64,000 bases of DNA from Verrucomicrobiota bacterium (GTDB lineage: Bacteria > Verrucomicrobiota > Verrucomicrobiia > Opitutales > UBA953): positions 1 to 64,000 of the forward strand of contig VHDL01000006.1 in NCBI GenBank assembly GCA_016871415.1, written 5' to 3'. The notes under the pieces are model-generated. The model was not told where the DNA came from, made no database searches, and saw nothing but the letters and a program-made list of their open reading frames with translations. The first letter of the stretch is position 1. Each line of letters opens with the position of its first letter. The position numbers and the translations under genes are program-made. Shown here in pieces: positions 1 to 64,000 of this stretch.

Positions 1-35
1 CGACAAGCCCCGAGAGCGGCGTGCGCCGGGCGCCC

Positions 36-1004
36 TCAGAAGAACACCGCCTCGGACAGCGCCTCGGCGGGTCCCATAAGCGCGACGCGCTGGGTCACCG
101 TGCCGGGCTCACGTCCGCGGGTAAACGTGATGCGCGCCTGCGTGCCCTTCTCCGCATGCTCCCAGAGGAAGCGTGATCCGTCCTCATAGGTCCACTCAGC
201 CGCCAGGTTGTCACCGGCGGGCGGAGCCTCGGAAATCAAGAATTCGGCGGTGACGTGCGACCGACCCAGGCCGGCGCAGTGCGCGAGGCAGGACTTCATC
301 CACGTGAGCAGTCCGGCGGCCTCGCCGCGCAGGCCGCGTCCGTGCGAGACCGAGACCTTGCGCAGGCCGCGCACGAGGTCGGCCGGCGCATGGGCCGCGA
401 GGAACTGTCCGAGAGCCTGACGGACCGGCAGGCAGCGCGCGACCGCGAGGTCACGCACCTGCTCCGGACGGGGAAATCCGAGGGAGAAGACCGCGTCGCC
501 CACCAGCGAACGGTCGGTCACCACGCGTCGGCAGCGACGCGTCCATTCCAGCCAAGGCCCGAGTTCCTCGGCGGTCACGCCGTGCGCCCAGAGGTTCGTG
601 GGCAGGTCGCCCTCCAACCAGGTGGAAACAAGGGATTCGAGTTCCGGACCGGGGCGGCCGTGGGCCAGGAGGAGGGCTTCGCAGCAGCGTTTGCCACGGC
701 GGGCCGGATCGAAGAAACAGAGCACGTTGACCTTGGCCTCGAGCGGGGCGTCGGCGGCGTCCGCCGGACGTGCGGCGAGCACCACGAGCCGGCAGGGGTA
801 GCGCTGCGCGAAGAGGATCGCCTCGTCGAAGCGGGCCTGCGCGTCGGCGGCGCCGACGCCCGCGCCGAACATCAGCACCACGTTCATCTGGGAGGCGCGC
901 GCAGCCTCGTCGCCCTCGTCAGCCCAGGCCTTGTCCAGCGCATGGAGCGCGCCGGAAACCTTCACCGGGAAGCCCGGCAGCGCGTCGAGAATCGGATGCG
1001 GCAT
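36..1004 (-). CDS. opcA: OpcA-family glucose-6-phosphate dehydrogenase assembly protein
   Basis: A 322-residue cytosolic protein without signal peptide or membrane segments. I recognise it as OpcA-like from its overall pattern and because it starts 3 nt after the stop of zwf, the usual arrangement. In cyanobacteria and actinobacteria OpcA is an allosteric effector or assembly factor of G6PDH. The C-terminal half alternates beta strands and short helices (for example LAAEWTYEDGSRFLWEHAEK), as in the family. No catalytic residues are expected. It is the last gene of a yraN-zwf-opcA run; only 35 bases follow it before the window edge, so a further downstream gene cannot be excluded. The family call rests mainly on context plus recognisable similarity. 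Confidence 0.8.
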   Translation of the reverse strand: MPHPILDALPGFPVKVSGALHALDKAWADEGDEAARASQMNVVLMFGAGVGAADAQARFDEAILFAQRYPCRLVVLAARPADAADAPLEAKVNVLCFFDPARRGKRCCEALLLAHGRPGPELESLVSTWLEGDLPTNLWAHGVTAEELGPWLEWTRRCRRVVTDRSLVGDAVFSLGFPRPEQVRDLAVARCLPVRQALGQFLAAHAPADLVRGLRKVSVSHGRGLRGEAAGLLTWMKSCLAHCAGLGRSHVTAEFLISEAPPAGDNLAAEWTYEDGSRFLWEHAEKGTQARITFTRGREPGTVTQRVALMGPAEALSEAVFF

Positions 1005-1007
1005 GGC

Positions 1008-2552
1008 TCAGCGGCCGGCGTTGCGCCAGGCGTGGCCGTGCGTGCCCAGCAGGGCGTCGGCGCCGGCGGGCCCCCAGGAGCCGGCGGCGTAGGACTCGAG
1101 CCCGCTCCTGCCGGCGGAAGCCCAGGAGTCGAGCAGCGGCGTGAAGAGGCGCCAGGAAGCCTCCGTCTCATCGCCGCGGATGAAGAGCGTCCGGTCGCCC
1201 ACGATGGCGTCGAGGATGAGCCGCTCGTAGGCCTCGGGGGTGTTCGAGCCGTAGGTCGTCGCGTAGCGGAAGCTGAGGCGGACCGGCTGCGTGCGCGGCT
1301 CAAGCCCCGGCACCTTGGAATTGAGCACGAGCGTCGTGCCTTCGTCGGGCTGGATCTGGATGACGAGACGGTTGGGCACGAGGTCGTAGCGCGCGTCGCC
1401 GGCGAAGAGTCCCGACTCGGGCTGCTTGAACTGGATCGCGATCTCGGAGACCCGGCGGGCGAGCCGCTTGCCCGAGCGCATGTAGAACGGTACGCCCGCC
1501 CAGCGGGAGTTCTCGATCATGAGTCGCAGCGCGCAGAAGGTCTCGGTCGCGGAATCCGCGGGGATATCTTTCTCGGCGAGATAGCCGGGGACCTTCTCGC
1601 CGCCGGAGAGGCCTTCGGAATACTGGGCGCGCACGGCGTCGCCGCCGGCGCCGAGGCGCAAGGGCCGGACCGACTCCAGCAGCTTCACCTTCTCGTCGCG
1701 GATGTGCTCGGCCGAAAGCGAGCGCGGCTGCTCCATCGCGGTGAGGGCCAGCAGCTGCATCGTGTGGTTCTGCAGCATGTCGCGCGTGGCGCCGCTGTGG
1801 TCGTAGTAGCCTCCGCGCGAGCCGACGCCGAGCTCCTCGGCCACGGTGATCTGCACGTGGTCGACGTGATGCCGGTTCCAGAGCGGCTCGAACATCGGAT
1901 TGGCGAAGCGCTGCACCAGCAGGTCCTGGACAGTCTCCTTGCCCAGGTAGTGGTCGATGCGGAAGACCTGCGGCTCGCGGAAGTTGCGCGCGGCGACGGA
2001 GTTGAGCGTGACGGCGGAGGCGAGGTCGCGGCCGAAGGGCTTCTCGATGATGACCTTGCTCTCCAGCGGCGTGCCCAGGTTGCGGGCGGCGAGGCCGGAA
2101 CGACCGAGGTTCTCGAGGATGGCCTCGAACACCGTGGGGGGCGTCGAGACGTAGAAGACGAGCTGCAGGGGGCGCCCGGCGGCCTTCTCGGCGGCGGCGA
2201 TGCGCCGCTTGAGCGCCTCGTAGGCCGCGGGCTCGTCATACCCGCCCGCGACGTAGGAGGCGTGGTCCTCGATGTGGCGCCAGATGTCGGGACGGAACTC
2301 ACGTCGCGAGAAACGGGCGATGTCCTTGGCGGCCTGGACGCGGAATTCGGCGTCCGGCACGGCCTTGCGCCCGAAGCCGACGAGGTGGAAGTCGGCGGGG
2401 AGAAGGCTGTCGACCACGAGGTTGTAGAGCGCGGGCAGGAGCTTGCGGGCGGCGAGGTCGCCGGAGGCGCCGAAGATCACCACGCAGGTCGGCTGCGCGC
2501 CCCGATGCTTGCTCAGCCCGGTGAGGAAAGGATGGCGGTCGGTTTCGGACAT
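1008..2552 (-). CDS. zwf: Glucose-6-phosphate 1-dehydrogenase
   Basis: Catalyses the first step of the oxidative pentose phosphate pathway, glucose 6-phosphate to 6-phosphogluconolactone with NADP+ reduction. The 514-residue product has the N-terminal dinucleotide-binding motif GASGDLAARKL (about residues 28-38) and the active-site signature RIDHYLGKE near residue 197, followed by the large C-terminal domain with the FYMRSGKRL segment. The length is normal for the family. The frame is open further upstream to 2627, but the family's N-terminus matches MSETDRHPFL at 2552, and the longer start would run into yraN. yraN ends 5 nt upstream and opcA begins 3 nt downstream, so co-transcription is likely. 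Confidence 0.97.
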   Translation of the reverse strand: MSETDRHPFLTGLSKHRGAQPTCVVIFGASGDLAARKLLPALYNLVVDSLLPADFHLVGFGRKAVPDAEFRVQAAKDIARFSRREFRPDIWRHIEDHASYVAGGYDEPAAYEALKRRIAAAEKAAGRPLQLVFYVSTPPTVFEAILENLGRSGLAARNLGTPLESKVIIEKPFGRDLASAVTLNSVAARNFREPQVFRIDHYLGKETVQDLLVQRFANPMFEPLWNRHHVDHVQITVAEELGVGSRGGYYDHSGATRDMLQNHTMQLLALTAMEQPRSLSAEHIRDEKVKLLESVRPLRLGAGGDAVRAQYSEGLSGGEKVPGYLAEKDIPADSATETFCALRLMIENSRWAGVPFYMRSGKRLARRVSEIAIQFKQPESGLFAGDARYDLVPNRLVIQIQPDEGTTLVLNSKVPGLEPRTQPVRLSFRYATTYGSNTPEAYERLILDAIVGDRTLFIRGDETEASWRLFTPLLDSWASAGRSGLESYAAGSWGPAGADALLGTHGHAWRNAGR

Positions 2553-2557
2553 CGGCT

Positions 2558-2965
2558 TCAGGGGCGGCGACGTCCGAAAAGGACTTCGCCGCGGTGGTGA
2601 AGGATGCGTACGGGACTCTCGTGGCAAACCATAACTTCCATGACGTCAAAACGATAATGCGCGACGTAGGGCGCCTGACGGATCCAGGCCGCGGCGGCCC
2701 GCCTCAGGGCGGTCTTCTTGCGGCGGTCGACGGCACGCAGGCCTTCGCCGGCGACCTGCGTCATACGGGTCTTCACCTCGACGAAGACGACCACCCCGCG
2801 CTCGAGCAGCACGAGGTCGAGTTCGTCCCTTCCGTTCCGCCAGTTACGGGCCAGGACGCGCGCGCCCCGGGCCCGGCAGGCTTCGGCGACCAGACGTTCA
2901 CCCTTGGCGCCGAGATTCTCCTCGGCCCGACGGAAGCCCAGCAAACGAAGCAAACGACGCAACAT
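2558..2965 (-). CDS. yraN: YraN family (UPF0102) nuclease-fold protein
   Basis: A 135-residue protein with the UPF0102 signature: a G-x-x-AE-like start (GAKGERLVAEA), then ARNWRNGRDELDLV and VVFVEVKTR. The conserved E/D and ExK residues match a PD-(D/E)XK restriction-endonuclease-like active site. The family's physiological role is poorly defined; links to Holliday-junction processing have been suggested. The reading frame continues upstream past 4000, but the family begins close to MLRRLLRLLGFRR, so I set the start at 2965. It is the promoter-proximal gene of the minus-strand run that includes zwf and opcA. Confidence 0.88.
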   Translation of the reverse strand: MLRRLLRLLGFRRAEENLGAKGERLVAEACRARGARVLARNWRNGRDELDLVLLERGVVVFVEVKTRMTQVAGEGLRAVDRRKKTALRRAAAAWIRQAPYVAHYRFDVMEVMVCHESPVRILHHRGEVLFGRRRP

Positions 2966-3018
2966 GCGGCAAGCTGGCCTGCCGCGAGGCGCCGGGTCGA
3001 GCGCCCGTCGAGCGGTTC

Positions 3019-3048
3019 TTGACCTAGGGAACCACGGGGTGTTATCCC
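3019..3048 (+). promoter_or_regulatory. Putative sigma70-like promoter for the secreted TIM-barrel gene
   Basis: TTGACC at 3019-3024, an 18-nt spacer, then TATCCC at 3043-3048, 19 nt before the ATG at 3068. The -35 match is good; the -10 matches only in its first three bases. It lies in the divergent gap with yraN. Confidence 0.35.
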
Positions 3049-3067
3049 TGTCTCTCACCCCACACCC

Positions 3068-3919
3068 ATGCGTCTCCCCACCCTCCTCGCCCTCGCCTGC
3101 GCCGCGGCCCTCTCCGCGGACCCAATCCCTGAAGCCGCCCGCCAGAACGGCTGGTTCATCGGCGCCCAGGCCTACACCTTCAGGGAGTTCTCCTTCTTCG
3201 AGGCCGTCGCCAAGACCAAGGAGGCCGGAGGCAAGACCATCGAACTCTTCCCCGGTCAGCCCGTGAAGCCCGGCTCCAAGGAGAAGACCCACCACTCGAT
3301 GAGCGACGCCACCATGGCCGAGATCAAGGCCGAGCTCGCCCGCCAGGGCATCCACGCCGTCAACTACGGCGTGGTCGGCGCCAAGGGCCGCGACGACGTC
3401 TACGCCATCATGGCCTTCGCCAAGAAGATGGGCCTCTACGCCGTCTGCACCGAATCCACCGAACAGGTCGCCCACTGGGAGTCCGCCGCCAAGGAGTTCG
3501 ACATCAAGGTCGCCTTCCATGAGCACGGCACCCGCCTCACCAAGGACGGCAAGATCGACACGAAGTACAAGGTCTGGGATCCCCTCTACATCCTCGGCGT
3601 CGTCGAAAGCCGTGACGCCCGCGTCGGCGCCTGCGCCGACATCGGCCACTGGGCCACTTCCGGCCTGAGCTCCGTCTGGGCGCTCAAGGTCCTCGAAGGC
3701 CGCATCGTCAGCGTGCACCTCAAGGACAAGTCCGACTTCGGCCACAAGGCCACCGTCGTCGTCGCCGGAAAGGGCGTGGTCGACGTGGACGGCTGCCTCA
3801 AGGAGCTCATCCGCCAGAAGTTCGACGGCCACATCTCCGTCGAGCACGAAGCCGATTGGAAGGACAGCGTCCCGCAGGTGAAGCATAACATCGATTTCGT
3901 CAAAGCCCACGCGAAGTGA
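3068..3919 (+). CDS. Secreted sugar phosphate isomerase/epimerase-like TIM-barrel protein
   Basis: 283 residues, beginning with a signal peptide (MRLPTLLALACAAALSADP, probable cleavage near residue 17-19) and followed by an xylose-isomerase-like/AP-endonuclease-2 TIM barrel. Likely divalent-metal ligands lie in the motifs IELFPGQ, FHEHGTR, ADIGHW and VEHEAD, the E/H/D/E arrangement typical of the superfamily. Exported members are abundant in Verrucomicrobiota and Planctomycetota, where they are linked to sugar catabolism, but the substrate cannot be told from sequence. It is monocistronic, with its own promoter-like boxes and a strong terminator 26 nt after the stop. Confidence 0.85.
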   Translation: MRLPTLLALACAAALSADPIPEAARQNGWFIGAQAYTFREFSFFEAVAKTKEAGGKTIELFPGQPVKPGSKEKTHHSMSDATMAEIKAELARQGIHAVNYGVVGAKGRDDVYAIMAFAKKMGLYAVCTESTEQVAHWESAAKEFDIKVAFHEHGTRLTKDGKIDTKYKVWDPLYILGVVESRDARVGACADIGHWATSGLSSVWALKVLEGRIVSVHLKDKSDFGHKATVVVAGKGVVDVDGCLKELIRQKFDGHISVEHEADWKDSVPQVKHNIDFVKAHAK

Positions 3920-3944
3920 TCCGCGCCTGACTCGCAGCCGCCGA

Positions 3945-3971
3945 AGCCCCCGGACCTCCGGGGGCTTTTTT
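3945..3971 (+). terminator. Rho-independent terminator
   Basis: Perfect 9-bp stem (AGCCCCCGG at 3945-3953, CCGGGGGCT at 3958-3966), loop ACCT, followed by a T-run to 3971. Ends the isomerase-like gene. Confidence 0.9.
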
Positions 3972-4046
3972 GTGGGCGGGTGAAACAGCCGACTGACTTC
4001 CGGGCGACAGGTGGCAGCCTCAGGTGGCGGGCGGCGGGCCATTTAG

Positions 4047-4072
4047 GTAGGGATGCGATTGCCATCGCATCC
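4047..4072 (+). repeat. REP-like hairpin with GTAG head (copy 1)
   Basis: GTAG at 4047-4050, then a perfect 9-bp stem (GGATGCGAT / ATCGCATCC) closing a TGCC loop. It lies in the 346-bp gene-free gap 3920-4265. The GTAG head followed by an imperfect or perfect palindrome is the hallmark of REP elements mobilised by RAYT transposases. Copy 2 lies 73 bp away in opposite orientation. The 73 bp between them show no gene. Confidence 0.75.
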
Positions 4073-4145
4073 GGTTGAAACCGAAGACGAGAAGTCATCG
4101 GCTCTTAGCCTAGTTCATTCGACATGCAAAGGCAGCGTCTCGAAC

Positions 4146-4171
4146 GGACGTGATGGCAATCACGTCCCTAC
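4146..4171 (-). repeat. REP-like hairpin with GTAG head (copy 2, inverted)
   Basis: Read on the minus strand: GTAG, stem GGACGTGAT / ATCACGTCC, loop TGCC. Compared with copy 1, two stem positions change on each arm and pairing is kept, so the hairpin itself is conserved. The pair forms a BIME-like inverted doublet. Confidence 0.75.
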
Positions 4172-4211
4172 CCAAGACACCCCCTGCCACCCGAAACGGC
4201 TGCCTCCCACT

Positions 4212-4255
4212 TTTGCACCTTTGCACAGGCCGTAGGCCGATTTGCACTTTTGCAC
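4212..4255 (+). repeat. TTTGCAC heptamer element with central palindrome (element 1)
   Basis: TTTGCAC occurs at 4212, 4220, 4241 and 4249: two pairs with an 8-nt period. Between the pairs lies a small palindrome, GGCC-GTA-GGCC (4228-4238). The same architecture recurs inverted at 9720-9767. It sits just downstream of the minus-strand dioxygenase gene. Function unknown. Confidence 0.8.
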
Positions 4256-4265
4256 AAATACGTAG

Positions 4266-4937
4266 CTACCCTTCCGGCGTGAAGCCGAGGACGACGTCCC
4301 AGCGCGCGGAGAGCTCGCCGGCCCTGGAGCCCTTCAAAGGATCGAACGCCAAGGTGACGCTCTCGCGTTGGGCGGGATTCTTGATGGCCTTGTAGACCAT
4401 GTCGTTCGCATTCATCTCATGCCCTTTGACGTAACACTGGGTGATGAGCTCCTTCCTCCCCTTGATGCGCACGGCGAGATGGATGTGCGGGGTGCGCGGG
4501 CGGTAGGGCACGGGCTTGATGGTGCGGAAGAGGTATTCGCCGGAGGAACCGGTGAGGAAGCGGCCGAAGCCCTGGAAGTTGCCGTCGCGCTTGGCGGCGT
4601 TGCCTGACTTGGTGTGGATGTAGACGCCGTTGGCGTCGGCCTGCCAGATCTCGACGAGGGCGTTGCGGACGGGGTCGCCGCGCTCATCCAGGATGCGGCC
4701 CGAGAGCCAGGTGACCTCGCCGACGGCGGGCGTCAGCGAATTGTTCAGCACGAGCAGGTCGTTGTCGGTGTCCAGTGGCAGCCGGTCCGGATAGAAAGGT
4801 CCCTCGGTCTGCTTCGGGGTGCGCACGAGAGCCTCGGCGAAGGCACCGGGCACGGCGAAGGCGGCCGCCCCGAAGGCCAGACCCCGCAAGAAGTCACGGC
4901 GGTGACGGAGGTCGTCGGGCAGCGGGAATGTCGCCAT
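4266..4937 (-). CDS. Tat-exported intradiol ring-cleavage dioxygenase-like protein
   Basis: 223 residues. The N-terminus carries a twin-arginine-type signal (RRDFLRGLAFGAAAFAVPGAFA), so the folded, metal-loaded protein is probably exported. The rest matches the catechol/protocatechuate 3,4-dioxygenase fold. All four Fe(III) ligands can be aligned: Tyr in GVYIHTK, Tyr in KPVPYRPR, and the two His of TPHIHLAV. Such enzymes cleave aromatic diols between the hydroxyls. Exported single-domain members are common in soil bacteria and their substrates are mostly unknown. The frame is open upstream to 4991, but the ATG at 4937 places the Tat motif correctly. No partner aromatic-pathway genes are nearby. 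Confidence 0.88.
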   Translation of the reverse strand: MATFPLPDDLRHRRDFLRGLAFGAAAFAVPGAFAEALVRTPKQTEGPFYPDRLPLDTDNDLLVLNNSLTPAVGEVTWLSGRILDERGDPVRNALVEIWQADANGVYIHTKSGNAAKRDGNFQGFGRFLTGSSGEYLFRTIKPVPYRPRTPHIHLAVRIKGRKELITQCYVKGHEMNANDMVYKAIKNPAQRESVTLAFDPLKGSRAGELSARWDVVLGFTPEG

Positions 4938-4993
4938 GAGGGCATCCTGCGCCCGCAACCCTCCGGGGCAAGCACCAGGTACCCCGCACATAA

Positions 4994-7057
<2,064 letters not shown>

Positions 7058-7066
7058 TTGACGCGT

Positions 7067-7094
7067 CGACAATCCATCCTGGGAGCCTAGGCTC
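7067..7094 (+). promoter_or_regulatory. Putative promoter abutting the ecotin start
   Basis: TCGACA at 7067-7072, 16-nt spacer, TAGGCT at 7089-7094, then 6 nt to the ATG at 7101. If used, the transcript would start at or very near the start codon. The -10 match is weak. Confidence 0.3.
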
Positions 7095-7100
7095 TTCCTC

Positions 7101-7595
7101 ATGCACACCCTACTGCTTACCGCTTCGCTCCTCGGCTTAGCCCTCACCGCTTCGACCGTGACCCGCGTCCCCCCCGACGCGGCCAGCCAATGGCAGAAAG
7201 CCTATCCGGCCGCGGCGAAGGGCATGAAGCGCATCGTGATCCATCTCGAGGCCAAGCCTGACGAGTTCGCCTGGAAGGTCGAGCTCAGCGTCGGCCGCAC
7301 GATGGAGACCGATGGCGTGAACCGCATCGGCGGCGGCGCCCGCCTCACGGAGAAGACCGTCGAAGGCTGGGGTTACAACTACTTCGAAGCCAGAGCGACG
7401 GGGCCGATGTTCTCGACCCTGATCGGCGTCTCGCCCGACCAACCCAAGGTGACCCGTTTCGTGACCATGGCCGAAACGGGTCTGGTACGCTACAACAGCA
7501 ATTTGCCGGTCATCGTGTACGTCCCCGCAGACATGGAGGTCCGCTACCGCCTCTGGCAGGCCGAACCGGAAGCCCGCAAGGGCGACGAAGGCTGA
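7101..7595 (+). CDS. eco: Ecotin-like periplasmic serine protease inhibitor
   Basis: 164 residues with a signal peptide (MHTLLLTASLLGLALTAS). The mature part aligns well with E. coli ecotin: YPAAAKGMKRIVIHL, EGWGYNYFEA, RYNSNLPVIVYVPADMEVRY. Ecotin dimers bind trypsin-fold proteases in the periplasm through a primary reactive loop. Here that loop reads PMFSTLIGVSP against E. coli SSPVSTMMACP, so the P1 residue is Leu instead of Met84. The two cysteines that form the loop-stabilising disulfide (Cys50 and Cys87 in E. coli) are replaced by Gly and Ser/Val together. It follows ligA with a 43-nt gap and has its own promoter-like boxes. Confidence 0.93.
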   Translation: MHTLLLTASLLGLALTASTVTRVPPDAASQWQKAYPAAAKGMKRIVIHLEAKPDEFAWKVELSVGRTMETDGVNRIGGGARLTEKTVEGWGYNYFEARATGPMFSTLIGVSPDQPKVTRFVTMAETGLVRYNSNLPVIVYVPADMEVRYRLWQAEPEARKGDEG

Positions 7596-7631
7596 GCGAG
7601 CGCTGACGAACAAGCCCCTCCGTTCCCTTCG

Positions 7632-7853
7632 ATGAGCAAAGCCGTCCTGCCGGACGATGTTGCGCAATACGCACGCACAGGCGATGCCACGGCATTGGAA
7701 TGGTTACAGAGCGAGGGCATGAACACCGACCTCCGCGACGAGAGGGGCGACACGCTCCCGATGCTGGCGGGCTACCATGGACGGGCCGAGGTCATGAAGA
7801 TGCTGCTGGATACGGGCGCGGCGAGGGACCTGGCGTCCGGGGAACGGCGTTGA
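7632..7853 (+). CDS. Short ankyrin-repeat ORF, probably truncated
   Basis: 73 residues: a lead helix pair and one good ankyrin repeat (RGDTLPMLAGYHGRAEVMKMLLDTGA), then the start of a second repeat that stops at TGA (7851). Reading on in the same frame past the stop gives PVAFTPKH before another stop, which resembles the TPLA start of the next ankyrin repeat. This suggests a longer ankyrin protein (usually 120-150 residues in this class) cut by a nonsense change and downstream loss. It could also be a genuine mini-protein. Its 3' end lies 35 nt before the methyltransferase start. Confidence 0.55.
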   Translation: MSKAVLPDDVAQYARTGDATALEWLQSEGMNTDLRDERGDTLPMLAGYHGRAEVMKMLLDTGAARDLASGERR

Positions 7854-7888
7854 CCCGTCGCCTTCACGCCCAAGCATCGGGCCGTCGC

Positions 7889-8575
7889 ATGCTGAACTCA
7901 CCCCGCATCTGGATGGACCGCGAAATCGAGTCGTTCGGGAAGTCGCTCCCGGAAGGCTCCCTCGTCCTCGACGCCGGCGCGGGCAAGCAGGCTTACCGAG
8001 GCAAGTTCGCGCACTGCAGGTATGAGGCGGCCGATTTCGAAAAGGTCGACAAGACCTACGCCAAGAGCACCTACGTCTGCGATATCAAGGCCATCCCGGT
8101 CGAGGACGGACGCTTCGACGCGATCCTCTTTACGCAGGTGATGGAGCACCTGCCCGACCCTCAGGCGGCGGCCAGGGAATTCCACCGGGTGCTCAAGCCG
8201 GGAGGACGCATCCTCTACACGGGCCCGTTCTGGTATGAGGAGCACGAACAGCCTTACGACTTCTACCGCTACACGCAGTTCGGCGTGCGGCAGGTGTTCG
8301 GACAGGCGGGACTGGAGGTCGTCGACCTGCGTTAGATGGACGGCTACCTCGCCTCCGTGGCCCACCAGCTCAAGCGCATGCGCAGCGCCCTACCGCTCAA
8401 TCCGCTCGCCCACGGCGGGCCGCTGCGCGGACCCATGGTCTACCCGTTCTTCATGATGCTGAAGGTCCTCGCCCCGCTGCTGGCGCCCATGGCCGCCTGG
8501 GCCGACGCCGGAGCGCGGCACACCGCCTCGGGCTTCCCGATGAACTACCTCGCGGTGATCAGGAAGCCTTTCTGA
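7889..8575 (+). pseudogene. Class I SAM-dependent methyltransferase interrupted by in-frame TAG
   Basis: The frame from ATG 7889 encodes a methyltransferase of the Methyltransf_11 type: glycine-rich SAM motif VLDAGAGKQAYR, acidic strand-2 end YEAADFE, and post-I motif FDAILFTQVMEHL followed by HRVLKPGGRILYTGPFW. A single TAG at 8333-8335 interrupts it. The same frame then continues without shift for 79 codons (MDGYLASVAHQLKRMRS to KPF), which reads as the natural C-terminal part. The full product would be about 228 residues. The truncated 148-residue part keeps the SAM-binding core. Could be a recent nonsense mutation, a sequencing or assembly error, or readthrough. Confidence 0.75.
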
Positions 8576-8977
8576 TCACTTGCAGCAGCCGGAGCGCGGA
8601 GCGGCTACGTCGGCGAGTCGGGCGCGCAGGTCGCGTCGCTCGGCGTCGTCGGTGGCACCCACCAGCAGAGTCTCGAGGTGACGGACGGAGCGCGCGCGGG
8701 CGTCCGCATGACGGGCGGCGGCGAGACGCGAGGCGCCCAGCTTCCAGAGGGCTAGGACGAGGAGCAGCTGCACGGCGAAGGCGGTCAGGTATCCCGTGAT
8801 CTTCTGGGTCGCGCCGACGTCATTGGTCGCGTTCTGGACGAAGGCCAGGCCCGACTTGGTCAGAGCGTAGGCGAAGAGGAAGGCCACGACCAGGAGCAGC
8901 GCTCCGGTCCAGCGGGAGCAGCGGGCGGCACGGCGGAAGGGGGCGGCGAGTTCGGAGGTTTCCTTGGAGCAACTCAT
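8576..8977 (-). CDS. Small two-TM membrane protein of unknown function
   Basis: 133 residues from ATG 8977 (an in-frame ATG at 8989 is an alternative). Two predicted membrane segments, about WTGALLLVVAFLFAYALTKS and ITGYLTAFAVQLLLVLALWK, are followed by an Arg/Ala-rich cytosolic helix with likely coiled-coil character and a terminal GCCK. I do not recognise the family. The frame stays open far upstream (to 9601), but that part is antisense to the serB-like gene. It is convergent with, and directly abuts, the broken methyltransferase gene. Confidence 0.6.
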   Translation of the reverse strand: MSCSKETSELAAPFRRAARCSRWTGALLLVVAFLFAYALTKSGLAFVQNATNDVGATQKITGYLTAFAVQLLLVLALWKLGASRLAAARHADARARSVRHLETLLVGATDDAERRDLRARLADVAAPRSGCCK

Positions 8978-9022
8978 GCGGCTGAACATGGCGGGAAGGG
9001 AGGTCGGGAGCAAGCCCCGCCC

Positions 9023-9051
9023 TTGACCTGCCGCCCCCCCGCAGGTGTAGT
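9023..9051 (+). promoter_or_regulatory. Putative promoter of the serB-like gene
   Basis: TTGACC at 9023-9028, exactly 17 nt, TGTAGT at 9046-9051, then 5 nt to the GTG start at 9057. No Shine-Dalgarno fits in between, so a leaderless transcript is implied. Confidence 0.45.
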
Positions 9052-9056
9052 CCGGC

Positions 9057-9698
9057 GTGGCCACGAAGCTCCTGCTCCTCGACTGCGACTCGACGCTCTC
9101 ATCCATCGAGGGCGTCGACGAACTGGGCCGCCTGCGCGGACCAGAGACCTTCAAGGCCGTGGAGGACATGACCAACGCGGCGATGAACGGAGGCACGCCC
9201 ATGGAGACCGTCTTCGCCCGACGACTCGAAATCATCCGACCCACCCTATCCGAACTGGAGTCCATCGGCGCGCAATACGTCGCGACGGTGGAGCCGACCG
9301 CCAAGGCGACCCTGGCCCGCCTCCGTGACGCCGGCTGGAAGATCGCGATCGTCAGCGGGGGTTTCACCCAGGCCATCCTGCCCCTGGCCCGGCATCTCGG
9401 CATCGAACGCGTCGAGGCGGTCACGCTGCGTTTCCATGCCGACGGCACGTATGCCGGCTTCGACGAATCCTGCCCGACCTGCCGGACCAAGGGGAAGAAC
9501 GCCGTGGCCCGCAAACTGAGGGAGGAGTTCGGGGCAGACCGGACGGTCATCGTCGGCGACGGCGCCAGCGACCTCGAGGTCAAGGAGGACGTAGACCTCA
9601 TGGTCGGCTTCGGCCGTTACGCCCAAAGGCTGAAGGTGGTCGCCGGAGCCGACGCCTTCATCACCTCGCTCGACCAGCTGCCCGCAGTCCTGGGCTGA
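9057..9698 (+). CDS. serB: Phosphoserine phosphatase-like HAD hydrolase
   Basis: 213 residues, GTG start, chosen because it gives the conserved beta-1 strand ATKLLLLDCDSTLSS directly at the N-terminus. HAD motifs: DCDST (motif I, nucleophile and acid Asp), IVSGGF (motif II), and VGDGASDLEVKEDVD (motif III/IV). The helical cap and the GFTQ-type substrate region match SerB. Expected reaction: phosphoserine to serine, last step of serine synthesis. The conserved positions fit SerB better than other HADs, though a related small-molecule phosphatase cannot be ruled out. No serine-pathway neighbours are present. Confidence 0.85.
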   Translation: MATKLLLLDCDSTLSSIEGVDELGRLRGPETFKAVEDMTNAAMNGGTPMETVFARRLEIIRPTLSELESIGAQYVATVEPTAKATLARLRDAGWKIAIVSGGFTQAILPLARHLGIERVEAVTLRFHADGTYAGFDESCPTCRTKGKNAVARKLREEFGADRTVIVGDGASDLEVKEDVDLMVGFGRYAQRLKVVAGADAFITSLDQLPAVLG

Positions 9699-9719
9699 GA
9701 GGCAGACAAGCAGACTCAG

Positions 9720-9767
9720 GTGCAAAGGTGCGAATCGGCGCCTTGGGCGCCTGTGCAAACGTGCAAA
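9720..9767 (-). repeat. TTTGCAC heptamer element with central palindrome (element 2, inverted)
   Basis: On the plus strand GTGCAAA (complement of TTTGCAC) occurs at 9720, 9753 and 9761, with a one-base variant GTGCGAA at 9728. The pairs keep the 8-nt period. The centre is a perfect GGCGCC-TTG-GGCGCC palindrome (9737-9751). Relative to element 1 the flanking TC and T bases next to the palindrome are kept while the palindrome differs. Lies in the 322-bp gene-free gap 9699-10020. Confidence 0.8.
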
Positions 9768-9810
9768 GGTGAGAGACGACCGCTTCGGGTGGCAGGTGAA
9801 TCAGGCAGGA

Positions 9811-9828
9811 TTGAGCGACGTCGCTCAA
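9811..9828. repeat. Perfect 18-bp palindrome
   Basis: TTGAGCGACGTCGCTCAA, fully self-complementary, 4 bp from the REP-like hairpin at 9833-9858. Could be a second REP stem of a composite element or a dimeric protein-binding site. Confidence 0.7.
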
Positions 9829-9832
9829 CCGC

Positions 9833-9858
9833 GGCTGACCAAGGGTGGTCAGCCCTAC
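9833..9858 (-). repeat. REP-like hairpin with GTAG head (copy 3)
   Basis: Read on the minus strand: GTAG, 9-bp perfect stem GGCTGACCA / TGGTCAGCC, loop CCCT. Same head, stem length and loop length as the two copies near 4.1 kb, but a different stem sequence. Confidence 0.7.
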
Positions 9859-9929
9859 CTCAAGACAAGGGCATGAACTCAAAGGGAGACCAGAAAACGG
9901 ATGACCAGCTGGCGACCTTCTGCCCTCTG

Positions 9930-9953
9930 TCATCGATTCAGTCATCTATTCAA
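9930..9953 (+). repeat. Tandem pair of 12-bp repeat units
   Basis: TCATCGATTCAG (9930-9941) followed directly by TCATCTATTCAA (9942-9953), 10 of 12 identical. The same unit forms the inverted arrays at 16963-17101. Confidence 0.65.
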
Positions 9954-9976
9954 CCCTTCCCACCCCTTTCCCCACT

Positions 9977-10007
9977 TTTGCACCTTTGCACTTTTGCACC
10001 CTTGCGC
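9977..10007 (+). repeat. TTTGCAC heptamer array without palindrome (element 3)
   Basis: TTTGCAC at 9977, 9985 and 9993 and a degenerate CTTGCGC at 10001, all with an 8-nt period. It ends 14 nt before the GTG start of the ThuA-like gene, so an operator role there is possible. Confidence 0.75.
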
Positions 10008-10020
10008 TCAATCTTTTCCC

Positions 10021-10797
10021 GTGCGTCCCCTCCTGCCCCTCGTCGTCGCCGCCTGCGTCGCCTTCGCCCAGGCGGCCGAGCCCGCGGCCGCAGCCCCCGG
10101 CCAAGGACCCCTCCGTGTCTTCATGCGTTCCGGGCCGAAGTCCCACGGACCCGGCTGCCACGACCATCCGGCCTTCCTGCGTGACTGGACCGTGCTGCTG
10201 AAGGAGCGTGGCGCGCGCGTGACCGGCGGCGACGTCTTCCCGACCGCCGCGGACCTCGCTGACGTCGAAGTCATGGTCATCCACCGGCAGGTGGGCGGCA
10301 ACTTCAAGCCCGAGGAGCAGAAGGTCGTCGACGACTACGCCCGGCGCGGCGGAGGTTTCGTCGTCATCCACGCGGGCGCCGTCGCCGGCGCCGACGCTTC
10401 AGCGGACCACTACCGAGACATGATTGGCGGCTCCTGGCGCCAGAAGGTCACCAAGTGGCGCGAAGGCCCGATGCAGCTGACCTTCGTCGACCGCGGGCAC
10501 CGCATCACCGCGGGCGTGGCCGACTTCGGCATGGACGACGAGATCTACTACGACATGGACCTACGCGCCGACATCCACGTGCTGGCCACCGCCCCCACGC
10601 CGAAGAAGAAGGACGACGGCTTCGAGGCGCAGCCCCAGATCTGGACTTATGAGAAGGCCGGCGCCCAGCGCGCCTTCGTCTTCATCCCCGGCCACCGCCA
10701 CGCGAACTTCGCCCACGCCAACGTCCAGCGGCTCCTCCTGCGCGGCATCGCATGGGCCGGACGACGCAACCCTTCCCTGCTGACTGGCGGGAAGTGA
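10021..10797 (+). CDS. Secreted ThuA-like (trehalose-utilisation family) protein
   Basis: 258 residues from GTG 10021, which places a signal peptide (RPLLPLVVAACVAFAQAAEP) at the N-terminus; a longer frame exists but would bury that signal. The mature part has the ThuA fold related to class I glutamine amidotransferases: a HRQVGG loop, RRGGGFVVIHAG strand, HRITAGVADFGMDDEIYYDM, and a conserved PGHRHANF segment. Exported ThuA domains are very common in Verrucomicrobiota and Planctomycetota; their reaction is not established. A TTTGCAC array lies immediately upstream. The next gene (minus strand) is convergent, 6 nt away. Confidence 0.82.
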   Translation: MRPLLPLVVAACVAFAQAAEPAAAAPGQGPLRVFMRSGPKSHGPGCHDHPAFLRDWTVLLKERGARVTGGDVFPTAADLADVEVMVIHRQVGGNFKPEEQKVVDDYARRGGGFVVIHAGAVAGADASADHYRDMIGGSWRQKVTKWREGPMQLTFVDRGHRITAGVADFGMDDEIYYDMDLRADIHVLATAPTPKKKDDGFEAQPQIWTYEKAGAQRAFVFIPGHRHANFAHANVQRLLLRGIAWAGRRNPSLLTGGK

Positions 10798-10803
10798 CCG
10801 CGC

Positions 10804-11325
10804 TCAGACGCCGAGCAGCTCCTTGAGACGGCGACGGCGGTAGCTGAAGATGCCCTCGACCTTGGGCTTCACGAACGGATAGGCCACCTCGCCGAGGGGC
10901 CAGAGCGGCAGCTTCCAGAGCACCTCGTCGTCCATGCGCGTCCTGCCGCCCTCGTCGGAGAACGTGTGCGTGTGGATCCAGAGGGCGTAGGGCCCGCGCA
11001 GCTGCTCATCGACGAAGCCGTAGGGCGGATCCCAGTGGGCGATGCGCGTGCGCCATCCGAACGGGATTCCGTGCAGCCTGAGCCGGTAGTCGATCAGCGT
11101 ACCGACGCACATCTCGATGGGCGTCGGGGTAAGGATGCGGAAGTCGAGCTCCGGCGGCGTGATGGCCTGCAGATTCTCGGCCCGGGAGAAGAAGTCGAAG
11201 ACCTTCTCGACGGGCAGAGGCAGCAGCGCCGTCTCGAAGAAGCGATGCACGCCCTTGGGCAGGGACTTGGGTCGGGACAGGTGGTCTCGGCGGTGGTGGC
11301 GGATGACTTCGCTGTAGTCGCTCAC
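10804..11325 (-). CDS. SRPBCC-fold protein (cyclase/dehydrase-like)
   Basis: 173 residues, cytosolic. Pattern of the START/SRPBCC superfamily: HRFFETALLPLPVEKVFDFF, SRAENLQAITPPELDFRI, then THTFSDEGGRTRMDDEVLW. This is the type often annotated as cell-division inhibitor SULA-like or ligand-binding SRPBCC. It probably binds a hydrophobic small molecule; no catalytic residues are evident. Convergent with the ThuA-like gene, divergent from the next gene. Confidence 0.75.
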   Translation of the reverse strand: MSDYSEVIRHHRRDHLSRPKSLPKGVHRFFETALLPLPVEKVFDFFSRAENLQAITPPELDFRILTPTPIEMCVGTLIDYRLRLHGIPFGWRTRIAHWDPPYGFVDEQLRGPYALWIHTHTFSDEGGRTRMDDEVLWKLPLWPLGEVAYPFVKPKVEGIFSYRRRRLKELLGV

Positions 11326-11430
11326 GTTCGGGACGCCGCAGACTGGCCCCGGCCGAGGTGACTGTCAAGGGACCGGACCGAAATCGGCTTGCCGCCCACG
11401 CCCGCGCGATTTCCCTAAAAGGCCGGCCGC

Positions 11431-11979
11431 ATGTCATCCCCTCGCTCCCGCAACCGCACCCAAGGCGCCTTCGGCAACCGCCGGCCGCGCCCGCTTGGAT
11501 ACATCCCCGAGTCACCCCGGGAGCTGCCCGTCGTCTCGGAGGGAAAACAGCGAACCATGGCTGAGAATCTCGTCAGTTTCTGCAGCGGACTGCTGGAGAA
11601 CGCCCAGATGGAAATCAACAAGGCTAGGGCCAACAACCTGCCGAATTCCGAATTGAGACAGCTGCAGCACACCCTCACCAAGGGGGCGATGAACATCGGA
11701 ATCAGCGTTTGGAACGCCTCAATCATGGGGGACAAGGCGATCATGAACGCCAGGAAAGTCATCGGAGCCCTGCCCCAGGCCGAGGGCGTCGACGAGCTGA
11801 TCGACGAACTGCTGGACAAGAAGGCGCGCCTCTTCCCCGACGAGAAGAACCTGATCACCAACTTCCTCATGCCCTTTAGCGAGCGAAACGGCGGGTCGTT
11901 CACCATCAGCGCCGTCAACGTCAACCCCGAGGGCGTGCAGAAGGCGGACCTGTCGGACCTGGTGAAGGTGGGCGGCTGA
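11431..11979 (+). CDS. Hypothetical protein
   Basis: 182 residues from ATG 11431. The first 40 are Arg/Pro-rich and probably disordered; a second ATG at 11557 (MAENLVSFCSGLL), preceded by a GGAGGG-containing stretch, may be the true start and would give 140 residues. The remainder is mainly helical (ENAQMEINKARANNLPNSEL; VDELIDELLDKKARLFPDEK) and ends in an FTISAVNVNPEG strand. I do not recognise the family. No signal peptide or membrane segment. It precedes pyrC by 46 nt on the same strand, so the two may be co-transcribed. Confidence 0.6.
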   Translation: MSSPRSRNRTQGAFGNRRPRPLGYIPESPRELPVVSEGKQRTMAENLVSFCSGLLENAQMEINKARANNLPNSELRQLQHTLTKGAMNIGISVWNASIMGDKAIMNARKVIGALPQAEGVDELIDELLDKKARLFPDEKNLITNFLMPFSERNGGSFTISAVNVNPEGVQKADLSDLVKVGG

Positions 11980-12025
11980 GCGGCTTTCCATTTGCACCCC
12001 GCCGCAGAAAGGCAGGAATGGACGC

Positions 12026-13372
12026 ATGGCATCCATCGCCCTCCGTGACGCTGAAGTAATCGACGAGGGCCGCCGTTTCCGGGCGGACATGCTCATCCGC
12101 GACGGCCGCATCGAACGGGTCGGGGACCTGGCAGGTGCGAAGGCCGAGCGGGAACTCGACCTGAAGGGCAAGCTGGTGGTGCCCGGCTTGATTGACGACC
12201 AGGTGCACTTCCGCGAGCCCGGTCTCACGCACAAGGCCGAGATCGCGACCGAGTCGAGGGCCGCGCTCGCCGGAGGCGTGACCTCCTACATGGAGATGCC
12301 CAACACCAATCCTCCGGCGACCACGCTCGAGGAACTCGAGAAGAAATACGCCCGGGCGGCGGCCTGCTCCCCGGCCAACTACTCCTTCTTCCTCGGGGGC
12401 ACCAACACCAACGCCGAGACGCTCAAGGCCATGGACCCGCGCAAGGTCTGCGGCGTGAAGGTGTTCATGGGCTCCTCAACCGGCGAAATGCTGGTCGACC
12501 GCACGGAGGCTCTCGAGTCGATCTTCCGGCACTCCCCCGCCCTCATCGCCACGCACTGCGAGGACACCCCGATGATTAAGCGGGCCGAGGCCGAGGCGCG
12601 CGCCCGCTGGGGCGGGGACGTGCCCGCCGCCGAGCACGCCCGCATCCGCTCCGCCGAGGCCTGCTACGCCTCCTCCTCCCTGGCCGTCTCCCTCGCGCGC
12701 AAGTACGACGCCCGCCTGCACGTGCTGCACATCACCACCGCCAAGGAGCTCTCGCTCTTCACCGCCGAGCCGCTCGGAGCGAAGAAGCGGATTACCTCCG
12801 AGGCCTGCGTGCACCATCTCTGGTATGCGGAGGAGGACTACGCCCGGCTCGGACACCGCATCAAATGCAACCCCTCCATCAAGACGCGCGCCGACCGCGA
12901 CGCGGTGCGGGCCGCGGTGGCGTCCGGGGTGATCGACGTGCTCGCCACGGACCACGCCCCGCACACCAGGGAGGAGAAGGCGCAGGCGTACTTCAAGGCC
13001 CCTTCGGGCCTCCCCCTCATCCAGCACCCCCTGCTCATGCTCATCGACATGGCGGCCCAGGGCGCCTTCAGCCTCGAGACCGCGATCGCCCGCGCCTGCC
13101 ACGCTCCCGCCCGGCTCTTCGGCGTGCAGGGTCGCGGATTCATCCGCGAGGGACACTGGGCCGACCTCGTCGTCGTCGACCCCGGCAAGCCGACGAAGGT
13201 CAGCGCGGACAATCTCCTCTACAAATGCGGATGGTCGCCCCTTGAGGGCCACGTCTTCAGCGCGTCGATCGAGCGGACCTTCGTCAACGGCGTCTGCGTC
13301 TACGAGGACGGCAAGGTGCGCCCGGACGCCCCAGTGGGCATGCGGCTGAACTTCGACGGCAACGCGAGGTGA
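12026..13372 (+). CDS. pyrC: Dihydroorotase, Bacteroidetes-type
   Basis: 448 residues. Interconverts carbamoyl-aspartate and dihydroorotate in pyrimidine synthesis. Features: amidohydrolase start LVVPGLIDDQVHFREPG, metal-bridging carboxylated Lys145 in GVKVFMGSSTG, HCED, HVLHITTAKELSL and ATDHAPHT. The usual HxH metal motif reads QxH here (DDQVHF). This substitution and the LYKCGWSPLEG tail are, from family knowledge, typical of the Bacteroidetes-type subgroup rather than a lesion. Convergent with tgt. Confidence is high for family and function; metal stoichiometry may differ from E. coli PyrC. Confidence 0.93.
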   Translation: MASIALRDAEVIDEGRRFRADMLIRDGRIERVGDLAGAKAERELDLKGKLVVPGLIDDQVHFREPGLTHKAEIATESRAALAGGVTSYMEMPNTNPPATTLEELEKKYARAAACSPANYSFFLGGTNTNAETLKAMDPRKVCGVKVFMGSSTGEMLVDRTEALESIFRHSPALIATHCEDTPMIKRAEAEARARWGGDVPAAEHARIRSAEACYASSSLAVSLARKYDARLHVLHITTAKELSLFTAEPLGAKKRITSEACVHHLWYAEEDYARLGHRIKCNPSIKTRADRDAVRAAVASGVIDVLATDHAPHTREEKAQAYFKAPSGLPLIQHPLLMLIDMAAQGAFSLETAIARACHAPARLFGVQGRGFIREGHWADLVVVDPGKPTKVSADNLLYKCGWSPLEGHVFSASIERTFVNGVCVYEDGKVRPDAPVGMRLNFDGNAR

Positions 13373-13404
13373 AGGGTGCAGACGACCTGGTCGCCGGGCC
13401 CGTC

Positions 13405-14547
13405 TCAGTCCGCCGGAATCTCGTGCTTGGCGCCCGCCTCGTAGCGCTCGCACCAGGCGCGTGACCAGGACGCGTAGTCGCCCGCCCGGATGTGGGCTTG
13501 CGCCTGCGCCATCAGGTCCTGCAGGAAGTGGATGTTGTGCAGCGCCAGCAGCGTGCCGCCCAGGCTCTCGCCCGCGTGATGGAGATGACGCAGGTAGGAC
13601 CGCGAGAAATGGCGGCAGGCGTAGTTGTCCAGCCCTTCGACGAGTGGCCGGTGGTCGTCCTTGTAACGCAGGTGCTTAAGATTGACCGGACCGTCGGGCG
13701 TGAAAGCGCCGCCGTGACGGCCGATGCGCGTGGGCATCGTGCAGTCGAACATGTCCGCCCCGAGACCGACCATCTTCAGCAGCTGTGCGGGCGTGCCCAC
13801 GCCCATGACGTAGCGGGGCTTGTGGGCGGGCAGCAGGGGCGCGACGAGGCCGACCTGATGGAGCATGTGCTCCTCCGGCTCACCCACGCTGACGCCGCCG
13901 ATGGCGTGTCCCGGGAAGTCCAGCCCGCCCAGTTCCTCGGCACAGCGGCTGCGGAGGTCGTCGTGGACCGAGCCTTGGTTGATGCAGAAGAGGTGGCGGC
14001 CGGAGGCGAGGAAGCCCCGTTCCTTGGCGAGGGCAAGCATCTCCTTGGCCCAACGGACCGACCGCGTCACGGCCACCTCGCAGGCCGCGCGCTCGCAGGG
14101 ATAGGGCGGGCACTCGTCGAGCACCATGGCGATGTCCGAGCCCAGCTTGTCCTGGATGTCGAAGCAGTCCTTCACGTCGAGGAACAGCCGGTTCCCGTCG
14201 AGGTGGGAGCTGAAGTGGATCCCGTCGTCCGTGATCTGACGGAGCTTGGCCAGGGAGAAGACCTGGAACCCGCCGCTGTCCGTCAGAATCGGCCGGTTCC
14301 AGTTCATGAACTTGTGCAGTCCGCCAGCGGCGGCGACAACGTCGCGGCCCGGCCGGAGGTTCAGGTGGTAGGTGTTGCTGAGCAGAATCTGGGCGCCCGT
14401 CTCCTCCACCTGGGCCGGCGTGAGCCCCTTGACCGTGGCCTGGGTGCCGACGGGCATGAAGACCGGCGTACGGACCTCCCCATGGGGGGTCTGGAGGACG
14501 CCGAGACGGGCCGCCGAGCGCGCGTCGGTCTGCAGGAGCTTGAACAC
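13405..14547 (-). CDS. tgt: Queuine/preQ1 tRNA-ribosyltransferase with incomplete zinc site
   Basis: 380 residues, GTG start. Exchanges G34 for preQ1 in GUN anticodons. TIM-barrel landmarks: MPVGTQATVKG, LSNTYHLNLRPG, LTDSGGFQVFS (catalytic Asp), and DMFDCTMPTRIGRHG (second Asp and catalytic region). At the zinc site, the family's CxCxxC is replaced by LDNYAC: only the third Cys and the downstream His (in LALHNIHF) remain. The fold around it (HFSRSYLRHLHHAGE) is well kept. Start supported by the family N-terminus FKLLQTDARSAARLG. A TAGGTT box lies 6 nt before the GTG. Confidence 0.94.
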   Translation of the reverse strand: MFKLLQTDARSAARLGVLQTPHGEVRTPVFMPVGTQATVKGLTPAQVEETGAQILLSNTYHLNLRPGRDVVAAAGGLHKFMNWNRPILTDSGGFQVFSLAKLRQITDDGIHFSSHLDGNRLFLDVKDCFDIQDKLGSDIAMVLDECPPYPCERAACEVAVTRSVRWAKEMLALAKERGFLASGRHLFCINQGSVHDDLRSRCAEELGGLDFPGHAIGGVSVGEPEEHMLHQVGLVAPLLPAHKPRYVMGVGTPAQLLKMVGLGADMFDCTMPTRIGRHGGAFTPDGPVNLKHLRYKDDHRPLVEGLDNYACRHFSRSYLRHLHHAGESLGGTLLALHNIHFLQDLMAQAQAHIRAGDYASWSRAWCERYEAGAKHEIPAD

Positions 14548-14650
14548 CCCGAAAACCTAGGGCTCGGCCGGGCACGCTGGCAAGGGGAAGGCGACGCGCC
14601 GGCGGAGCTTGCGCGAGCGGACGCCGGCGCGCCACGTCCCCCTCCCCGGA

Positions 14651-15016
14651 CTACAGCGAGAAGCTCTCCCCGCAGGAGCAGCTGGCCTTGGCGTTCGGAT
14701 TGGAGAACTTGAATCCCCCGCCGATCATCTTGTCCGAAAAATCCAGCACCGTTCCGCGCAGGTAGAGGGCCGACTTCGGATCGACCAGCACCTCCACCCC
14801 CGCGGTGCGGACCAGGATGTCCCCGGCCTTGGGGGCTTCGGCGAAACGGAGACGGTAGGAAAGGCCGTTGCAGCCGCCGCCGGAGATGGCCACGCGCAGG
14901 AACGGGACGCCGCCCTCCCGCTCACGGAGCGCCATGACCTTCGCTCCGGCGGGCGCGGTCAGGCGGACGAGCCGTTCATCGGCCTGCCGCGGGGCGGTGG
15001 TGACGTCGCCGTCCAT
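14651..15016 (-). CDS. IscA/ErpA/HesB-type iron-sulfur carrier
   Basis: 121 residues. A-type carrier that receives and hands on Fe-S clusters. The three conserved cysteines are present: Cys in ISGGGCNGLSY and the pair in SCSCGESF. Short N-terminal extension of about 18 residues before the LTAPAGAKVM start of the domain. Transcribed in the same direction as tgt with a 103-nt gap, so linkage is uncertain. Whether it is IscA, ErpA or SufA cannot be decided without other isc/suf genes, none of which are in the window. Confidence 0.92.
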   Translation of the reverse strand: MDGDVTTAPRQADERLVRLTAPAGAKVMALREREGGVPFLRVAISGGGCNGLSYRLRFAEAPKAGDILVRTAGVEVLVDPKSALYLRGTVLDFSDKMIGGGFKFSNPNAKASCSCGESFSL

Positions 15017-15116
15017 GATCGGAAGGGAACGTTCCGGCCCGCGGATGGCAAGCGTGCGCCCAAATCAGGCTTGCCCGGAACGGGCCGCCCCGCCATCTAG
15101 GAACCTCTTGGGTGAC

Positions 15117-15193
15117 GGTCGCGTAGCTCAGTTGGTTAGAGCGCTGCATTCACATTGCAGAAGTCACAGGTTCAAGTCCTGTCGCGACCACCA
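15117..15193 (+). tRNA. tRNA-Val (anticodon CAC)
   Basis: 77 nt including an encoded CCA. Acceptor arms GGTCGCG / CGCGACC pair fully, D stem GCTC/GAGC, anticodon stem CTGCA/TGCAG with loop TTCACAT, T stem ACAGG/CCTGT with loop TTCAAGT, discriminator A. The anticodon CAC reads GUG, a favoured Val codon in this GC-rich genome. An AT-rich stretch follows (15210-15240). Confidence 0.98.
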
Positions 15194-15318
15194 CCCGGGA
15201 AGCGCCGCCCAAAATTACAACTTTATTAGATTATTATACTTTAGTCGGACGCCGTTCTGGGCTTCCTTAAGGACGTCCGTTTCTACAAAAATGCTTCTGG
15301 TCACACACCCGAAGAAGC

Positions 15319-15684
15319 ATGTCAGAGAGCCCCGCATCCCGGTCCAATGAGACCGTCGCCCAGCTGCTGATCCGCATCCGCGAAGTCCACGAGAAGCGCG
15401 GCAACTGCACCATGGCCCTGAGGGCGGACGTCTGGATGCGCCTGGGTGGGGAGGACCTCGACATCAGTCCCTCCAACTTCCATCGCGCGGTGGCCCGCTG
15501 GCTGGTGAACGCCGGCCTGGTCTCCAGACGGGACACGGACGACGTGGCCGCGGCCCTCTACTGCCTGGGCGTGACCAACTCCAACAACCTCTTCCAGAAG
15601 GTCCACCAGGGCAAGACCGAGCCCCATGGCATCGGCCGCAACGGACGGCTGAACGGCCGCGGACGCCGGCGCCTGCAGGGCTGA
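15319..15684 (+). CDS. Hypothetical protein
   Basis: 121 residues. N-terminal part is helical (NETVAQLLIRIREVHEKRGN), followed by a segment that looks like a small helical or winged-helix domain (SPSNFHRAVARWLVNAGLVS) and a basic tail rich in Gly/Arg (GRNGRLNGRGRRRLQG). Not recognised. The basic tail and the HRAVARWLVNAGLV helix would suit nucleic-acid binding, but this is only inference. The preceding 125 bp after the tRNA are AT-rich for this genome (15210-15240) and probably contain the promoter. Confidence 0.6.
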   Translation: MSESPASRSNETVAQLLIRIREVHEKRGNCTMALRADVWMRLGGEDLDISPSNFHRAVARWLVNAGLVSRRDTDDVAAALYCLGVTNSNNLFQKVHQGKTEPHGIGRNGRLNGRGRRRLQG

Positions 15685-15705
15685 GGCTCGCTCGGCGGCC
15701 CGCCG

Positions 15706-15734
15706 TTGACTTCGCCCCGGCCGTCCGAGATGAT
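15706..15734 (+). promoter_or_regulatory. Putative corA promoter
   Basis: TTGACT at 15706-15711, 17-nt spacer, GATGAT at 15729-15734, then 6 nt to the ATG at 15741. As for serB, the position predicts a leaderless or near-leaderless transcript. Confidence 0.4.
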
Positions 15735-15740
15735 GGACGG

Positions 15741-16934
15741 ATGAGCCGCCACCAGGAGAGGCGCGAAAAGGACAAGGAACGCGCCCGTTCCTTCATCGAG
15801 CGCCGTCTGGACGACATCCGGCGCCGGCTGGGGCTGAAATCGCATGACGCCCCGCTGCCCGGCGAGGCCGCCTACGATGACACCGAGATCGGCCGGGCCC
15901 CGGGGCAGCTGCCCGCCGCCTCGCCCTTCGAGTCCACCGCCCCCACCCGCTTCCGGGTCCACTGCTACGACGAGAACACGTGCAAGATGGAGGAGTTCTC
16001 GGACCTGGACGCCATCGGACGCTACGCCGGGCGGCCCGGCATGGTCTGGATCCAGGTCCTCGGCATCACCGACCCCCAGGTGGTGCACGTCGTGGGCGCC
16101 TTCTTCGACATCCCGATGCTCGCCCAGGAGGACGTGCTGACGAGCACCTCCCGCCCGAAGTTCGAGGAGCATGGCGACAAGATCCTGGCCGTGGCCCGCT
16201 CCGTCCGCATCGGCGTCGAGGAGGACACGCCCCGCGGACAGCAGATCTCGGTCATCGCGGCCCAGAACTGGGTCATCTCCTTCCACGAGAACGACGAGAA
16301 GGTCTTCGACGCGGTCGAGCGGCGCATCGCCGAGAACAAGGGCAACATCCGCAAATGGCATGCGGGCTACCTCTTCTACTCCCTGCTGGACACCCTGGTC
16401 GACCGGCTGCTTTACCAGACCGAGGAGATCGAGGACGCCATCACCGAACTGGAAGACTCCATCCTGAAGGGCACCGACGACTGGGACCTCAACGAGGTCT
16501 ACCGGCTCAAGCGCGTGGTGGTGCGGCTCAGCCGCCTCGCCCAGCCGCTCAAGGACATGGTCAGCGTGCTCGAGCACTACGAGCACCCGCTACTCCCCTC
16601 CTCGTTGGACATCTTCCTGCGCGACCTCTACGACCATTCAATCCGCGCCGCGGACCGCATCGAGCACGCCCGCATGGTCCTACAGGACCTCCAGGAATAC
16701 CACCATACGCAGCAGGAGCGGAGGACGAGCGAGGTCGTCCGGGTGCTCACGGCGATGAGCTCGGTCTTCATCCCGCTGACGTTCCTCGTGGGCGTCTGGG
16801 GCATGAACTTCGAGTTCATGCCGGAGATCCACACGGAATGGGGCAGGGAGTACGGCTACCTGATCGCCTGGGGTACCATCGCCCTGACGGCCCTGGGCAT
16901 CACGCTCTGGATGAAGCGCAAGCGCTGGTGGTGA
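15741..16934 (+). CDS. corA: CorA-family Mg2+/Co2+ transporter
   Basis: 397 residues. A charged cytosolic N-terminal domain of about 330 residues (ending in the long stalk helix HARMVLQDLQEYHHTQQERR) is followed by two C-terminal membrane helices. The signature GMN is at residues 354-356 in VGVWGMNFEFMPE, at the end of TM1, and the basic tail MKRKRWW follows TM2. CorA pentamers admit hydrated Mg2+. The first 60 residues are a highly charged extension (RHQERREKDKERARSFIERR) longer than in the E. coli protein. Single gene with its own promoter-like boxes. Confidence 0.95.
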   Translation: MSRHQERREKDKERARSFIERRLDDIRRRLGLKSHDAPLPGEAAYDDTEIGRAPGQLPAASPFESTAPTRFRVHCYDENTCKMEEFSDLDAIGRYAGRPGMVWIQVLGITDPQVVHVVGAFFDIPMLAQEDVLTSTSRPKFEEHGDKILAVARSVRIGVEEDTPRGQQISVIAAQNWVISFHENDEKVFDAVERRIAENKGNIRKWHAGYLFYSLLDTLVDRLLYQTEEIEDAITELEDSILKGTDDWDLNEVYRLKRVVVRLSRLAQPLKDMVSVLEHYEHPLLPSSLDIFLRDLYDHSIRAADRIEHARMVLQDLQEYHHTQQERRTSEVVRVLTAMSSVFIPLTFLVGVWGMNFEFMPEIHTEWGREYGYLIAWGTIALTALGITLWMKRKRWW

Positions 16935-16962
16935 AGGCGGGGAACGCGCTCAGCGTTGAGGA

Positions 16963-17101
16963 CTGAGCCGATTGCTGAAACGAGTACTGGATCGATCACG
17001 GATGAGAAACGTCACCCAAAATGACCGACCCAGGCCCAAGGGTACGAGTTGCCCTGCCTTGTCTGCCATTGACGCAGTCATCGATCCAGCACTCGACTCA
17101 G
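16963..17101. repeat. Inverted arrays of a 12-bp repeat, three units per arm
   Basis: Left arm, contiguous 12-mers: CTGAGCCGATTG (16963), CTGAAACGAGTA (16975), CTGGATCGATCA (16987). Right arm, reverse orientation: CCATTGACGCAG (17066), TCATCGATCCAG (17078), CACTCGACTCAG (17090). The best part pairs 15 of 16 bp (16981-16996 with 17080-17095). The 67-bp centre shows no gene. The array fills the gap between the convergent corA and priA genes. Confidence 0.7.
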
Positions 17102-17110
17102 TGATCCCCT

Positions 17111-19387
17111 TCAAGCGCAATCCTGGGCGTCGACGTCCAGGACGTCGGTGACGTCGGCGTCGCGCAGAAACTTGGCGCGGAGCGGCAGCAGCGCGGCCAG
17201 CAGGGGCTTCACCGCAGGCACGAGGTACCACACGTGGAAGCGGTGCTGATCCTGCACCTTCTCGAAAGGACACGGGGCCGGGCCGCGGATCTCGGCGAGG
17301 CCCGGATGCAGCCGCTCGAACTCCTTGACCCACGCCTCGGCCACGAAGGCGGCCTTCTCGGCGTTGCGACCCCGGAAAAGGTGACGCACGAGATGCCGCT
17401 CGGGTGGATAGCCGAACTCGACGCGACGCTCCAGTTCGGCCGAGACGAAGCCCACGTAGTCCAGCCGTTTGGCGAACTGCACGGGGTCGGAGGCGGGCTG
17501 GAAGGTCTGCACGACCACGACCCCCTCGAGGTCGCCCCGTCCCGCCCGGCCCGCCACCTGCGTCAGGAGCTGGAAGGTGCGCTCCGGGGCGCGGAAGTCC
17601 GGCATCTGCAGGGAAAGGTCGGCGTCCAGGATGCCGACCAACGTCACGCGCGGGAAATCGAGGCCCTTGGCGATCATCTGGGTGCCGAGCAAGACGTCGT
17701 AGCGTCCGGCCCGGAAGTCGGAGAGCACCTTGCGGAAGAGGTCCTTGCGGCCCATGGTGTCGGCGTCGAGACGGGCTACCTTCATCCGCGGGAAGAGCTG
17801 GGCGAGGGCCTCCTCCGCGCGTTGCGTGCCGTGGCCCTTCCAGCGCACCTTGGGTGAGCGGCAGGAGGGGCAGGCGACCGGAGCCGGCTCCCGGTGGTCG
17901 CAAAGATGGCAGCGCGCCGTGTCGTCGGTGCGATGCAGGGTGAGGGAGACGCTGCAGCGGGGGCACTGCACGGCCGCACCGCAGTCCGGACAGACCAGCG
18001 ACCGGGAGTGCCCGCGGCGATTGAGGAAGAGGATGGACTGCTCCCGGCGCTGCATGCGCTCGCGCAGGCCGTCGACCAGCTCACGGGAGAGGATGTGCTG
18101 GCCCTTGGAGTGCAGCACCTCGCGGCGCATGTCCACGATGCGGAAAGCCGGCATCGGTCGGTCGTCGACCCGCGCGGGCATGATGTCCAGTGCGTAACGG
18201 CCCGCCGCGGCGTTGCGCCAGCTCTCCATCGAGGGCGTGGCCGAGCCCAGGACGCAGGCGGCCCCCAGCAACGAAGCCCGCATCACGGCCACGTCGCGCC
18301 CGTGGTACATCGGCGTCTCCGACTGCTTGAAGGAGGCCTCGTGCTCTTCGTCGACCACGATGAGCCGCAGGTCCGGCAGCGGCGCGAAGACCGCAGAGCG
18401 GGCTCCGACCACCACCCTCGCCTGCCCGAGCGACATCGCCATCCAGGCGTCGAAACGTTCGCCCGCGGAGAGATGACTGTGCCAGACGACGACCTTGGTC
18501 CCGAGGTCGGCGAGACGGGAACGCAGACGCCCGACGGTCTGGGGCGTGAGCGCAACCTCCGGCACTAGGAACACGGCGGAGCCGCCTTCTGAGACGACCT
18601 TGCGGATCAGCGAGACGTAGACCTCGGTCTTGCCCGAGCCGGTGACGCCGTGCAGGAGATGGGCCCGGAAGGCCCTAGAATCGAGCGTTGCGGACACGGA
18701 GGCGACCGCGGCGGCCTGCTGGGGATTGAGGATGTGGCCGGCGGCGGGGACGCCCTCCGCCTCGGCGAAGGGGTCGTCATATGCGACGCGGAGCAGCACG
18801 CTGGAATCCTCATGGACGACGCCCGAGCGGATGAGCGCGTCCACCGCCTGCTGCGACAGTCCGAGTCCGTTAACCGCCTTGGCGCGGTCGACTGGCCGCT
18901 TCTGAGCGGAGAGGAAATCGATGAGCTGGGCCTGCCGTGGCGCGCGGCGTCGCAACTTGTCCAACACCTCGGCTTCCGGAGGACGCGCGAGCGTGAGCAT
19001 GCGGCGCAGGACGGGACGGACGCCCTTGCGGACGGCCGCGGGCAGGAGCGTCTCCAGCACCGAATTGAGCCCGCATCCGTAGTACCCCGCCATCCACTCG
19101 GCGAGCCGGCAGCAGTCGGGAGTCATCACCGGCTGCTCGTGTTCGAGCAGCATCACGCTGCGGAGCTTCGCGTCCAGCGGAGGCTCCGCCGGACACTTCC
19201 AGACAACGCCCAGGCTGGTGCGCCCGCCCAGCGGGACGCGCACGAGATGTCCCGGGCGCAGCTGGCCCTTCAGCGCCGCCGGCACCGAATAAGAATAGGC
19301 CCTCGCGCCACCGTCGAAGGGGACGACCTCGGCCACGCCGGGCTCGATCTCTCCGAAAAGGTCTGGCACGCGGGGACAGTCGCCCAA
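17111..19387 (-). CDS. priA: Primosomal protein N' (replication restart helicase)
   Basis: 758 residues. Rebuilds replication forks by loading the replicative helicase at forks and D-loops. N-terminal 3' DNA-binding domain, Walker A HGVTGSGKTEVYV, DEEH box (IVVDEEHEASF), and helicase C-terminal motifs (GLDFPRVTLVGILDAD, TQVAGRAGRG). All eight zinc cysteines are intact in four CxxC pairs (CPDC, CPRC, CHLC, CPSC), in contrast to LigA and Tgt in this window. Length is normal. The upstream membrane-protein gene ends 30 nt before the start on the same strand. Confidence 0.96.
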   Translation of the reverse strand: MGDCPRVPDLFGEIEPGVAEVVPFDGGARAYSYSVPAALKGQLRPGHLVRVPLGGRTSLGVVWKCPAEPPLDAKLRSVMLLEHEQPVMTPDCCRLAEWMAGYYGCGLNSVLETLLPAAVRKGVRPVLRRMLTLARPPEAEVLDKLRRRAPRQAQLIDFLSAQKRPVDRAKAVNGLGLSQQAVDALIRSGVVHEDSSVLLRVAYDDPFAEAEGVPAAGHILNPQQAAAVASVSATLDSRAFRAHLLHGVTGSGKTEVYVSLIRKVVSEGGSAVFLVPEVALTPQTVGRLRSRLADLGTKVVVWHSHLSAGERFDAWMAMSLGQARVVVGARSAVFAPLPDLRLIVVDEEHEASFKQSETPMYHGRDVAVMRASLLGAACVLGSATPSMESWRNAAAGRYALDIMPARVDDRPMPAFRIVDMRREVLHSKGQHILSRELVDGLRERMQRREQSILFLNRRGHSRSLVCPDCGAAVQCPRCSVSLTLHRTDDTARCHLCDHREPAPVACPSCRSPKVRWKGHGTQRAEEALAQLFPRMKVARLDADTMGRKDLFRKVLSDFRAGRYDVLLGTQMIAKGLDFPRVTLVGILDADLSLQMPDFRAPERTFQLLTQVAGRAGRGDLEGVVVVQTFQPASDPVQFAKRLDYVGFVSAELERRVEFGYPPERHLVRHLFRGRNAEKAAFVAEAWVKEFERLHPGLAEIRGPAPCPFEKVQDQHRFHVWYLVPAVKPLLAALLPLRAKFLRDADVTDVLDVDAQDCA

Positions 19388-19417
19388 TGGTCCGGGCTTT
19401 TCAAGCGGCGGCTGGGG

Positions 19418-20110
19418 TCAGCCCCCGTCGCCGTTGGAATGCGCCGCGATGCGGGCGCACATCAGGGCCCAGAAGCAGCCGATGCAGTTCGCCACGACCA
19501 GCTGCAGGGAGGTCGGGAGGGAATAGAAGATGAAGGTGCCTGGCAGCCACACACAGTAGTTGGGCAGGAGATTGGGCAGGACGAGCCGGCGGTACCAGCC
19601 CGGTCCCATCGAAGCCCGCAGGCGGGACAGATCCCAGCCGTAGTCCTTCCAGAGGTGGGAGATGGCCTGCAGGGGCGCGCCGATGAACACGGTGAAGCCG
19701 AGCATGTCGACCGCGACCTTGAGGCTGACCGCGCGGAGGCTGGGCTCCTCGCCGAACCAGCGTGCCTGCAGGGAATAGAAGCCGCTGATGAGCACGCCCA
19801 TGAGCGCCCACCAGACGAGGCAGTGCACGAGATCTGGCAACGGGTGCCGGGGGCGCAGGCGGGGGAAGGCCATGCGGAAGCACCAGGGCACGAGCCCGGC
19901 GGAAAGGGACGACCAGACGGCGGCGAAAATGAGCGGCGACTCCACGTTGAGCGCGCCGATACGGTCCAGGGACGCTTTCACGGCGTCGACGCGGTAGTAA
20001 CTGACGGTCAACGCGGTCGCGATGCCCAGGATGATGAGCAGCGGGAAGAAGTTGTCCCGCACGGCCCGGAGCCCGGCGGTCCAGGGAGGAGGCAGCGCCT
20101 CCTGGCTCAT
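19418..20110 (-). CDS. Multi-TM membrane protein, possibly Mpv17/PMP22-like
   Basis: 230 residues with about five hydrophobic segments: FFPLLIILGIATALTVSYY, PLIFAAVWSSLSAGLVPWC, LVHCLVWWALMGVLISGF, VDMLGFTVFIGAPLQAI, and a C-terminal YCVWLPGTFIFYSLP region followed by ANCIGCFWALMCARIA. The order of a short loop with KDYGWDLSRLRA, then PNxxVWLP and a Phe/Tyr-Ser-Leu-Pro turn recalls the Mpv17/PMP22 signature, but the match is loose. Its ATG overlaps the gatB stop by 4 nt (ATGA), so it is translated with the gatCAB operon. Confidence 0.65.
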   Translation of the reverse strand: MSQEALPPPWTAGLRAVRDNFFPLLIILGIATALTVSYYRVDAVKASLDRIGALNVESPLIFAAVWSSLSAGLVPWCFRMAFPRLRPRHPLPDLVHCLVWWALMGVLISGFYSLQARWFGEEPSLRAVSLKVAVDMLGFTVFIGAPLQAISHLWKDYGWDLSRLRASMGPGWYRRLVLPNLLPNYCVWLPGTFIFYSLPTSLQLVVANCIGCFWALMCARIAAHSNGDGG

Positions 20111-21579
20111 CCGAGAATGCGGCGCAGGAGCTGGTCGACCAGCCCCGGGTTGGCCTTACCCTGGGTACGCTTCATGATCGGGCCCTTGAGCGCGTTGATG
20201 GCCTTCTCATTGCCGGCGCGGTATTCGGCGATGGACTTGGCGACGGACGGATCGGCCACTACCTCACGGATGATCTTCTCCAGCTCGCCGGTGTCGCTGT
20301 TCTGGCGGAGGCCCTTGGCGTCGACGATGGCGGCCGCCTCCTGTCCGGTGTTGAACATCTCGGTGAACACCTCCTTGGCCTGCTGCTTCGAGATGACCCC
20401 CTCATCGGTGAGCTTCACGAGGCCAGCCAGGGAGGCGGGTCGGATCGGGCAGGCCGAAAGGGGGATGGGCGGCACGGCTGCGGTCAGGTCGCGCAGGAGG
20501 TCGTTGGCGACGAGGTTGGCGACGCCCGACGGGTTGGCCGGGTGGGCGGCGACGGCGGCCTCAAACCACTCTGCCAGCACACGGTCGGCGACCAGCACGG
20601 AGGCGGCAGTGTAAGGCAGGCCGAGCTTTTCGACGTAGCGGCGCTGGCGGTCGTAAAGATTCTCGGGGACCTGCTTGGCCAAGCGCGCGACCGTCTCGCG
20701 GGAGATTTTCAGGGCCGGGATATCCGGATCCGGGAAGTAACGATAGTCGTGGGCGTCCTCCTTGTCGCGCAGGACGTAGCCCCGGGCGAGCTCGGCGTTC
20801 CAGCCACGCGTTTCCTGCGCGATGGAGCGGCCGGCCCCGAGTTCACGGATCTGGCGGGCGGCTTCGTAAATGACCGTATCACGGACGCTCGAAATCGAGT
20901 TGAGGTTCTTGGTCTCGGTGCGGGTGCCGAGCTGGGCATCGCCGCGGCGGCGGACGGAGACGTTGCAGTCGCAGCGCAGCTGGCCCTTCTCCATATCGCA
21001 GTCGGCGACGCCGGCCTGCGTGAGCATCGCGACCAACGAACGGAGGAAGGCCTCGGCCTCGGCGGCGGAACGGAGGTCTGGCTCGGTGACAATCTCAAGG
21101 AGCGGCACGCCCGCGCGGTTGTAGTCGATGAGCGATCCGCCGCCCGCATGGCTGAGCTTGCCCACGTCCTCCTCGAGGTGCGCGTGATGGATACGAACGG
21201 ACTTGTGCTCTCCCATCACGTTGCGCGAGGGACCAGGCAGCTCGATTTCGACGCGCCCGCCGACTACGACCGGGAAGTCCTTCTGGGTGAGCTGGTAGTT
21301 CTTGGGATTGTCCGGGTAGAAGTAGTTCTTCCGGTCCCAGGCGCAGCGCTCAGGAATCTCCGCGCCCACGACGAGTCCGAAAAGCACGGCCTTCTCAACC
21401 GCCTCGCGGTTGACCACCGGCAGCGTGCCGGGGAGCCCGAGCACGACCGGATCGACCTGGGCGTTGGGTTCCTGACCGAACCCCCAAGGGGAGGACGCGA
21501 AGACCTTGGCGCGGGTGCGCAACTGGACGTGGACCTCGAGGCCGATGACAACTTCCCAATCCGAAGGCACTTGGCTCAT
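20107..21579 (-). CDS. gatB: Asp/Glu-tRNA amidotransferase subunit B
   Basis: 490 residues. In the GatCAB complex, GatB phosphorylates and transamidates misacylated Glu-tRNA(Gln)/Asp-tRNA(Asn). Begins with the family motif WEVVIGLEVHVQL, contains LPGTLPVVNREAV, KNYFYPDNPKNYQLTQ, the HHAHLEEDVGK metal/tRNA region, and the C-terminal helical and YqeY domains (KGPIMKRTQGKANPGLVDQL). Start and stop overlap neighbours by ATGA on both sides, implying translational coupling with gatA and the downstream membrane protein. Confidence 0.97.
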   Translation of the reverse strand: MSQVPSDWEVVIGLEVHVQLRTRAKVFASSPWGFGQEPNAQVDPVVLGLPGTLPVVNREAVEKAVLFGLVVGAEIPERCAWDRKNYFYPDNPKNYQLTQKDFPVVVGGRVEIELPGPSRNVMGEHKSVRIHHAHLEEDVGKLSHAGGGSLIDYNRAGVPLLEIVTEPDLRSAAEAEAFLRSLVAMLTQAGVADCDMEKGQLRCDCNVSVRRRGDAQLGTRTETKNLNSISSVRDTVIYEAARQIRELGAGRSIAQETRGWNAELARGYVLRDKEDAHDYRYFPDPDIPALKISRETVARLAKQVPENLYDRQRRYVEKLGLPYTAASVLVADRVLAEWFEAAVAAHPANPSGVANLVANDLLRDLTAAVPPIPLSACPIRPASLAGLVKLTDEGVISKQQAKEVFTEMFNTGQEAAAIVDAKGLRQNSDTGELEKIIREVVADPSVAKSIAEYRAGNEKAINALKGPIMKRTQGKANPGLVDQLLRRILG

Positions 21580-23033
21580 AGCGGGGCTTGCTGATGGGCG
21601 TAGCCGTGGGCGTCCTCGAACAGACGGCCCGCGGCCAGCAACTTAGACTCGGAGAGCGGCGCTCCGACGAGATGGAATCCGACCGGGAGACGGCCAGACT
21701 TACCGCAGGGCACCGAGATCGCCGGAAGACCGGCGAGGTTGGCGGGAATCGTAAAAACGTCCTCGAGGTAGAGCTGCAGGGGATCTGCGGCCTTCTCTCC
21801 GACCTTGAAGGCGGGCGTCGGGACGGTCGGGGTGAGCAGGACGTCGACGCCCGCGAGAGCGGCGAGGTATTCGGCGCGGATCTTCGCGCGGGCGCGGAGG
21901 GCGCGGACGTAATAGGCGTCGGCGTAACCGGCGCTGAGCACGAAGGTGCCGAGGAGGATGCGGCGCTTCACCTCCGGGCCGAAGCCCTCGGAGCGACTGG
22001 CCGTCATCATCTCGACCGGCGTCCCGGAGACGGCGGAGCGATGTCCGTAGCGGACGCCGTCATATCGTCCGAGATTTGAGGAGGCCTCGGCGGTCGCGAC
22101 GACGTAGTAGGTCGGGACGGCGAGGTCGGCGGAGGGCAGCTCGACCTCGGAGACCGCGCAGCCCTGCGAGCGGTAGAATTCGACGGCGGCGTTGACGGCG
22201 GTGGCCACCTCGGGGGCGACGCCCTTGCCGAGGAAGCCCTTGGGGACGCCGATGCGCAGCTTGCGCGCGTCTCCGGCGGGCGTGAGCGCGCGGTCGGAGG
22301 GACCGAAGCAGGTCATGTCGCGCGCGTCGGCCGAAGCCAACGCGTCGAGCAGCAGTGCGCAGTCCTCAACGCTGCGGGCCATGGGACCGATCTGGTCGAG
22401 CGAGGAGGCGAATGCCACGAGGCCGAAGCGGGAGATGAGGCCGTAGGTGGGCTTGAGCCCGACCACGCCGCAGTGCGAGGCGGGCTGGCGAATCGAGCCG
22501 CCGGTGTCGGAGCCGAGCGCCAGTGGCACGAGGCCGGCGGCCAGGGCGGCGGCGCTGCCGCCGGACGATCCGCCCGGGATGCGTTCGAGGTCCCAGGGAT
22601 TGAAGGCCTTGCGGAAGGCGGAGTTCTCGGTGGAGGAGCCCATCGCGAACTCGTCCATGTTCAGACGTCCGAAGAGGATGGCGCCCGCGGCGCGGAGTCT
22701 CTCGGCGACGTGCGAGTCATAGGGCGAGACCAACGGCGCGAGCATCTTGCTCGAGCAGGTGAGCGGCTGTCCCTTGACCGCGACGTTGTCCTTGATCCCG
22801 ACTGGGATGCCTTCGAGCGGCCCCCTGCCCTGCCCCGCCTTGCGACGGGCGTCGGAGGCATCGGCCTGCGCGAGCACGTCGGCCTCGTCGAGGTGCGTGA
22901 AGGCTCCGAACTTGTCGTTGATCGCCTGGTGGCGGGCGATCAGGGCCTCGCACAGCGCGCGCGAAGCGAGCGCGCCGGACGCCAGACGACGTCCGAGTTC
23001 GGCAGCGGAAAGCTCATGGAGCGCGTCGGCCAT
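21576..23033 (-). CDS. gatA: Asp/Glu-tRNA amidotransferase subunit A
   Basis: 485 residues, amidase-signature family. Generates ammonia from Gln for GatB. Ser-cisSer-Lys triad: Lys in GIKDNVAVKG, Ser in GSDTGGSIRQPA (nucleophile region) and GSSGGSAAALAAG. QIGPMARSVEDCALLLDALA is also characteristic. Normal length. Four-nt overlap with gatB; gatC ends 3 nt upstream. Confidence 0.97.
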   Translation of the reverse strand: MADALHELSAAELGRRLASGALASRALCEALIARHQAINDKFGAFTHLDEADVLAQADASDARRKAGQGRGPLEGIPVGIKDNVAVKGQPLTCSSKMLAPLVSPYDSHVAERLRAAGAILFGRLNMDEFAMGSSTENSAFRKAFNPWDLERIPGGSSGGSAAALAAGLVPLALGSDTGGSIRQPASHCGVVGLKPTYGLISRFGLVAFASSLDQIGPMARSVEDCALLLDALASADARDMTCFGPSDRALTPAGDARKLRIGVPKGFLGKGVAPEVATAVNAAVEFYRSQGCAVSEVELPSADLAVPTYYVVATAEASSNLGRYDGVRYGHRSAVSGTPVEMMTASRSEGFGPEVKRRILLGTFVLSAGYADAYYVRALRARAKIRAEYLAALAGVDVLLTPTVPTPAFKVGEKAADPLQLYLEDVFTIPANLAGLPAISVPCGKSGRLPVGFHLVGAPLSESKLLAAGRLFEDAHGYAHQQAPL

Positions 23034-23036
23034 GGC

Positions 23037-23327
23037 TTACGACTCGTCGTCCACGACGCGCGGGACGGCGATCTGGCCGTCGCGCGAAGCGGGCGCGATG
23101 CGCGTGACGACCTCGGCACCGAGGATCGGACCGGGCTCATCGGAGCGCAGGACGGATTCGTCGACGACGCGAGCGCCGTCCGCCGTCGCGGGCAGGTCGG
23201 CCTGCGCCAGCGTCTGGAAGTGACCGAGAATCTGTCCCAATTGGGAGGCGTAGAGCGCCTTCTCCTCGGCCGTGAGACTCAGACGAGCGAGCTTGGCGAG
23301 GTGGTCGATGTCGAAACCTTCGGCCAT
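23037..23327 (-). CDS. gatC: Asp/Glu-tRNA amidotransferase subunit C
   Basis: 96 residues. Stabilises the GatA-GatB interface. Typical start MAEGFDIDHLAKLARLSLTA, then LGQILGHFQTLAQAD and a C-terminal strap with VVDESVLRSDEPGPIL. Placed 2 nt after pheT, so the pheST and gatCAB genes form one run. This arrangement groups two aminoacyl-tRNA supply systems. Confidence 0.93.
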   Translation of the reverse strand: MAEGFDIDHLAKLARLSLTAEEKALYASQLGQILGHFQTLAQADLPATADGARVVDESVLRSDEPGPILGAEVVTRIAPASRDGQIAVPRVVDDES

Positions 23328-23329
23328 GC

Positions 23330-25753
23330 TCAGCGCTGCACCGTCCAGCCGGCCCCCTTTTCCAGCGCCGTCATGACCGCCTCGAGCGCCTTGGCGGCCT
23401 CCTCTTCGGTGAGCGTGCGCGACGCGTGGCGCCAGCGCATCTCGAAGGCGAGCGCGCGGGAGCCCGCGGCCAGTTTGCCGCCGCTGAAGACGTCGAAGCA
23501 GGTGACGGCCTCGAGGGCGAACTCCTTGCCGGCGGCCTTGGCTGCGGCCTGACGGACGCGGGACTCGACCTCGGCGGCGGGCACCGCCTCGGGCACGACC
23601 ACGGAGACGTCACGGGTGACGGGCGGGAAGGAGGAGAAGGCCTCGAAGCGCGGCGTCCTGCGTCCTTCGGCGAGCGCGGAGCGGGGGATCAGAGCCTCAC
23701 CGGCGACGACCGGCCCGCGCAGCCCAAGCGAACGCGTCCAGCGAAGGTCGAGCACGCCCGCGGCGCCGTCGAGGGACCGGGCGCGGTCAAGCAGCGCGGA
23801 GGCGTGGCCCGCCTGCCAGAGTCCGCCGTCGGCGGCCCCGAAGGAGAGACGGACCTGGCTGGCGCCGGCGAGCGCGGCGACGTCGAGCACGAGACGCTTC
23901 ATGCGCAGCGCGTCCCAGGGCTCGCGTGACTTCCAGGAACGCGTCACCGGATCGGCGAGTGCGGCGAAGGACACGGCGAGATGCTCGCGCACCTGGCCGT
24001 CGGGCTGCGGGCGGAAGACCACGCCGACCTCGAAGACCGCGCGCAGGTCGGCATGGACCGAGGCGTTGAGCGCCAGGGCGCCGGCGAGGCCGGGCAGCAG
24101 GGATGCGCGCAGGTGCGTCTGCTCGGCGGTCAGCGGATTGTCGAGGGCGAGGGCGGCGGCGCGCCCGGCGCCGAGCGTGCGAGAGAGCTCGGCCGCGTCG
24201 CGCATCGAGTAGTGGCAGCACTCCATGAAGCCGGCGCCGATGAGCCGGGCGGCGACCTCGCGGGCGAAGGCGGCGGAAGGCGCGTCCTCGTCACCGGGAA
24301 CCGGGGCGGCCGGACGGCCGACGGGGACGTTGTCCGTGCCGTGAACGCGCACGAACTCCTCGACCAGGTCGATCGGGCGTGTGACGTCGGAGCGAAAGGA
24401 CGGAACCGTGACGGAGAGTCCGGAGGCGGTGGCCTCGATCGTGAATCCGAGCCGCGTGAGCGCGGCGGAGACGTCGGCGTCGGCGACCGGGGCGCCGACC
24501 TTGGCGGCGACGAAACCGGCGGGGAGGTCGACCGTGACGTCCGCGCGCGGCGGACGGCCGGCGGTGACGGCGGGACCGACGGGCTCTGCGCCTGCGAGCC
24601 TGACCAGCAGGTCGGCGGCGAGGCGCGAGGCGAGCTCGACCCCGGCCGGGTCGACGTCACGGGCGAAGCGGTGGGAGGAGTCTGTGCTCACGCCGAGACG
24701 GCGGGCCGCACGGCGCACGTCGGCCGGACGGAACCAGGCGGACTCCAAGAGGACCTCGGTCGTGGCGTCGGACACGCCGGAACCGGCGCCGCCCATCACG
24801 CCCGCGAGCACCAGCGCGCGCGTCTCGTCGGCAATCACGCAGACCGTGCCGTCGAGCGGGACCTTGCGTCCGTCGAGCAGTTCGAGCGTCTCGCCGTCAT
24901 GGGCGGGACGGACCTCGACCGCGCCCTTCACGGAGGCGGCGTCGAAGGCGTGAAGCGGCTGGCCCAGCTCGAGCATCACCCAGTTCGTAACGTCGACCAC
25001 GTTGTTGATCGGGCGGAGTCCCGCGGCTTCGAGGTCACGGCGCATCCAGTCGGGCGAAGGACCGACCTTCACGCCACGGAAGGCTCGCAGCGTGTAGTGG
25101 GGGCAGGCTTCGGAGGAAAGACGGACCTGACGCGGACCGCCGGAGGGCTGCGAGCCCGCCGGCGTGGCGAGGACGAGCGGCAGCAGCGGACGGCCGAGCG
25201 CGGCGGCGAGCTCACGGGCCACCCCGCGGAGTCCCAGGCAATCGCCGCGGTTGGGCGTCACCGAGATCTCAAGCACCGTGTCAGTCGGACCGTAGAGGGC
25301 GTTGAGCGGCGTGCCGACCGCGGGGGCGCGGGGCGTAAGGATGAGGAGGCCATCCTCGCCCTTACCGAGCCCGAGCTCCTCCGAGGAGCACATCATGCCG
25401 GCCGAGTCGACGTCGCGCAGCTTGGAGACCTTGATCTCGAAGCCGCCGGGCATGACCGTGCCGGGCAGCGCGACTGGCACCCGGTCGCCCGCCCTGAAGT
25501 TCTTGGCCCCGCAGACGATCTGGCGCGGCGCGCCGTCGCCCACGTCGACCAGGCAGACGCTGAGACGGTCCGCTTTCGGGTGCCTCTCGAAGGACTTGAT
25601 CTCGCCGACCACCACCTGCGGGAGCGGGGCGAGACCGAAGGTCGTGACCGACTCGACCTCGAGGCCGAGCATGGGCAGGACCTCCGCGACCCTGTCGGCG
25701 GTGACGCCGGCGAGGTCCACGTGACGGGCGAGCGACTGGAGGGAGACCTTCAT
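23330..25753 (-). CDS. pheT: Phenylalanyl-tRNA synthetase beta subunit
   Basis: 807 residues. N-terminal OB-fold tRNA-binding domain (VVGEIKSFERHPKADRLSVC), B3/4 editing domain with GVMGG-type loop (LAGVMGGAGSGV), B5 domain, class II core-like domain without catalytic function, and the C-terminal anticodon-binding ferredoxin-like domain (FSSFPPVTRDVSVVVPEA). Full length for the family. Starts 7 nt after pheS. Confidence 0.97.
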   Translation of the reverse strand: MKVSLQSLARHVDLAGVTADRVAEVLPMLGLEVESVTTFGLAPLPQVVVGEIKSFERHPKADRLSVCLVDVGDGAPRQIVCGAKNFRAGDRVPVALPGTVMPGGFEIKVSKLRDVDSAGMMCSSEELGLGKGEDGLLILTPRAPAVGTPLNALYGPTDTVLEISVTPNRGDCLGLRGVARELAAALGRPLLPLVLATPAGSQPSGGPRQVRLSSEACPHYTLRAFRGVKVGPSPDWMRRDLEAAGLRPINNVVDVTNWVMLELGQPLHAFDAASVKGAVEVRPAHDGETLELLDGRKVPLDGTVCVIADETRALVLAGVMGGAGSGVSDATTEVLLESAWFRPADVRRAARRLGVSTDSSHRFARDVDPAGVELASRLAADLLVRLAGAEPVGPAVTAGRPPRADVTVDLPAGFVAAKVGAPVADADVSAALTRLGFTIEATASGLSVTVPSFRSDVTRPIDLVEEFVRVHGTDNVPVGRPAAPVPGDEDAPSAAFAREVAARLIGAGFMECCHYSMRDAAELSRTLGAGRAAALALDNPLTAEQTHLRASLLPGLAGALALNASVHADLRAVFEVGVVFRPQPDGQVREHLAVSFAALADPVTRSWKSREPWDALRMKRLVLDVAALAGASQVRLSFGAADGGLWQAGHASALLDRARSLDGAAGVLDLRWTRSLGLRGPVVAGEALIPRSALAEGRRTPRFEAFSSFPPVTRDVSVVVPEAVPAAEVESRVRQAAAKAAGKEFALEAVTCFDVFSGGKLAAGSRALAFEMRWRHASRTLTEEEAAKALEAVMTALEKGAGWTVQR

Positions 25754-25760
25754 GCGGGGC

Positions 25761-26801
25761 TCAGGCGAACTGGCGCAGGAAGCGCGCGTCGTTGGCGTAG
25801 AAATGGCGTATGTCGTCGATGCCGTGGACCAGCATCGCGATGCGTTCGAGGCCGAGGCCGAAGGCGAGCCCGGACCACACCTTCGGGTCGAGGCCGCAGA
25901 GCTCGAGCACCTTGGGGTCGACGAGGCCGCAGCCCATGATTTCGAGCCAGCGTCCCGAGAGACGTCCGAGATTTGGCGAACGCAGGTCCATCTCGAAGCT
26001 CGGCTCCGTAAACGGGAAGAACGAAGGCCGGAGGCGGATCTCGGCGTCGGGCCCGAACGTCTCCTTCACGAAGAAGTCGAGGACCCCGCGGAGGTCGGCG
26101 AGCGTGACCTGGCGGTCGATCCAGAGCCCTTCGACCTGGTGGAAGTTGGCGGAGTGCGTCGCGTCGACCGCGTCGCGACGGAAGCAGCGGCCCGGCGCGA
26201 CGATGCGAAACGGCGGCTTACGCGAGAGCATCGTACGCACCTGCACGCTGGAGGTGTGGGTGCGGAGCAGCACGGACTCGGCTCCCTTGCGCGGGGCGTC
26301 GGCGGAGCGGAACGCGGCGGGCAGGTAGAGGGTGTCCTGCATGTCACGCGCGGGGTGGTCCGCCGGCGTGTTGAGCGCGTCGAAACAATGCCACTCCGTC
26401 TCGACCTCCGGCCCTTCGGCCACGGTGAGGCCGAGCTTGCGGAACGAGGCGAGGATGCGCTCCCGCGTGCGGCTGAGCGGGTGGGCCGAGCCGGCGGGGA
26501 CTTCGGGCGAAGGCAGCGAGGGGTCGGTCGGGGCTCCGAGCGCGTCGGCGATCTCGGCATCCTCCACCTTGGCGAGGAGGGCCGCGAGCAGCTCCTCGAT
26601 CTCGCGCTTGGCCTCATTGAGCAGACGGCCGACGACCGGACGCTCCTCCTTGGAGAGCGCGCCCAAGCCCTTCATCACCTGGGTGAGGGAGCCGTTGGGA
26701 CCCACCACGCGGGCCTTGAAGGCCTCCATCTCGGCACGGGTCGTGACGGCGACGGAGTCCTGCCGGGCGGCGTCGACGATGCTGGCGAGCTGCTGCTGCA
26801 T
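25761..26801 (-). CDS. pheS: Phenylalanyl-tRNA synthetase alpha subunit
   Basis: 346 residues. Catalytic subunit of the alpha2beta2 enzyme. N-terminal coiled coil, then class II motifs: motif 2 region FRIVAPGRCFRRDAVDATHS and motif 3 [14 protein letters not shown], with HTSSVQVRTML and FHQVEGLWID. The ATG at 26801 is preceded by an out-of-frame ATG 4 nt earlier. A terminator-like hairpin lies 56 nt upstream (26857-26886), which could partly separate pheST from rplT or serve as an attenuator; no Phe-rich leader peptide is seen. Confidence 0.97.
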   Translation of the reverse strand: MQQQLASIVDAARQDSVAVTTRAEMEAFKARVVGPNGSLTQVMKGLGALSKEERPVVGRLLNEAKREIEELLAALLAKVEDAEIADALGAPTDPSLPSPEVPAGSAHPLSRTRERILASFRKLGLTVAEGPEVETEWHCFDALNTPADHPARDMQDTLYLPAAFRSADAPRKGAESVLLRTHTSSVQVRTMLSRKPPFRIVAPGRCFRRDAVDATHSANFHQVEGLWIDRQVTLADLRGVLDFFVKETFGPDAEIRLRPSFFPFTEPSFEMDLRSPNLGRLSGRWLEIMGCGLVDPKVLELCGLDPKVWSGLAFGLGLERIAMLVHGIDDIRHFYANDARFLRQFA

Positions 26802-26856
26802 GCATGGTGTTTTGTGCGTGACGGAAGCCGGGCGGCAAGCGAAAGCACCCCCTCGG

Positions 26857-26886
26857 AAAAAAGGAAGCCCCGGTAGCCGGGGCTTC
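26857..26886 (-). terminator. Rho-independent terminator or attenuator between rplT and pheS
   Basis: On the minus strand a 10-bp stem GAAGCCCCGG / CCGGGGCTTC with loop CTA is followed by CC and six T. Canonical terminator form. Its position ahead of pheS also fits attenuation of pheST. Confidence 0.85.
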
Positions 26887-26913
26887 GCGAGGAGGGCCGC
26901 TGGGGGCGCGGAC

Positions 26914-27270
26914 TCAGGCGAGGGCGGCCTTGGCCTTCTGGACGATAGCCTCGAAGGCGGGCGCGTCGTGGATGGCGAGCTCGCTGAGGTTCTTGCGGTC
27001 CATGAGGATGTTGGCCTTCTTCAGGCCGGCGATCAGGCGGCTGTAGGTGATCCCCAGGGGCCGGCAGGCGGCGTTGAGGCGCACGATCCACAGCTGGCGG
27101 AACGTCGACTTGTTCTTGCGTCGGTCGCGGTAGGCGAACTTCTGGGCGCGCTGCGACGCCTCGAGGGCGTACACGTAGAGGCGCGACTTGTTTCCGAAGT
27201 AGCCCTTGGCCGACGCGATGGTGCGGCGCTTGCGCGCCTTGGTGGCCGGACCGTTGGTTGCTCTAGGCAT
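26914..27270 (-). CDS. rplT: 50S ribosomal protein L20
   Basis: 118 residues, standard length. Early-assembly 23S rRNA-binding protein and, in many bacteria, autoregulator of its own operon. Family motifs RKRRTIASAKGYFGNKSRLY, RDRRKNKSTFRQLWIVRLNA and GITYSRLIAGLKKANI are intact. Follows rpmI by 77 nt. Confidence 0.98.
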   Translation of the reverse strand: MPRATNGPATKARKRRTIASAKGYFGNKSRLYVYALEASQRAQKFAYRDRRKNKSTFRQLWIVRLNAACRPLGITYSRLIAGLKKANILMDRKNLSELAIHDAPAFEAIVQKAKAALA

Positions 27271-27347
27271 GTTGGGTTATGGTTTACTTGGTTTTTAGGG
27301 GCGGGCCTCGGGGTCGCCTTGAACACCCGTTCGGCCCAAGAGGGGAC

Positions 27348-27539
27348 TCAGGCGAAGGGCATCGAAGCCAGCATCTTCTTCTCGAAACCGGAATCGACCC
27401 GCTTGGACTTGTTGGCACGGCGGCGCTGCTTGCGGGACTTGGAGCTCAGCAGGTGACGCGTGTTGGGGGAGCGACGCATGACCTTGCCGGAACCGGTGAT
27501 CTTGAAGCGCTTGGAGATGGACTTGCGGGTCTTTTGCAT
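27348..27539 (-). CDS. rpmI: 50S ribosomal protein L35
   Basis: 63 residues, basic. Family pattern KTRKSISKRFKITGSGKVMR and HLLSSKSRKQRRRANKSK. First gene of the minus-strand rpmI-rplT-pheST-gatCAB run. infC, its usual upstream partner, is instead on the opposite strand about 690 bp away (start codon to start codon). Confidence 0.97.
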   Translation of the reverse strand: MQKTRKSISKRFKITGSGKVMRRSPNTRHLLSSKSRKQRRRANKSKRVDSGFEKKMLASMPFA

Positions 27540-27670
27540 GGCGGAAAGAGGGCGAACAAAGAGGTCGGGCCGCGGCTTGTAAAGGGGAAAGGGGGCGAAA
27601 AGGCCGTCTCCTTGCCCGGTTTGACTCGGTGCGGAGCGTCCATCTCTATGCCTCGAACCTCCATCATTCC

Positions 27671-28147
27671 ATGATTTCCATCGGAAAAGTCCCCAAACTT
27701 AACTTCAAGGTCGACGCGGTGGTCGGCGGGAAAACCGTCTCCCTTCCCTTCTCCGAACTGATGGACGGTCCGACCGTGGTCTCCGTCTACATGCGCAACA
27801 ACACCTCGGCCTGCGACAAACAGGCTGCTGAACTCTCAAAAATAATGCAAGTTATTGCTAAAAAAGGATTTAAGTTGATAGCCATCTCCAGAGACAAGGT
27901 CGGGTCCCACGAAAAGTACGCCCAGAAGCACGGCTACAAGTACGCCCTAGTGGCGGACCCTGGTGACCTCTTCTCCAAGTCGGTGGACGGCATGGTTGAG
28001 AAGTCCATGTACGGAAAGAAGTTCCTCGGACCGGCCCGGGCCGCCTATGTTTTCGACGTCAAGGGAAGGCTCGTGGCCGCGGTACCCAAGGTCGAGGCGG
28101 CCGCGCACGGCGCCCAGGTGCTGGAGGCGGTCGCGTCCTTGAAGTGA
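27671..28147 (+). CDS. Peroxiredoxin (BCP/PrxQ-like, single-cysteine form)
   Basis: 158 residues, thioredoxin fold. Reduces peroxides through Cys48 in MRNNTSACDKQ, with the preceding Thr (TxxC) and the later Arg in ARAAYVFDVKGR. The usual second Cys of BCP (five residues on) is absent, so recycling must use a partner thiol. The ATG at 27671 fits the family N-terminus (IGKVPKLNFKV); an upstream in-frame ATG at 27629 is less likely. Codons for about residues 55-75 (around 27831-27895) are markedly AT-rich compared with the rest of the gene. Confidence 0.88.
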   Translation: MISIGKVPKLNFKVDAVVGGKTVSLPFSELMDGPTVVSVYMRNNTSACDKQAAELSKIMQVIAKKGFKLIAISRDKVGSHEKYAQKHGYKYALVADPGDLFSKSVDGMVEKSMYGKKFLGPARAAYVFDVKGRLVAAVPKVEAAAHGAQVLEAVASLK

Positions 28148-28151
28148 GGGG

Positions 28152-28173
28152 AAGCCCCGTTGAATCGGGGCTT
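28152..28173. promoter_or_regulatory. Hairpin after the peroxiredoxin gene
   Basis: 8-bp stem AAGCCCCG / CGGGGCTT with a 6-nt loop, 4 nt after the stop codon. No T-run follows, so it is either a weak terminator or an mRNA 3' stabiliser. Confidence 0.5.
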
Positions 28174-28182
28174 GAACCTCCT

Positions 28183-28206
28183 CCGGGAAAAAGTGACTTT
28201 TCCCGG
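28183..28206 (+). promoter_or_regulatory. Hairpin in the infC leader
   Basis: 9-bp stem CCGGGAAAA / TTTTCCCGG around AGTGAC, ending 23 nt before the infC ATG. Could be a terminator for the upstream gene or a leader structure controlling infC translation. Confidence 0.5.
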
Positions 28207-28229
28207 ACAGACGCACGCACAGTTACCTA

Positions 28230-28895
28230 ATGGCAACCCCGTATCGCCCCTCAGGCCCCAGGCCGAAACCGTCCAATCTGAACCAGAGGAGGGACCAGCG
28301 GAAGGAGGACAAGGGTCCGCGTCGCAACGACCGCATCCGCGCCACGGAGGTCCGCGTCCTCACCGCGAAGGGCGAGATGGTCGGCATCATGCCCACCTTG
28401 CGGGCGCTGGACCTGGCTCGCGAGGCCGGCGTCGACCTCATCGAGATTTCAGCCAACGCCCAGCCTCCGGTCTGCAAGCTGATCGAATACGGCAAGTTCC
28501 TCTACGAGGAGGCCAAGAAGCACAAGCATCAGAAGCCCGCGAGCAAGGTGAAGGAGATCAAGCTCCGCCCCCGCATCGACGTGCACGACCTCATGATCAA
28601 GGTGCGCCGTGCGGAGAACTTCCTGTACCACGGACACAAGGTGAAGCTGCTGCTGCAGTACCGCTACCGCGAGCTCGAGCACCCTGAGATTGGCGTCGAC
28701 ACAATCACGCGCGCGATTCAGGAGCTCGCCCACATCAGCACGCACGATAACGAGCCCAAGCGCAACGGACGCACCATCATCGTGGGCCTGACGCCCGTGC
28801 AGCAGAACCGCCGCAAGCTCGTCCACAACGCCGCCCCGGGCGAAGAGGACGGGGAGGACGATTCAGCGGAGACGGACGGCGACGAGCAGGGGTGA
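28230..28895 (+). CDS. infC: Translation initiation factor IF-3
   Basis: 221 residues. Binds 30S subunits and enforces start-codon choice. Contains NDRIRATEVRVLTAKGEMVG, ARALDLAREAGVDLIEIS-type N-domain, the Lys-rich linker (YEEAKKHKHQKPASKVKEIK) and the C-domain. Unlike many infC genes it begins with ATG rather than AUU. The protein has an acidic C-terminal tail (EEDGEDDSAETDGDEQG) of about 20 residues beyond the usual end and a basic N-terminal extension of about 30 residues. The amidase gene starts 4 nt after its stop. Confidence 0.96.
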   Translation: MATPYRPSGPRPKPSNLNQRRDQRKEDKGPRRNDRIRATEVRVLTAKGEMVGIMPTLRALDLAREAGVDLIEISANAQPPVCKLIEYGKFLYEEAKKHKHQKPASKVKEIKLRPRIDVHDLMIKVRRAENFLYHGHKVKLLLQYRYRELEHPEIGVDTITRAIQELAHISTHDNEPKRNGRTIIVGLTPVQQNRRKLVHNAAPGEEDGEDDSAETDGDEQG

Positions 28896-28899
28896 GCCA

Positions 28900-29868
28900 G
28901 TGGAGAGGCCTGGGAGCATCCTGACAGCGGCCCTAGCGCTGGCCGCGGCCGCCACGGCTGAGCTGCGGGCTGCCGACGTCTACCTCGGCGAATCGCTCCG
29001 TCAGCTGGGCGCGACCGTGCTGCCGGCCCAGAAGGGAGACCGCGCGGGCTCCGAACGTCACGGCGGCGCCGGCAAGCCGACGCTCTACGCCGAGCGGGAT
29101 CGGGACCACGTCCTGGTGGACGGCGTCAAGGTCATGCTCTCCGAGCCCGTGGGGCTGCTGAAGGGGCGGCTCACCGTGGCCCGCGTGGACTACGACAAGG
29201 TGCTCGTCCCGCTCTTCTGGCGCACCGCCGAGCGCAAGGCCGTGCGTCGGATCATGCTTGACCCCGGGCACGGCGGAAACGACCCCGGCAAGCAGCACGC
29301 CAAGTACAACGAGAAGACCGTCGCCTTCGACACCGCCGTGCGCGTCAAGGCCGCGCTGGAGCAGCAGGGCTTCGAGGTGCTCTTGACCAGGAGCAAGGAC
29401 GCCTCGCTCGACCTGCCGGCCCGGCCGGCGCTGGCGGGCAAGTTCGCGGCCGACCTATTCGTCAGCATCCATTACAATTCGGCCGGGACGAACGACACGA
29501 CCAGCGAAGGCATCGAGACCTACTGCCTGACGCCTCCGGGTACGCGCTCCACCAACGTTGCCAAGGGCAAGGCCGACGTCTCCGCGGAACCGGGCAACCG
29601 TTTCGACGCGCGCAACCTGCAGCTGGCCTGGTGCGTGCAACGACAGCTCCTGGCCAGGACCCGGGGCGAGGACCGGGGCGTGCGCCGGGCGCGCTTCGCG
29701 GTCCTGCGCACCCTGCCCTGCCCGGGCATCCTCATCGAGGGCGGATTCGTCTCTAGCCGCCGCGAGGGTGCCCTAATCGGAACCCCCGTCTACCGCCAGC
29801 AGGTGGCGGAGGCCATCGCGGCCGGCATCGCGGAATACGCCCGCGCGGTGCAGCCGGCCGGCCGCTGA
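28900..29868 (+). CDS. N-acetylmuramoyl-L-alanine amidase (Amidase_3)
   Basis: 322 residues, GTG start, with a signal-like N-terminus (ILTAALALAAAATAELRAADV). Cleaves the lactyl-alanine bond of peptidoglycan, mainly at cell separation. Zn ligands: His in LDPGHGGNDPG, Glu in YNEKTVAFD, His in SIHYNSAG; catalytic Glu in LIEGGFVSS. The first 100 residues after the signal form a small extra domain (GKPTLYAERDRDHVLVDG) that may be an AMIN-like or copper-amine-oxidase-N-like substrate-binding module. The 4-nt gap suggests coupling to infC. Confidence 0.92.
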   Translation: MERPGSILTAALALAAAATAELRAADVYLGESLRQLGATVLPAQKGDRAGSERHGGAGKPTLYAERDRDHVLVDGVKVMLSEPVGLLKGRLTVARVDYDKVLVPLFWRTAERKAVRRIMLDPGHGGNDPGKQHAKYNEKTVAFDTAVRVKAALEQQGFEVLLTRSKDASLDLPARPALAGKFAADLFVSIHYNSAGTNDTTSEGIETYCLTPPGTRSTNVAKGKADVSAEPGNRFDARNLQLAWCVQRQLLARTRGEDRGVRRARFAVLRTLPCPGILIEGGFVSSRREGALIGTPVYRQQVAEAIAAGIAEYARAVQPAGR

Positions 29869-29888
29869 CCCTGAAAGGGCTTGCCAAG

Positions 29889-29908
29889 GACCCGGCCCGG
29901 GGTTTTTT
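29889..29908 (+). terminator. Weak terminator-like element before rpsA
   Basis: Short GC-rich inverted repeat (ACCCGG / CCGGGGT, minimal loop) followed by six T. The stem is poor. The remainder of the 156-nt leader before rpsA is open and A/C-rich near its end. Confidence 0.35.
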
Positions 29909-30024
29909 CAACGTTCCCTCGGACCCGTCGGCAGTCGCCGCCGGACCTTCCCGCGGGAAAACCACCACCACAACCAAACCCCGGACCCGTCCTCAGCGAC
30001 GACCGGGACAAACAGTCCAAAAAA

Positions 30025-31743
30025 ATGAGCATCATGGAGAAACTGCTCGCCGACTCCAATTTCGGCGCGCTCAAGGCCCACTCCGTCGTGAAGGCGAAGA
30101 TCACCGAGATCCGTGACGACAAGTTCGTCATCGTCGACATCAACGGCAAATCCGAGGGCTTCATCCCCCAGTCCGAATTCCCCGACATGGCCGAAGTTCA
30201 GGTCGGCGGCGAGATCGAGGTCTACCTCGAGCGCCTTGAGAACAAGGACGGCACCCCGACCGTCTCCTACGACCGCGCCCAGCAGATCCGCAAGTGGGAG
30301 AGCATCGAGGCCAACTGCCAGGAAGGCAGCGTCGTGCAGGGCCGCGTGAAGGCCGTCGTCAAGGGAGGCCTCATCGTCTCCGTCGGCGTCGACGCGTTCA
30401 TGCCGTCCTCCCAGATCGACGTCAACCCGCCCAAGAGCCTCGAGCCCTACGTCGGCCAGACCTTCGACTTCAAGATCATCAAGATCAACAAGGACAAGAA
30501 GAACCTCGTCGTCTCGCGTCGCGAGCTCATCGAGGAGCAGCGCGGCGAGAGCCGCCGCAAGCTCCTGGAGGAGGTCAAGCCCGGCGTCGTCCGCCGCGGC
30601 GTCGTCAAGAACATCACCGACTACGGCGCATTCGTGGACCTCGACGGTCTCGACGGCCTACTGCACGTAACCGACATGTCCTGGGGCCGCATCGGCCACC
30701 CGAGCGAAGTCGTCAAGGTCGGCGAGGAGATCACCGTCATGGTGGTCGAGGTCGACCGTGAGCGCGAGCGCGTCTCCCTGGGTCTCAAGCAGACCCAGCC
30801 CAACCCCTGGGAAGGCATCGAGAAGCGCTACCCCGCGGGTCAGAAGGTCAAGGGCAAGGTCGTCAACCTCGTCGCCTACGGCGCCTTCGTCGAAATCGAG
30901 GGCGGCGTGGAGGGCTTGGTGCACGTCTCCGAGCTCTCCTGGACCAAGCGCATCCAGAAACCTTCCGACATCCTCAAGGTCGGCCAGGAGGTCGAGACGG
31001 TCATCCTCAACGTCAACAAGGACGAGCAGAAGATCTCGCTCGGCGTCCGGCAGCTCGAGGCCAATCCGTGGGAGAAGGTCCGTCACAACTACCCCGTGGG
31101 CGCGCGCGTCCGCGGCAAGGTTCGGAACCTCACCAACTACGGAGCCTTCGTGGAGCTGGAGGACGGCATCGACGGCATGGTCCACGTCTCCGACATGAGC
31201 TGGACCCGCCGCATCAACAACCCGGCCGAAGTCATGAAGAAGGGCGACGAGGTCGAGGCCATCGTGCTCGACGTCGACGTCGACCAGCAGCGCATCTCCC
31301 TCGGCGTCAAGCAGACCCAGACCGACCCGTGGAGCGAGATCGACCGCAAGTTCCGCATCGGCGACCTCGTCACCGGCAAGGTCTCCAAGATCGCCAACTT
31401 CGGCGCCTTCGTGGAGCTCTCCGACGAGATTGACGGCCTCGTGCACGTCTCCCAGCTCGCCGAACAGCGGGTCGAGAACGTCAAGGACGTCGTCAAGGTC
31501 AGCCAGGAAGTCACCGCCCGCGTCATCAAGATCGACAAGGAGGACCGCCGCATTGGCCTCTCGATCAAGGCCGCGAACTACGACGCCGACCGCCTGCAGG
31601 CCGAAATCTCCAGCTACGAGCGCATCAGGGGACCGTCCACCAGCGGCGCCCCGGCGTCCTCGGGCTCGGGCTCCTCGAGCTCGTCATCCAGCAGCGGGGA
31701 CTTCAACAGCCTCGGCGACCTGCTCGACAAGGCCGGCAACTGA
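30025..31743 (+). CDS. rpsA: 30S ribosomal protein S1, six S1 domains
   Basis: 572 residues from ATG 30025 (MSIMEKLLAD; a second ATG at 30034 is possible). Six OB-fold S1 repeats: the first two divergent, the last four with the canonical YGAFVxL and GLxHVSxxSW pattern. It helps mRNAs with weak Shine-Dalgarno signals to reach the ribosome, which would matter here since many starts in this window lack a clear SD. A Ser/Gly-rich linker (SSGSGSSSSSSSSG) precedes a terminal DFNSLGDLLDKAG helix, a tail form seen in other phyla too. Followed by a strong terminator. Confidence 0.97.
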   Translation: MSIMEKLLADSNFGALKAHSVVKAKITEIRDDKFVIVDINGKSEGFIPQSEFPDMAEVQVGGEIEVYLERLENKDGTPTVSYDRAQQIRKWESIEANCQEGSVVQGRVKAVVKGGLIVSVGVDAFMPSSQIDVNPPKSLEPYVGQTFDFKIIKINKDKKNLVVSRRELIEEQRGESRRKLLEEVKPGVVRRGVVKNITDYGAFVDLDGLDGLLHVTDMSWGRIGHPSEVVKVGEEITVMVVEVDRERERVSLGLKQTQPNPWEGIEKRYPAGQKVKGKVVNLVAYGAFVEIEGGVEGLVHVSELSWTKRIQKPSDILKVGQEVETVILNVNKDEQKISLGVRQLEANPWEKVRHNYPVGARVRGKVRNLTNYGAFVELEDGIDGMVHVSDMSWTRRINNPAEVMKKGDEVEAIVLDVDVDQQRISLGVKQTQTDPWSEIDRKFRIGDLVTGKVSKIANFGAFVELSDEIDGLVHVSQLAEQRVENVKDVVKVSQEVTARVIKIDKEDRRIGLSIKAANYDADRLQAEISSYERIRGPSTSGAPASSGSGSSSSSSSSGDFNSLGDLLDKAGN

Positions 31744-31764
31744 GCCGGTCCTCAGGCAGAGACA

Positions 31765-31793
31765 GGGCTCCGGGCGACCGGGGCCTTTTTTTT
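31765..31793 (+). terminator. Rho-independent terminator of rpsA
   Basis: 8-bp stem GGCTCCGG / CCGGGGCC (one G-T pair) with a GCGA tetraloop and eight T. Confidence 0.9.
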
Positions 31794-31828
31794 GTGCCCA
31801 TGGGTCGGAGGGAGGCCAAGATACGACC

Positions 31829-33274
31829 ATGGCTGTCCGCGCCCATGGCTACCGCAACTTCGCCCTCCGCGCGGCCTTTGCGCTGGGCTGCGTGCTGGTC
31901 TTCTCGCTTTCGGGCGCGGCGGACCGGCTGCCCTGGGCGGCGCTGGCGCTGGACGCGACCTGCGCCGCCTTCGTGGTCTGGCGCGTGATCACGGCAAGGA
32001 CGTCCGCGGTGTACCTCCTGCTCTGGGGACCGCTGGCCTGGCTCGCGCCAAAGACCACCGCCGCGGTGGTCTTTCTCTTCGGCGGCCGCAAGCACGGGGT
32101 GCTCGCCGCCGCCAAGCGCGAAGTCAACCGGGTTGCGCGCTCGCTGGGCGGCAACCCCGAGGCGGAAGGCAACCGCATCCGCGTGCTGGGCGATCCCGAA
32201 GGCTCCGACACCCTGCGGGAGCTGCGGGCCCAGATCCTCGGAGCCCGCCGGCGGATTCACATCTCCACGTACATCCTGGCGGATGACCGGGTCGGGCGGG
32301 AGCTGATCGGACTCCTGGCGAAGCGCGCCAGGGAGGGCGTGGCCGTGCGCCTGCTGGTGGACGCCGTAGGAAGCTGGGGCGTCCCGCTCACCCTGTGCCG
32401 GCCGCTCCGGCGGGCGGGCGGGCGGGTCGCGCGCTTCAATCCCGTGCTCCCCTTCCAAGGCAAGGGCTCGGCCAACTGGAGGAACCACCGCAAGATTGCC
32501 GTCTTCGACGGAGCGCGCGCGGTGATCGGAGGCCAGAACCTCGGGCTCGACTACATGGGCGACACGCCCTCGCGCCGACGCTTCCGCGACTGCTCGTTCC
32601 TCATTGAGGGTCCGGCGGCGGGCGCCCTCGAGCAGGTTTTCATCGCGGACTGGTGCCAAGCGACGGACGAATCCCCTTCGTCGCACGAGGCGTTGCTGCG
32701 CGAAAGGCCGGCCCGGGCCGGAACGGCGCGGACAGAGATCGTCGCTTCCGGTCCCGACAGTCTCGACGACCCGCTGTGGGACGCCTACGTGCGGCTCTTC
32801 TCCTCGGCCCGGCGCAGCATCACGGTGGTCACACCGTACTTCGTGCCCGACCGCATGACCTTCTCGCTGCTGCGGGCCGCGGCACAGGCGGGGCGGCACG
32901 TGCGGCTGATCGTACCTCGGAGGTCGGACCATCGGCTGGTGGACTTCGCCCGCCGCTGGCACCTGCGCACCTTCCGCGAATCGGGCGGAGAAGTCCTATT
33001 CTACGGACCCGGCGTGCTGCACGCCAAGCTGACGCTCGTGGACGACGAGGCCGCCGTCATCGGGTCGGCCAACCTCGATATGCGCTCGCTGTTCTTGAAC
33101 TACGAGGTCGCCGCGGTGGTGAAGGACGCGGCCGCGGTCGCGGAGATTAAGGCCTACTGCGGCACGCTCGCGTCCCAGTGCGGAGACTACTCCGAAGACC
33201 TGTACCGGCGGAGCCGCACCCGCACGGGACGCGCGGTCGAGGCCGTCTCACGCGTGATCGCCCCGCTGCTCTGA
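31829..33274 (+). CDS. cls: Cardiolipin synthase-like phospholipase D protein
   Basis: 481 residues. N-terminal hydrophobic segments (AAFALGCVLVFSLSGAAD; AVYLLLWGPLAWLAPKTTAA) anchor it in the membrane. Two HKD motifs: NHRKIAVFDGARAVIGGQN and HAKLTLVDDEAAVIGSANLD, the catalytic pair that joins phosphatidylglycerol molecules into cardiolipin. Order and spacing fit Cls rather than soluble PLD. A GGAGGGAGG stretch 13 nt before the ATG is one of the clearest Shine-Dalgarno signals here. Its stop codon abuts the convergent metX stop directly. Confidence 0.9.
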   Translation: MAVRAHGYRNFALRAAFALGCVLVFSLSGAADRLPWAALALDATCAAFVVWRVITARTSAVYLLLWGPLAWLAPKTTAAVVFLFGGRKHGVLAAAKREVNRVARSLGGNPEAEGNRIRVLGDPEGSDTLRELRAQILGARRRIHISTYILADDRVGRELIGLLAKRAREGVAVRLLVDAVGSWGVPLTLCRPLRRAGGRVARFNPVLPFQGKGSANWRNHRKIAVFDGARAVIGGQNLGLDYMGDTPSRRRFRDCSFLIEGPAAGALEQVFIADWCQATDESPSSHEALLRERPARAGTARTEIVASGPDSLDDPLWDAYVRLFSSARRSITVVTPYFVPDRMTFSLLRAAAQAGRHVRLIVPRRSDHRLVDFARRWHLRTFRESGGEVLFYGPGVLHAKLTLVDDEAAVIGSANLDMRSLFLNYEVAAVVKDAAAVAEIKAYCGTLASQCGDYSEDLYRRSRTRTGRAVEAVSRVIAPLL

Positions 33275-34393
33275 TTAGCCGAGGAAGGCGTTGAGCCGCA
33301 CCGACAGTCCTTTGTCGGGCAGCAAGAATCCGTCGTGTCCGGCGTCGGTGACGACCTCGTGGTAGGCGGCGTTGACGCCCGCGGCGGCCGCGGCGGCCAT
33401 GAGCATGCGGAGTTCGCTGGTGGGATAGAGCCAGTCGCTCGAGAAGCCGACCGCGAGCAGCTCAGGACCGTCGGCCTTGAAGAGCGTGCCGGCGGCGGCG
33501 CGGGCGGTGAGGTCGAAGCGGTCAACGGCACGGGTGATGCGCAGCCAGCTGTTGGCGTCGAAACGCCGGACGAAGGAGGCGCCCTGATGCTCCAGGTAGC
33601 TCTCCACCTGCCAGCGGACGGGGTCGCCGGGACGCGAACCGGGGACGACGGCCCGGCCGAATTTCTGGTCGAAGGCGGCCGAGGAGAGGTAGCTGATGTG
33701 GGCGAGCATGCGCCCGACGGCCAGGCCGGACGACGGCCCCTCTCCGGGGAGGTAATGTCCGCCGCGGTAACCGGGATCGCGCTCGACGCAGGCGCGCGAG
33801 ACCGTGTTGAGCGCAATCGCCATGGGTGACTGGCTGAGTCCGGCGGCCAGCACGCCGATGCGCCCGACTTCGGCGGGGTAATCCGCGCACCAGAGCAGGG
33901 CCTGCATGCCTCCCATGGATCCGCCGACCACGGCATGGAGCCACGAGACGCCCAGATGGCGGACCAGCAGCCGCTGGGCCCGCACGATGTCACCGAGGGT
34001 GATCTCGGGGAAGAATCCTCCATAAGGGGCCCCGGTACGGGGGTCGACGCTGAGCGGACCGGTCGAACCGCGGCAGCCGCCTAGGCAGTTCATGCCGATG
34101 ACGAAGAAGCGGTCCGTGTCTACGGCCTTGCCCGGCCCCACGTAATGGTCCCACCAGCCCGGCTTGCGGTCGTCCGGCGCATACTTGCCGGCGACGTGAT
34201 GATCCCCGCTCAGCGCATGGGCGACGAGAATGGCGTTGGAGGCGTCGGGCAGGAGCGTGCCGTAGGTCTCGTATCGGAGCGTGAGACCCGGCAGTTCGCC
34301 TCCCAGTTCCAACGGGAAGGGGGCTTCCGAGACGAAGTCTTGGAATGCGGGCGGGGGCAGTTCCCGCGCGGCTTGGGCCTTCGGGTCGGACAT
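33275..34393 (-). CDS. metX: Homoserine O-acetyltransferase (MetX)
   Basis: 372 residues, alpha/beta hydrolase. Acylates homoserine in methionine synthesis. Signature GMNCLGGCRGSTGP, nucleophile elbow GGSMGGMQAL, and terminal catalytic His in DAGHDGFLLPD. Whether acetyl- or succinyl-CoA is used cannot be settled from these motifs alone. The frame is open upstream to 35416, but that part is antisense to two other genes; ATG 34393 gives the family N-terminus. I looked for a SAM riboswitch in the 90-bp gap to the divergent Fur-family gene and saw none. Confidence 0.93.
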   Translation of the reverse strand: MSDPKAQAARELPPPAFQDFVSEAPFPLELGGELPGLTLRYETYGTLLPDASNAILVAHALSGDHHVAGKYAPDDRKPGWWDHYVGPGKAVDTDRFFVIGMNCLGGCRGSTGPLSVDPRTGAPYGGFFPEITLGDIVRAQRLLVRHLGVSWLHAVVGGSMGGMQALLWCADYPAEVGRIGVLAAGLSQSPMAIALNTVSRACVERDPGYRGGHYLPGEGPSSGLAVGRMLAHISYLSSAAFDQKFGRAVVPGSRPGDPVRWQVESYLEHQGASFVRRFDANSWLRITRAVDRFDLTARAAAGTLFKADGPELLAVGFSSDWLYPTSELRMLMAAAAAAGVNAAYHEVVTDAGHDGFLLPDKGLSVRLNAFLG

Positions 34394-34483
34394 GGCGCGA
34401 CGGCACTCCAACCCCAAGCACGGGCGGAGGCAAGTGACCATTCGGTGTTGCCACGTCATAACGAGGACGGAGAATGACCTGCG

Positions 34484-34948
34484 ATGTCCCACGAGCACGG
34501 TCATGAGGACGGGTGCTGCGGCGACGCTGCGCGGCGCCTCGACGCGGCGGTGACCCGGATGAGGGAGAAGTCCCTGCGGGTGACCGCGCCCCGGATGAGC
34601 ATCCTGCGGGTGCTGTCGGAGTCCGCCAATCCGCTGAGCGCCGAGGACGTACACCGCCTGGCCGGCCACGGCGCGTTCGACCTGGTCACCGCCTACCGCA
34701 GCCTCGGGGCACTCGAGGAGGTCGGCGTGGTGCAGCGGCACCGCATAGAGCGCGGCAAGACCCTCTACGCCCTCGCCTCGGGCCACCATCACCACCACGT
34801 CGTCTGCCGCCGATGCGGACGCGTCGAACGCCTGCCCGACTGCGACATCTCGCGCATCGAGGGCCCGGCGTGGGCCAAGGGATACGCCGACCTCACCCAT
34901 GTGATGGAAATTTACGGCGTCTGCCCGAACTGCGCGGCAAATGGCTGA
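34484..34948 (+). CDS. Fur-family metalloregulator
   Basis: 154 residues. Winged-helix DNA-binding half (LRVTAPRMSILRVLSE to FDLVTAYRSLGALEEVG) and metal-binding dimerisation half with GHHHHHVVCRRCGRVERL and a terminal CPNC. Both CxxC pairs of the structural zinc site are intact. The N-terminus MSHEHGHEDGCCGD adds extra His/Cys. It could be Fur, Zur or PerR; the His-rich loop and weak regulatory-site pattern favour Zur/Fur over PerR but do not decide it. Overlaps the next gene by 8 nt. Divergent from metX. Confidence 0.88.
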   Translation: MSHEHGHEDGCCGDAARRLDAAVTRMREKSLRVTAPRMSILRVLSESANPLSAEDVHRLAGHGAFDLVTAYRSLGALEEVGVVQRHRIERGKTLYALASGHHHHHVVCRRCGRVERLPDCDISRIEGPAWAKGYADLTHVMEIYGVCPNCAANG

Positions 34949-36606
34949 GTTCCCGCGGACGGCCTTCATCCTCGGGGCCGGACTGGGCACGCGGTTGCGC
35001 CCGCTCACAGAGCGCACGCCCAAGCCCCTGTTGCCAATCGGAGGCAGGCCCATGGTCATCCGGGCGATGGAGCGCCTGCGCGCAGCCGGGGCGCGACGCT
35101 TCATCATCAACACGCACCACGCCGCGGAAGCCTGGGCCGCCGCCTTCCCGGAAGGCCGCTGGCAGGACGAGGAGGTCTTGCTCGTGCATGAACCGGAGCT
35201 GCTGGACACCGGGGGCGGACTGGCGAACGTGGCTCCGCTGCTGAAGCCGGAGGACCGCGACCTGGTCATCTGGAACGGCGACATCCTCAGCTCCTGCGAC
35301 GTCGCTGCCGCAGTCGCGCACCACCGCGCCAACGGAGCGGAGGCCACCCTGGTGGTCCGGGAGCAGGGGCCCAACGCGAACGTGCGCATCACCGATGAGG
35401 GTGAGGTGACCGACATGCGCGACCGGCTGGGAGCGAACGACCGGCCCTACCAGTACGTCGGCGTCTGCGTCGTCACGGCCGACTTCGCGCGGGGGGTGCC
35501 GGCCCGCAAGGAGTCGCTGGTCGAGCACTTCCTGAGTCGGATCCAGGCGGCCCGCGGCTCGGTGCAAGGCTTCCTCGACCGCAGCGAAGAGTGGCACGAC
35601 CTCGGTACGGTCGAGGAATACGCCTCCGTCCGGGCGCGCATGGAGCGCCCTGCGCGAGGTTCGCTCGACGTCGCGGCCGCCGCGGCGCTGCACGGGTGCG
35701 CGCCGGCCGAAGGGGGCGCGGTCCTGAAAGGAGGGTCGGGGCGGAGATTCCACCGTGTGCTGACCGCCGCGGGCTCGCCCGCCGTGCTATGCGTCTATGA
35801 CGACAGCCGGCCGGAAAACCTCGGATACGGGGCCATCTGCACCGCGCTCCACGCCGCGGGCATCAACGCCCCGACCGTCCTGGCGGAGGACCGTGCGGCG
35901 GGCACGCTGCTACTCGAGGACCTCGGAACGACCGACCTCTGGACGCTGGCGCAAGGCTCTGGCTTCCCCTGGGAAGCCTTCGCATCCGCGGTCGAGGCCG
36001 CGGCCGGGCTGCATCGCGACGGAGCGGCCGCGACGGCGGGGGTGACGCTGATGGAGCCCTTCGGGGAGCCGCTCTACCGCTGGGAAAGGCAGTACTTCCT
36101 GGAGAACGCGGTCGGACGTCGGAAGCTGGACCAGGGCGCCGTGCGCGAGGCCGAGTCACTCGCCGCCGAACTGTCCGCCCAGCCCCAAGTCACGCTCCAT
36201 CGCGACCTGCAGTCGCAGAACGTCATGGTGCGCGACGGACGGGCCTGGTTCGTCGACCTGCAGGGCCTGCGCATGGGCTGCGCGGCCTACGACTTCGCCT
36301 CCTTGGCCTTCGACCCCTACCTGACCCGGCCGGACATGCAGCTCTGGCGCGTCGACCTCGAGGACCACGCTCGGGAGGCCTCGGGTTGGAGCGGATCGCG
36401 CGACGCCTTCACGCATCTCCTGCACGTCGCAGCGGCCCAGCGCCTGATGCAGGCGTGCGGCGCCTACGGCTTCCTGGGCAGGGTCAAGGGACGGCCCGAA
36501 TACCTCGCCCACCTGCCTCAGGGCCTGCGCAACCTTGCGACGGCGGCGGCGGTGGCCGGCAAGCGCAGACTAGCGGCGCTGGCCGCGGAGCTGGCGGAGG
36601 AATCCG

Positions 36607-36620
<14 letters not shown>
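34941..36620 (+). CDS. MurU-AmgK-like fusion: sugar-1-phosphate uridylyltransferase plus sugar kinase
   Basis: 559 residues in two domains. Residues about 1-235 are a nucleotidyltransferase: [49 protein letters not shown], as in MurU (MurNAc-1-P uridylyltransferase). Residues about 255-555 are an aminoglycoside-phosphotransferase-fold kinase: [22 protein letters not shown], catalytic [12 protein letters not shown] and VDLQGLRMG, as in AmgK (anomeric MurNAc/GlcNAc kinase). In the recycling route of Pseudomonas, AmgK and MurU act in sequence, giving UDP-MurNAc without MurA. The order here is MurU then AmgK in one chain. The substrate is inferred. Starts 8 nt inside the Fur-family gene; 14-bp overlap with convergent glyS. 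Confidence 0.85.
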
Positions 36621-38112
<1,492 letters not shown>

Positions 38113-38158
38113 GGCTGACCTCACCTAACCTCGCATCCCGCGGGGGCGGCAAGCCTGT

Positions 38159-39100
38159 TCACCGGGCCGGAGGAAGGGGCTCGGTCGTTAGGTCGCGGGC
38201 CTTGGCCCGCCAGGACTTAGCCGCTTCGGAAAGCGCGCGGAAGGCCGCGGAGAGGTCGGACGAGGCGCCCTCCATCACACCGCGGGAGGCGTCCAGCGAA
38301 GCGGCGAATGAACCCAGGGCCGCGGATGCGTCGGCCAGTCTGACCTGCAGCAGGGCGACGCGTTCCGGAGAGACCGAGGCGTCGGCCGACTCCACGGCCT
38401 CGCGGAGACGGCGGCAGGCGCGGGCGGCGGCCGTGAGACCCGGCCCCTCGGCCAAGTCCCTCGCCCCGGCGGCCAGCACCTCCGACTTGGCCACCCAGGC
38501 CGCGTTGAGTTCTTCAGCCCGCTGAGGATCCGCGAGCGAATCCCATCGTCCCAGGTCGGACTCCAGCTCCGCCGCCAGCGCCACGAGGTCGCGTTGGGCG
38601 AGGTCGTCGAACCGGGCGGCGAGGCTTTGATAGGTCTGCTGCAAGGTCCCGCCGGTGGCGGGAATCTCAGAGGGGGCGAGGCCGGAGCGCGGCGCGCGGT
38701 CCGTCTCCCAGAGCAGCTCCACCTGCAGCATGCCGGAAGCGGGGCTGACCGTCACGAGACGGCCGACCAGCCCACGGGCGACTTCCTCATGCAGGCGGTC
38801 TCCGCGCAGACGGTCGGCGAATCCGCGGTCCTCCAAGGAGTTTGGATCGAGGCTGAGCCGCAGATCGGGTGTCACCCTGCCCTCGGAGTCGCGGTGCAGG
38901 CCGACGGACGCCACCTGTCCGACCACGACGCCGTTGACGCGCACGGGCGTTCCGGAAGTGACCCCTTGGACGGAGAAGGGCGGGCGGAGCACCACTTCGA
39001 CGAAGGGTGCGGACCAGGCGCGCCACCAGGCCCAGACTGAGAAAACGAGGCCGGAGAAGGCGAGGCCGAGCAGCAGCGCTCCCGTCGTCCGTCTGCTCAT
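38159..39100 (-). CDS. MCE/MlaD-domain protein
   Basis: 313 residues. One N-terminal membrane helix (ALLLGLAFSGLVFSVWAWW), then an MCE domain (VEVVLRPPFSVQGVTSGTPVRVNGV, split here) and a long helical C-terminal part rich in Ala (about residues 150-310). Such proteins form hexameric periplasmic rings that move phospholipids between membranes, normally with MlaE/MlaF. Those genes are not in the window. Its ATG overlaps the pheA stop by 4 nt, so expression is tied to pheA and scpB. Confidence 0.85.
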   Translation of the reverse strand: MSRRTTGALLLGLAFSGLVFSVWAWWRAWSAPFVEVVLRPPFSVQGVTSGTPVRVNGVVVGQVASVGLHRDSEGRVTPDLRLSLDPNSLEDRGFADRLRGDRLHEEVARGLVGRLVTVSPASGMLQVELLWETDRAPRSGLAPSEIPATGGTLQQTYQSLAARFDDLAQRDLVALAAELESDLGRWDSLADPQRAEELNAAWVAKSEVLAAGARDLAEGPGLTAAARACRRLREAVESADASVSPERVALLQVRLADASAALGSFAASLDASRGVMEGASSDLSAAFRALSEAAKSWRAKARDLTTEPLPPAR

Positions 39101-40164
39101 CCGGCGGACTGCGGGTAGCTACCCAGCCACTTGACGACCTCGCACCTCCCCTTGAGCTCGGAGACGGCCGACTGGACTTCAGCCGATTCCCAGTGTCCCG
39201 GGAAATCGATGAAGAACTGGTATTCCCAGGCGCGGCGGCGGCTCGGCCGGGACTCGATGCGAATCAGGTTAATACCGCGGTCGGAGAAGGCCTTGAGGGC
39301 CGCCTGCAGGGAGCCGGGCTCATGCCTGAGCGCGAGGACCACGCTGGTGACATCCTCCTTGGCGCCGGGAGGATTGGCGGCGGCGCCGATGACGAAGAAA
39401 CGGGTGGCGTTGTCGCGGCGGTCCTGGATGCCGCGCGCGAGCACGGGGACGCCGCGGGACTCGGCGGCGGAGGCGGAGGCGACGGCGGCGCGTCCCGCCG
39501 GCTCGCGGGCCACCTGCTCGACCGCACCTGCGGTGCTCTCGGTCTCGGTGAGCGTCGCGCCAGGCAGATGACGGGAGAGCCAGCCGCGGCATTGGGCGAG
39601 CGCGATGTCCTTAGAGAGCACCTGCTTCACCTCCGCCAGGGGGCCCTGCCCCACGAGGCACTGCTCCACCGAGAGCGTCACTTGGGCGACGACCTTAAGT
39701 TCGGATTCGGCCAGCAAGTCGAGGGAGTGGCTGACCACGCCCTCGGTGGAGTTCTCGACCGGGACGACGCCGTAGGAGGCCTCGCCCGACTCGACCGCGG
39801 CGAAGACGTCGGCGATCGAGCGCAGGGGCAGCGCCGGCACGCTGGAGCCGAAGGCACGGACCTGAGCCTGCTGCGTGAAGGAGCCCTCCGGCCCGAGGTA
39901 ACCCACGGGACGCTGCATCTGGGCGCCGATGGAGAGCGAGATGACCTCGCGGAAGACCGCACGGACTCCGGAGGCCGGGATGGAGGGAGCCGCCTCGGTC
40001 AGCGAACGCAGCAGCTGCTCTTCGCGCTGCGGAGCGTAGACGGGGGCGCCAGCGCGCTGCTTGGCCTCGCCGATCAGACGGGCCATCTCGAGCCGGCGAC
40101 CCAGCAGGGCCAGGATCTCGCGGTCGATCCGGTCGACCTCCCGCCGATGGTCCTCGAGGCTCAT
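39097..40164 (-). CDS. pheA: Chorismate mutase-prephenate dehydratase (P-protein)
   Basis: 355 residues. Domains: AroQ chorismate mutase (1-90, DHRREVDRIDREILALLGRR), prephenate dehydratase (about 95-270, YLGPEGSFTQQA, VPVENSTEGVV, TRFFVIG), and C-terminal ACT regulatory domain (LRHEPGSLQAALKAFSDRGI, ESRPSRRRAWEYQFFIDF) that binds Phe. The catalytic TRF motif is present. The frame is open up to 40266, but ATG 40164 fits the AroQ start. Four-nt overlaps on both sides: with scpB upstream and with the MCE gene downstream. Confidence 0.95.
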   Translation of the reverse strand: MSLEDHRREVDRIDREILALLGRRLEMARLIGEAKQRAGAPVYAPQREEQLLRSLTEAAPSIPASGVRAVFREVISLSIGAQMQRPVGYLGPEGSFTQQAQVRAFGSSVPALPLRSIADVFAAVESGEASYGVVPVENSTEGVVSHSLDLLAESELKVVAQVTLSVEQCLVGQGPLAEVKQVLSKDIALAQCRGWLSRHLPGATLTETESTAGAVEQVAREPAGRAAVASASAAESRGVPVLARGIQDRRDNATRFFVIGAAANPPGAKEDVTSVVLALRHEPGSLQAALKAFSDRGINLIRIESRPSRRRAWEYQFFIDFPGHWESAEVQSAVSELKGRCEVVKWLGSYPQSAG

Positions 40165-40922
40165 GAGGAGGGCGGCGCTGCGCCGGCGCCTTCGGTACCG
40201 CCCTCCGCGGGCAGACCGACGTCGGCGTCGCCGACCGCAACCGGCGTGGTGGCCCGGGCGATCCATTCCGAGATCTGGGCGGGGGAAAGCACGTCAGACG
40301 CGGGCAGTTCGCCGAGTGAACGCAGCCCCGTGAAGTCGAGGAATCGGTCGGTGGTGCCGTACTGGATCGGCCGGCCCGGCAGGTCGGCCCGGCCGGTGCC
40401 CGCGACCAGCTCGAGCTCGAGCAGACGCGTTAGGGCGCTATCGACGGAGACGCCGCGGATGGCTTCCATCTCCGGACGGGTCACGGGCTGGCGGTAGGCG
40501 ACGATTGAGAGCGTCTCGAGGGCGGCGGGACTGAGACGCTGCGGGCGCGGCTCGCCGCGGAGCAGTCGCACCCAGACGGCGTAGACCGGGGAGATGACGA
40601 GACGGAAACCCTCGGGTCCCTGCAGGATGCGGCAGGAGTCGTTCGACTCACGCATCTCGGCCTCGAGCGCGTCGACCGCCTCGCGGATCTGGGTGGCCGT
40701 CAGGAGCGTGGGTACCTGGTCGATGATGTCCTGGATGACCTCCTGCACGGGTGCGGACGGGGGAGCTGAAGCCGGCTCGGACGGGAGACCTTCGGCCGGC
40801 TCCGCGGCGGACGAGGCCTGGGCGTGATACCGCTGGACCACCTTCTGGATGTCCCTGATGGACACCGCTTCGGAGGTCGAGAGCAGCAGGGCCTTGATAA
40901 TCTTCTTGAGATTGAATTCCAC
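40161..40922 (-). CDS. scpB: Segregation and condensation protein B
   Basis: 253 residues, GTG start. ScpB forms the winged-helix part of the SMC-ScpAB condensin. Pattern: LKKIIKALLLSTSEAVSIRD, LTATQIREAVDALEAEM, LSPAALETLSIVAYRQPVTR, IRGVSVDSALTRLLELEL and a TTDRFLDFTGL end. A Pro/Ala/Ser-rich insert of about 25 residues (40-65) is unusual. scpA is not next to it. It heads the scpB-pheA-MCE run. Confidence 0.92.
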   Translation of the reverse strand: MEFNLKKIIKALLLSTSEAVSIRDIQKVVQRYHAQASSAAEPAEGLPSEPASAPPSAPVQEVIQDIIDQVPTLLTATQIREAVDALEAEMRESNDSCRILQGPEGFRLVISPVYAVWVRLLRGEPRPQRLSPAALETLSIVAYRQPVTRPEMEAIRGVSVDSALTRLLELELVAGTGRADLPGRPIQYGTTDRFLDFTGLRSLGELPASDVLSPAQISEWIARATTPVAVGDADVGLPAEGGTEGAGAAPPSS

Positions 40923-41038
40923 GGGCGGGCGGACTTTTTAAAACGGATTGTCGGCTGATGAAGGGCGGCTCAATGTCCGCACCCGCACCCTTGATAGACG
41001 GGCCGCCTCCACTGACAACCGCAGACTTTCCCATCCCG

Positions 41039-42727
41039 ATGACCACGCCCTCCTCCTGCCGCCAGCACTCCTCCGTCGTCGTCGACGGACCCGACCGAGC
41101 CCCCAGCCGCGCCATGCTGCGGGCGGTGGGCTTCACGGACGCCGACTTCGGCAAGCCCGTGGTGGGGGTGGCCTCGACCTGGTCGATGGTCACGCCTTGC
41201 AACATGCACATCGACCGCCTCGCGGATGAGGCCGCCCGGGGCGCCGACGCCTCCGGAGGCAAGGCCGTCATTTTCGGCACCATCACCGTCTCCGACGGCA
41301 TCTCCATGGGCACGCCCGGCATGCGCTACTCGCTCGTGTCGCGCGAGATCATCGCGGACTCCATCGAGGCAGTCGCAGGCGCGGAGGGCTTCGACGGCCT
41401 AGTGACCATCGGCGGCTGCGACAAGAACATGCCCGCCTGCGTCATGGCCATGGCGCGGCTCAACCGCCCCTCCGTCTTCGTCTACGGCGGCACCATTATC
41501 CCCGGTCTGCACCGGGGCCAGGCGGCCGACATCGTCACGGTCTTCGAGGCGGTCGGCAAGCACGCCGCCAAGCAGATCGGCGACGCCGAACTCAGGGAGA
41601 TCGAATCCTGCTCCATCCCCGGGGAGGGCTCGTGCGGCGGCATGTACACGGCCAACACCATGGCCAGCGCCATCGAAGCCCTCGGCCTCAGCCTGCCCGA
41701 CAGCTCGGCGCAGCTGGCCAACTCGAAGGACAAGCTCGCCGACTGCGAACGGGCCGGACGCGCGGTCATCGAGTTGCTGGGGCGCAACATCCGCCCCTCG
41801 GACATCCTCACCGACCAAGCCTTTGAGAACGCCATCACGGTCGTGATCGCCCTGGGCGGATCGACCAATGCCGTGATGCACCTCATCGCCATGGCCCACA
41901 GCGCGGGCATCGCGCTTTCACTCGAGGACTTCGAGCGCATCGGCCGCAAGGTGCCTGTGCTCGCCGACCTCAAGCCGAGCGGCAAGTACAATATGGCCCA
42001 CTTCGTGCGCATCGGCGGCCTGCAGCCTCTCCTCAAGATGCTCCTCGACCAAGGCCTGCTCCACGGCGACTGCCTGACGGTGACCGGCAGGACGGTGGCC
42101 GAGAACCTGGCCGACGTGAAGGGCTACTCCGCCGACCAGGACGTGGTGCGTCCCTTCTCCAATCCGGTGAAGGCGGATAGCCACCTGCGCATCCTCCGCG
42201 GCAACCTCGCGCCGGAGGGCGCGGTCGCCAAGATCACCGGCAAGGAGGGCAGCAGCTTCACCGGCAAGGCCATCGTCTTCGAGTCGGAGGAAAGCGCGCT
42301 GAGGGGCATCCTCGAGGGCAAGGTGACGGACGGCCACGTGATCGTGATCCGCAACGAGGGCCCCCGCGGCGGACCCGGCATGCGAGAGATGCTCGGGCCC
42401 ACGAGCGCGATCATGGGCAAGGGGCTCGGCAAGACCGTGGCCCTCATCACCGACGGACGGTTCTCGGGCGGCAGCCACGGCTTCGTGGTCGGCCACATCA
42501 CGCCCGAAGCGGCCTGCGGCGGCCTCATCGCGGCGGTGAAGAACGGCGAGACGATTACCATCGACGCCGTGCGCAATGAAATCAATTTGAACGTGCCCGC
42601 GGCGGAAATCGCCCGGCGATTGGCCGAATGGAAGCCCGCGCCCTGCAAGGAGCGCCGCGGCACACTCGCCAAGTACGCCAAGCTGGTCTCCTCCGCCTCG
42701 CGCGGCGCAATCACGGACGGCGACTAA
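41039..42727 (+). CDS. ilvD: Dihydroxy-acid dehydratase
   Basis: 562 residues from ATG 41039. Converts dihydroxy-isovalerate and -methylvalerate to the keto acids of Val/Ile synthesis; an Fe-S enzyme. Cysteines expected for the cluster are in MVTPCNMH, GGCDKNMPAC and EGSCGGMYTANTM; Lys of CDKN is the carbamylated Mg2+ ligand. An in-frame ATG at 40958 would add 27 residues with no family counterpart, so I prefer 41039, which gives the usual distance to DRAPSRAMLRAVG. Divergent from scpB. No ilvBN/ilvC nearby. Confidence 0.96.
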   Translation: MTTPSSCRQHSSVVVDGPDRAPSRAMLRAVGFTDADFGKPVVGVASTWSMVTPCNMHIDRLADEAARGADASGGKAVIFGTITVSDGISMGTPGMRYSLVSREIIADSIEAVAGAEGFDGLVTIGGCDKNMPACVMAMARLNRPSVFVYGGTIIPGLHRGQAADIVTVFEAVGKHAAKQIGDAELREIESCSIPGEGSCGGMYTANTMASAIEALGLSLPDSSAQLANSKDKLADCERAGRAVIELLGRNIRPSDILTDQAFENAITVVIALGGSTNAVMHLIAMAHSAGIALSLEDFERIGRKVPVLADLKPSGKYNMAHFVRIGGLQPLLKMLLDQGLLHGDCLTVTGRTVAENLADVKGYSADQDVVRPFSNPVKADSHLRILRGNLAPEGAVAKITGKEGSSFTGKAIVFESEESALRGILEGKVTDGHVIVIRNEGPRGGPGMREMLGPTSAIMGKGLGKTVALITDGRFSGGSHGFVVGHITPEAACGGLIAAVKNGETITIDAVRNEINLNVPAAEIARRLAEWKPAPCKERRGTLAKYAKLVSSASRGAITDGD

Positions 42728-42733
42728 GGGGAA

Positions 42734-42772
42734 CCCGGGGCTGTCCGATGTTGCCAACTCCGAAGCCCCGGG
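42734..42772 (+). promoter_or_regulatory. Hairpin between ilvD and pgi
   Basis: 9-bp stem CCCGGGGCT / AGCCCCGGG, 21-nt loop, ending 12 nt before the pgi GTG. There is no T-run. May moderate readthrough or translation of pgi. Confidence 0.45.
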
Positions 42773-42784
42773 CGAAATGAGTTC

Positions 42785-44362
42785 GTGGCCTCCTCCTTCG
42801 ACCGATTCCGCGCCGGACTCCTCAACTTCAACGCCGACGGCTTCTCGCTCGACCTCAGCCGGGCGCCCGAGCCGGAGGGCTTCGCCGCGAAGATGGAGGC
42901 ACCCCTGGGTCGGGCCTTCGACGCGATGGTCGCCCTCGAGAAGGGCGCAGTCGCGAACCCCGACGAAGCACGCATGGTAGGCCACTACTGGCTGCGTGCG
43001 CCCGGGCTCGCGCCCGACGCGAAGACGGCCGAGGCCGTCCGTTCGGCAGTCAAGGCAGTTGAGGCCTTCGCGGCCGACGTACACCGCGGAGCGGTCCACG
43101 GCGAGAAGGGCGCATTCACCGACCTGCTCTGCATCGGCATCGGCGGCTCGGCGCTCGGCCCGCAGTTCGTCGCCGACGCGCTGGGCGGAAAGACGGACCG
43201 CCTGCGGGTGCACTTCATCGACAACACGGACCCCGACGGGTTCGACCGCGTGTTCGACGCCATCGGCGACCGGCTGGGCACGACCCTCGCGGTCGTGACG
43301 TCGAAGTCGGGCAGCACGCCCGAGCCGCGCAACGGCCAGATCGAGGCGGCCGCCCGCTGGAAGTCCGCGGGCCTGAACTTCGCCAAGCACGCCGTGGCGG
43401 TCACCGGCGAAGGCAGCCAGCTGGACGGGGTCGCCGTCAAGGAGGCCTGGCTGGCCCGGTTCCCCATGTGGGACTGGGTTGGAGGCCGCACAAGCGAGCT
43501 CGGACCGGTCGGCCTGCTTCCCGCCGCCCTGCAGGGGCTGGATATCCGCGGCCTGCTCGCTGGGGCCGCGCGCATGGACGAGCTGACCCGCATCGCGGAC
43601 GCCCGTCGCAACCCCGCCGCCCGGCTCGCCCTCGCCTGGCATCATCTCACGGAGGGGCGCGGCTCGAAAGCGATGGTCGTGCTGCCCTACAAGGATCGGC
43701 TGCTGCTGCTCTCCCGCTACCTGCAACAGCTCGTGATGGAGTCGCTCGGCAAGGAACTCGACCTCCGCGGAGCGAAGGTCAACCAGGGCCTCACGGTCTA
43801 TGGCAACAAAGGCTCGACCGACCAACACGCCTACGTCCAGCAACTGCGTGACGGGGTGGACAACTTCTTCGCCGTCTTCATCGAGGTGCTGAATGATCGC
43901 GCCGGCGCCTCGCCCGAAGTGGAGCCAGGCGTGACTTCGGGCGATTACCTGCAGGCCTTCCTGCTGGGCACGCGGGAGGCGCTCACCGGCGGAGGTCGGG
44001 CCAGCGTCACCATCACCGTGGAACGCGTGGACGCGCGCACCGTGGGCATGCTCATCGCGCTCTTCGAGCGGGCGGTGGGGCTCTACGCCTCACTGGTCGG
44101 TATCAACGCCTACCACCAGCCCGGGGTCGAAGCCGGCAAGAAGGCCGCCTCAGCGGCCCTAAGCCTCCGCACCAGAGCTTTGGCCGCCCTGCGCTCCAGA
44201 CCCGGCCAGTGGATGAAAACCTCTCAAATATGCAGTGAAAACGGGCTTGAAGGGTCGGAAGAGTTGGTCTACAAAATCCTTCTCCACGTCGCCGCCAACC
44301 CCAGCCCCGTGACCGCACGCCTCTCTGAGGATCCGGCTGAAGCGCTTTTCACCCACTCCTGA
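42785..44362 (+). CDS. pgi: Glucose-6-phosphate isomerase with C-terminal extension
   Basis: 525 residues, GTG start (no in-frame ATG fits the N-terminus). Interconverts glucose and fructose 6-phosphate. SIS-domain motifs: [25 protein letters not shown], and [17 protein letters not shown]; the C-terminal catalytic region is [14 protein letters not shown]. The family core ends near residue 455. About 60 further residues ([20 protein letters not shown] onward) look like a small winged-helix-type domain. This differs from E. coli Pgi. First of a closely spaced run: the next gene starts 11 nt after its stop. Confidence 0.95.
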
Positions 44363-44372
44363 CCCCAGCCCC

Positions 44373-45284
44373 ATGAACAAGAAGCTCGACCTCTTCATCC
44401 GGATCTTCGGCATCGCCGCCGCCCTGGCCGCAGGCGCCTTCGCCTTCCTGCTCAAGGGCAAGATGGACGCCGCGATGAACGCCACCGCTTGGGCCGTGGC
44501 CGACCCCGAGGTCGGTGCCCGTCCCGAGTTCGTCGCCCGCATGTCCGACATCGGGTCCAAGGTGAAGCCCCTGCTGGATGCAAAGTCGAAGAAAATCCTC
44601 GAGCTCGAAGGCAACGTCAAGGACCTGCGCGCCGAGGTCGCGGACAAGACCACCAAAATCGAAGGCCTCACCGCCAACGTGGCCACCCTCGAGGGCGAAC
44701 GCGCCGAGCTCACCCGCAAGCGCGACGAGCTGACGGGCCAGCTCACCGAGGCTACGAGCAAGCGTGACTCCATCGCCGCCGATCTCGACTTGGCCAAGCA
44801 GGAGATCGTGGCCGAGAAGCAGAAGACCGCCGCCATGTTCACCAGGGAGCAGATGGAGGAGAGCATCACCAAGGTGACCCAAGCCGAGGAGAAGCTCGAC
44901 AAGGCACGCGGTCGCTACGTCCAGCTTTACGGATGGGCCGCCGGCAAGTCCGACACCAAGCCCCCTTACCCCCGCGATCCCCTCGTCGATGAAGCACCGG
45001 CCGGCACCCCCGGCGCCCCCAGCTTCGGCGCCGAGGGCATCGTGACTAAGATCATCTCCCTCGATGCTTCCACCGGACTCGTCGCCTTCTCGGTCGGCGA
45101 GCACAGCGGCGTGCGCGCCGACGTCGGCTTCGAGCTGATGGTCGCCGGCGTCAAGGCCGGCAACGTGCGCGTCGCGGCCGCACGCCCCAACGTCTCCTAC
45201 GCGCAGATGCTGCCCGGCTTCGAGCTGAAGCAGGTCACCAACGGCACGGTGGTCAAGCTGGTCCCCTTCACCGGCGGCAACTGA
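44373..45284 (+). CDS. Membrane-anchored coiled-coil protein of unknown function
   Basis: 303 residues. An N-terminal helix (IFGIAAALAAGAFAFLLKG) anchors it; the rest is probably periplasmic or on the outer face. Residues about 70-180 are a long heptad-type coiled coil (LEGNVKDLRAEVADKTTKIE; LEGERAELTRKRDELTGQL). The C-terminal 80 residues form a compact beta-rich domain (GIVTKIISLDASTGLVAFSV, GVRADVGFELMVAG) resembling small OB- or SH3-like folds. I do not recognise a named family. The lipoprotein gene follows after one base, so they may work together in the envelope. Confidence 0.75.
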   Translation: MNKKLDLFIRIFGIAAALAAGAFAFLLKGKMDAAMNATAWAVADPEVGARPEFVARMSDIGSKVKPLLDAKSKKILELEGNVKDLRAEVADKTTKIEGLTANVATLEGERAELTRKRDELTGQLTEATSKRDSIAADLDLAKQEIVAEKQKTAAMFTREQMEESITKVTQAEEKLDKARGRYVQLYGWAAGKSDTKPPYPRDPLVDEAPAGTPGAPSFGAEGIVTKIISLDASTGLVAFSVGEHSGVRADVGFELMVAGVKAGNVRVAAARPNVSYAQMLPGFELKQVTNGTVVKLVPFTGGN

Positions 45285-45285
45285 G

Positions 45286-45444
45286 ATGCGAGCCCTCCTC
45301 ATCCTGCTCACGCTCTCCGCGCTCGGCCTGAGCGGCTGCGGCACCGTGGAGAAACGTGCGGACGACTCCCTGCCCCAGGCCATGCCGGCCAACTGGCAGG
45401 GCGGTCTCCCCGGCTTCCAGACGCAGGGATCAGGCTACCGCTGA
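45286..45444 (+). CDS. Small lipoprotein (52 residues)
   Basis: Starts 1 nt after the stop of the coiled-coil gene and ends overlapping the rsmI ATG by one base (TGATG). The product begins MRALLILLTLSALGLSGC: a signal peptide with the lipobox LSGC, so Cys18 would be lipidated. The mature part is only 35 residues, Gly/Pro/Gln-rich (PANWQGGLPGFQTQGSGYR). Tight packing on both sides and the lipobox support it as a real gene. Not assigned to a family. Confidence 0.8.
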   Translation: MRALLILLTLSALGLSGCGTVEKRADDSLPQAMPANWQGGLPGFQTQGSGYR

Positions 45445-46169
45445 TGGCGGCCGGCGAGCCCGTCCCCGCGCAAGCCCGCAGGGGACGCCTGCTCGTGGTG
45501 GCCACGCCGCTGGGCAATCTCGGCGACATCTCCCGGCGCGCACGCGAATCCCTGACGGCCAGCGACCTCGTGGCCTGCGAGGACACGCGCACGACGGGCA
45601 ACCTGCTTCGTCTGCTCGGCATCGACGGCCCCCGCCTGCTGGCCTACCACGAGCACAACGAGCGCGAGGCGGCTGAGGCGGTCGCGGAACGCATCCGGCA
45701 GGGCCTGACCGTCGCGCTCGTGACGGACGCAGGCACTCCGGCCATCAGCGACCCCGGTTTCCGCCTGGTGCGGGAATGCCGCCGGCTGGGCCTCGAGGTC
45801 TCACCCGTTCCCGGGCCGTGCGCGGCGACGGCCCTGCTCTCGGTCAGCGGCCTGCCGACCAACGCCTTTCGCTTCGTCGGATTCCTGCCGCCGAAGTCCG
45901 CGGCCCGGCGCAGGTTCCTCACGCAGGAGGCGGCCGAGGCCGGCGAGACGCTGGTGCTGCTCGAGTCCTGCCACCGGATCGAGGCGCTGCTCGGCGAGAT
46001 GCTCGAGATCCTAGGACCCGACCGGGTCGCGTGCATTGGGCGCGAGCTGACCAAGGCGCATGAGGCCCTGAGAACGGGGCCTTTGGGCGAACTGGTGCCC
46101 GCGACCCTCTCGGGCTCGCTCAAGGGCGAGTTCACCCTGGCCGTCGCGCCGAAGGGATTCGCGCTCTGA
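45444..46169 (+). CDS. rsmI: 16S rRNA 2'-O-ribose methyltransferase (C1402)
   Basis: 241 residues, tetrapyrrole-methylase fold. Methylates the ribose of C1402 in the decoding centre. Motifs VVATPLGNLGDISRRARE, ACEDTRTTGNLLRLLGI, LVTDAGTPAISDPGFRLV and PGPCAATALLSVSGLPT are intact. Length is slightly short of E. coli RsmI at the C-terminus. One-base overlap with the upstream lipoprotein gene implies coupled translation. Confidence 0.95.
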   Translation: MAAGEPVPAQARRGRLLVVATPLGNLGDISRRARESLTASDLVACEDTRTTGNLLRLLGIDGPRLLAYHEHNEREAAEAVAERIRQGLTVALVTDAGTPAISDPGFRLVRECRRLGLEVSPVPGPCAATALLSVSGLPTNAFRFVGFLPPKSAARRRFLTQEAAEAGETLVLLESCHRIEALLGEMLEILGPDRVACIGRELTKAHEALRTGPLGELVPATLSGSLKGEFTLAVAPKGFAL

Positions 46170-46216
46170 GCCGCAGGGATTGACCGGTCACGGCGCGTCG
46201 TCACGCTACGGGTAAG

Positions 46217-46822
46217 ATGGCGGGATTTGACGACAGCCTGGTCCGTGAATACTTCGAGATGATCGGATTCTTCGTCCGCCAGTCCCGCAAGTACGCCGTC
46301 CAGTCGCGACGCAAGCGCGCGGACGAGGAGGGCGACCTCCTCGTGATCAATCCGGCGCCACGACGGGGCGGCGAACTGCCCTTCCAGCTCTTCGGCTCCG
46401 ACCTGCCGGGACTCTCCGCGGCCGTCGTCGCGGTGAAAGGATGGCACACCACCAAGGCCGTGACCCCAACGATGATCCGCAAGGGCGACCTGCTGGAGTT
46501 CGTGCGCAAGGAAGCAGTGGAAGCGGCCAAGGACGCCTTTGCCGACCTGACGGCCGAGGACGGCCGGGCCCTCTCCAAGGTGCTCGTGCTGCCCGGCATA
46601 CCGGCCCAGGAGCCGCAGCGCTCCGAAAGCGTGACGTTGCTCAAGGAGAGCGGCGTCGACCACGTGCTCACCTTCCGCACCATCCTGGAGAACCTGGTGC
46701 AGGCCGTGGAGGCCAACCAGAGCTACGCCAAATCGGACACGCTCCAGCTGCTCCGTCTGCTGCGCGTCTACGAAATGGTCAAGGTCGCGCAACTCGAGCT
46801 GTTCGGAGGGCCGCCGCGATGA
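46217..46822 (+). CDS. Conserved-looking hypothetical protein
   Basis: 201 residues, no signal peptide. N-terminal helix (DDSLVREYFEMIGFFVRQSR) and a central segment with alternating strands (GDLLVINPAPRRGGELPFQL, AAVVAVKGWHTTKAVTPTM) followed by helices. The spacing of an acidic residue and a VxVKxWH strand hints at a nuclease-like PD-(D/E)XK core, but key residues are not convincing. The 3' end overlaps lpxA by 4 nt, so it is translated with the lipid A gene. Confidence 0.7.
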   Translation: MAGFDDSLVREYFEMIGFFVRQSRKYAVQSRRKRADEEGDLLVINPAPRRGGELPFQLFGSDLPGLSAAVVAVKGWHTTKAVTPTMIRKGDLLEFVRKEAVEAAKDAFADLTAEDGRALSKVLVLPGIPAQEPQRSESVTLLKESGVDHVLTFRTILENLVQAVEANQSYAKSDTLQLLRLLRVYEMVKVAQLELFGGPPR

Positions 46823-47592
46823 TCCACCCGCTCGCAGCCGTCTGCGACCGAGCCAGACTGGACGCAACGGCGGACGTCGGCCCTTGGGCGCTCGTCGAAG
46901 GCGAAGTCGGCGCGGGTTGCACGGTGGCGGCCTACGCGGTGATCAAGGCGGGCGCACGTCTCGCCGAGCGCGTCCACGTGGACCATTTTGCGGTGGTCGG
47001 CGGAGATCCGCAGGACCTCGCCTTCGACCCCACGACCGAATCCTTCGCCCTGATCGGCGCAGGCACGGCGCTGCGCGAACACGTCACGGTGCACCGGGCG
47101 ACGCAACCCGGCGGCGCGACCACGGTGGGGACCGGCTGCCTACTGATGGCGGGCAGCCACGTGGCGCACGACTGCCGCGTGGGCAACAAGGTCATTCTGG
47201 CCAACGGCTGCATGCTGGGCGGGCACGTCCAAGTCGGCGACTCGGCCTTCATCAGCGGCGGAACCGCCGTGCACCAGTTCTGCCGGATCGGCTCGGGAGC
47301 CATGGTGTCGGGCAACGCCGTCATCACCGAGGATGTGCCTTCGCAGGTGATCGCCCACGGCCGCAACGAGGTCTCCGGACTCAATCTGGTCGGTCTGCGC
47401 CGGCGCGGCGTGCCGGCCGAGACCGTCGCCGAGCTCAAGCGTGCCTACCACGCCGTCTACGGCCCCGGCGGCGACTGTGCCAGGCTGGCCGGCGAGGCGC
47501 TGGCCGCAGGAGAATGCCGCTCGCCCGAGGCGCGGGAATTCCTCCAGTTCTTCCTCGGCGGACATCGCGGACGTTTCGCCTCCCCCCGATGA
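46819..47592 (+). CDS. lpxA: UDP-N-acetylglucosamine acyltransferase
   Basis: 257 residues. First step of lipid A synthesis: acyl transfer to UDP-GlcNAc. Left-handed beta-helix hexapeptide repeats through the first two thirds, catalytic His in GSHVAHDCRVGNK, and the C-terminal helical domain with ARNEV-like HGRNEVSGLNLVGLRRRG. ATG 46819 overlaps the previous gene; the longer frame upstream is antisense or off-frame coding. The stop overlaps pdxA by 4 nt. Its presence shows the organism makes LPS. Confidence 0.93.
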   Translation: MIHPLAAVCDRARLDATADVGPWALVEGEVGAGCTVAAYAVIKAGARLAERVHVDHFAVVGGDPQDLAFDPTTESFALIGAGTALREHVTVHRATQPGGATTVGTGCLLMAGSHVAHDCRVGNKVILANGCMLGGHVQVGDSAFISGGTAVHQFCRIGSGAMVSGNAVITEDVPSQVIAHGRNEVSGLNLVGLRRRGVPAETVAELKRAYHAVYGPGGDCARLAGEALAAGECRSPEAREFLQFFLGGHRGRFASPR

Positions 47593-48494
47593 CGCACCCT
47601 CCCATTGCGATTACCTGCGGCGATCCCGCCGGCATCGGACCTGAGATCACGGCCGCTTGGCTGACCTCCAACCCGGCGCTGGCGGCCGAGACCATGGCGA
47701 TCGGCTGCGAGGCCTGGACTTCGGCGCTCAGGTCGCCCTCGCTGGCGGTCGGAGACCGGAATCACCGCCCGATGCCAGGCAGACCCGACGTGGTCGGACA
47801 GTGCGTCGCGCTGGCCGCGATGGAGGAGGCGGCGGAGGGCGTAAAAATCGGGCGCTATCGCGCGGTCGTGACCGGGCCAATCAGCAAGGAGGGCCTTGCG
47901 GGCATTGGATTTGCGCACCCTGGACAGACCGAATTCTTCGCGGCCAGGTGGGGCGGCACGCCCGTCATGGCGTTCGCCGGCGGCAGGATGACGGTCGGGC
48001 TCGTCACCTGGCACATCCCGCTCAGCGCCGCCCCCACGGCCGTGACGCAGGAAGCGATCCGTCGCACGGTCCTCGCCCTGCATCGGCTCAAGGTCCGGCT
48101 CGGCGTCCCACGCCCCAGGATCGCCGTCTGCGGCGTCAATCCGCACGCCGGGGAGAAAGGCCTGATGGGCGGCGAGGACATCGCCGTGGTGCGGCCGGCG
48201 GTGGAATCATTGCGCGCCGAAGGCGTCGATGCCGAAGGGCCCCTGCCGGGAGACACCGTCTTCCACCGGCATCTGATGGGCGATTACGACGCCGTCGCGG
48301 CCATGTACCACGACCAGGGGCTAGGGCCGCTCAAGTCGGTCGACTTCGCGACTACAGCGAACCTCTCCCTCGGCCTGCCTTACGTACGCACGAGCCCCGA
48401 CCACGGCACGGCCTACGCGCTCGCCGGCACGGGGCGCGCCGACCTCGGAAGCTTCGACTCGGCGGTGCGCCTGGCGCTGCGGCTGACTTCGTGA
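47589..48494 (+). CDS. pdxA: 4-hydroxythreonine-4-phosphate dehydrogenase
   Basis: 301 residues. Oxidises 4-phosphohydroxy-threonine in the DXP-dependent vitamin B6 pathway. Typical start IAITCGDPAGIGPEI; metal-binding His in GFAHPGQTEFF, CGVNPHAGE and AMYHDQGLGPLK; TSPDHGTAYALAGTG near the end. Slightly shorter than the E. coli enzyme (329 residues), lacking some residues after the first 50. Overlaps lpxA and the BtuF-like gene by 4 nt each. Confidence 0.94.
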   Translation: MTHPPIAITCGDPAGIGPEITAAWLTSNPALAAETMAIGCEAWTSALRSPSLAVGDRNHRPMPGRPDVVGQCVALAAMEEAAEGVKIGRYRAVVTGPISKEGLAGIGFAHPGQTEFFAARWGGTPVMAFAGGRMTVGLVTWHIPLSAAPTAVTQEAIRRTVLALHRLKVRLGVPRPRIAVCGVNPHAGEKGLMGGEDIAVVRPAVESLRAEGVDAEGPLPGDTVFHRHLMGDYDAVAAMYHDQGLGPLKSVDFATTANLSLGLPYVRTSPDHGTAYALAGTGRADLGSFDSAVRLALRLTS

Positions 48495-49279
48495 GGATCG
48501 TCCCTCTGCTAGTCTTGGCACTCGCCTCCTGGTCGCAGGCGGCTACCCGCATCGCGTCATTCAGCCCCGGCGCCACACGCACGCTGACCGACCTCGGGGC
48601 CGGCGAGGAGATCGTGGCCGCGACCCGCTGGTGTCCGCTACCCGCCGAGCATCCTGCGCCAAGGCATTGCGACGCGTTCGCCCCGGACATGGAGAAGCTA
48701 CGGTCGACGCGGCCGGAACTCGTCATCCTGCCTCGGTTGGCTAATCCGCTCTGGGCGGAACGTTGCCGCAAGGCGGGATACCGTACGCTCGTGCTTGAGC
48801 CGGAGTCATCCGCCTCCGTGGAGGCTGACATCATTGCCATAGGCGAGGCCGTCGGGAGGAAGCCGGCCGCCAAGGAGCTGGCGGCGAAGCTCGGCCCGAC
48901 GCATCTCGACGCGGGCCCGGGACGTACGGTGACCGTCATCTGGAGCGGCGTCACCGCCGGGGAGAATTCTTATCTCGCTGGACCGCTGAAGACCTTGGGC
49001 TTAAGGCTCGTGCCCGCCGGAGGCTCATGGAACCGGCTCGACTGGGAAACCCTGGCCGCAGCCAACCCAGGGCTGATCATCTGGGTGGAGGAATCGCCCC
49101 GGGACGGGCCTGTCATCAAATCGGAGACCAAACGGGCGCAGCTGAGCCAAGTCTCTGCCGTGAAAGACGTTATGGCCGTGCGAGAAGGAGCGGTCTACGT
49201 GGCGCCGAGCGGATCCGAATGGCTGCCAGGCTCGGGGCTGGTCAGTCTGAGGGCCAGACTGAGGGATTTGCCCCGCTGA
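48491..49279 (+). CDS. Periplasmic BtuF/FecB-type substrate-binding protein
   Basis: 262 residues, GTG start overlapping the pdxA stop (GTGA). Signal peptide RIVPLLVLALASWSQAATR. Periplasmic-binding-protein fold type III: RIASFSPGATRTLTDLGAGE, AATRWCPLPAEH, RPELVILPRLANP, and VKDVMAVREGAVYVAPSG near the end. Such proteins bind cobalamin or ferric chelates and deliver them to an ABC importer, but no permease or ATPase gene is adjacent. The mature protein contains three Cys, which is more than usual. Confidence 0.85.
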   Translation: MRIVPLLVLALASWSQAATRIASFSPGATRTLTDLGAGEEIVAATRWCPLPAEHPAPRHCDAFAPDMEKLRSTRPELVILPRLANPLWAERCRKAGYRTLVLEPESSASVEADIIAIGEAVGRKPAAKELAAKLGPTHLDAGPGRTVTVIWSGVTAGENSYLAGPLKTLGLRLVPAGGSWNRLDWETLAAANPGLIIWVEESPRDGPVIKSETKRAQLSQVSAVKDVMAVREGAVYVAPSGSEWLPGSGLVSLRARLRDLPR

Positions 49280-49296
49280 GCAGCAGGGCGGTCGGA

Positions 49297-49325
49297 TTGA
49301 CAGCGGGGCGCTCGCTTGCAGATTG
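49297..49325 (+). promoter_or_regulatory. Putative promoter of the CPC-repeat gene
   Basis: Perfect -35 TTGACA at 49297-49302; the -10 is poor (CAGATT at spacing 16, or AGATTG at 17). The ATG at 49345 follows about 20 nt later, without clear Shine-Dalgarno. Confidence 0.35.
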
Positions 49326-49344
49326 AAACTCCAATCCACAAACC

Positions 49345-49599
49345 ATGAACACCAAGATCCTTAAGCTACTGTCCACCTACGCCTGCGTGCTGGCGCTCTC
49401 CTCCGGAGTCCTCTTCGCCGATGACGAAAAGAAGAAGGAGTGCCCCTGCGAGAAAGAGAAGCCCAAGGCCCTCGTGGTTGCCGATGACGAAAAGAAGAAG
49501 GAGTGCCCCTGCGAGAAAGAGAAGCCCAAGGCCCTCGTGGTTGCCGATGACGAAAAGAAGAAGGAGTGCCCCTGCGAAAAGGAAAAGCCGAAGGCCTGA
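49345..49599 (+). CDS. Secreted three-repeat CPC peptide
   Basis: 84 residues: signal peptide (ILKLLSTYACVLALSSGVLFA) then three copies of a 21-residue unit starting ADDEKKKECPCEKEKPKA, the first two ending LVV. Only Asp, Glu, Lys, Pro, Cys, Ala and small hydrophobics occur. Each unit has a CPC dithiol flanked by charged residues, so metal binding or a redox/structural role is possible; no family known to me. The first two DNA units (49417-49479, 49480-49542) are identical over 63 nt, the third has synonymous changes near its end. Own promoter and strong terminator, so it is probably well expressed. Confidence 0.82.
   Translation: MNTKILKLLSTYACVLALSSGVLFADDEKKKECPCEKEKPKALVVADDEKKKECPCEKEKPKALVVADDEKKKECPCEKEKPKA
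49417..49599 (+). repeat. 63-bp in-frame tandem repeat, 2.9 copies
   Basis: Unit starts at 49417, 49480 and 49543. Copies 1 and 2 are identical; copy 3 differs only near its end (GAAAAGGAAAAGCCG for GAGAAAGAGAAGCCC) and stops before the LVV codons. Suggests recent expansion by slippage or unequal exchange. Confidence 0.95.
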
Positions 49600-49622
49600 A
49601 CGCTTTACACCGCATCTGACCC

Positions 49623-49654
49623 CGGAGGCGGACATTGTCCGCCTCCGCTGTTTT
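49623..49654. terminator. Strong terminator between convergent genes
   Basis: 11-bp perfect stem (CGGAGGCGGAC / GTCCGCCTCCG), loop ATT, followed on the plus strand by CTGTTTT. May serve both the CPC-repeat gene and the convergent gmhB-like gene. Confidence 0.85.
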
Positions 49655-49658
49655 CAAG

Positions 49659-50216
49659 TCAAAGCGACCAAGCGAGACCGAGCTCCTGGCGCACGAAGGC
49701 CGGGAAATCGGGATGGATGGGGACTCCAGAGGTGCGGGCGAAGGCCTCATCCTCAGGGCCGAACTCCTTGCCGCTCCTCACTGCGCAGGCGCGGATGCCC
49801 GCGTTGAGTCCGGCCTCCCAGTCCGTGCGACGGTCACCGACCATCCAGCTGCGCGACAAGTCGAGCCCATGCGCGGCCCCCATCTCCAAGATGAACCTGG
49901 GGCTGGGCTTGCGGTAGGCCGAAGGCTCGTCCGGCCGCTCCGGGGCCGCCATCACGGAACGGAAACCAGGGGCCGGCAGGTCGAGCAGGTCGAGCATGCG
50001 CGCATGACAGGCATGGTACTGCTCCCAGGTGAAGAAGCCGCGGCCGATCCCGCTCTGGTTCGTCAGGATGAAGAGAGCGTAGCCCTCATCCATCGCCGCC
50101 AACAGAGACTCCCTGACCCCCGGGATGAGCTCGATCTGCTCCACCCGGCAGGTGTGGTGGTGGTCTCGGATGAGATTGCCGTCCCGGTCCAGAAATAAGG
50201 CTGGTTGGCCTGCCAT
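49659..50216 (-). CDS. gmhB: D,D-heptose 1,7-bisphosphate phosphatase-like HAD protein without zinc loop
   Basis: 185 residues from ATG 50216 (MAGQPALFLDRDGNLI). HAD motifs: LFLDRDGNL with the nucleophile and acid Asp, ILTNQSGIGRGFF, RKPSPRFI, and MVGDRRTDWEAGLNAG. This matches GmhB, which makes heptose-1-phosphate for LPS core. The zinc-binding Cys/His loop (C-x-H ... C-x-CRKP in E. coli) is reduced to APERPDEPSAYRKP with no Cys or His. The upstream extension to 50258 lacks family counterpart. A histidinol-phosphatase or related substrate is an alternative. Confidence 0.82.
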   Translation of the reverse strand: MAGQPALFLDRDGNLIRDHHHTCRVEQIELIPGVRESLLAAMDEGYALFILTNQSGIGRGFFTWEQYHACHARMLDLLDLPAPGFRSVMAAPERPDEPSAYRKPSPRFILEMGAAHGLDLSRSWMVGDRRTDWEAGLNAGIRACAVRSGKEFGPEDEAFARTSGVPIHPDFPAFVRQELGLAWSL

Positions 50217-50269
50217 GGGAGCCCAGCGAACCCGCTCCGTCCCCGGGGGCAAGGCCAAGGAAAGGGGGC

Positions 50270-50297
50270 TTGACCGAGGGGGCGGCAGGGGTAGAAC
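50270..50297 (+). promoter_or_regulatory. Putative rpmF promoter
   Basis: TTGACC at 50270-50275, 16-nt spacer, TAGAAC at 50292-50297 (four of six match), ATG at 50322. Best-scoring promoter pair by eye in the window. Confidence 0.5.
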
Positions 50298-50321
50298 CGA
50301 CCCTCAACCCAGCGCAGAACC

Positions 50322-50501
50322 ATGGCCAACCCGAAACGCAAGCAGTCCAAGCGCCGCAGCCGCCTCCGCCGTGGAGCCAACCAGTTCCGCGCCCCCAAGC
50401 TCGTCCGCGACGCCGAGTCCGGCGCCCTCCGCCGCTCCCACCGCGTCGACCCGATCACCGGCAAGTACCGCGGTCGCCAGGTGATCGAGAAGGCCGCCTA
50501 A
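50322..50501 (+). CDS. rpmF: 50S ribosomal protein L32, cysteine-free form
   Basis: 59 residues, below a usual ORF cutoff but clear: MANPKRKQSKRRSRLRRGAN and RDAESGALRRSHRVDPITGK. The CxxC pairs of the zinc-binding L32 form are absent (no Cys at all), so this is the zinc-independent type. It sits 28 nt before plsX, the conserved rpmF-plsX-fabH order that ties ribosome and lipid synthesis. Confidence 0.96.
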   Translation: MANPKRKQSKRRSRLRRGANQFRAPKLVRDAESGALRRSHRVDPITGKYRGRQVIEKAA

Positions 50502-50529
50502 AGGCCGTCGTCGGGCTGAGCCCGCACGC

Positions 50530-51600
50530 ATGATTGACGAAGCTCCGAAGACCGGCCATCGCATCGCCCTGGACTGTATGGGGGGCGACCTCGGTCCGTC
50601 CGAAGCCGTGGCGGGCGCCGCCCTCGCCGTCAAGGAGGGCAGCATCGGCCCCGCCGACACCGTCGTGCTCGTCGGGCATGAGGACAACCTCCGCCTGCTG
50701 GCGCAGGAACATCGCACCCTGCGCGGCCCACGGGTCGAGTTCAGGCACGCCCCGGGCATCGTCTCCTCCGACGACGCGCCGATGGCCGTCCTCAAGTCGA
50801 AGCGCGACTCCTCCATGGTGATCGCCTTGGAGATGCTCAAGGAGGGCCGGGTCGAGGCGGTCGTCTCGACCGGCAACACCAAGGCGCTCGTCGCCGCCGG
50901 CACCATCAAGGTCAGGCCGATGGAAGGCGCGGAGAGGCCGGCCCTGGCCGCGATCATGCCTCGTCGCGAGGGCCACTTCATCATGCTGGACGTGGGCGCC
51001 AATCCCGAGGCGACGCCCGAGCATCTCGTGCACAACGCCGTGCTCGGGTCCATCTACGCGCAAAGCTCGCTCGGCATTCCCCGGCCGCGCGTCGGCCTGC
51101 TCACCGTAGGCACCGAGGAAGGCAAAGGCGGCCCGCGCATCAACCGCGCGCACGCCCTGCTCAAGGCCATGGGTGACCGCATCGAATACGTCGGCCCCGT
51201 GGAGGGCTTCGACGTCTTCGGCGACGCCTGCGACGTGGTCGTCACCGACGGCTTCACCGGCAACCTCATCCTGAAGACCATCGAGGGCCTGGTGTACATG
51301 CTCCGCGACATGGTCGGCAGCAAGGTGAAGAGCAACCCGGTCTACCTGGCGGGCGGTATCGCCATGTTCCCGCTGCTGCGCGAACTCAAGGGCAAGCTGA
51401 AACCGGAACGTTACGGCGGAGCGCCCCTGCTGGGACTCAACGGACTGGTGATGAAGGCGCACGGCTCGAGCAACCGCCAGGGCATCGCCAGCGCCATCCG
51501 CCTCGGCTCGGAGGCGCTCGGTCACGGAGCCGGCCGGCGCATGCGGACTGCCCTGGCCGAGGCCAATGCGGTGATTTCCACGACTCCCGCGGAGTCCTGA
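50530..51600 (+). CDS. plsX: Phosphate acyltransferase PlsX
   Basis: 356 residues. Makes acyl-phosphate from acyl-ACP for phosphatidic acid synthesis, a soluble enzyme at the membrane surface. Starts with HRIALDCMGGDLGPSEAVAG; GNTKALVAAGTIKV, MLDVGANPEATPEHLVH and VTDGFTGNLILKTIEG are family blocks. Normal length. Part of rpmF-plsX-fabH. Confidence 0.96.
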   Translation: MIDEAPKTGHRIALDCMGGDLGPSEAVAGAALAVKEGSIGPADTVVLVGHEDNLRLLAQEHRTLRGPRVEFRHAPGIVSSDDAPMAVLKSKRDSSMVIALEMLKEGRVEAVVSTGNTKALVAAGTIKVRPMEGAERPALAAIMPRREGHFIMLDVGANPEATPEHLVHNAVLGSIYAQSSLGIPRPRVGLLTVGTEEGKGGPRINRAHALLKAMGDRIEYVGPVEGFDVFGDACDVVVTDGFTGNLILKTIEGLVYMLRDMVGSKVKSNPVYLAGGIAMFPLLRELKGKLKPERYGGAPLLGLNGLVMKAHGSSNRQGIASAIRLGSEALGHGAGRRMRTALAEANAVISTTPAES

Positions 51601-51647
51601 GGATTTTGGTTCCCTTCCGGGCTCACCGGGGCTTATTTCGGGGGGCG

Positions 51648-52658
51648 ATGAGCAGCGCGCCTTCCGTCTACATGCGGGCCATCGGGGTCCATGCGCCGGA
51701 GCGACGCCTCACCAACGCCGAGCTTTCCACCCGGGTGGACACTTCGGACGAGTGGATCAGGACGCGGTCGGGCATCACCGAGCGTCGCATCGCCGGTCCC
51801 AGCGAGAATCCCTCGGACATGGGCGCCAAGGCGGCAGCCCAGGCCCTGGAAAGAGCCGGGCTGGGTCCGGAGGACATCGACCTCCTGGTGGTGGCCACGA
51901 TGACCCCCGACGTGCCCTTCCCCGCCACCGCCTGCTTGCTCCAGGCCAAGCTGGGGCTGCGGCGGGACATCCCCTGCTTCGACATTTCCGCCGCGTGCTC
52001 CGGCTTCATCTACGCCACCCAGGTGGCCTCCGACATGATGCGGGCGGGCGCCTACCGGAGGGCCCTCGTCGTGGGCGCCGAGAAGCTCTCCAGTGTCGTC
52101 GACTGGCAGGACCGGTCGACGTGCGTGCTCTTCGGCGACGGCGCCGGGGCGACCGTGCTTGAGACGACCGACGAGAGGGGCGTGGGTCTGCTCGGCAACC
52201 TGCTCGGCGCCGACGGCACGAGCGCGGAGCTGCTGCACTGCACCCACGGCGGATCCGCCGAACCGGCCTCGGAGACCTCGGTGCGCGAACGCCAACACTG
52301 CCTCCGCATGAACGGCAAGGAGGTCTTCAAGCAGGCCGTCCGCGTAATGGCCGACGCCTGCGAACGTCTGCTGGCCCAGTGCGGCATGAAGTCTGACCAG
52401 GTCGCCTGCTTCATCCCCCATCAGGCGAACATCCGCATCATCGAGGCGGTCGCCGATCAGCTGAAGGTCGGCATGGACCGCTTCCCCTGCAACCTGGACC
52501 GTTTCGGCAACACCTCCGCGGCCTCCATCCCGCTCGCGCTCGAGGAGGCGTGGCGGAACGACCGCGTCCGCCACGGTGACCTCGTCCTCCTCGTCGCCTT
52601 CGGCGCCGGGCTCACCTGGGGCGCAACCCTTCTACGCTGGCATGAACCCAAAAACTGA
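51648..52658 (+). CDS. fabH: 3-oxoacyl-ACP synthase III
   Basis: 336 residues from ATG 51648. Initiates fatty acid synthesis by condensing acetyl-CoA with malonyl-ACP. Catalytic triad: Cys in DISAACSGFIYA, His in CFIPHQANIRI, Asn in DRFGNTSAASI. DTSDEWIRTRSGITERRI is the conserved N-terminal block. An earlier in-frame start at 51606 would add 14 residues without homology. Its 3' end overlaps the next gene by 17 nt. Confidence 0.96.
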   Translation: MSSAPSVYMRAIGVHAPERRLTNAELSTRVDTSDEWIRTRSGITERRIAGPSENPSDMGAKAAAQALERAGLGPEDIDLLVVATMTPDVPFPATACLLQAKLGLRRDIPCFDISAACSGFIYATQVASDMMRAGAYRRALVVGAEKLSSVVDWQDRSTCVLFGDGAGATVLETTDERGVGLLGNLLGADGTSAELLHCTHGGSAEPASETSVRERQHCLRMNGKEVFKQAVRVMADACERLLAQCGMKSDQVACFIPHQANIRIIEAVADQLKVGMDRFPCNLDRFGNTSAASIPLALEEAWRNDRVRHGDLVLLVAFGAGLTWGATLLRWHEPKN

Positions 52659-53754
52659 CATCCTCATCCTCCTCTTCCTGACGGCCCTGACGGGCGCCGT
52701 CGAAGCCGCCGAATACGTCCGTGAAGGCGGCCATTGGCGCGTCAAGGCCGGCCAGCCCGACGCCGACGAGATAGTCGTTTTGGCCAAGATGGACGAGGCC
52801 TCGGCCGCCCAAGAGACGGGGGACCTCGGCCAGGCGGTCAAGACCTGGGAACGCATCGCCGACGCCGAGATCAATTCCGAGTCGACAGGTCGCGCCCTGG
52901 TCGAGATCGCCCTAATCCGCATCCATGAGCGTCGGTTCGACGACGCCTCGGAGCTCATCGCCAGAATCGCCTCGAAGCACGGCTCCTTCAGCCGGTTCGA
53001 TCAGGCCGTGAAGGTGCAGTTCGACATTGGCGCTACCCGCGCGGCGGGCGAAAGCCAACGCCTCGGCGGATGGTTCCCCTGGTTCAGCGACCGGGCGGCG
53101 GCGTTCGCCGAATGGGAGAAGACGGTCAAGCTGGCCCCGAACGGTCCCTGGGCGGACGAGGCGCTCATCCGCTCAGCCCGGCTCGCGCTGGTGCTAGAGG
53201 ACAAGCCGCGCGCAGACACCGTGCTGGAACGTCTCGTCAGCGACTACCCCGCCTCACTTCACCTGCCCGAAGCGCTTGAACTGCTCGCCCGCCTGCGGAG
53301 CTCGGAATCCATGGGCGCCGCCTGGGACCAGGCCGCCTGCCTCGAGGCCGCCGAGCACTGGCGTGCGATCATGGAGCAGTTCCCGGCCGACTCCCGCGCG
53401 AAGGTCGCGGCCGAGCAGGTCAAATCGCTGCGCGACCGCGCCGCGCGCTCCCGCCTCCTGATCGCCCAGTTCTACTGGCGCAGCCGCAACAACCCCGACG
53501 CGGCCCGGCTGATGGCCAACGCCTGCCGCACCGTGGCTCCCGAATCCGAGGCGGCCAAGGAGGCCGAAGTCCTGATCGCCGAAATCGAGAAGCTCGGGGA
53601 GCCCCCGCGCAGCCTAGCCGACGCCGTGCTCGGCCCCTATCCCCGGCCCCGCAAGGCGGCGGAGGCTAGGCCCGCCCCGGTGGGGGAGGACATCGACGCC
53701 CTCGGCTTCCGCAATGAAGGCGCGCGCCCGGTGATTGACAACGAGCGACGCTGA
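52642..53754 (+). CDS. Secreted TPR protein, possibly BamD-like
   Basis: 370 residues. Signal peptide (ILILLFLTALTGAVEAAEYV) without a lipobox, then TPR-type helical hairpins: AAQETGDLGQAVKTWERIAD, LIRIHERRFDDASELIARIA, RLALVLEDKPRADTVLERLV, FYWRSRNNPDAARLMANACR. The five-TPR layout and the HFPxS-like turns recall BamD/YbgF envelope proteins, but BamD is a lipoprotein and this is not. Followed immediately by the LptE-like gene (one-base overlap, TGATG), which strengthens an outer-membrane-biogenesis role. Confidence 0.72.
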   Translation: MNPKTDILILLFLTALTGAVEAAEYVREGGHWRVKAGQPDADEIVVLAKMDEASAAQETGDLGQAVKTWERIADAEINSESTGRALVEIALIRIHERRFDDASELIARIASKHGSFSRFDQAVKVQFDIGATRAAGESQRLGGWFPWFSDRAAAFAEWEKTVKLAPNGPWADEALIRSARLALVLEDKPRADTVLERLVSDYPASLHLPEALELLARLRSSESMGAAWDQAACLEAAEHWRAIMEQFPADSRAKVAAEQVKSLRDRAARSRLLIAQFYWRSRNNPDAARLMANACRTVAPESEAAKEAEVLIAEIEKLGEPPRSLADAVLGPYPRPRKAAEARPAPVGEDIDALGFRNEGARPVIDNERR

Positions 53755-54236
53755 TGCGCTCCCGGCTGTCACTCGCGCTCCTGCTGCTGACCGGCTGCTC
53801 CGCCTACCGGCTGGGCGGCCCGCCAGCGCCCTTCAAAACCATCGAGGTCGTCGCGGTGCGCAACGCCACCTCGCGCACGGGCGTGCATGCGGCGCTGCAC
53901 ACCCGCCTCGCGGAGGCGTTCGCGATGGACCCTCGCGTGCGGCTAGGGCCGGGCGGAGCCCGCCTCGAGGCCGAGCTCATCAGCTTCCGCCGCGAGGCGC
54001 TCTCGGCCCGGGTCGATGACGCGCGCGACTTCGCCAGCCATCGCATCACCTTCGTGATGCGTTGCACGCTGACAGCGGAAGGCGGAGCGAAGACCGTCTT
54101 CAGGGACAGGGACTTCACCGCCGTCTACGTGTATCAGCCCACCGGCGACACCGCGGCCGGCGAGCTCAGTCTCGGCCCCGCGGCCTATGCGGACATCGCC
54201 TCGCAGGTGCGTGAGGCCGCGCTGTCCGCCTGGTGA
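53754..54236 (+). CDS. lptE: LptE-like LPS-assembly lipoprotein
   Basis: 160 residues. Lipoprotein signal SLALLLLTGCSAYRLGG with lipobox LTGC, Cys15. The domain begins with the typical GCSAYRLG and continues with FKTIEVVAVRNATSRTGVHA, ALHTRLAEAF and a C-terminal helix (ADIASQVREAALSAW), the LptE/LptD-plug pattern common in diderms outside Proteobacteria. Overlaps rpe by 4 nt. The lptD gene is not in the window. Confidence 0.82.
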   Translation: MRSRLSLALLLLTGCSAYRLGGPPAPFKTIEVVAVRNATSRTGVHAALHTRLAEAFAMDPRVRLGPGGARLEAELISFRREALSARVDDARDFASHRITFVMRCTLTAEGGAKTVFRDRDFTAVYVYQPTGDTAAGELSLGPAAYADIASQVREAALSAW

Positions 54237-54889
54237 GCATGCCGGACCGGATCGTCGCGCCCTCCCTGCTCGCCGCCGACCACGGCGACTTCGCCGCCGG
54301 CGTGCGACTCGTCGAGGAGTCCGGCGCCCCATGGCTCCACCTGGACATCATGGACGGGCATTTCGTGCCCAACATCAGCTTCGGTCCGCAGGTCGTGGCG
54401 GACCTCCGTCCGCGCACCCGTCTGCACTTCGACGTGCACCTGATGCTCTCCCGGCCCGACCGCTACGTGGACGCCTTCGTGAAGGCGGGCGCGGACAGGA
54501 TCACCGTGCACGTCGAGGCCCAGCATGACGTCGGCGCCACGCTCAAGGTCATCCGCGCCGCCGGCCTGCCCGCGGGCCTCGCGCTCAATCCGGACTGCGA
54601 CCCTTCCCGCGCCCTGCCCTATCTCGACCGGGCGGACCTCGTCCTGTGCATGACCGTGTTCCCCGGCTTCGGAGGGCAGTCCTTCATGCCCTCGGTCCTG
54701 GAGAGCGTCAGGACCCTCGCCGAGGAAAGGAAGCGGACGGGACTCGCCTTCAGGATCGAGGTCGACGGCGGCGTCAACCTGAAGACCGGCGCGCTGTGCC
54801 GCGAGGCCGGCGCCGACACCTTCGTCACCGGCACCGCCTTCTACAAGGCGGCCGATCGGCGGGCCTTCGTCAGGAGGCTCACGGACTAG
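54233..54889 (+). CDS. rpe: Ribulose-phosphate 3-epimerase
   Basis: 218 residues if GTG 54233 is used (GTGA overlap with lptE); ATG 54239 is an alternative. TIM barrel interconverting ribulose and xylulose 5-phosphate. Motifs: IVAPSLLAADHGDF, HLDIMDGHFVPNISFGP, HLMLSRPDRY, VFPGFGGQSF and RIEVDGGVN contain the metal-binding His/Asp and catalytic Asp residues. Together with zwf at the other end of the window it covers parts of the pentose phosphate pathway. 11-bp convergent overlap with rlmN. Confidence 0.96.
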   Translation: MSMPDRIVAPSLLAADHGDFAAGVRLVEESGAPWLHLDIMDGHFVPNISFGPQVVADLRPRTRLHFDVHLMLSRPDRYVDAFVKAGADRITVHVEAQHDVGATLKVIRAAGLPAGLALNPDCDPSRALPYLDRADLVLCMTVFPGFGGQSFMPSVLESVRTLAEERKRTGLAFRIEVDGGVNLKTGALCREAGADTFVTGTAFYKAADRRAFVRRLTD

Positions 54890-55997
54890 CCGCGCCCTCC
54901 TCGCGCTCCTTGCGCAGACGGAGCTGGCCGCAGGCGGCCTCGATGTCGTGCCCCTTCTCCCGCCTCAGCGTGGCGGTCACCCCGCCCGTGCGGAGTTCTT
55001 TCACGAAACGGTCCTGGCGCGTCAGCGAGGGCCGCTTCCAGGGCAGGCCTTCGACCGTATTGTAGGGGATGAGGTTGACGTGCGCGTGGAGGTCGCGGGC
55101 GATGGCGGCGAGCCGACGCGCCTGGTCGAGCGAATCGTTCACGTCCTGGATGAGGATGAACTCGAGCGTCAGCATGCGACCGTGCCGGCGGGCGAAGGCC
55201 CGTGCGGCGGGCAGCAGCTCCTCCAGCGGATACTTGCGGTTCACCGGCATGATCTGCTCACGGACCTCGTTGGTCGCCCCGTGGAGGCTGATGGCCAGCC
55301 GGAAACCGAGCGGCTCCTCCGCGAGCCGGAGGATGCGGGGGACGAGGCCCGAGGTGGAGATCGTGATGCGCCGGGCTCCGAAGCCGAAGCCCCAGGCGGC
55401 GTTGGCCGTCCGCAACGCCGCCATCAGATTGTCGTAGTTGGCCAGCGGCTCACCCATGCCCATGACCACGATGTTGTCGAAGGATGCCAGGCCCCGGGAG
55501 GCGCGGGCGGGGTCAGCCTGATCCTCGATGCGGCAGACCTGGACGAGCTGGGAGACGATCTCACCGGGGGAAAGGTCCCGCTTCCAGCCCTCGAGGCCGG
55601 AGGCGCAGAACTTGCAGCCGTAGGCGCAGCCTACCTGGGTGGAGATGCAGATGGTGCGACGGGACCGGTCCAGACCGACGCCCTCCATGGGAGCCCGGAT
55701 GATGACCGTCTCGATCAAGGAGCCGTCCCTGAGGCGCTGCAGCACCTTCTGGGTAACGTCGGAGGCCGTCTTCTTTCCCATCAGTTCGGTGGCCGAGAAG
55801 TCAAACGTCGCCGCGAGCCAGGAGCGGAGTCCTGCAGGAAGATTGGTCATGGCATCTGGAGATTCGGCCCGGCGTCCGTAGACCCATTCCATGATCTGTC
55901 CGGCGCGATAGCGCGGGTGTCCGTCGGACGCTAGCCGCTCAGCCAGACTGTCAGGATTTTCACCGTGAATCGGAAGTTTTTCGGGCTTGAATGCCAT
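54879..55997 (-). CDS. rlmN: 23S rRNA/tRNA adenine-C2 methyltransferase
   Basis: 372 residues. Radical-SAM enzyme that methylates A2503 of 23S rRNA and A37 of some tRNAs. Cluster motif CAYGCKFC (CxxxCxxC), GMGEPLANYDN, ISTSGLVPRI, SLHGATNEVREQIMPVN, and the methyl-carrying Cys near the C-terminus in EAACGQLR. Normal length; divergent from the long GreA gene (99-bp gap). Confidence 0.96.
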   Translation of the reverse strand: MAFKPEKLPIHGENPDSLAERLASDGHPRYRAGQIMEWVYGRRAESPDAMTNLPAGLRSWLAATFDFSATELMGKKTASDVTQKVLQRLRDGSLIETVIIRAPMEGVGLDRSRRTICISTQVGCAYGCKFCASGLEGWKRDLSPGEIVSQLVQVCRIEDQADPARASRGLASFDNIVVMGMGEPLANYDNLMAALRTANAAWGFGFGARRITISTSGLVPRILRLAEEPLGFRLAISLHGATNEVREQIMPVNRKYPLEELLPAARAFARRHGRMLTLEFILIQDVNDSLDQARRLAAIARDLHAHVNLIPYNTVEGLPWKRPSLTRQDRFVKELRTGGVTATLRREKGHDIEAACGQLRLRKEREEGAASP

Positions 55998-56096
55998 GTC
56001 AGGGTGATTGGGACGGGGGGCGTAGCTCAGGGCTCCGGGAGGGGCCGCCTTCCTGCTTGCAAGGGGGTTTTTTTATGCCCACAACCCACTTTTACA

Positions 56097-58058
56097 ATGA
56101 GCAACAAGGACTCCAACCCGCAAGCCGTCAAAGCGCAGCAACTCCAGTCGGCGATCGACCGGGCGGCCGGGGGGAAGGAAGCCTTCTGCATCCACCAGAC
56201 CTGGGGCATCGGCATCATCCGGGCCTACGACGCCGACAAGAAGCTTTTCACGGTGGACTTCCCGGAGCAGGGCAAGAAGGGCCACGTCATCGACTCAGGC
56301 TTCTTCCTGGCCAAGATCGACTTCCTGAACCCCGAAGGCGTCATCGCCCGTTCCTACTCGGAAGCCAGCAAGTCGGCGGTGGCCCAGATACTCACCGAAG
56401 ATCCCGCCGCCCTGGTCAAGGTGCTGCTTGCCGAATACCCGACCGGGGAGTGCACGTCCTACGCCCTGGAGGCGGCCCTTGACCGCATCCATTTCGCCTC
56501 CCTGAGCGCCGGCAAGGACCGAGCCGCCGCATTCAAGTCCTGGTGGACCAAGGCTCGCGCGGCCCTGCGTCGCGACCGCGCGATCCTGGTGCCCGAACGC
56601 AAGGGCGGCCTCTACGCCCTGCTCGAGGCCCCGAAGGACCTCGGAGAAGACCTCTTCGCCCAGTACGAGTCCTCGCCCGGCCTCGAGCGCAGGCTCGCCC
56701 TGCTCGCCGAGCTCGCCGAAAGCCCGGCCGCCGAGACCCGTTCCGCCGCCACCGAGGCCAACCTGGCCAAGGTGTCCGGCGACCTCGCCAAGGCCGTGTC
56801 CGCCGCCTCCTCCCCGGCGCGCCGCCGCGAAGGCCTGCCCGCCGCCCTGGTCGGCATCTGGAACCGCGACAAGTTCTTCCGCTCCGCCATCGAGCACGTC
56901 GAGACCGTGAGCCCGACCGCCTCGGACATCATCGCGCTGTGCGACGAGCAGGATCTTGCGCTCCTCGCGCTGCACATCCCCCACACCAGCGAGAAGATCC
57001 GCGCGCTGCTCGACCTCATCCGCGCCCATCATGGCGAAAAGTGGTCCGAGCGCGCCTTCGACCTTCTGCGCAGCCGTGAGATCGGCACCGCCAAGAGCGG
57101 CTCCGCGAAGCTCGTCTCCGAGACCGTCTCCTACCTTTGCGACGCCGGCCTGACCGCCGAGGTAGCGGCCCGCCTCTCGCAGTGGCTGGAAACCCGCGAG
57201 CTCCGCGCCCCCGTGATCATCTGGGTCATCAAGAACCGCGACTCCCGCAAGTACGCCGAGATCGTCGGCCCGCTCGTCGGCCCCTCGCTGCTGGGCGCCA
57301 TCCTGTCCTCCATCGACACTGAGGCCCTTGAGTCCAACTCCTCGGCCCGTATCCCGCTGGCCTACGAACTGGTCAAGGACAAGGAACTGGTCGGACAACT
57401 CATCGCGCCGGCGGGAGGCCCGAAGGCCGACACCGAGACCATCTGCGACCTGGCGCGCACGCTGCGTGACAGCCAGGGCTTCGATGACATGACCCGCATT
57501 AAGCTCATCAGCCGCATCGCCAAGATTGAGCCGCTCGTCCAGCGCCTGACCCAGGGCAAACGTGGCGACGAGGAGAAGGAGCTCGTGGTCTCGGAGACCA
57601 GCCGGGTCGAGAAGGAGCGCGAGCTGACCGACATCGTCCAAAACAAGCTGCCCGCGGTCAAGGAGGCCATCCAGGTGGCCAAGGAGCACGGCGACCTCCG
57701 TGAGAACTCCGAGTACAAGATGGCCCGTCAGGACCATGACACCCTTTCCGCCCGCCGGGCTGAACTGGAAGCGCTTCTCAAGAAGGTCCGCGTGACCGAC
57801 TTCAAGGACGCCAAGCCCGACGTGATTGGCATCGGCTCGACCGTGACGCTGGAGCGCGGCTCGGACAAGGCGCGCGTGACCTACGACATCCTCGGGGCCT
57901 GGGACGGCCGGCCGGAAGAAGGCGCCCTCGCCTACATCTCCCCCTTGGCCAAGCAGTTCCTGAACCACCGCACCGGAGACACCTTTTCGACCAACATCAA
58001 CGGGCGCACGGAGAACTGGATGGTGCTTTCCGTTGGTCGCTGGGTCGACAAGCGCTGA
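56097..58058 (+). CDS. greA: GreA-type transcript-cleavage factor with about 500-residue N-terminal extension
   Basis: 653 residues from ATG 56097. The last 150 are GreA: coiled-coil domain with the catalytic tip GDLRENSEYKMARQDHD and the C-terminal FKBP-like domain (IGIGSTVTLERGSDKARVTY, GTPEEGAL-type DGRPEEGALAYISPLA). GreA rescues backtracked RNA polymerase. The first about 80 residues form a small beta-rich domain (FCIHQTWGIGIIRAYDADKK, CarD/CdnL- or Tudor-like), then about 400 helical residues of unknown role. Similar large GreA proteins are known in Chlamydiae and relatives. Upstream is a run of seven T at 56068-56075, no SD is evident. Confidence 0.88.
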   Translation: MSNKDSNPQAVKAQQLQSAIDRAAGGKEAFCIHQTWGIGIIRAYDADKKLFTVDFPEQGKKGHVIDSGFFLAKIDFLNPEGVIARSYSEASKSAVAQILTEDPAALVKVLLAEYPTGECTSYALEAALDRIHFASLSAGKDRAAAFKSWWTKARAALRRDRAILVPERKGGLYALLEAPKDLGEDLFAQYESSPGLERRLALLAELAESPAAETRSAATEANLAKVSGDLAKAVSAASSPARRREGLPAALVGIWNRDKFFRSAIEHVETVSPTASDIIALCDEQDLALLALHIPHTSEKIRALLDLIRAHHGEKWSERAFDLLRSREIGTAKSGSAKLVSETVSYLCDAGLTAEVAARLSQWLETRELRAPVIIWVIKNRDSRKYAEIVGPLVGPSLLGAILSSIDTEALESNSSARIPLAYELVKDKELVGQLIAPAGGPKADTETICDLARTLRDSQGFDDMTRIKLISRIAKIEPLVQRLTQGKRGDEEKELVVSETSRVEKERELTDIVQNKLPAVKEAIQVAKEHGDLRENSEYKMARQDHDTLSARRAELEALLKKVRVTDFKDAKPDVIGIGSTVTLERGSDKARVTYDILGAWDGRPEEGALAYISPLAKQFLNHRTGDTFSTNINGRTENWMVLSVGRWVDKR

Positions 58059-58116
58059 ACGGCCGGGCTTACGCTTTTGACACCGCGGCCGCGGGCGGTC
58101 AGAAGCAGACAGCCCG

Positions 58117-59055
58117 ATGCCGTCCCCCTGGGAATCACTTCGCCTGCTCGCGGACCCGACGCGGGCCAGGATTGTCGCCCTCCTGCGGCGTGCCGAACTC
58201 GCCGTGGGCGAGCTCCAGGAGGTCCTCTCCATGGGCCAGTCGCGCATCTCCACGCACCTGGCCCAGCTCCGCAAGGCGGGCCTCGCCGAGGACCGTCGCG
58301 ACGGCAAGCGCACCTACTACTCGCTGGCCCACGGCCTCCCCGCGCGGGTCTCGGCCCTGGTGGACGCCGCCTGTGAGGCCGCCTCCGGCGAACCCCAGTC
58401 CGCCGCCGACCTGAGGGCCCTCGGCAGGATCGTCGAACGTAGACGGCGCAAGGCTGAGCAGCATTTCGACCGCGTGGCGGGACGGCTGGGCAAGCATTAC
58501 TGCCCCGGACGGTCCTGGGAGGCCGTGGGACAGATGCTGCTGCTCCTAACCCCGAAGGTGCGAATCGCCGACCTCGGCGCCGGCGACGGCGCGCTTTCAC
58601 GGCTCCTGGCCCGGGGGGCGGAGAGCGTCCACTGCGTGGACAACTCGCGGCGCATGGTGCAGGTCGGACGTGCGCTCGCCCGCAAGGAACGGCTGGACAA
58701 CGTCACCTACCTGCTGGGCGACATCGAGAAGGTCCCCCTGCCGGACGGCGCCGTGGACCTCGCCCTGCTCAGCCAGGCACTGCACCACGCCGAGAACCCC
58801 CGCCAGGCCCTGGCCGAAGCGCACCGCATCCTCCGTCCCGGCGGTCGGCTGCTCGTCCTCGACCTGAAGGCCCACAAGTTCGAGAAGGCGCGGGAAATGT
58901 ACGCAGACCGATGGCTCGGGTTCCAGGAGAACGAACTCTGCGACTGGATTGAGGAGGCGGGCTTCCGGGAGGCGTCGGCCCGCGTCGTGGCCCGCGAACC
59001 CAAGGAGCCGCATTTCGAGACCTTGCTGGCCACAGGGGCCAAGGCGGGGCGCTGA
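58117..59055 (+). CDS. ArsR-type regulator fused to SAM methyltransferase
   Basis: 312 residues. Residues 1-90 are an ArsR winged helix: SLRLLADPTRARIVALLRRA, LQEVLSMGQSRISTHLAQLR, DRRDGKRTYYSL. Residues about 145-300 are a class I methyltransferase: IADLGAGDGALSRLLARG, DNSRRMVQVGRALA, ALHHAENPRQALAEAHRILR. Known ArsR-methyltransferase proteins regulate methionine/SAM genes in several phyla; no such genes adjoin here. No metal-binding CxC as in ArsR is seen in the HTH domain. A TTGACA lies at 58077-58082 upstream. Confidence 0.88.
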   Translation: MPSPWESLRLLADPTRARIVALLRRAELAVGELQEVLSMGQSRISTHLAQLRKAGLAEDRRDGKRTYYSLAHGLPARVSALVDAACEAASGEPQSAADLRALGRIVERRRRKAEQHFDRVAGRLGKHYCPGRSWEAVGQMLLLLTPKVRIADLGAGDGALSRLLARGAESVHCVDNSRRMVQVGRALARKERLDNVTYLLGDIEKVPLPDGAVDLALLSQALHHAENPRQALAEAHRILRPGGRLLVLDLKAHKFEKAREMYADRWLGFQENELCDWIEEAGFREASARVVAREPKEPHFETLLATGAKAGR

Positions 59056-59161
59056 AGTTATTCACAGTCCGGGAGGTTCCGCCCGGGGGGCTTATGGCTT
59101 GGCATTTCTCAAGGCGGAGGGTTATCTGAAGAGCCCCACCCCCCAAGGACCCTTACCGACC

Positions 59162-62100
59162 ATGACGGCCCATACCGAATCGAGTACCTTCCGACTGGCC
59201 AGAGCAGCCATCCTCGCCGTCCTGATCGCCGTCACGCCGGCCCCCTCCGTCGTGCGGGCCCAGGCGGCCGGCGCGGTCGTCGGCGCCAAGGCGGGCGAGG
59301 ATCCGGTGACGACGCTCTTCCGGGAAGCCGAGCAGCTCTATGACGCCAAGAAGTACCGCGAGGCGCTGGGGAAGTACGTGGAAGTCGAGCAGAAGGCCCA
59401 GGAAGCGGAGGACATGTACAAGGCCGTCATCTCCTTCCGCAAGGCGAGCTGCTACTACTTCATGAAGGACTGGCCCCGCACGGAGGCCGAGCTCACCTCG
59501 TTCCTAGCCAAGTTCCCCAAGGGCACGCAGGACTTCTTCGATGCCGACAACCGCCGGGGCGTGGCGGAACTGACCCTCATCGAGTCCTTCTCGAACCAAG
59601 GCAAGTGGGACGCGGCCTTGGTCCGCCTCGAGAAGATCCGTAACAGCCTCACCGAGCGCGTCGAGGTGCGCGTGAACGCCTTCGCGCTCTCCGCCAAGAT
59701 CAGCGTCGACCGGGCCAAGTCCGGCACCGAGGAGGTCAAGAAGGCCGGCTATTCCCAGGCCATCGGCTTCCTGCAGCAGGCGATCGGAGAAGGCGTGAAC
59801 ACGCCGGAGCGCCGTGAGGCAGCAATCCAGCTCGTCGAGATCTACACCAAGCTCGGGCTCGCCAAGGAGGCGGAGCAGCTCAAGGCCAAGGTCGACGCCT
59901 TCAAGACCGGCTCACCGGCCGACCTAATCCGCTCCAACTTCCAGCTCCTGAGCATCGGCGACGCGCGCTTCACCTCCGCCGACTCCGCGGTGGACGAGGC
60001 CGTGCGCGACACGCTCTACCGCCAGGCCCTGGCCAGCTACCAGGGCACGATGCGTTCGGCCGCGGTCGCGCGCGACCTCGCGAAGGCGATCAAGGCCAAG
60101 GAGGAGGCGCTGGAGGCGCTCACCAAGGCGAACCCCAAGCCCAACGATGAGACGAAGGTCCGCATCGAGCAGTCCAAGCAGGACCTCGAGGGCTTCCGCA
60201 AGATCGACGCGGACTTCAAGGCCAACAAGGACTACGACGCGTTCATCTCCTACCGCATCGGACTCTGCCTGCTCGAGCTCGGACGCCCCTGGGAGGCCTA
60301 CGTGGCCTTCAAGGACATCTTCGAGCGCAACGCCGGCTTCTCGCGCATCACGGGGGCCTACTACTACTACGTCATCACGCTCCGCCAGATGGGTCGCCGC
60401 GACGAGGCCCAGAAGGTCTGCAAGGAGTTCCTGCAGAAGTTCCCCAAGGCGGACGAGACCTCGCCGGTCGCCATCACCCTGGGCGAGATCTCCCAGGACA
60501 ACGAGGACTACAAGGAGGCCATCAATCACTACCAGTGGGCCCGGGACAACGTCTCCAACCTCTCGCCCGACGCCGCCATGGAGCTGGATTTCCGCATCGC
60601 GGCCTGCCAGTTCTCCCAGTTCGAATGGGACGAGGCCCGCAAGGCGTTCGACGCCTTCTCCGCCAAGTACGTACGGTCACCCGTCCGCCAGCAGGTCCTC
60701 TACATGACCGCCCTCTGCTGGTTCTACCAGGGCAAGTACAAGGAGACCAAGGAGGGCTTCGACAAGTACCAGGCCGAATACCCCAAGGGCATGTTCATCC
60801 CGGACGTACGCTACCGTCAGGCCATCGTCCGCTTCGGGGTCCAGCCGCCGGAGACCGAGGAGACCATCCGTATGTGCGAGGAATGGCTGAAGGACTACGC
60901 GGACGACAAGTCCGACGAAATCCAAGTCCAGTTGCCCGACGTGCACACCCTAGTAGGCGACGCCAACATCCGGCTCGCCGAGGGCTTCGACAAGGCCATC
61001 CGCGAGGCCGACCTGGTCGCGCGCGCCGCCCAGAGCCCCGCGGCGCGCGCCCAGGCGCTCGCCAAGAAGGGCGAGATCGAGAAGCAGAAGGAGGCCTTCA
61101 CCGGCAAGGCCATCGACGCCTACGTGGCCGCGGCCAAGCTGGGCATGCGCAACGCGAACGCCCTGGAGTTCGTGCTCCGTGAGCTTAACAAGATGCTGCC
61201 CGGCCGGGGCGAGCACCGCCGCATGCGCGAGCTCTACATGGAGCTCTACAACTGGGACACCAAGGACCCCAAGGCGCTCACCTACCTCTACGAGGTCATC
61301 CGCGCCACCGAACGCATGGGGGACCGCAAAGAGTTCGGCGAACGCTCCGAGGAAATCCAGAAGAAGTTCAGCGGCGAGCTCGCGAAGGCCCGCCTCAAGG
61401 TCGACCAGCTCGAGCGTGCCACGCCCCCGGTCAAGGCGTCAATCGACGCCGCCAAGAACGAGGTCAAGGCCCTCTCGGCCAAGCTCGCGGACGAGCTAGC
61501 CGTGGTCGAGAAGGAGCGCCAGGCCGCCATCGCCCGCGCCAAGGATAACGCCCTCAAAATCCTCTCGGACGCGGTGGCAGAGAACATCAACGACCGCCGG
61601 CAGGAAGGCGCCGAGAAGCTCATCGGCTTCCTCGCCGAGAAGCTCGCCAAGAAAGTCAAGCGCGTCCGTCCCGGAACCAAGCCCGAGCCCGGCGCCTACA
61701 CTTCCGCCGACGCCGAGATTGAGATGCGCAAGCTGCTCCGCCTCGACGAGAACAAGGACTCCCTCGTAGCCCAGGCCCGCGGATTCTACGCGCTAGGACA
61801 GATCGCGGTGTTCACCCGCGAACCGGCCAAGACCGAGCTGAACTTCAACAAGATCGCCGCCAACTACAAGGCGGACGAACTCAGCCCGACCATCCTCGCG
61901 GTCGTTGGCGACCACCTGCTCGAGAAGGGCGACCTCGCCAAGGCCGAGACCTACTTTGCGGCCATCCTCACCGTCGCCCGCTCCTCGGAATACGCCGACT
62001 ACGGCTACGCGGGCCAGGCCGAAATCCAGATGCGCCGCAAAAAGTACAAGGAGGCGCTCGCGCTCTGCGACGAGGCCATCGAGGCCCGCGCGCTCATGTC

Positions 62101-62485
62101 CAAGGAGCTCAACGTGATGTTCATCCGCGCCCAGTGCCTAGCCGAGACCCAGAAGTACGACGAGGCGAAGAAGGGCTTCGAGGAGATCGCCAAGACCAAG
62201 GAATGGCGGGGCGACAAGACCGCGGGCTCCCTCTTCTGGCTGGGCATGATCGAGGAACGTCAGGGACGGCTCCCCGAGGCCCTCGCGTTCTACCGTCGCT
62301 GCTACCAGGGCTGGAAACGTTACGAGAGCTGGTCCGCTAAGGGCTACCTCGGGGCGGCCAGAATGCTCGTGAAGCTCAACCAGCGCCCCGACGCCAAGGT
62401 CCTGCTCACCGAGATGCTGTCCAAGGACCGCATCAAGGAAACGCCCGAGGCCGACGAGGCCAAGAAGCTCTCCCTCACCCTCTGA
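59162..62485 (+). CDS. Large secreted TPR-repeat protein
   Basis: 1107 residues. N-terminal signal with a longer n-region (FRLARAAILAVLIAVTPAPS), cleavage near VRAQA. Almost entirely TPR-like hairpins: FREAEQLYDAKKYREALGKY, VEQ; NFNKIAANYKADELSPTILA; AETYFAAILTVARSSEYADY. The segment at about 740-820 (LKVDQLERATPPVKASIDAA, VVEKERQAAIARAKDNALK) is probably a coiled coil. Such giant TPR proteins next to ExbB homologues recur in Planctomycetota/Verrucomicrobiota, likely periplasmic scaffolds of an energised envelope complex. The next gene starts 6 nt after its stop. The ATG at 59162 starts the signal; upstream frame extension overlaps the previous gene. Confidence 0.82.
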   Translation: MTAHTESSTFRLARAAILAVLIAVTPAPSVVRAQAAGAVVGAKAGEDPVTTLFREAEQLYDAKKYREALGKYVEVEQKAQEAEDMYKAVISFRKASCYYFMKDWPRTEAELTSFLAKFPKGTQDFFDADNRRGVAELTLIESFSNQGKWDAALVRLEKIRNSLTERVEVRVNAFALSAKISVDRAKSGTEEVKKAGYSQAIGFLQQAIGEGVNTPERREAAIQLVEIYTKLGLAKEAEQLKAKVDAFKTGSPADLIRSNFQLLSIGDARFTSADSAVDEAVRDTLYRQALASYQGTMRSAAVARDLAKAIKAKEEALEALTKANPKPNDETKVRIEQSKQDLEGFRKIDADFKANKDYDAFISYRIGLCLLELGRPWEAYVAFKDIFERNAGFSRITGAYYYYVITLRQMGRRDEAQKVCKEFLQKFPKADETSPVAITLGEISQDNEDYKEAINHYQWARDNVSNLSPDAAMELDFRIAACQFSQFEWDEARKAFDAFSAKYVRSPVRQQVLYMTALCWFYQGKYKETKEGFDKYQAEYPKGMFIPDVRYRQAIVRFGVQPPETEETIRMCEEWLKDYADDKSDEIQVQLPDVHTLVGDANIRLAEGFDKAIREADLVARAAQSPAARAQALAKKGEIEKQKEAFTGKAIDAYVAAAKLGMRNANALEFVLRELNKMLPGRGEHRRMRELYMELYNWDTKDPKALTYLYEVIRATERMGDRKEFGERSEEIQKKFSGELAKARLKVDQLERATPPVKASIDAAKNEVKALSAKLADELAVVEKERQAAIARAKDNALKILSDAVAENINDRRQEGAEKLIGFLAEKLAKKVKRVRPGTKPEPGAYTSADAEIEMRKLLRLDENKDSLVAQARGFYALGQIAVFTREPAKTELNFNKIAANYKADELSPTILAVVGDHLLEKGDLAKAETYFAAILTVARSSEYADYGYAGQAEIQMRRKKYKEALALCDEAIEARALMSKELNVMFIRAQCLAETQKYDEAKKGFEEIAKTKEWRGDKTAGSLFWLGMIEERQGRLPEALAFYRRCYQGWKRYESWSAKGYLGAARMLVKLNQRPDAKVLLTEMLSKDRIKETPEADEAKKLSLTL

Positions 62486-62491
62486 AACGCC

Positions 62492-63508
62492 ATGCGCACC
62501 CTCCGTACCCTCCTACCCGCCGCGCTCCTCGCCGTCTCGGCCTCGGCCCAGACCTTCGTCATCCGCAATGAGCGGTGGGAGGTCAACGACCCCTTCAAGA
62601 TGGACACCGCGTCCATGCCTCCGAAGCCGCTCGTCGACCCGAAGAAGGCCATCATCAACCAGGTCACCGGCTCTGTCCAGCGCACGGTCCTCCAGAGCGG
62701 GATTGAAGTGACCAACACGCGCAAGCTCTCGGAGGTGACCCAGGTCATCTGGCCAGAGATGCCCCGGCTTACCGAGGCCCGCGCATTCGTCAACCGCGGC
62801 GATCCCGCCAAGGCCCTCGACAACGTGGAGGCCGTGATTAAGCTATTCGAACCGCTGAAGAAGGTGCCAGGCAGCCTGTGGCTCGACGCAACGGTCATCA
62901 AGCTCGACGCCCTCGACCGCCTCAACAACGACGCCGCCCTGGGAGGCTTCCTCGACACCCTCGAGAAGGATGAGGCCGCCTCACTGCCCGAGCTGGCCAC
63001 TAAGATCCAGCTCTCGCGCCTGCTCCAGCGCTCCCGCCGCGGGGACCACGAGTCGGTCATCCGCGAGACCGACGAACTGATCGGCAAGATGGACGACGCC
63101 GGGGTGCTCGCCCGCCTGCACATCGTCAAAGGCTCCTCCCTGCTCGCCACGCGCAAATACGAGGCGGCCATGAACGCCTACCTTCGCGTGCCGGTCTTCT
63201 ACGGCACGGAACAGGACCAAGTACCCAAGGCCCTGCTCGGGGCCGCCCAGGCCTTCCGCGGCATGGACGGACCCGCCGTCCGCGAGCAGAAGCTCGAAGA
63301 GACCTCCTTCCGCTACCTCCGCGACATCCTGGTCACCTACCCGGTCTCGAAGGAGGCCGAAGAAGCCCGCAAAATCCTGCCCAAGGAGGAGATTGCCAAG
63401 GCCGAGGCCGAGCAGAAGAAGCTCGCCACCGCCGGCCTGCTCCCCGACGGCGCAGCCATCAAGAAGGCCGCGGTGCGCCCCGAGGACGACCAGTCCGCGA
63501 ACCGCTAA
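62492..63508 (+). CDS. Secreted helical repeat protein of the TPR-ExbB cluster
   Basis: 338 residues. Signal peptide LRTLLPAALLAVSASAQ, a 60-residue linker (NERWEVNDPFKMDTASMPPK), then TPR-like helices: ARAFVNRGDPAKALDNVEAV, IKLDALDRLNNDAALGGFLD, IVKGSSLLATRKYEAAMNAY. C-terminal charged tail. No catalytic motif. Placed between the large TPR gene and the exbB-like gene, so probably another periplasmic component of the same machine. Family not recognised by name. Confidence 0.75.
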   Translation: MRTLRTLLPAALLAVSASAQTFVIRNERWEVNDPFKMDTASMPPKPLVDPKKAIINQVTGSVQRTVLQSGIEVTNTRKLSEVTQVIWPEMPRLTEARAFVNRGDPAKALDNVEAVIKLFEPLKKVPGSLWLDATVIKLDALDRLNNDAALGGFLDTLEKDEAASLPELATKIQLSRLLQRSRRGDHESVIRETDELIGKMDDAGVLARLHIVKGSSLLATRKYEAAMNAYLRVPVFYGTEQDQVPKALLGAAQAFRGMDGPAVREQKLEETSFRYLRDILVTYPVSKEAEEARKILPKEEIAKAEAEQKKLATAGLLPDGAAIKKAAVRPEDDQSANR

Positions 63509-63567
63509 CAGTCCTTGCCCACCTCCCGAACCCCTCCTATACAAACCCGACATCCCACGTCCTAATC

Positions 63568-64000
63568 ATGAAGACGAACCTTCGCCCCCTCCTCTCCCCC
63601 GTGCTGGCGCTCGCGCTCCTGACCGCCTTCGCCGGCGCCCAGGAAGCCGCGCCGGCCGCAGCAGCCGCCGCGGTGCAAAAGAAGACCCTCATGGACCTGT
63701 TCCATGAAGGCGGTTGGGTCATGTACCCCATCGCCCTCGCCTCGGTCTTCATGATCTGGCTCATCGTGCAGGGCTTCATCAGCACCAGCCGCAAGCGCCT
63801 GCTGCCCGCCGACCACGTCACGCAGCTGCGCGAGCTCTTCAAGGCCGGCAACTACGTTGGCGCCTACGCCTTCGCCAAGTCCAACGCCTCTCCGATCTGC
63901 GACGTCGTGCGCGCCGGCGTGGCCCTCACCCCGGACGGAAAAACAATGACCGAGGAGTCCATCATCTCCGAAGTCACCCGCGTCCAGGGCGACCTGATGG
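63568..64000 (+). CDS. ExbB/TolQ/MotA-family proton channel protein, 5' part
   Basis: 144 residues visible, cut by the window edge. An N-terminal signal-type extension (RPLLSPVLALALLTAFAGAQ) is followed by an Ala-rich stretch, then the first membrane helix of the family (GGWVMYPIALASVFMIWLIV) and the cytosolic region (LLPADHVTQLRELFKAGNYV, ASPICDVVRAGV). The conserved pore residues lie beyond the edge. ExbB with a cleavable N-terminal extension is typical of many Planctomycetota/Verrucomicrobiota. An ExbD-like gene is expected next. Confidence 0.88.
   Translation, partial: MKTNLRPLLSPVLALALLTAFAGAQEAAPAAAAAAVQKKTLMDLFHEGGWVMYPIALASVFMIWLIVQGFISTSRKRLLPADHVTQLRELFKAGNYVGAYAFAKSNASPICDVVRAGVALTPDGKTMTEESIISEVTRVQGDLM

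Follow-up and report, generated by a model that had tools for sequence, protein, structure and literature searches.

A paired-cysteine repeat peptide, probably exported, at a conserved locus in one Opitutales genus

A single genus of lake bacteria encodes, almost universally and always at the same place, a fast-changing thiol peptide that is probably exported and escapes the family libraries that were searched. The gene described here lies in the window, the whole 64,000-nt stretch of contig VHDL01000006.1 that was analysed. The host genus is probably the freshwater Opitutales genus called UBA953 in GTDB, a GTDB-style name used in one paper for both a family and a genus within that order (PMC12697132). 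The peptide may be a metallothionein-like chelator of soft metals that works outside the cytoplasm, a tentative reading whose chances fall a little short of even. If it does bind metal, it would represent a metallothionein-like strategy outside the cytoplasm, built from an expandable repeat, with a bearing on trace-metal or oxidant handling by small-genome freshwater bacteria.

Tandem Repeats Finder places the repeat at 49417-49596 (period 63, 2.9 copies, 96% matches), with a score of 332 that is the highest among its six rows for the window. The original prediction had described three 21-residue units after a signal peptide, two of them identical at the DNA level over 63 nt. The three units are there and units 1 and 2 agree at 63 of 63 nt, but the unit lengths are 21, 21 and 18 amino acids; the chain beyond A25 has 59 amino acids (Table 1). 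Cysteine makes up about 10% of the mature chain, which holds no histidine. The repeat is of low complexity and other frames are open through it, those of the reverse strand included, as might be found for a chance open reading frame in repetitive DNA. That reading deserves next to no credence, because homologues across the genus share the signal peptide, the place and the ending, and because dN/dS falls below 0.31 in 19 of 20 close pairs. The original prediction, open to refutation by a lack of homologues in relatives, survives that check.

Table 1. Positions of the peptide gene, its parts and associated features (window coordinates unless a locus is named)
Feature	Position	Strand	Basis or remark
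Exported paired-cysteine repeat peptide gene (putative export), 84 aa	49345..49599	+	ATG to TGA; homologues at same locus across genus
TTGACA, -35-like element	49297..49302	+	48 nt before ATG; TTGAC recurs in relatives
Signal peptide, residues 1-25, putative cleavage after A25	49345..49419	+	By eye; conserved in relatives; model helix 3-22
Repeat unit 1 (ADDEKKKECPCEKEKPKALVV)	49417..49479	+	Tandem Repeats Finder, sequence comparison
Repeat unit 2, DNA identical to unit 1	49480..49542	+	Tandem Repeats Finder, sequence comparison
Repeat unit 3, 54 nt, four differences from unit 1, all synonymous	49543..49596	+	
Terminator-like hairpin, 11-bp stem	49623..49647	+	Terminator pattern; by-eye hairpins at same place in relatives
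Class III substrate-binding protein (Peripla_BP_2)	48491..49279	+	PF01497, E 3.7e-13; adjoins peptide gene in relatives
Sister-genus Cys-rich protein	L102:2316-2795		Divergent; syntenic with peptide gene

The signal peptide was called by inspection and by its conservation in relatives: it has an MNTKILK start, a hydrophobic core and an LFA|DD end. AlphaFold2, run on a 12-row alignment, gives a single helix at residues 3-22 with a mean pLDDT of 52.6 and low confidence beyond residue 22. The helix agrees with the predicted signal peptide, and on these features the peptide is probably exported. The chain that follows is predicted to be disordered; beyond this, the model is of little use.

Of 57 genomes searched with the protein, the present one among them, 34 had matches at E <= 1, and reading the loci of same-genus genomes with a weak match or none revealed divergent versions in the corresponding position. 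The gene, whole or in part, occupies this locus in 44 of the 45 same-genus genomes examined (G000-G036, G057, G139, G152, G164, G202, G210, G267 and G271); it is complete in 41, cut by a contig end in G018 and G019, and interrupted by Ns in G210. Neither the neighbouring binding protein nor plsX was found in the 45th genome, G008, so the locus is not assembled there. The relatives are mostly metagenome assemblies. Runs of N lie within the repeat gene at L071 and L103, perhaps where short reads left the repeats unresolved. The most divergent same-genus versions (L070:2817-3047 and L078:2041-2274) are short, with 9 to 10 mature cysteines, and do not end in PKA. When 273 genomes of the order were searched with a profile, it picked up 18 of the 20 that belong to the genus and none of the 253 others, 15 of which are of the same family; the profile missed the divergent same-genus G139 and G164, so its blank outside the genus is not proof of absence. 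Weak matches outside the genus in G038 (E 0.10) and G054 (E 0.11), and a second one within this genome (G000:C10, E 0.45), were taken as chance.

The gene order is pdxA, binding protein, peptide, gmhB (on the opposite strand), rpmF and plsX. Among 32 loci (L001 and L003-L033), gmhB and rpmF are present in all, and pdxA, the binding protein and plsX in 31 each; L033 starts inside the peptide gene, hence its missing pdxA and binding protein, and L011 ends before plsX. A scan of named genomes yielded 33 loci, all with the binding protein and gmhB, of which 27 match the peptide at E <= 1e-10 and the remaining six carry divergent versions. Thirty-one of the titles read Opitutae, Opitutia, Opitutales, Opitutus or Verrucomicrobia/-ota. 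The locus also occurs under the titles Polynucleobacter meluiroseus (L045) and Akkermansia muciniphila (L046), which are probably mislabelled assemblies. The binding protein was matched in three of six genomes of the sister genus g23. One of these (G301, locus L102) has the same gene order and, in the place of the peptide, a 159-aa Cys-rich protein with a signal-peptide-like start. It holds ACKCTADTCKCEKKGKCKCPEASCTCDKCKAI, with nine cysteines in 32 residues and four CXC motifs, followed by HCGKCDKKD twice and then by CPTC and CPNC; Pfam and NCBIfam searches gave no match to it above their cut-offs, and PDB none. Its homology to the peptide is judged by synteny and style, not by alignment. A similar Cys-rich protein of G298 (L103) is interrupted by Ns, and in G118 the contig ends within the binding-protein gene. 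Six loci from further genera of this family (g22, g24 and g25) were examined as well: pdxA, the binding protein and gmhB all went unmatched in the stretch before rpmF, where a filter found no Cys-rich, Lys-rich open reading frame.

What is conserved among these proteins is the signal peptide, close cysteine pairing, a near-zero net charge, the upstream TTGAC and the following hairpin, while the motif around the cysteines (CPC, CPNC, CPKKC, CGKC) and the number of units vary. In the conservation set of 42 complete proteins (41 from the genus and that of L102), 305 of the 315 mature cysteines have another cysteine no more than four residues away, against a mean of 170 after shuffling. The commonest pairs are CPC (68), CPNC (31), CC (10), CPKKC (9) and CGKC (8). 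Net charge averages +0.4 (sd 1.9, range -5 to +5), and the counts of K+R and D+E are correlated at 0.89. In the 20 author-chosen pairs dN/dS runs from 0.006 to 0.513, the highest value coming from a pair with a dS of 0.04, and the gene is under purifying selection in most of them. The units were also compared in five author-chosen groups of relatives (19 genomes). Units in the same position are more alike between species (mean similarity 0.844 to 0.965) than are the different units of a single gene (0.757 to 0.916), so the layout with three units predates those species. A recent expansion or homogenisation, as originally predicted, is visible only in the first two units of the present genome, and general concerted evolution of the units is not supported in the five groups.

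A promoter-like box of the gene's own had also been proposed, and its upstream half is well kept: in all 42 complete members the best -35 match is TTGAC, at -38 to -51 (TTGACA in 26, TTGACT in 15 and TTGACC in one). Against this, a consensus scan of 48900-50000 found no sigma-70 promoter on the + strand, and there is no recognisable -10 near the window gene, where the best matches reach 3/6. Four of the 42 members have a Shine-Dalgarno-like word before the ATG, and a short leader is possible for the transcript. The proposed 11-bp terminator was recovered by a pattern search, and hairpins followed by T were seen by eye after the gene in 32 examined loci of relatives, with different stem sequences in some. 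Rfam reported one tRNA and no riboswitch in the window.

The peptide had been thought to look undescribed, and the libraries searched agree. The window protein had no match above cut-off in Pfam or NCBIfam, nor had the relatives searched with it (four in Pfam, three of these in NCBIfam); PDB sequences gave no match to the peptide, and searches of open-licence papers turned up no description of an exported metallothionein or other Cys-rich peptide from this bacterial group. Hits below the Pfam and NCBIfam cut-offs (DUF1922, CFAP90, LsoB_effector, zinc-ribbon models and others) were dismissed. Like the bacterial metallothioneins (SmtA/BmtA, MymT), the peptide and the L102 protein are small Cys-rich chains with closely spaced cysteines (CXC, CXXC), and CXC motifs occur in the sister-genus member. 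The peptide differs in its export signal, its repeat architecture and its lower cysteine density, metallothioneins being richer in cysteine than the mature window chain. As no curated Pfam or NCBIfam model matches and metal binding is only predicted, it is not classed as a metallothionein. SmbP of Nitrosomonas europaea is comparable as a small periplasmic repeat protein that binds metal, but its heptad repeats are rich in histidine, whereas the window peptide is Cys-based. Metal-free metallothioneins are described as disordered, folding when metal is bound (PMC7558416), and the peptide is also predicted to be disordered. Bufferins and oxazolins, described as Sec-exported, copper-binding Cys peptides modified by MNIO enzymes (PMC12452194), resemble it as small cysteine-containing precursors with a signal peptide, called by eye in this case. 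A peptide of that kind needs an MNIO enzyme and is ruled out here: PF05114 was found in none of 38 genomes, nor beside the peptide gene, while the control was positive in two of 14. Csp1 is described as an exported thiol-based metal store (PMC7558416), comparable to the role proposed here, but it is a Cys-lined four-helix bundle with a Tat signal, and the only helix predicted in the peptide is that of residues 3-22.

The tentative reading as a metal chelator supposes that the repeated dithiols (CPC in this genome) of an exported, disordered peptide would hold soft metal ions such as Cu(I), Zn, Cd or Hg, within the periplasm or extracellularly. Charge-balanced Lys/Glu/Asp/Pro spacers would keep the chain soluble, and the peptide would do the work of a metallothionein beyond the cytoplasm, in metal buffering or detoxification. 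From the sequences we infer its export, location, reduced state and metal binding as well as this purpose. Close cysteine pairs whose spacing varies favour, in our judgement, a chelator over a redox catalyst, and disorder, export and the CXC-rich sister-genus protein point the same way. Purifying selection and a neighbour with the fold of iron, haem and B12 binding proteins are consistent with it. On the other side stand the lack of a matching metallothionein model, the modest cysteine content, the chance that exported thiols are oxidised, the synteny-and-style basis of the L102 homology, the little that the neighbour's position says, and a promoter region in which no metal-linked element was identified. 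The main rival is a periplasmic or extracellular thiol-disulfide buffer, whose dithiols, cycling between oxidised and reduced states with DsbD as the route of reduction, would remove oxidants or undergo exchange with other exported proteins. The pairing of nearly all cysteines would suit such a buffer, as would a search for DsbD_TM and Thioredoxin_4 (DsbA-like): DsbD_TM was matched in 34 of the 38 genomes, among them 22 of the 25 from the genus, and Thioredoxin_4 in a single one of the 38, an outgroup. Both patterns also hold in outgroups without the peptide and so are not specific. As the spacing of the pairs is not kept and the sister-genus protein, rich in CXC, looks metallothionein-like, metal is preferred, and the buffer is rather doubtful.

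An envelope spacer or coat, in which a charge-balanced disordered chain would be cross-linked by disulfides, draws on the balanced charge and the predicted disorder; it is unlikely, given that no anchor, lipobox or wall-binding part was seen and that the near-strict pairing exceeds what a simple cross-linker needs. The linkers themselves invite another proposal, that the chain is a polyprotein cut between units into several short dithiol peptides, active as signals, metallophores or thiols. Among linkers caught by the pattern, which takes only the PKA...[DE][DE] type, 51 of 55 have A, S or G just ahead of the acidic start and 49 of 52 have V, I or L at position -3, much as in a signal-peptidase site and where the real signal peptide ends. 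PKA closes most units and also the whole protein in 37 of 42 cases. Signal peptidase, however, normally needs a membrane-near hydrophobic helix, and the linkers may simply have been inherited from a duplicated signal-peptide end, which leaves this proposal quite unlikely.

The binding protein upstream, whose GTG start at 48491 was taken from homologues (searches used 48497-49276), is alone in matching PF01497 in 35 of the 37 genus genomes searched; in G022 the match comes in two pieces of a single frame, and G008 and G019 have none. Its model (mean pLDDT 88.4) is similar to binding proteins for iron, haem and B12, and neither the model nor similarity distinguishes among cobalamin, haem and iron as ligand. 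A FecCD permease and ATPase are encoded on another contig (L097:8144-9755), and similarity searches in G000, G001 and G005 found no binding protein beside them, so the Peripla_BP_2 protein is probably their partner. It could be imagined that a ribosomally made metallophore without modifying enzymes is secreted, that dithiol peptides trimmed at the linkers capture soft metal outside the cell, and that the metal-peptide would pass to this adjacent binding protein for import through the unlinked permease and ATPase, but this is very improbable. The peptide is tied to the binding protein only by position, and since the latter also adjoins pdxA and lpxA, position alone proves little. A Fur-family regulator with a His/Cys-rich start lies at 34484-34948 of the window (NCBIfam Fur, E 3e-21, below the cut-off). 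In the binding protein, TRWCPL, H52 and C90 are invariant over 29 sequences (alignment A3) and form a possible ligand site.
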